From contig CAMYKE010000138.1 of the NCBI GenBank assembly GCA_947258895.1, positions 1 to 7,782 of the forward strand: DNA of 7,782 nucleotides, read 5' to 3'. The notes under the pieces are model-generated. The model was not told the DNA's origin. It saw only the letters and a list, made by a program, of their open reading frames with translations, and made no database searches. The stretch comes from an uncultured Pseudomonadales bacterium. Lineage in GTDB: Bacteria > Pseudomonadota > Gammaproteobacteria > Pseudomonadales > IMCC2047. Every line of letters starts with the position of its first letter. The stretch's first letter is position 1. The position numbers and the translations under genes are program-made. This document shows, in pieces, positions 1 through 7,782 of this stretch.

Positions 1-206
1 AAGATCGTCACCCGCGCATTCTGCGCCGGGCGCTCGATCAGCACCTTGCTCACCGCCGCCTGCTTGAGCGTGTCCTGAATATACTCACGGACTTGCAAGT
101 CGTTGAGAAGGTTGTCTGCATACTGGCCCTTGTTGGCATACCAGACCGAATTGTGGTCTTTAACGATGCCGAGGCGGATGCCGGTTGGATGTACTTTCTG
201 ACCCAT
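1..206 (-). CDS. rpsC: 30S ribosomal protein S3, N-terminal part (runs off window)
   Basis: This is the start of ribosomal protein S3, a small-subunit head protein that lines the mRNA entry channel. Only the first 68 codons are present; the frame is open to the window edge. The N-terminus [20 protein letters not shown] is the family signature, and the segment ends in an [12 protein letters not shown] stretch just ahead of where the KH RNA-binding domain would begin. The ATG at 206 is preceded by a GGGAGA ribosome-binding site and lies 15 nt after the rplV stop, as expected for the S10 operon order rplV-rpsC. Nothing looks truncated apart from the window boundary. Confidence 0.97.
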
Positions 207-221
207 CTGATCTCCCGATTC

Positions 222-554
222 TTAGCTGTCTGCTACTTGTACAGTGATATGGCATGAACGCTTGAAGATGCGGTCAGCACGGCCCTTGGCCCGAGGCTTG
301 ATGCGCTTCATCGTTGTCCCTTCGTCTACAAAGACCTTTGATACCTTAAGGTCATCTACATCCGCGCCATCGTTATGCTCAGCGTTAGCGATCGCGGAGT
401 CCAACAGCTTTTTCAGAATAGCTGCGCCCTTGCGTGGGCTGAAACTCAGGATATTCAGCGCATCACCGACGGCCTTGCCACGGATCTGGTCTGCGACCAG
501 GCGTGCTTTCTGCGCCGATAATTGCGCACCTTTTAACCTTGCTGTAGTTTCCAT
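222..554 (-). CDS. rplV: 50S ribosomal protein L22
   Basis: L22 binds 23S rRNA early in large-subunit assembly, and its long beta-hairpin reaches into the peptide exit tunnel. The 110-residue product has the usual family length. It starts METTARLKG and carries the conserved [13 protein letters not shown] segment (about residues 53-65). The hairpin segment [17 protein letters not shown] (about 81-97) is the tunnel tip, where macrolide-resistance changes are known in other species; no insertion or deletion is seen there. The gene sits 17 nt downstream of rpsS and 15 nt upstream of rpsC in the S10 operon. The ribosome-binding site ahead of the ATG is modest (GGAAAC), so translational coupling to rpsS is plausible. 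Confidence 0.98.
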
Positions 555-571
555 AGTCTTGTTTCCAGACC

Positions 572-847
572 CTATCTCTTGGCTTTCCTGTCCGCAGCAT
601 GCCCACGGTAGGTGCGCGTGGCGGCAAACTCACCCAACTTGTGCCCAACCATGTCTTCCGTGATGAAGACCGGTACATGCTGGCGACCGTTGTGAATAGC
701 AATCGTTAACCCGACAAAATCCGGAAAAACGGTAGAGCGTCGCGACCAGGTCTTGATAGGTCGCTTGTCACCCTTCTCCAACGCCGCTTCAACTTTCTTC
801 ATCAAATGAAGATCGACGAAGGGGCCCTTTCTCAATGAACGTGGCAC
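572..847 (-). CDS. rpsS: 30S ribosomal protein S19
   Basis: S19 sits in the small-subunit head next to S13, near the A-site tRNA and the inter-subunit bridges. The 91-residue product matches the family in length and in its motifs: [11 protein letters not shown] at the N-terminus, KTWSRRST near residue 33, and [16 protein letters not shown] near the C-terminus. The start codon is GTG at 847. It is chosen because the conserved PRSLRKG begins at the next codon and a GAGAGG ribosome-binding site lies about 9 nt upstream. The gene follows rplB by 24 nt and precedes rplV by 17 nt, the usual S10 operon arrangement. Confidence 0.98.
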
Positions 848-871
848 TATTGATATCCTCTCAATCTCTTG

Positions 872-1699
872 TTAACGGGCGGACCGCTTACGCACAATCA
901 GCTTGTCGGTACGCTTGTTCTTGCGTGTCTTGTAACCCTTGGTCGGCACACCCCAGGGCGTAACCGGATGCCGGCCCCCGGAAGTCTTGCCTTCACCACC
1001 ACCATGCGGGTGATCCACGGGGTTCATCGCCACGCCGCGTACCGTCGGCCGAACGCCTCTCCAGCGCGACGCACCCGCCTTGCCGAGCTGGCGCAAGTTG
1101 TGCTCGCTGTTTGCGACCTCGCCAACCGTTGCCCGGCACTCGCTAAGGATCTTGCGCATCTCACCGGAGCGCAGCCGCAGCGTACAGTACGCACCCTCGC
1201 GCGCTACCAATTGCGCCGAGGTACCGGCGCTGCGCGCCATTTGCGCACCTTTGCCAGGCTTCATCTCGATACAATGCACCACCGCACCAACAGGAATGTT
1301 ACGCAGCGGCAACGTGTTGCCGGCCTTGATCGTACAATCTATCCCGGATAACAATTCATCACCGACACTGACCCCACGCGGAGCGACGATATAGCGACGC
1401 TCACCATCGGCGTACAATAACAGCGCAATATTCGCCGAACGGTTCGGATCATATTCAATTCGCTCCACCGTGGCCGGCACGCCATCCTTGTTGCGTTTGA
1501 AATCAATAACCCGGTACAGCTGCTTGTGACCGCCGCCACGGTGCCGCGTGGTGATGCGACCCATGTTATTGCGGCCCCCGGACTTCGACTTCGTCTCGAC
1601 CAGCGCGCTATGAGGACGCCCCTTGTAGAGCTCCGCAGCAACAACCTTGACAACGTGGCGACGTCCGGCAGAAGTTGGTTTGGTTTTTACAATTGCCAT
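872..1699 (-). CDS. rplB: 50S ribosomal protein L2
   Basis: L2 is a primary 23S rRNA binder needed for subunit association and for assembly of the peptidyl-transferase centre. The 275-residue product is about the usual size (273 in E. coli). It starts [19 protein letters not shown], has the central [12 protein letters not shown] motif and an [15 protein letters not shown] stretch, and keeps the highly conserved C-terminal [13 protein letters not shown] loop containing the histidine linked to peptidyl transfer. The C-terminus is very basic. The ATG at 1699 has an AAGGA ribosome-binding site overlapping the rplW stop region, with a 10-nt gap between the genes. It belongs to the S10 operon between rplW and rpsS. 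Confidence 0.98.
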
Positions 1700-1709
1700 T
1701 ATCTTTTCC

Positions 1710-2006
1710 TTAATCCGCGGTCATGAAGTCAATGTCCTGACCTTCCTGCAAGCGCACATAGGCCTTGCGCAGGTCACTTTTCTTGCCAAACCCGTAGCGA
1801 GTGCGCTTGCGCTTGCCCTTCTGGTTAACCACCTGCACCGATTCAACCTTGACTTCGAACAGCTGTTCAACAGCCGCCTTGATCTCGGGCTTGGTCGCAT
1901 CGGGCGCCACCTTGAACACCACCTGGTTATTCAACTCGGCAATCACCGTCGCCTTTTCGGAAATGTGCGGGCCCAGCAATACCTTGTAAATGCGCTCCTG
2001 GTTCAT
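1710..2006 (-). CDS. rplW: 50S ribosomal protein L23
   Basis: L23 lies at the exit of the ribosomal peptide tunnel and is the docking site for trigger factor and the signal recognition particle. The 98-residue product begins [20 protein letters not shown]. It contains the family segment [21 protein letters not shown] and the basic loop [16 protein letters not shown], followed by a short acidic tail. The ATG overlaps the TGA stop of rplD in an ATGA arrangement, so the two genes are probably translationally coupled. The length and the order between rplD and rplB are as expected for the S10 operon. Confidence 0.98.
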
Positions 2007-2614
2007 CCCAACATCTCCTCGAATTTCTTCAGCGCCGCAACCGTAACCAGGACCTTGTCGTGAGCGATCAGGCTCACCGGATCCGCACCAACTACATCCC
2101 GTACTTCGACGCGCGGGATATTGCGCGCCGCCAGGTACAGGTTCTCTTCCACTTCATCAGCGACAATTAACACGCTGTCGGGCAGGTCAAATTCCTTAAG
2201 TCTGGACTTGACCAGCTTGGTTTTCGGCTCATCAAAACTCAGGCTTTCCACGATCACCAGTCGATCCTGGCGCACCAGCTCGGACAGGATCGACTGCATC
2301 GCGCCACGATACATCTTTTTGTTGACCTTCTGCGAATGGTCCGCCGGGCGGGCCGCGAAGGTTACTCCGCCACTACGCCAGATCGGACTGCGAATCGTAC
2401 CGGAGCGAGCCCGGCCGGTACCCTTCTGGCGCCACGGCTTGCGACCGCCGCCATTGACGTCGGAACGGGTTTTCTGTGCCCGGGTGCCCTGGCGACCGCC
2501 AGCCATGTAGGCAGTCACCACCTGGTGCACCAGCGCTTCGTTGAATTCGCGGCCAAAGGTCACTTCCGACACTTCCACGTCCGCCTTCTTGTTTCCCACG
2601 ATTGCTAAATTCAT
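2003..2614 (-). CDS. rplD: 50S ribosomal protein L4
   Basis: L4 is an early-assembly 23S rRNA binder whose extended loop reaches the peptide tunnel constriction; in E. coli it also represses its own S10 operon. The 203-residue product matches the family (201 in E. coli). It contains [19 protein letters not shown] and the tunnel loop [14 protein letters not shown] (around residues 58-75), then the [11 protein letters not shown] segment. The C-terminal globular part ends in KKFEEMLG. The ATG at 2614 follows a strong GAGGGG ribosome-binding site that overlaps the rplC stop codon (12-nt gap), and its own stop overlaps rplW. Whether it autoregulates here is uncertain because the S10 leader is short. 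Confidence 0.98.
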
Positions 2615-2626
2615 TCTTTAGTCCCC

Positions 2627-3271
2627 TCAGCTACGTGCTTTAACTGCAGGCTTCACCAGCACGTCACCACCGGGCGCGCCCGGAACAGCGCCTTTAACCA
2701 GTAGCAGATTCCGCTCCACGTCAACGCGGATCACTTCCAGGTTCTGGACCGTAACTTTTGCCGCACCCATCTGGCCCGCCATCTTCTTGCCCTTGAAAAC
2801 CCGGCCCGGCGTCTGGCACTGCCCGATAGATCCCGGAGCGCGATGCGACAATGAATTACCGTGGGTGGCATCCTGCATCGTGAAGTTCCAGCGCTTTACC
2901 GCACCGGCAAACCCCTTACCCTTGGATTGACCGGTCACATCAACGGTCTGCCCCTCGGTAAAGCGATCGACAGTGATCTTGTCACCAACGGTGTAGGATT
3001 CTACTTCTGATTCGGGGATTACACTCTCCGTCAAGGACCGGCCTGCTGTCACGTTTGCCTTAGCGTAGTGACCAATCAGTGGCTTCGATACACGGGAGGT
3101 TTTGCGCTCACCTGCGGCAAGCTGAATGGCGGAGTAGCCATCGCTGGCTACCGTCTTTACCTGCGTTATCCGGTTGGGTTCAACCTCGATAACGGTGACT
3201 GGTACGGATACACCCTCTTCTGTAAAAATACGGGTCATGCCGCTTTTCCGTCCGACTAAACCAATAGTCAT
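2627..3271 (-). CDS. rplC: 50S ribosomal protein L3
   Basis: L3 is one of the first large-subunit assembly proteins; a loop of it approaches the peptidyl-transferase centre. The start is placed at the ATG at 3271, giving 214 residues (209 in E. coli). Here the conserved [16 protein letters not shown] begins and an AGAGG ribosome-binding site lies 5 nt upstream. The frame remains open further upstream (to 3340), but that 23-residue extension is not family-like. Conserved stretches include [20 protein letters not shown] and [18 protein letters not shown] followed by [15 protein letters not shown]. The glutamine in QTPG corresponds to the residue methylated by PrmB in E. coli. The gene is first after the long gap behind rpsJ. 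Confidence 0.97.
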
Positions 3272-3420
3272 ATTAACCTCTATTACCAGTTGTGTACGGG
3301 ACTGTAACCCTCTACGGTCGCACTTTTCAGCGCGTTCCACTGATTGTTTTAACTTGTACTAACTAATCCTGTCGCACTGTTCCTGCTACAAATAGGCTGT
3401 TACAAATGACCTGCGCTTCA
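3272..3420 (-). other. 149-nt rpsJ-rplC intergenic region
   Basis: This non-coding gap separates rpsJ from rplC and is much longer than every other gap in the operon here (-4 to 24 nt). Read on the minus strand it holds an imperfect 11-nt direct repeat, ATTTGTAACAG then ATTTGTAGCAG, near the rpsJ end, two copies of GTGCGAC further on, and a weak hairpin (CAGTG/CGCTG). It ends with the rplC ribosome-binding site. I see no convincing promoter, terminator or small gene. A role in operon control is possible but is not shown by the sequence. Confidence 0.6.
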
Positions 3421-3732
3421 TCAGCCAAGGCTGATTTGTACGTCCACGCCTGCTGCCAGATCCAGCTTCATCAGCGCATCAACGGTTTTTTCCGTCGGCT
3501 CCACAATGTCCAGTATGCGCTTGTGCGTGCGCACCTCATACTGATCCCGCGCATCCTTGTTTACGTGCGGCGAAATCAATACCGTAAACTTCTCCCTTCG
3601 GGTCGGCAGCGGAATCGGTCCGCGCACCTGCGCACCGGTGCGCTTGGCGGTGTCCACGATCTCCTGCGTAGAAACATCGATCAGTCGATGATCAAACGCT
3701 TTGAGCCGAATTCTGATCCTTTGGCCTTGCAT
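3421..3732 (-). CDS. rpsJ: 30S ribosomal protein S10 (NusE)
   Basis: S10 is a small-subunit head protein and, as NusE, partners NusB in transcription antitermination and couples NusG to the ribosome. The 103-residue product is family-length and nearly collinear with E. coli S10. It starts [19 protein letters not shown], contains [16 protein letters not shown] and [18 protein letters not shown], and ends [11 protein letters not shown]. The ATG at 3732 is preferred over the in-frame TTG one codon earlier because family members begin at MQ and the CTGGAG ribosome-binding site (3741-3746) lies 8 nt upstream of it. It is the first gene of the S10 operon, behind its own promoter and the tuf terminator. 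Confidence 0.98.
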
Positions 3733-3765
3733 CAACTAAACTCCAGCAAATGGCTATTTTTATTA

Positions 3766-3788
3766 ACGTTTACAGACTTTTTAAACGT
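3766..3788 (-). promoter_or_regulatory. Small hairpin in S10 operon leader
   Basis: A perfect 7-bp inverted repeat, ACGTTTA and TAAACGT, is separated by 9 nt in the roughly 70-nt leader between the predicted transcription start and rpsJ. It has no following U-run, so it is not a terminator. It is much smaller than the multi-hairpin S10 leader that L4 uses in E. coli. Any regulatory role is unproven. Confidence 0.35.
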
Positions 3789-3811
3789 AATGACCCCAAA
3801 AAGGGAGCCGC

Positions 3812-3840
3812 ATTGTATGTACCTGATCGCCGGGTGTCAA
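3812..3840 (-). promoter_or_regulatory. S10 operon promoter (sigma70 type)
   Basis: On the minus strand a perfect -35 hexamer TTGACA (3835-3840) is followed after exactly 17 nt by TACAAT (3812-3817), one base from the -10 consensus. The next bases, GCGGCTCCC, form a GC-rich discriminator of the kind found at ppGpp-repressed ribosomal promoters. Transcription should start near 3805, giving a leader of about 70 nt before rpsJ. The element lies just downstream of the tuf terminator, so the S10 operon is probably an independent transcription unit. Confidence 0.88.
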
Positions 3841-3866
3841 GCGGCATACATAAAGATTTGAGATAA

Positions 3867-3897
3867 AAAAAGAGACCCGCGATGCGGGTCTCTTTTT
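3867..3897 (-). terminator. Intrinsic terminator after tuf
   Basis: A 14-bp perfect stem (3867-3880 pairing with 3884-3897) has a 3-nt loop. Its core is GAGACCCGC/GCGGGTCTC, and in the tuf transcript it runs into a U tract (bases 3865-3871 on the minus strand). It begins about 20 nt after the tuf stop. The flanking A and T runs make it formally bidirectional, but no plus-strand gene uses it. It separates tuf from the S10 promoter. Confidence 0.93.
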
Positions 3898-3916
3898 CAC
3901 TCCAAAGAGCGGCGAA

Positions 3917-5107
3917 CTACTCGATAATCTTGGCTACCACGCCGGCGCCTACGGTACGCCCGCCTTCACGAATCGCGAAGCGCAGGCCTTCTTCCATCGC
4001 TATCGGCGCTATCAAGCTCACCGACATCTGGACGTTATCACCCGGCATCACCATCTCGACACCGTCCGGCAACTCGCATGCTCCCGTTACATCGGTGGTA
4101 CGGAAGTAAAACTGCGGACGGTACCCCTTGAAAAACGGCGTATGACGACCTCCCTCATCCTTGGACAGCACATACACTTCCGCTTCAAACTTGGTATGCG
4201 GCGTGATCGAACCCGGCTTCGCCAGCACCTGGCCGCGCTCCACGTCCTCACGCTTGGTGCCACGCAGCAGCACGCCCACGTTCTCACCCGCGCGACCTTC
4301 GTCGAGCAGCTTGCGAAACATCTCCACACCGGTGCAGGTCGTCGACGTGGTGGGCCGGATGCCCACAATCGCAATCTCTTCACCTACCTTGACCACGCCG
4401 CGCTCAACACGACCCGTAACCACCGTACCACGACCCGAAATCGAGAATACGTCCTCGATCGGCATCAGGAACGGCTGGTCAATCGCGCGCTCGGGGTCCG
4501 GAATGTACTCGTCCAGCGTCTCCACCAGCTTTTGCACCGACGGCATGCCGATCTCCGACGTATCGCCTTCCAGTGCCTTCAGGGCGGAACCCACGATGAT
4601 CGGGGTGTCGTCACCCGGGAACTCGTATTGGTCCAGCAGCTCGCGCACTTCCATCTCGACCAGTTCCAGCAGTTCCTCGTCGTCCACCATGTCGGCCTTG
4701 TTCAGGTACACCACGATGTAGGGAACCCCCACCTGGCGTGACAGCAGGATGTGCTCACGCGTTTGCGGCATCGGACCATCCGCGGCCGAACAGACCAGGA
4801 TCGCGCCGTCCATCTGCGCCGCCCCGGTGATCATGTTCTTCACATAGTCCGCGTGTCCCGGGCAGTCCACGTGGGCGTAGTGGCGATTCGGTGAATCGTA
4901 TTCCACGTGCGATGTCGCAATCGTAATCCCGCGCTCACGCTCCTCCGGTGCATTATCGATACCATCAAAAGCCACCGCTTCGCCGCCCCAGACTTCCGCG
5001 CAAACGCGCGTCAGCGCCGCCGTCAGCGTCGTCTTGCCATGGTCAACGTGACCGATCGTGCCCACGTTTACGTGCGGCTTGTTGCGTTCAAATTTTTGCT
5101 TGGACAT
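3917..5107 (-). CDS. tuf: Elongation factor Tu
   Basis: EF-Tu is the GTPase that delivers aminoacyl-tRNA to the ribosomal A site. The 396-residue product is full length. G-domain motifs are all present: P-loop GHVDHGKT (residues 19-26), switch [10 protein letters not shown] (59-67), DCPGH (81-85) with catalytic His85, NKAD (136-139, with Ala where E. coli has Cys) and SAL (174-176). Domains 2 and 3 follow, with [14 protein letters not shown] and the C-terminal [10 protein letters not shown] motif. By position it is a hybrid. Just upstream lies a remnant of the fusA 3' end, and rpsJ is downstream, so by descent it is tufA; yet it is preceded by the tRNA cluster that normally precedes tufB. It probably is now transcribed from the tRNA promoter, and ends at the hairpin at 3867-3897. 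Confidence 0.98.
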
Positions 5108-5112
5108 CTTTC

Positions 5113-5128
5113 GCCTCTCTTGCCTCTC
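5113..5128 (-). promoter_or_regulatory. Tandem Shine-Dalgarno-like repeats before tuf
   Basis: The leader just before tuf contains GAGAGGC twice in direct repeat, offset by 9 nt (5122-5128 and 5113-5119 on the minus strand). The proximal copy places its GAGG core 6 nt from the ATG at 5107 and is the likely ribosome-binding site. The distal copy is too far from the start to initiate there directly and may act as a standby site; that role is inferred. Confidence 0.6.
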
Positions 5129-5147
5129 GATTCGGTAATGTTACTCG

Positions 5148-5231
5148 TTACGACTTGCTAATTATTTCTTCTGCAATGCTGGATGGGGCCTCGGTATACT
5201 TCTCGAATTCCATCGTATAGGTCGCGCGCCC
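5148..5231 (-). pseudogene. fusA: fusA (EF-G) 3'-end remnant, last 27 codons
   Basis: Read on the minus strand from 5231, the frame gives GRATYTMEFEKYTEAP, then SSIAEEIISKS and a TAA stop at 5148. This matches the C-terminal tail of elongation factor G, which in E. coli reads GRASYTMEFLKYDEAP and then about a dozen more residues; I count about 16 of 27 positions identical from memory. The remaining roughly 670 residues of EF-G are absent. Upstream of the GGG glycine codon the sequence becomes the 5' end of a tRNA-Thr gene. The stop lies 40 nt before tuf, a usual fusA-tufA spacing. An internal ATG (5213) could open a 21-codon frame, but it has no ribosome-binding site. Confidence 0.88.
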
Positions 5232-5248
5232 GACTGAGCTATATGAGC
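5230..5248 (-). pseudogene. Truncated tRNA-Thr(GGU), 5' 19 nt only
   Basis: The minus strand reads GCTCATATAGCTCAGTCGG, which fits the 5' acceptor strand, the two linker bases, the D-stem GCTC and the D-loop AGTCGG of a tRNA. It differs at only two positions from the start of E. coli thrT (tRNA-Thr, anticodon GGU) as I recall it. It lies 31 nt after tRNA-Gly, exactly where thrT follows glyT in the E. coli thrU-tyrU-glyT-thrT-tufB cluster. Everything after the D-loop is missing, with no anticodon, T arm or matching 3' acceptor strand (TATGAGC) in the 120 nt before tuf. It cannot make a functional tRNA. The amino-acid identity is inferred from position and similarity. Confidence 0.82.
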
Positions 5249-5279
5249 AAATACCTGTTGCACCTCAGCGGCTGAAATC

Positions 5280-5353
<74 letters not shown>

Positions 5354-5370
5354 ATAACAAGGGGCCTGGC

Positions 5371-5412
5371 GGCAGGCAGCGCGCCGATCCGGCGCTCTAC
5401 TCGCTGCTGCCA
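5371..5412 (-). other. Hairpin-forming spacer between tRNA-Tyr and tRNA-Gly
   Basis: The spacer can fold into a long imperfect stem. An inner perfect GCGCCG/CGGCGC stem (5381-5386 with 5390-5395, 3-nt loop) is flanked by GGCAG/CTGCC-type pairing between 5371-5380 and 5404-5412 with a one-base bulge. There is no U-run, so it is not a terminator. It may guide nuclease processing of the tRNA precursor; this is inference. Confidence 0.45.
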
Positions 5413-5419
5413 CCTGAAC

Positions 5420-5503
5420 TGGTGGAGGGGGGTGGATTCGAACCACCGAAGCTTTCGCGTCAGATTTACAGTCTGATCCCTTTGGCCACTCGGGAACCCC
5501 TCC
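5420..5503 (-). tRNA. tRNA-Tyr (anticodon GUA)
   Basis: This is a class II tRNA with a long variable arm. The acceptor stem GGAGGGG pairs perfectly with CCCCTCC, the discriminator is A and CCA is encoded. The D-arm region TTCCCGAGTGGCC, the anticodon loop CTGTAAA (anticodon GTA) on stem TCAGA/TCTGA, and the T loop TTCGAAT are typical for bacterial tyrosine tRNA and very like E. coli tyrT/tyrU. It reads UAU and UAC and lies between tRNA-Thr and tRNA-Gly in the precursor. Confidence 0.97.
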
Positions 5504-5603
5504 CAGAAACACCAATACACTATCCACGGGTCCCGTCGCCGCCAACGGTACCGTTACAGTGTAATTAGAATGCCGCCTCGAAATAGCGAAGCGGCTTACA
5601 AAC
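5504..5603 (-). other. tRNA-Thr to tRNA-Tyr spacer with hairpin and palindrome
   Basis: This 100-nt spacer has no gene. It contains a stem-loop at 5572-5595 (GCCGC/GCGGC plus TCG/CGA around one mismatch, 6-nt loop) just after tRNA-Thr, and a perfect 12-bp palindrome AACGGTACCGTT at 5544-5555. The stem-loop is probably a processing signal or spacer structure in the tRNA precursor. No U-run follows it, so termination is unlikely. The palindrome has no recognised binding protein. Confidence 0.45.
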
Positions 5604-5679
<76 letters not shown>

Positions 5680-5712
5680 CAGTGTTCTACCAGCCTAAAA
5701 ATTAGGGGCGCA

Positions 5713-5741
5713 ATTCTAGTGGAACTACTCGGCTGAAGCAA
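5713..5741 (-). promoter_or_regulatory. tRNA-tuf operon promoter
   Basis: On the minus strand TTGCTT (5736-5741) is followed after 17 nt by TAGAAT (5713-5718; consensus TATAAT), then a GC-rich discriminator TGCGCCCC of the stringent-control type. The predicted start is near 5706, about 26 nt before tRNA-Thr. The -35 box matches only three of six bases and lies inside the last codons of the SPOR gene. It is the only good promoter candidate upstream of the tRNAs, and with no terminator before 3897 it should also transcribe tuf. Confidence 0.7.
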
Positions 5742-6465
5742 CCGCTTTGCAAACTTTTTTAGTTACTTGATTTTTGGAGGCAAATTCGGGGATCTGCACC
5801 AATTTCTGCGTATCGAGCGAGTCGATGTCCTGTCTGGTTAGCAGGACCCAAAAGCGCTGGTAAGCGGCGGGTTTCGCCTCGATGTGCACGGTAATTCCGT
5901 CGGCCTGCAAACGCCGCTGCAGGTACTCGGCGGCGGTGGCCTTGCTAAAAATGCCCAGGGACAGCCCATTGCGCTGCTCGCCCTCGCTGATCAGGTACGC
6001 GTCGATACCCTGCTTCTTTAACTCGGCGCTCATGATCAGCGCGGCCTGCACGGATGGTTGTGGCGCAATGTAGGCCCAGTATTCGCCCGCCAGTTGCACC
6101 CGTTCGTGCCGCAACTCGGTGTCGATTCCCAGACCCTGTAACCGCCCAGCCAGCCGATCGCCCTTCTCGCGGTCAACGAAGGGCCCCAACGCGTCGCACC
6201 ACAGGACTGCATCCGGAGACGCCGGGGGCTCTTCCGAGCCCGGCTCGCGCTCTGCCGGAGCAGACCGCAACGAACGCGCCAGCTCGCCGGGATCATAGGG
6301 CTCAGCCTGGTCCCGGGCCTCGTGCAGCAACGCAATGGTGGCGGCCTGCTCCCCTGCGGGCGGGAGTTGCAGCGGGCTGGTGCGCTCCGGCTCGTCGTAC
6401 ACCAGTGCCTGCCACAACAGGAACAGCAGGTTAATCGCAAGCAGCGAGAAGAATATCCAGCGCAT
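5725..6465 (-). CDS. Membrane-anchored SPOR-domain protein
   Basis: The 246-residue product starts with an uncleaved membrane anchor (about residues 4-22, FFSLLAINLLFLLWQALV), followed by a Pro/Glu-rich linker (about 25-85) that should lie in the periplasm. The C-terminal half has the repeated beta-alpha pattern of a SPOR domain, the fold that binds denuded peptidoglycan at division sites: YWAYIAP, an amphipathic helix, DAYLISEG, LSLGIFSKATAAEYLQRRL and GITVHIE. Assignment rests on this pattern rather than an exact motif. SPOR-domain proteins are found next to coaX in other gammaproteobacteria. It follows coaX by 20 nt with a weak ribosome-binding site, so it is probably cotranscribed. Its specific role (division or cell-wall related) is unknown. 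Its 3' end carries the tRNA promoter. Confidence 0.85.
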   Translation of the reverse strand: MRWIFFSLLAINLLFLLWQALVYDEPERTSPLQLPPAGEQAATIALLHEARDQAEPYDPGELARSLRSAPAEREPGSEEPPASPDAVLWCDALGPFVDREKGDRLAGRLQGLGIDTELRHERVQLAGEYWAYIAPQPSVQAALIMSAELKKQGIDAYLISEGEQRNGLSLGIFSKATAAEYLQRRLQADGITVHIEAKPAAYQRFWVLLTRQDIDSLDTQKLVQIPEFASKNQVTKKVCKAVASAE

Positions 6466-6485
6466 GGTATCTCGGTACGTCGGGT

Positions 6486-7217
6486 TCAGGGAAGCGCGAG
6501 CGCCAGGCCGTCCAGCACCAGTTCGGGACGTGCCCGAAGCGGTAACTCAGTGCTGATTTGCCGCATCATAGCGGGGGCATCCCCTCCGGTACAGTAAATT
6601 GTCACGCGTGGCGTTGCCTGGACCAGCTCGGCCAGCACCGAGTCAACCAGGCATGCCAGCATGCGAGCAATACCATGGCTCACCGCCTCCTCGGTGCTGC
6701 ATCCCCAGCCCGCTGCCTGCTCCCGAACAGCTTCCCGGATCCGGATCTGGCCGGTGTCCCGCAACAAGGCGGATCTCTGCAGCCTCGCCCCGGGCACTAT
6801 ATATCCGCCCCGGTGACGACCACTGGCATCGACCAGATCAATGGTCACGGCACTGCCAGCGTCTATGACGCAAACCGGTGCCGCGGTATCGTGATAAGCA
6901 GCCAGCATTGCCAGCCAGCGGTCTACGCCGAGTCGTTGCGGATCACGATAGGCGATCGTCAGGCCACCATACTCCGGGAGGGTGCGCGCAATTTCCGGCT
7001 CCATTTTCAACCACCGGCGCACCCACTCCACAAGTTTGCGCTTATTCGCTGCCCTGGCAACGCAAGCCATGCGAACCCGGCTGATGGTGTATTTCGGGTT
7101 CGCCAGGGCTTCAAGCCCCTCGCCAAGGAGCAACGTACCGGACTCAAGCTTCTCTCCCACGGGACTTACGATGCGCCATTTTACGCGCGAGTTCCCCGCA
7201 TCCATCTCAAGAATCAT
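6486..7217 (-). CDS. coaX: Type III pantothenate kinase
   Basis: This enzyme phosphorylates pantothenate with ATP in the first step of coenzyme A synthesis, in the cytoplasm; type III enzymes usually need a monovalent cation and resist feedback by CoA. The 243-residue product has the ASKHA-fold motifs. These are DAGNSRVKW for phosphate binding (Asp6, Asn9, Lys13), LGVDRW (96-101) with Asp99 as the likely pantothenate-side catalytic residue, DAGSAVTIDLVD (119-130), GGYIVPG (137-143), and TGGDA (210-214) near the nucleotide site. It ends VLDGLALALP, typical of the family. The ATG at 7217 lies within the end of birA, an 11-bp overlap that suggests translational coupling. Confidence 0.95.
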   Translation of the reverse strand: MILEMDAGNSRVKWRIVSPVGEKLESGTLLLGEGLEALANPKYTISRVRMACVARAANKRKLVEWVRRWLKMEPEIARTLPEYGGLTIAYRDPQRLGVDRWLAMLAAYHDTAAPVCVIDAGSAVTIDLVDASGRHRGGYIVPGARLQRSALLRDTGQIRIREAVREQAAGWGCSTEEAVSHGIARMLACLVDSVLAELVQATPRVTIYCTGGDAPAMMRQISTELPLRARPELVLDGLALALP

Positions 7218-7782
7218 GTTGTTCCCGCACGCTTACTTCGCCAGCCTCGTGGTACGTCTTTCCGGCGCCTGTTTCGAGAATCAATGCGCCTGTCGGGGTC
7301 ACCCCTCTGGCGACGCCCTCGGTCGCATTGCTCAACCCGGACAACACAACCCGCTTGTCGTACAATACATCGTAGTCCCGCCACTCCTGCCGGAAGCGGC
7401 TAAATCCTGCCTGCTGGAAGGCAGGCAACACGACCTCCAGCTCATTCAGAATCTCGGCTACCATGCGATTTCGATTTACCCGGTCACCGCCAGCGCGATG
7501 AAAGGTGGTCCAGGGCTGACCGATACCTGCCCCGTCCGCGGTACCCATGTCCATATTGATTCCGATGCCAATGATTACCGTCATGGCCCCCGACAGTTCC
7601 CCCACCGCTTCGAGGAGGATACCGGCCAGCTTGCAGTCGCGATGTAACAGGTCATTGGGCCACTTCAAGCCCGCCTCGCCCAACCCCAGGCGGCGCACCA
7701 CCCGGGCCAGTGCGATACCCACACAAAGGCTGAGGCCCTGCTGGATGCCGATGCCCTCATCGAAGATCCAGCTCAGCGACAG
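7207..7782 (-). CDS. birA: Biotin-protein ligase / biotin operon repressor, C-terminal part
   Basis: BirA makes biotinyl-AMP and transfers biotin to the carrier subunit of acetyl-CoA carboxylase; many family members also repress biotin genes through an N-terminal helix-turn-helix. The visible 191 codons are open to the window edge and lack the start, any N-terminal DNA-binding domain and the GRGRRGR-type nucleotide loop. Present are LSLSWIF, the catalytic-lysine motif LKWPNDLL (Lys codon at 7663-7665), KLAGILLEAVGE and VIIGIGINMDM, followed by the small C-terminal SH3-like domain ending VREQHDS. An internal GTG at 7722 is not the start, because family sequence continues upstream of it. Whether it is also a repressor cannot be judged here. 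Confidence 0.95.
   Translation of the reverse strand: MSLSWIFDEGIGIQQGLSLCVGIALARVVRRLGLGEAGLKWPNDLLHRDCKLAGILLEAVGELSGAMTVIIGIGINMDMGTADGAGIGQPWTTFHRAGGDRVNRNRMVAEILNELEVVLPAFQQAGFSRFRQEWRDYDVLYDKRVVLSGLSNATEGVARGVTPTGALILETGAGKTYHEAGEVSVREQHDS

Follow-up and report, generated by a model that had tools for sequence, protein, structure and literature searches.

The window, by which we mean the whole stretch of DNA analysed, is a single contig of 7,782 bases with zero N at the join described here or elsewhere, and its features are given on the minus strand. Read in that direction, the tufB side comes first, with birA, coaX (type III pantothenate kinase) and the gene for a SPOR-domain protein, followed by three intact tRNA genes detected by both ARAGORN and Rfam: tRNA-Thr(TGT) (5604–5679; Rfam tRNA score 67.3 bits), which is the first gene of the tufB-operon tRNA array, tRNA-Tyr(GTA) (5420–5503), and tRNA-Gly(TCC) (5280–5353). 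Next lie the 5′ 19 nt of a tRNA-Thr(GGT) gene (5230–5248), the remainder of which is absent here, and the last 27 codons of fusA with their stop codon, encoding the C-terminus of EF-G (5148–5231). The two pieces meet at 5230/5231, which lies 124 nt before the tuf start codon. A fusA–tuf spacer (5108–5147), a tufA-type leader by its position between the fusA stop codon and tuf, leads into an intact tuf gene encoding EF-Tu (3917–5107; identified by ORF, Pfam and comparison with relatives), the repeated gene at which related assemblies break. The tufA-side context then follows as rpsJ (3421–3735), the start of the S10 operon, and rplC, rplD, rplW, rplB, rpsS, rplV and rpsC; the identities of these ribosomal genes, rpsJ included, are presumably those indicated by order and translation, and the S10-side reading frames lying wholly in the window are open.

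Some smaller elements accompany these genes. On the minus strand, a sigma-70-like promoter (3812–3840; TTGACA-17-TACAAT, 11/12) precedes rpsJ, found once against 0.8 expected in shuffles, and a GC-rich hairpin followed by T's (3864–3893), read by eye, lies between tuf and this promoter-like site. Transcription of the S10 operon may thus start from a promoter of its own, downstream of a tuf terminator. Rfam matches under the gathering score (Plastid-ycf2, sX4, Thr_leader and Leu_leader) coincide with tRNA genes or with the hairpin that follows tuf, and we discounted them as chance matches.

The 19 bases at 5248–5230 (GCTCATATAGCTCAGTCGG), which yield no ARAGORN tRNA call, were compared with the best 80 of 554 confirmed coaX loci of related genomes. 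Among these 80 loci are 61 tRNA-Thr(GGT) genes, with genes of the GCTCATATAG type in 12 loci. Ten of the twelve agree with the window at each of their first 19 bases, 19/19 (L001, L002, L009, L014, L016, L021, L024, L045, L053 and L075), while the gene starts in L003 and L035 each differ from the stub by one base. The related genes go on through TAGAGC... to a full tRNA, and the stub occupies the site expected of tRNA-Thr(GGT), 31 nt downstream of tRNA-Gly(TCC). The identity and the syntenic place bear out the preliminary description, which had assigned 19 nt at these positions to a tRNA-Thr(GGU)-like gene. Genes other than tRNA-Thr(GGT) match the first 26 nt of the L001 gene at 92% in four of eight related genomes, and another tRNA is therefore a poorer fit for the stub. 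The full-length gene has one match each in seven of the eight genomes and zero in the eighth (G063), which is also without matches to CoaX, L4 and BirA and is probably incomplete; with a single full-length copy per genome in those seven, breaking the gene should matter. In Parahaliea maris (L075), about 6 kb of sequence interrupts the tRNA array, and an extra tRNA-Thr(CGT) precedes tRNA-Thr(TGT).

The other half of the join, 5231–5148, translates to GRATYTMEFEKYTEAPSSIAEEIISKS followed by a stop codon. Of the 22 PDB matches listed, the first 20 are to EF-G or a homologue of it and all fall close to the C-terminal end (best E 4.9e-5), whereas the final two (E 1.4 and 1.5) are to other proteins; the Pfam EFG_C match (E 0.024) is below the cut-off. 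The peptide shows three and four differences in 27 residues from the EF-G C-termini of two related fusA loci, L087 (genome G003) and L088 (G001), and the differing codons are mostly synonymous (11/14 and 16/20, respectively). This exact C-terminus is absent from the 120 EF-G proteins listed out of 8000 scored, the nearest among them being P0124, with 26/27 residues, on a 29,665-base contig; no companion contig of the organism thus came to light among these proteins. The assignment of these codons to the end of EF-G is thus upheld by the peptide comparison that had been proposed for it, through C-terminal matches both in the PDB and in the two relatives. A new fused reading frame was considered and rejected: the frame upstream of the EF-G codons is shut by a TGA, and by eye there is no ATG, GTG or TTG before an ATG within the EF-G piece. 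The relative G003 also has a second EF-G-like gene (contig C127, L095) with one in-frame TGA, and similar-scoring paralogues are open in six other related genomes.

Comparison with both parent sequences places the breakpoint. The stretch shared by the two halves is two bases (GG, 5231–5230): the window has G at 5229 where the related tRNAs have T, and C5232 is the tRNA base, the base before the fusA Gly codon being A or G in eight related fusA loci. The breakpoint had been described as readable almost to the base, and this comparison fixes it at 5230/5231; of the two to three shared bases (GGG) named alongside it, the two stand and the third falls. Joins made at random would share at least two bases in about 16% of cases (assuming 58% G+C), and therefore the overlap is no evidence of microhomology-driven joining and the proposed short-microhomology join is not sustained. 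A pattern spanning both halves had one match in the window and none in 200 shuffles, which, together with the 19/19 identity at a syntenic place, rules out chance resemblance. Nor is this an ordinary tufB leader, an outcome that had been named as refuting the fusion: the related tufB leaders in L001, L002, L003, L009 and L014 contain the rest of tRNA-Thr(GGT), and the EF-G peptide has no match at E 1e-3 in the best 80 of 554 coaX loci, including the four in which tuf leads to rpsJ (see below). It follows from the latter that this exact kind of join is seen in no relative among those loci. We judge correct the list of genes that usually lie between the two halves, namely the tRNA-Thr 3′ end, tufB, secE, nusG, rplKAJL, rpoBC, rpsL, rpsG and most of fusA.

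The spacing across the join resembles that of a tufB locus. In the window, 141 nt separate the start of tRNA-Thr from the tuf ATG, compared to 138 nt and 147 nt at the tufB loci of G003 (L003) and G001 (L001), within a range of 120–417 nt over 55 loci drawn from the best 80 of 554. A free deletion would have no reason to reproduce this spacing, a consideration that arose after the fact. The leader itself is less informative: the fusA–tuf spacer of the window has GAATnnAGAGGC, as do the spacers in L087 and L088, and because the L003 tufB leader also has it, the motif cannot tell a tufA-type from a tufB-type leader.

Both halves point to the same relatives. Genomes G001, G003 and G063 form one family (G001 and G003 being Pseudomonadales MAGs), and the window's tuf is 96% identical to that of G001 and 93% to that of G003. 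On the S10 side, L4 identity is 80% to G003 and 78% to G001, with the next at 71% (11 related genomes searched, ten with a match); on the tufB side, BirA identity is 50% to G001 and 44% to G003, with G005 at 46% but a lower score (11 genomes searched). A chimera between families is not supported, given that both halves score highest against G001 and G003, and the two appear to come from one lineage, insofar as two close strains of one lineage would have the same appearance.

These features could in principle record a real rearrangement. Here, a bacterium in or near the G001/G003 family would very recently have relocated or duplicated the tufB-secE-rpoBC-str block, with whole genes elsewhere, and then deleted the original from tRNA-Thr(GGT) to fusA, leaving both stubs behind; tuf and the S10 operon would now directly follow the tRNA array. 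We regard such a history as unlikely, albeit deserving serious consideration. In its favour, the join is base-clean without N, both halves look like one lineage, and the S10-side frames lying wholly in the window are open. There is also precedent, in that Brandis 2021 (PMC8046335) reports that the tufB operon has often lost its tRNA-Thr genes, that the cluster undergoes segmental duplications, and that deletions follow duplications or pre-existing homologues, which together make a two-step route possible. Moreover, an apparently real change affects the same locus in Endozoicomonas (L055 and L071), where tRNA-Thr(GGT) is followed by tRNA-Trp with both tRNA genes whole and no tuf match between them, apparently a real loss of tufB. 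However, the join breaks both tRNA-Thr(GGT) and fusA, and at least two events are therefore needed: simple excision and reinsertion leaves two broken genes, such that a viable cell needs a prior duplication. The event must also be recent, because the stubs are undecayed (19/19 bases, and EF-G codon differences that are mostly synonymous), and the tufB-like spacing would be a coincidence.

A real deletion would be expected to leave a scar common to relatives or present in a finished genome. Scar-like patterns were found in none of 390 genomes of the order and none of 369 genomes of the class, these sets being even samples from larger groups, partly overlapping and with no congener among them. 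In the first search pattern, the EF-G half matches six of eight related fusA loci and the tRNA half 34 of 61 related tRNA-Thr(GGT) genes; in the second, the EF-G half was checked on the window only. The exact junction also had zero matches in viral_contigs, a poor place to look.

The related assemblies themselves provide a different perspective on the tuf gene. Within the best 80 of 554 coaX loci, 27 cross tuf with a readable far side; one further locus (L045) crosses tuf with the far side out of reach, 28 of the 80 have a partial tuf, and the rest have none. The far side is tRNA-Trp, the ordinary tufB order, in 23 of the 27, among them a locus titled as a complete genome (L015), and rpsJ in the other four (L004, L007, L027 and L077). 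We searched for fusA in ten related genomes, including the hosts of all four loci that run from tRNA-Thr to rpsJ. In three of these hosts, canonical fusA lies on its own contig, of 16,068 bases in G004 (L004), 16,482 bases in G005 (L007) and 16,000 bases in G008 (L027), and each of these contigs terminates within tuf on both sides, at the start of the gene on one side and in its later part on the other. They overlap tuf on the joined contig by 99 and 101 bases at 100% in G004, by 100 and 1053 bases at 98–99% in G005, and by 111 and 114 bases at 99–100% in G008. On a plain reading of these overlaps, a collapsed repeat was probably walked through in all three, producing a mis-join. The tuf copies in G005 differ by about 1–2%, so its overlap is not an exact k-mer, and the crossing would lie in a stretch common to both copies. 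No fusA in the canonical score range (1179–1210 bits in the other eight genomes) was found in G002 (best 974.6) or G009 (973.2), and no companion fusA contig was found for the fourth locus, L077, hosted by G009.

Locus L007 belongs to Marinobacterium jannaschii DSM 6295, the draft of which reads tRNA-Thr(GGT)-tuf-rpsJ with fusA on the separate 16,482-base contig (G005:C31), which has tuf at both ends and tRNA-Trp after the first tuf; its join is likely a mis-join in a reference assembly.

The closest relatives break at the same gene. In G003, a tuf–rpsJ contig (L120) begins with 99 bases that recur identically at the ends of both the contig with tRNA-Thr (L003) and that with fusA (L087); tRNA-Thr(GGT) and fusA are both whole, and the tuf–rpsJ contig begins 19 nt before the tuf ATG, the point from which tufB and tufA are near-identical in this genome. 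In G001, three contigs end inside tuf. The sizes of EF-G contigs (119 of the 120 listed) fit this picture indirectly, with 18 in the 15–17.1 kb range, 6 in 12–15 kb, 5 in 17.1–20 kb and 22 above 20 kb; the peak at 15–17.1 kb is consistent with a class of contigs running from tuf to tuf.

Taken with the absence of the scar from the 390 and 369 genomes, the occurrence of the same topology as a probable mis-join in relatives argues against the preliminary description, which had read the locus as a large rearrangement of a highly conserved gene order; a large chromosomal deletion is probably not the right explanation. We consider it probable that the join is instead a chimera at the tufA/tufB repeat, introduced by an assembler or scaffolder or already present in a chimeric library molecule, rather than a chromosomal scar. 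The order in the organism would then most likely be the usual one, tRNA-Thr(TGT)-Tyr-Gly-Thr(GGT)-tufB-tRNA-Trp-secE...fusA-tufA-rpsJ. Being near-identical, tufB and tufA could collapse into one node; a contig end inside tRNA-Thr would be linked to a contig beginning inside the 3′ end of fusA, with the path running onward into rpsJ. Read pairs through the shared tuf would set both contig ends side by side, and, judging from the spacings in relatives, the tufB-like spacing implies that these ends would abut within about –3 to +6 bases. A review (PMC7299287) names as a drawback of assembly graphs that they join disparate parts at repeats, and notes that SPAdes adds hypothetical k-mers to connect graphs, with chimeras later identified and split.

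The window passes from the tufB-side flank through one tuf to the tufA-side flank, as a mis-join at this repeat would. The junction itself lies outside sequence common to both loci, with two bases shared, and so a plain k-mer walk is insufficient; the join calls for either pair-guided gap closing or a molecule that arose by template switching. By analogy with the relatives, breaking and joining at tuf probably also caused the join in the window, 124 nt upstream of that gene.

Two forms of recombination involving tuf were also weighed. Excision of the block by a homologous tufB–tufA crossover gives the same order of tRNA array, tuf and rpsJ; however, the crossover would sit inside tuf and keep the whole of tRNA-Thr(GGT) and the tufB leader, whereas the junction in the window lies 124 nt upstream of tuf with fusA sequence attached, and we give this origin next to no credence. 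Alternatively, a minority molecule could have arisen in a few cells, or in the course of amplification, if the tufA and tufB regions underwent homology-anchored illegitimate recombination or template switching; one of its ends would be anchored in tuf, with a two-base join at the other. This would account for both the kept tRNA-to-tuf spacing and the non-homologous join, and the separated tuf genes of Salmonella are reported to recombine (PMC8262849). Nevertheless, a rare form should lose to the majority assembly path unless coverage were very low, and cells with only this form would be without rpoBC and a whole fusA, making a minority molecule very unlikely as the source.

The two leading readings carry different consequences. 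Were the rearrangement real, the window would show a gene order that ranks among the most conserved in bacteria soon after its disruption, with two legible breakpoints and undecayed stubs of both genes, and the tRNA promoter would now read into a single tuf and the S10 operon. As the likelier chimera at the tuf repeat, it is a caution that the tufA/tufB repeat can make drafts look as if the tufB-through-fusA block had left its site. This caution rests on three related genomes, one of them titled as a named strain; surveys of gene order that rely on draft contigs should look for a further contig, ~16 kb long, that terminates in tuf at either end.

The locus can be set beside three known systems. 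PMC8046335 deals with the same gene cluster, and the breaks between operons, duplication followed by deletion, and loss of tRNA-Thr from the tufB operon that it describes would have their counterparts in the window were the rearrangement real; however, those changes were inferred from 204 whole genome sequences, whereas the window is a lone contig with two genes cut by a single join and without a visible second locus. The tufA–tufB recombination described for Salmonella in PMC8262849 likewise has two distant tuf genes as partners, but acts within tuf homology and results in homogenization or inversion, in contrast to the tRNA–fusA join found here. Among the relatives, G003 represents a break at the tuf repeat and G004, G005 and G008 a probable mis-join. 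Like the window, the latter three lead from the tRNA array on the tufB side to rpsJ by way of a single tuf, with the tufB-to-fusA block off the contig; where the relatives that cross to rpsJ have the junction inside tuf and tRNA-Thr(GGT) whole, the window has it 124 nt upstream, together with the 3′ end of fusA.
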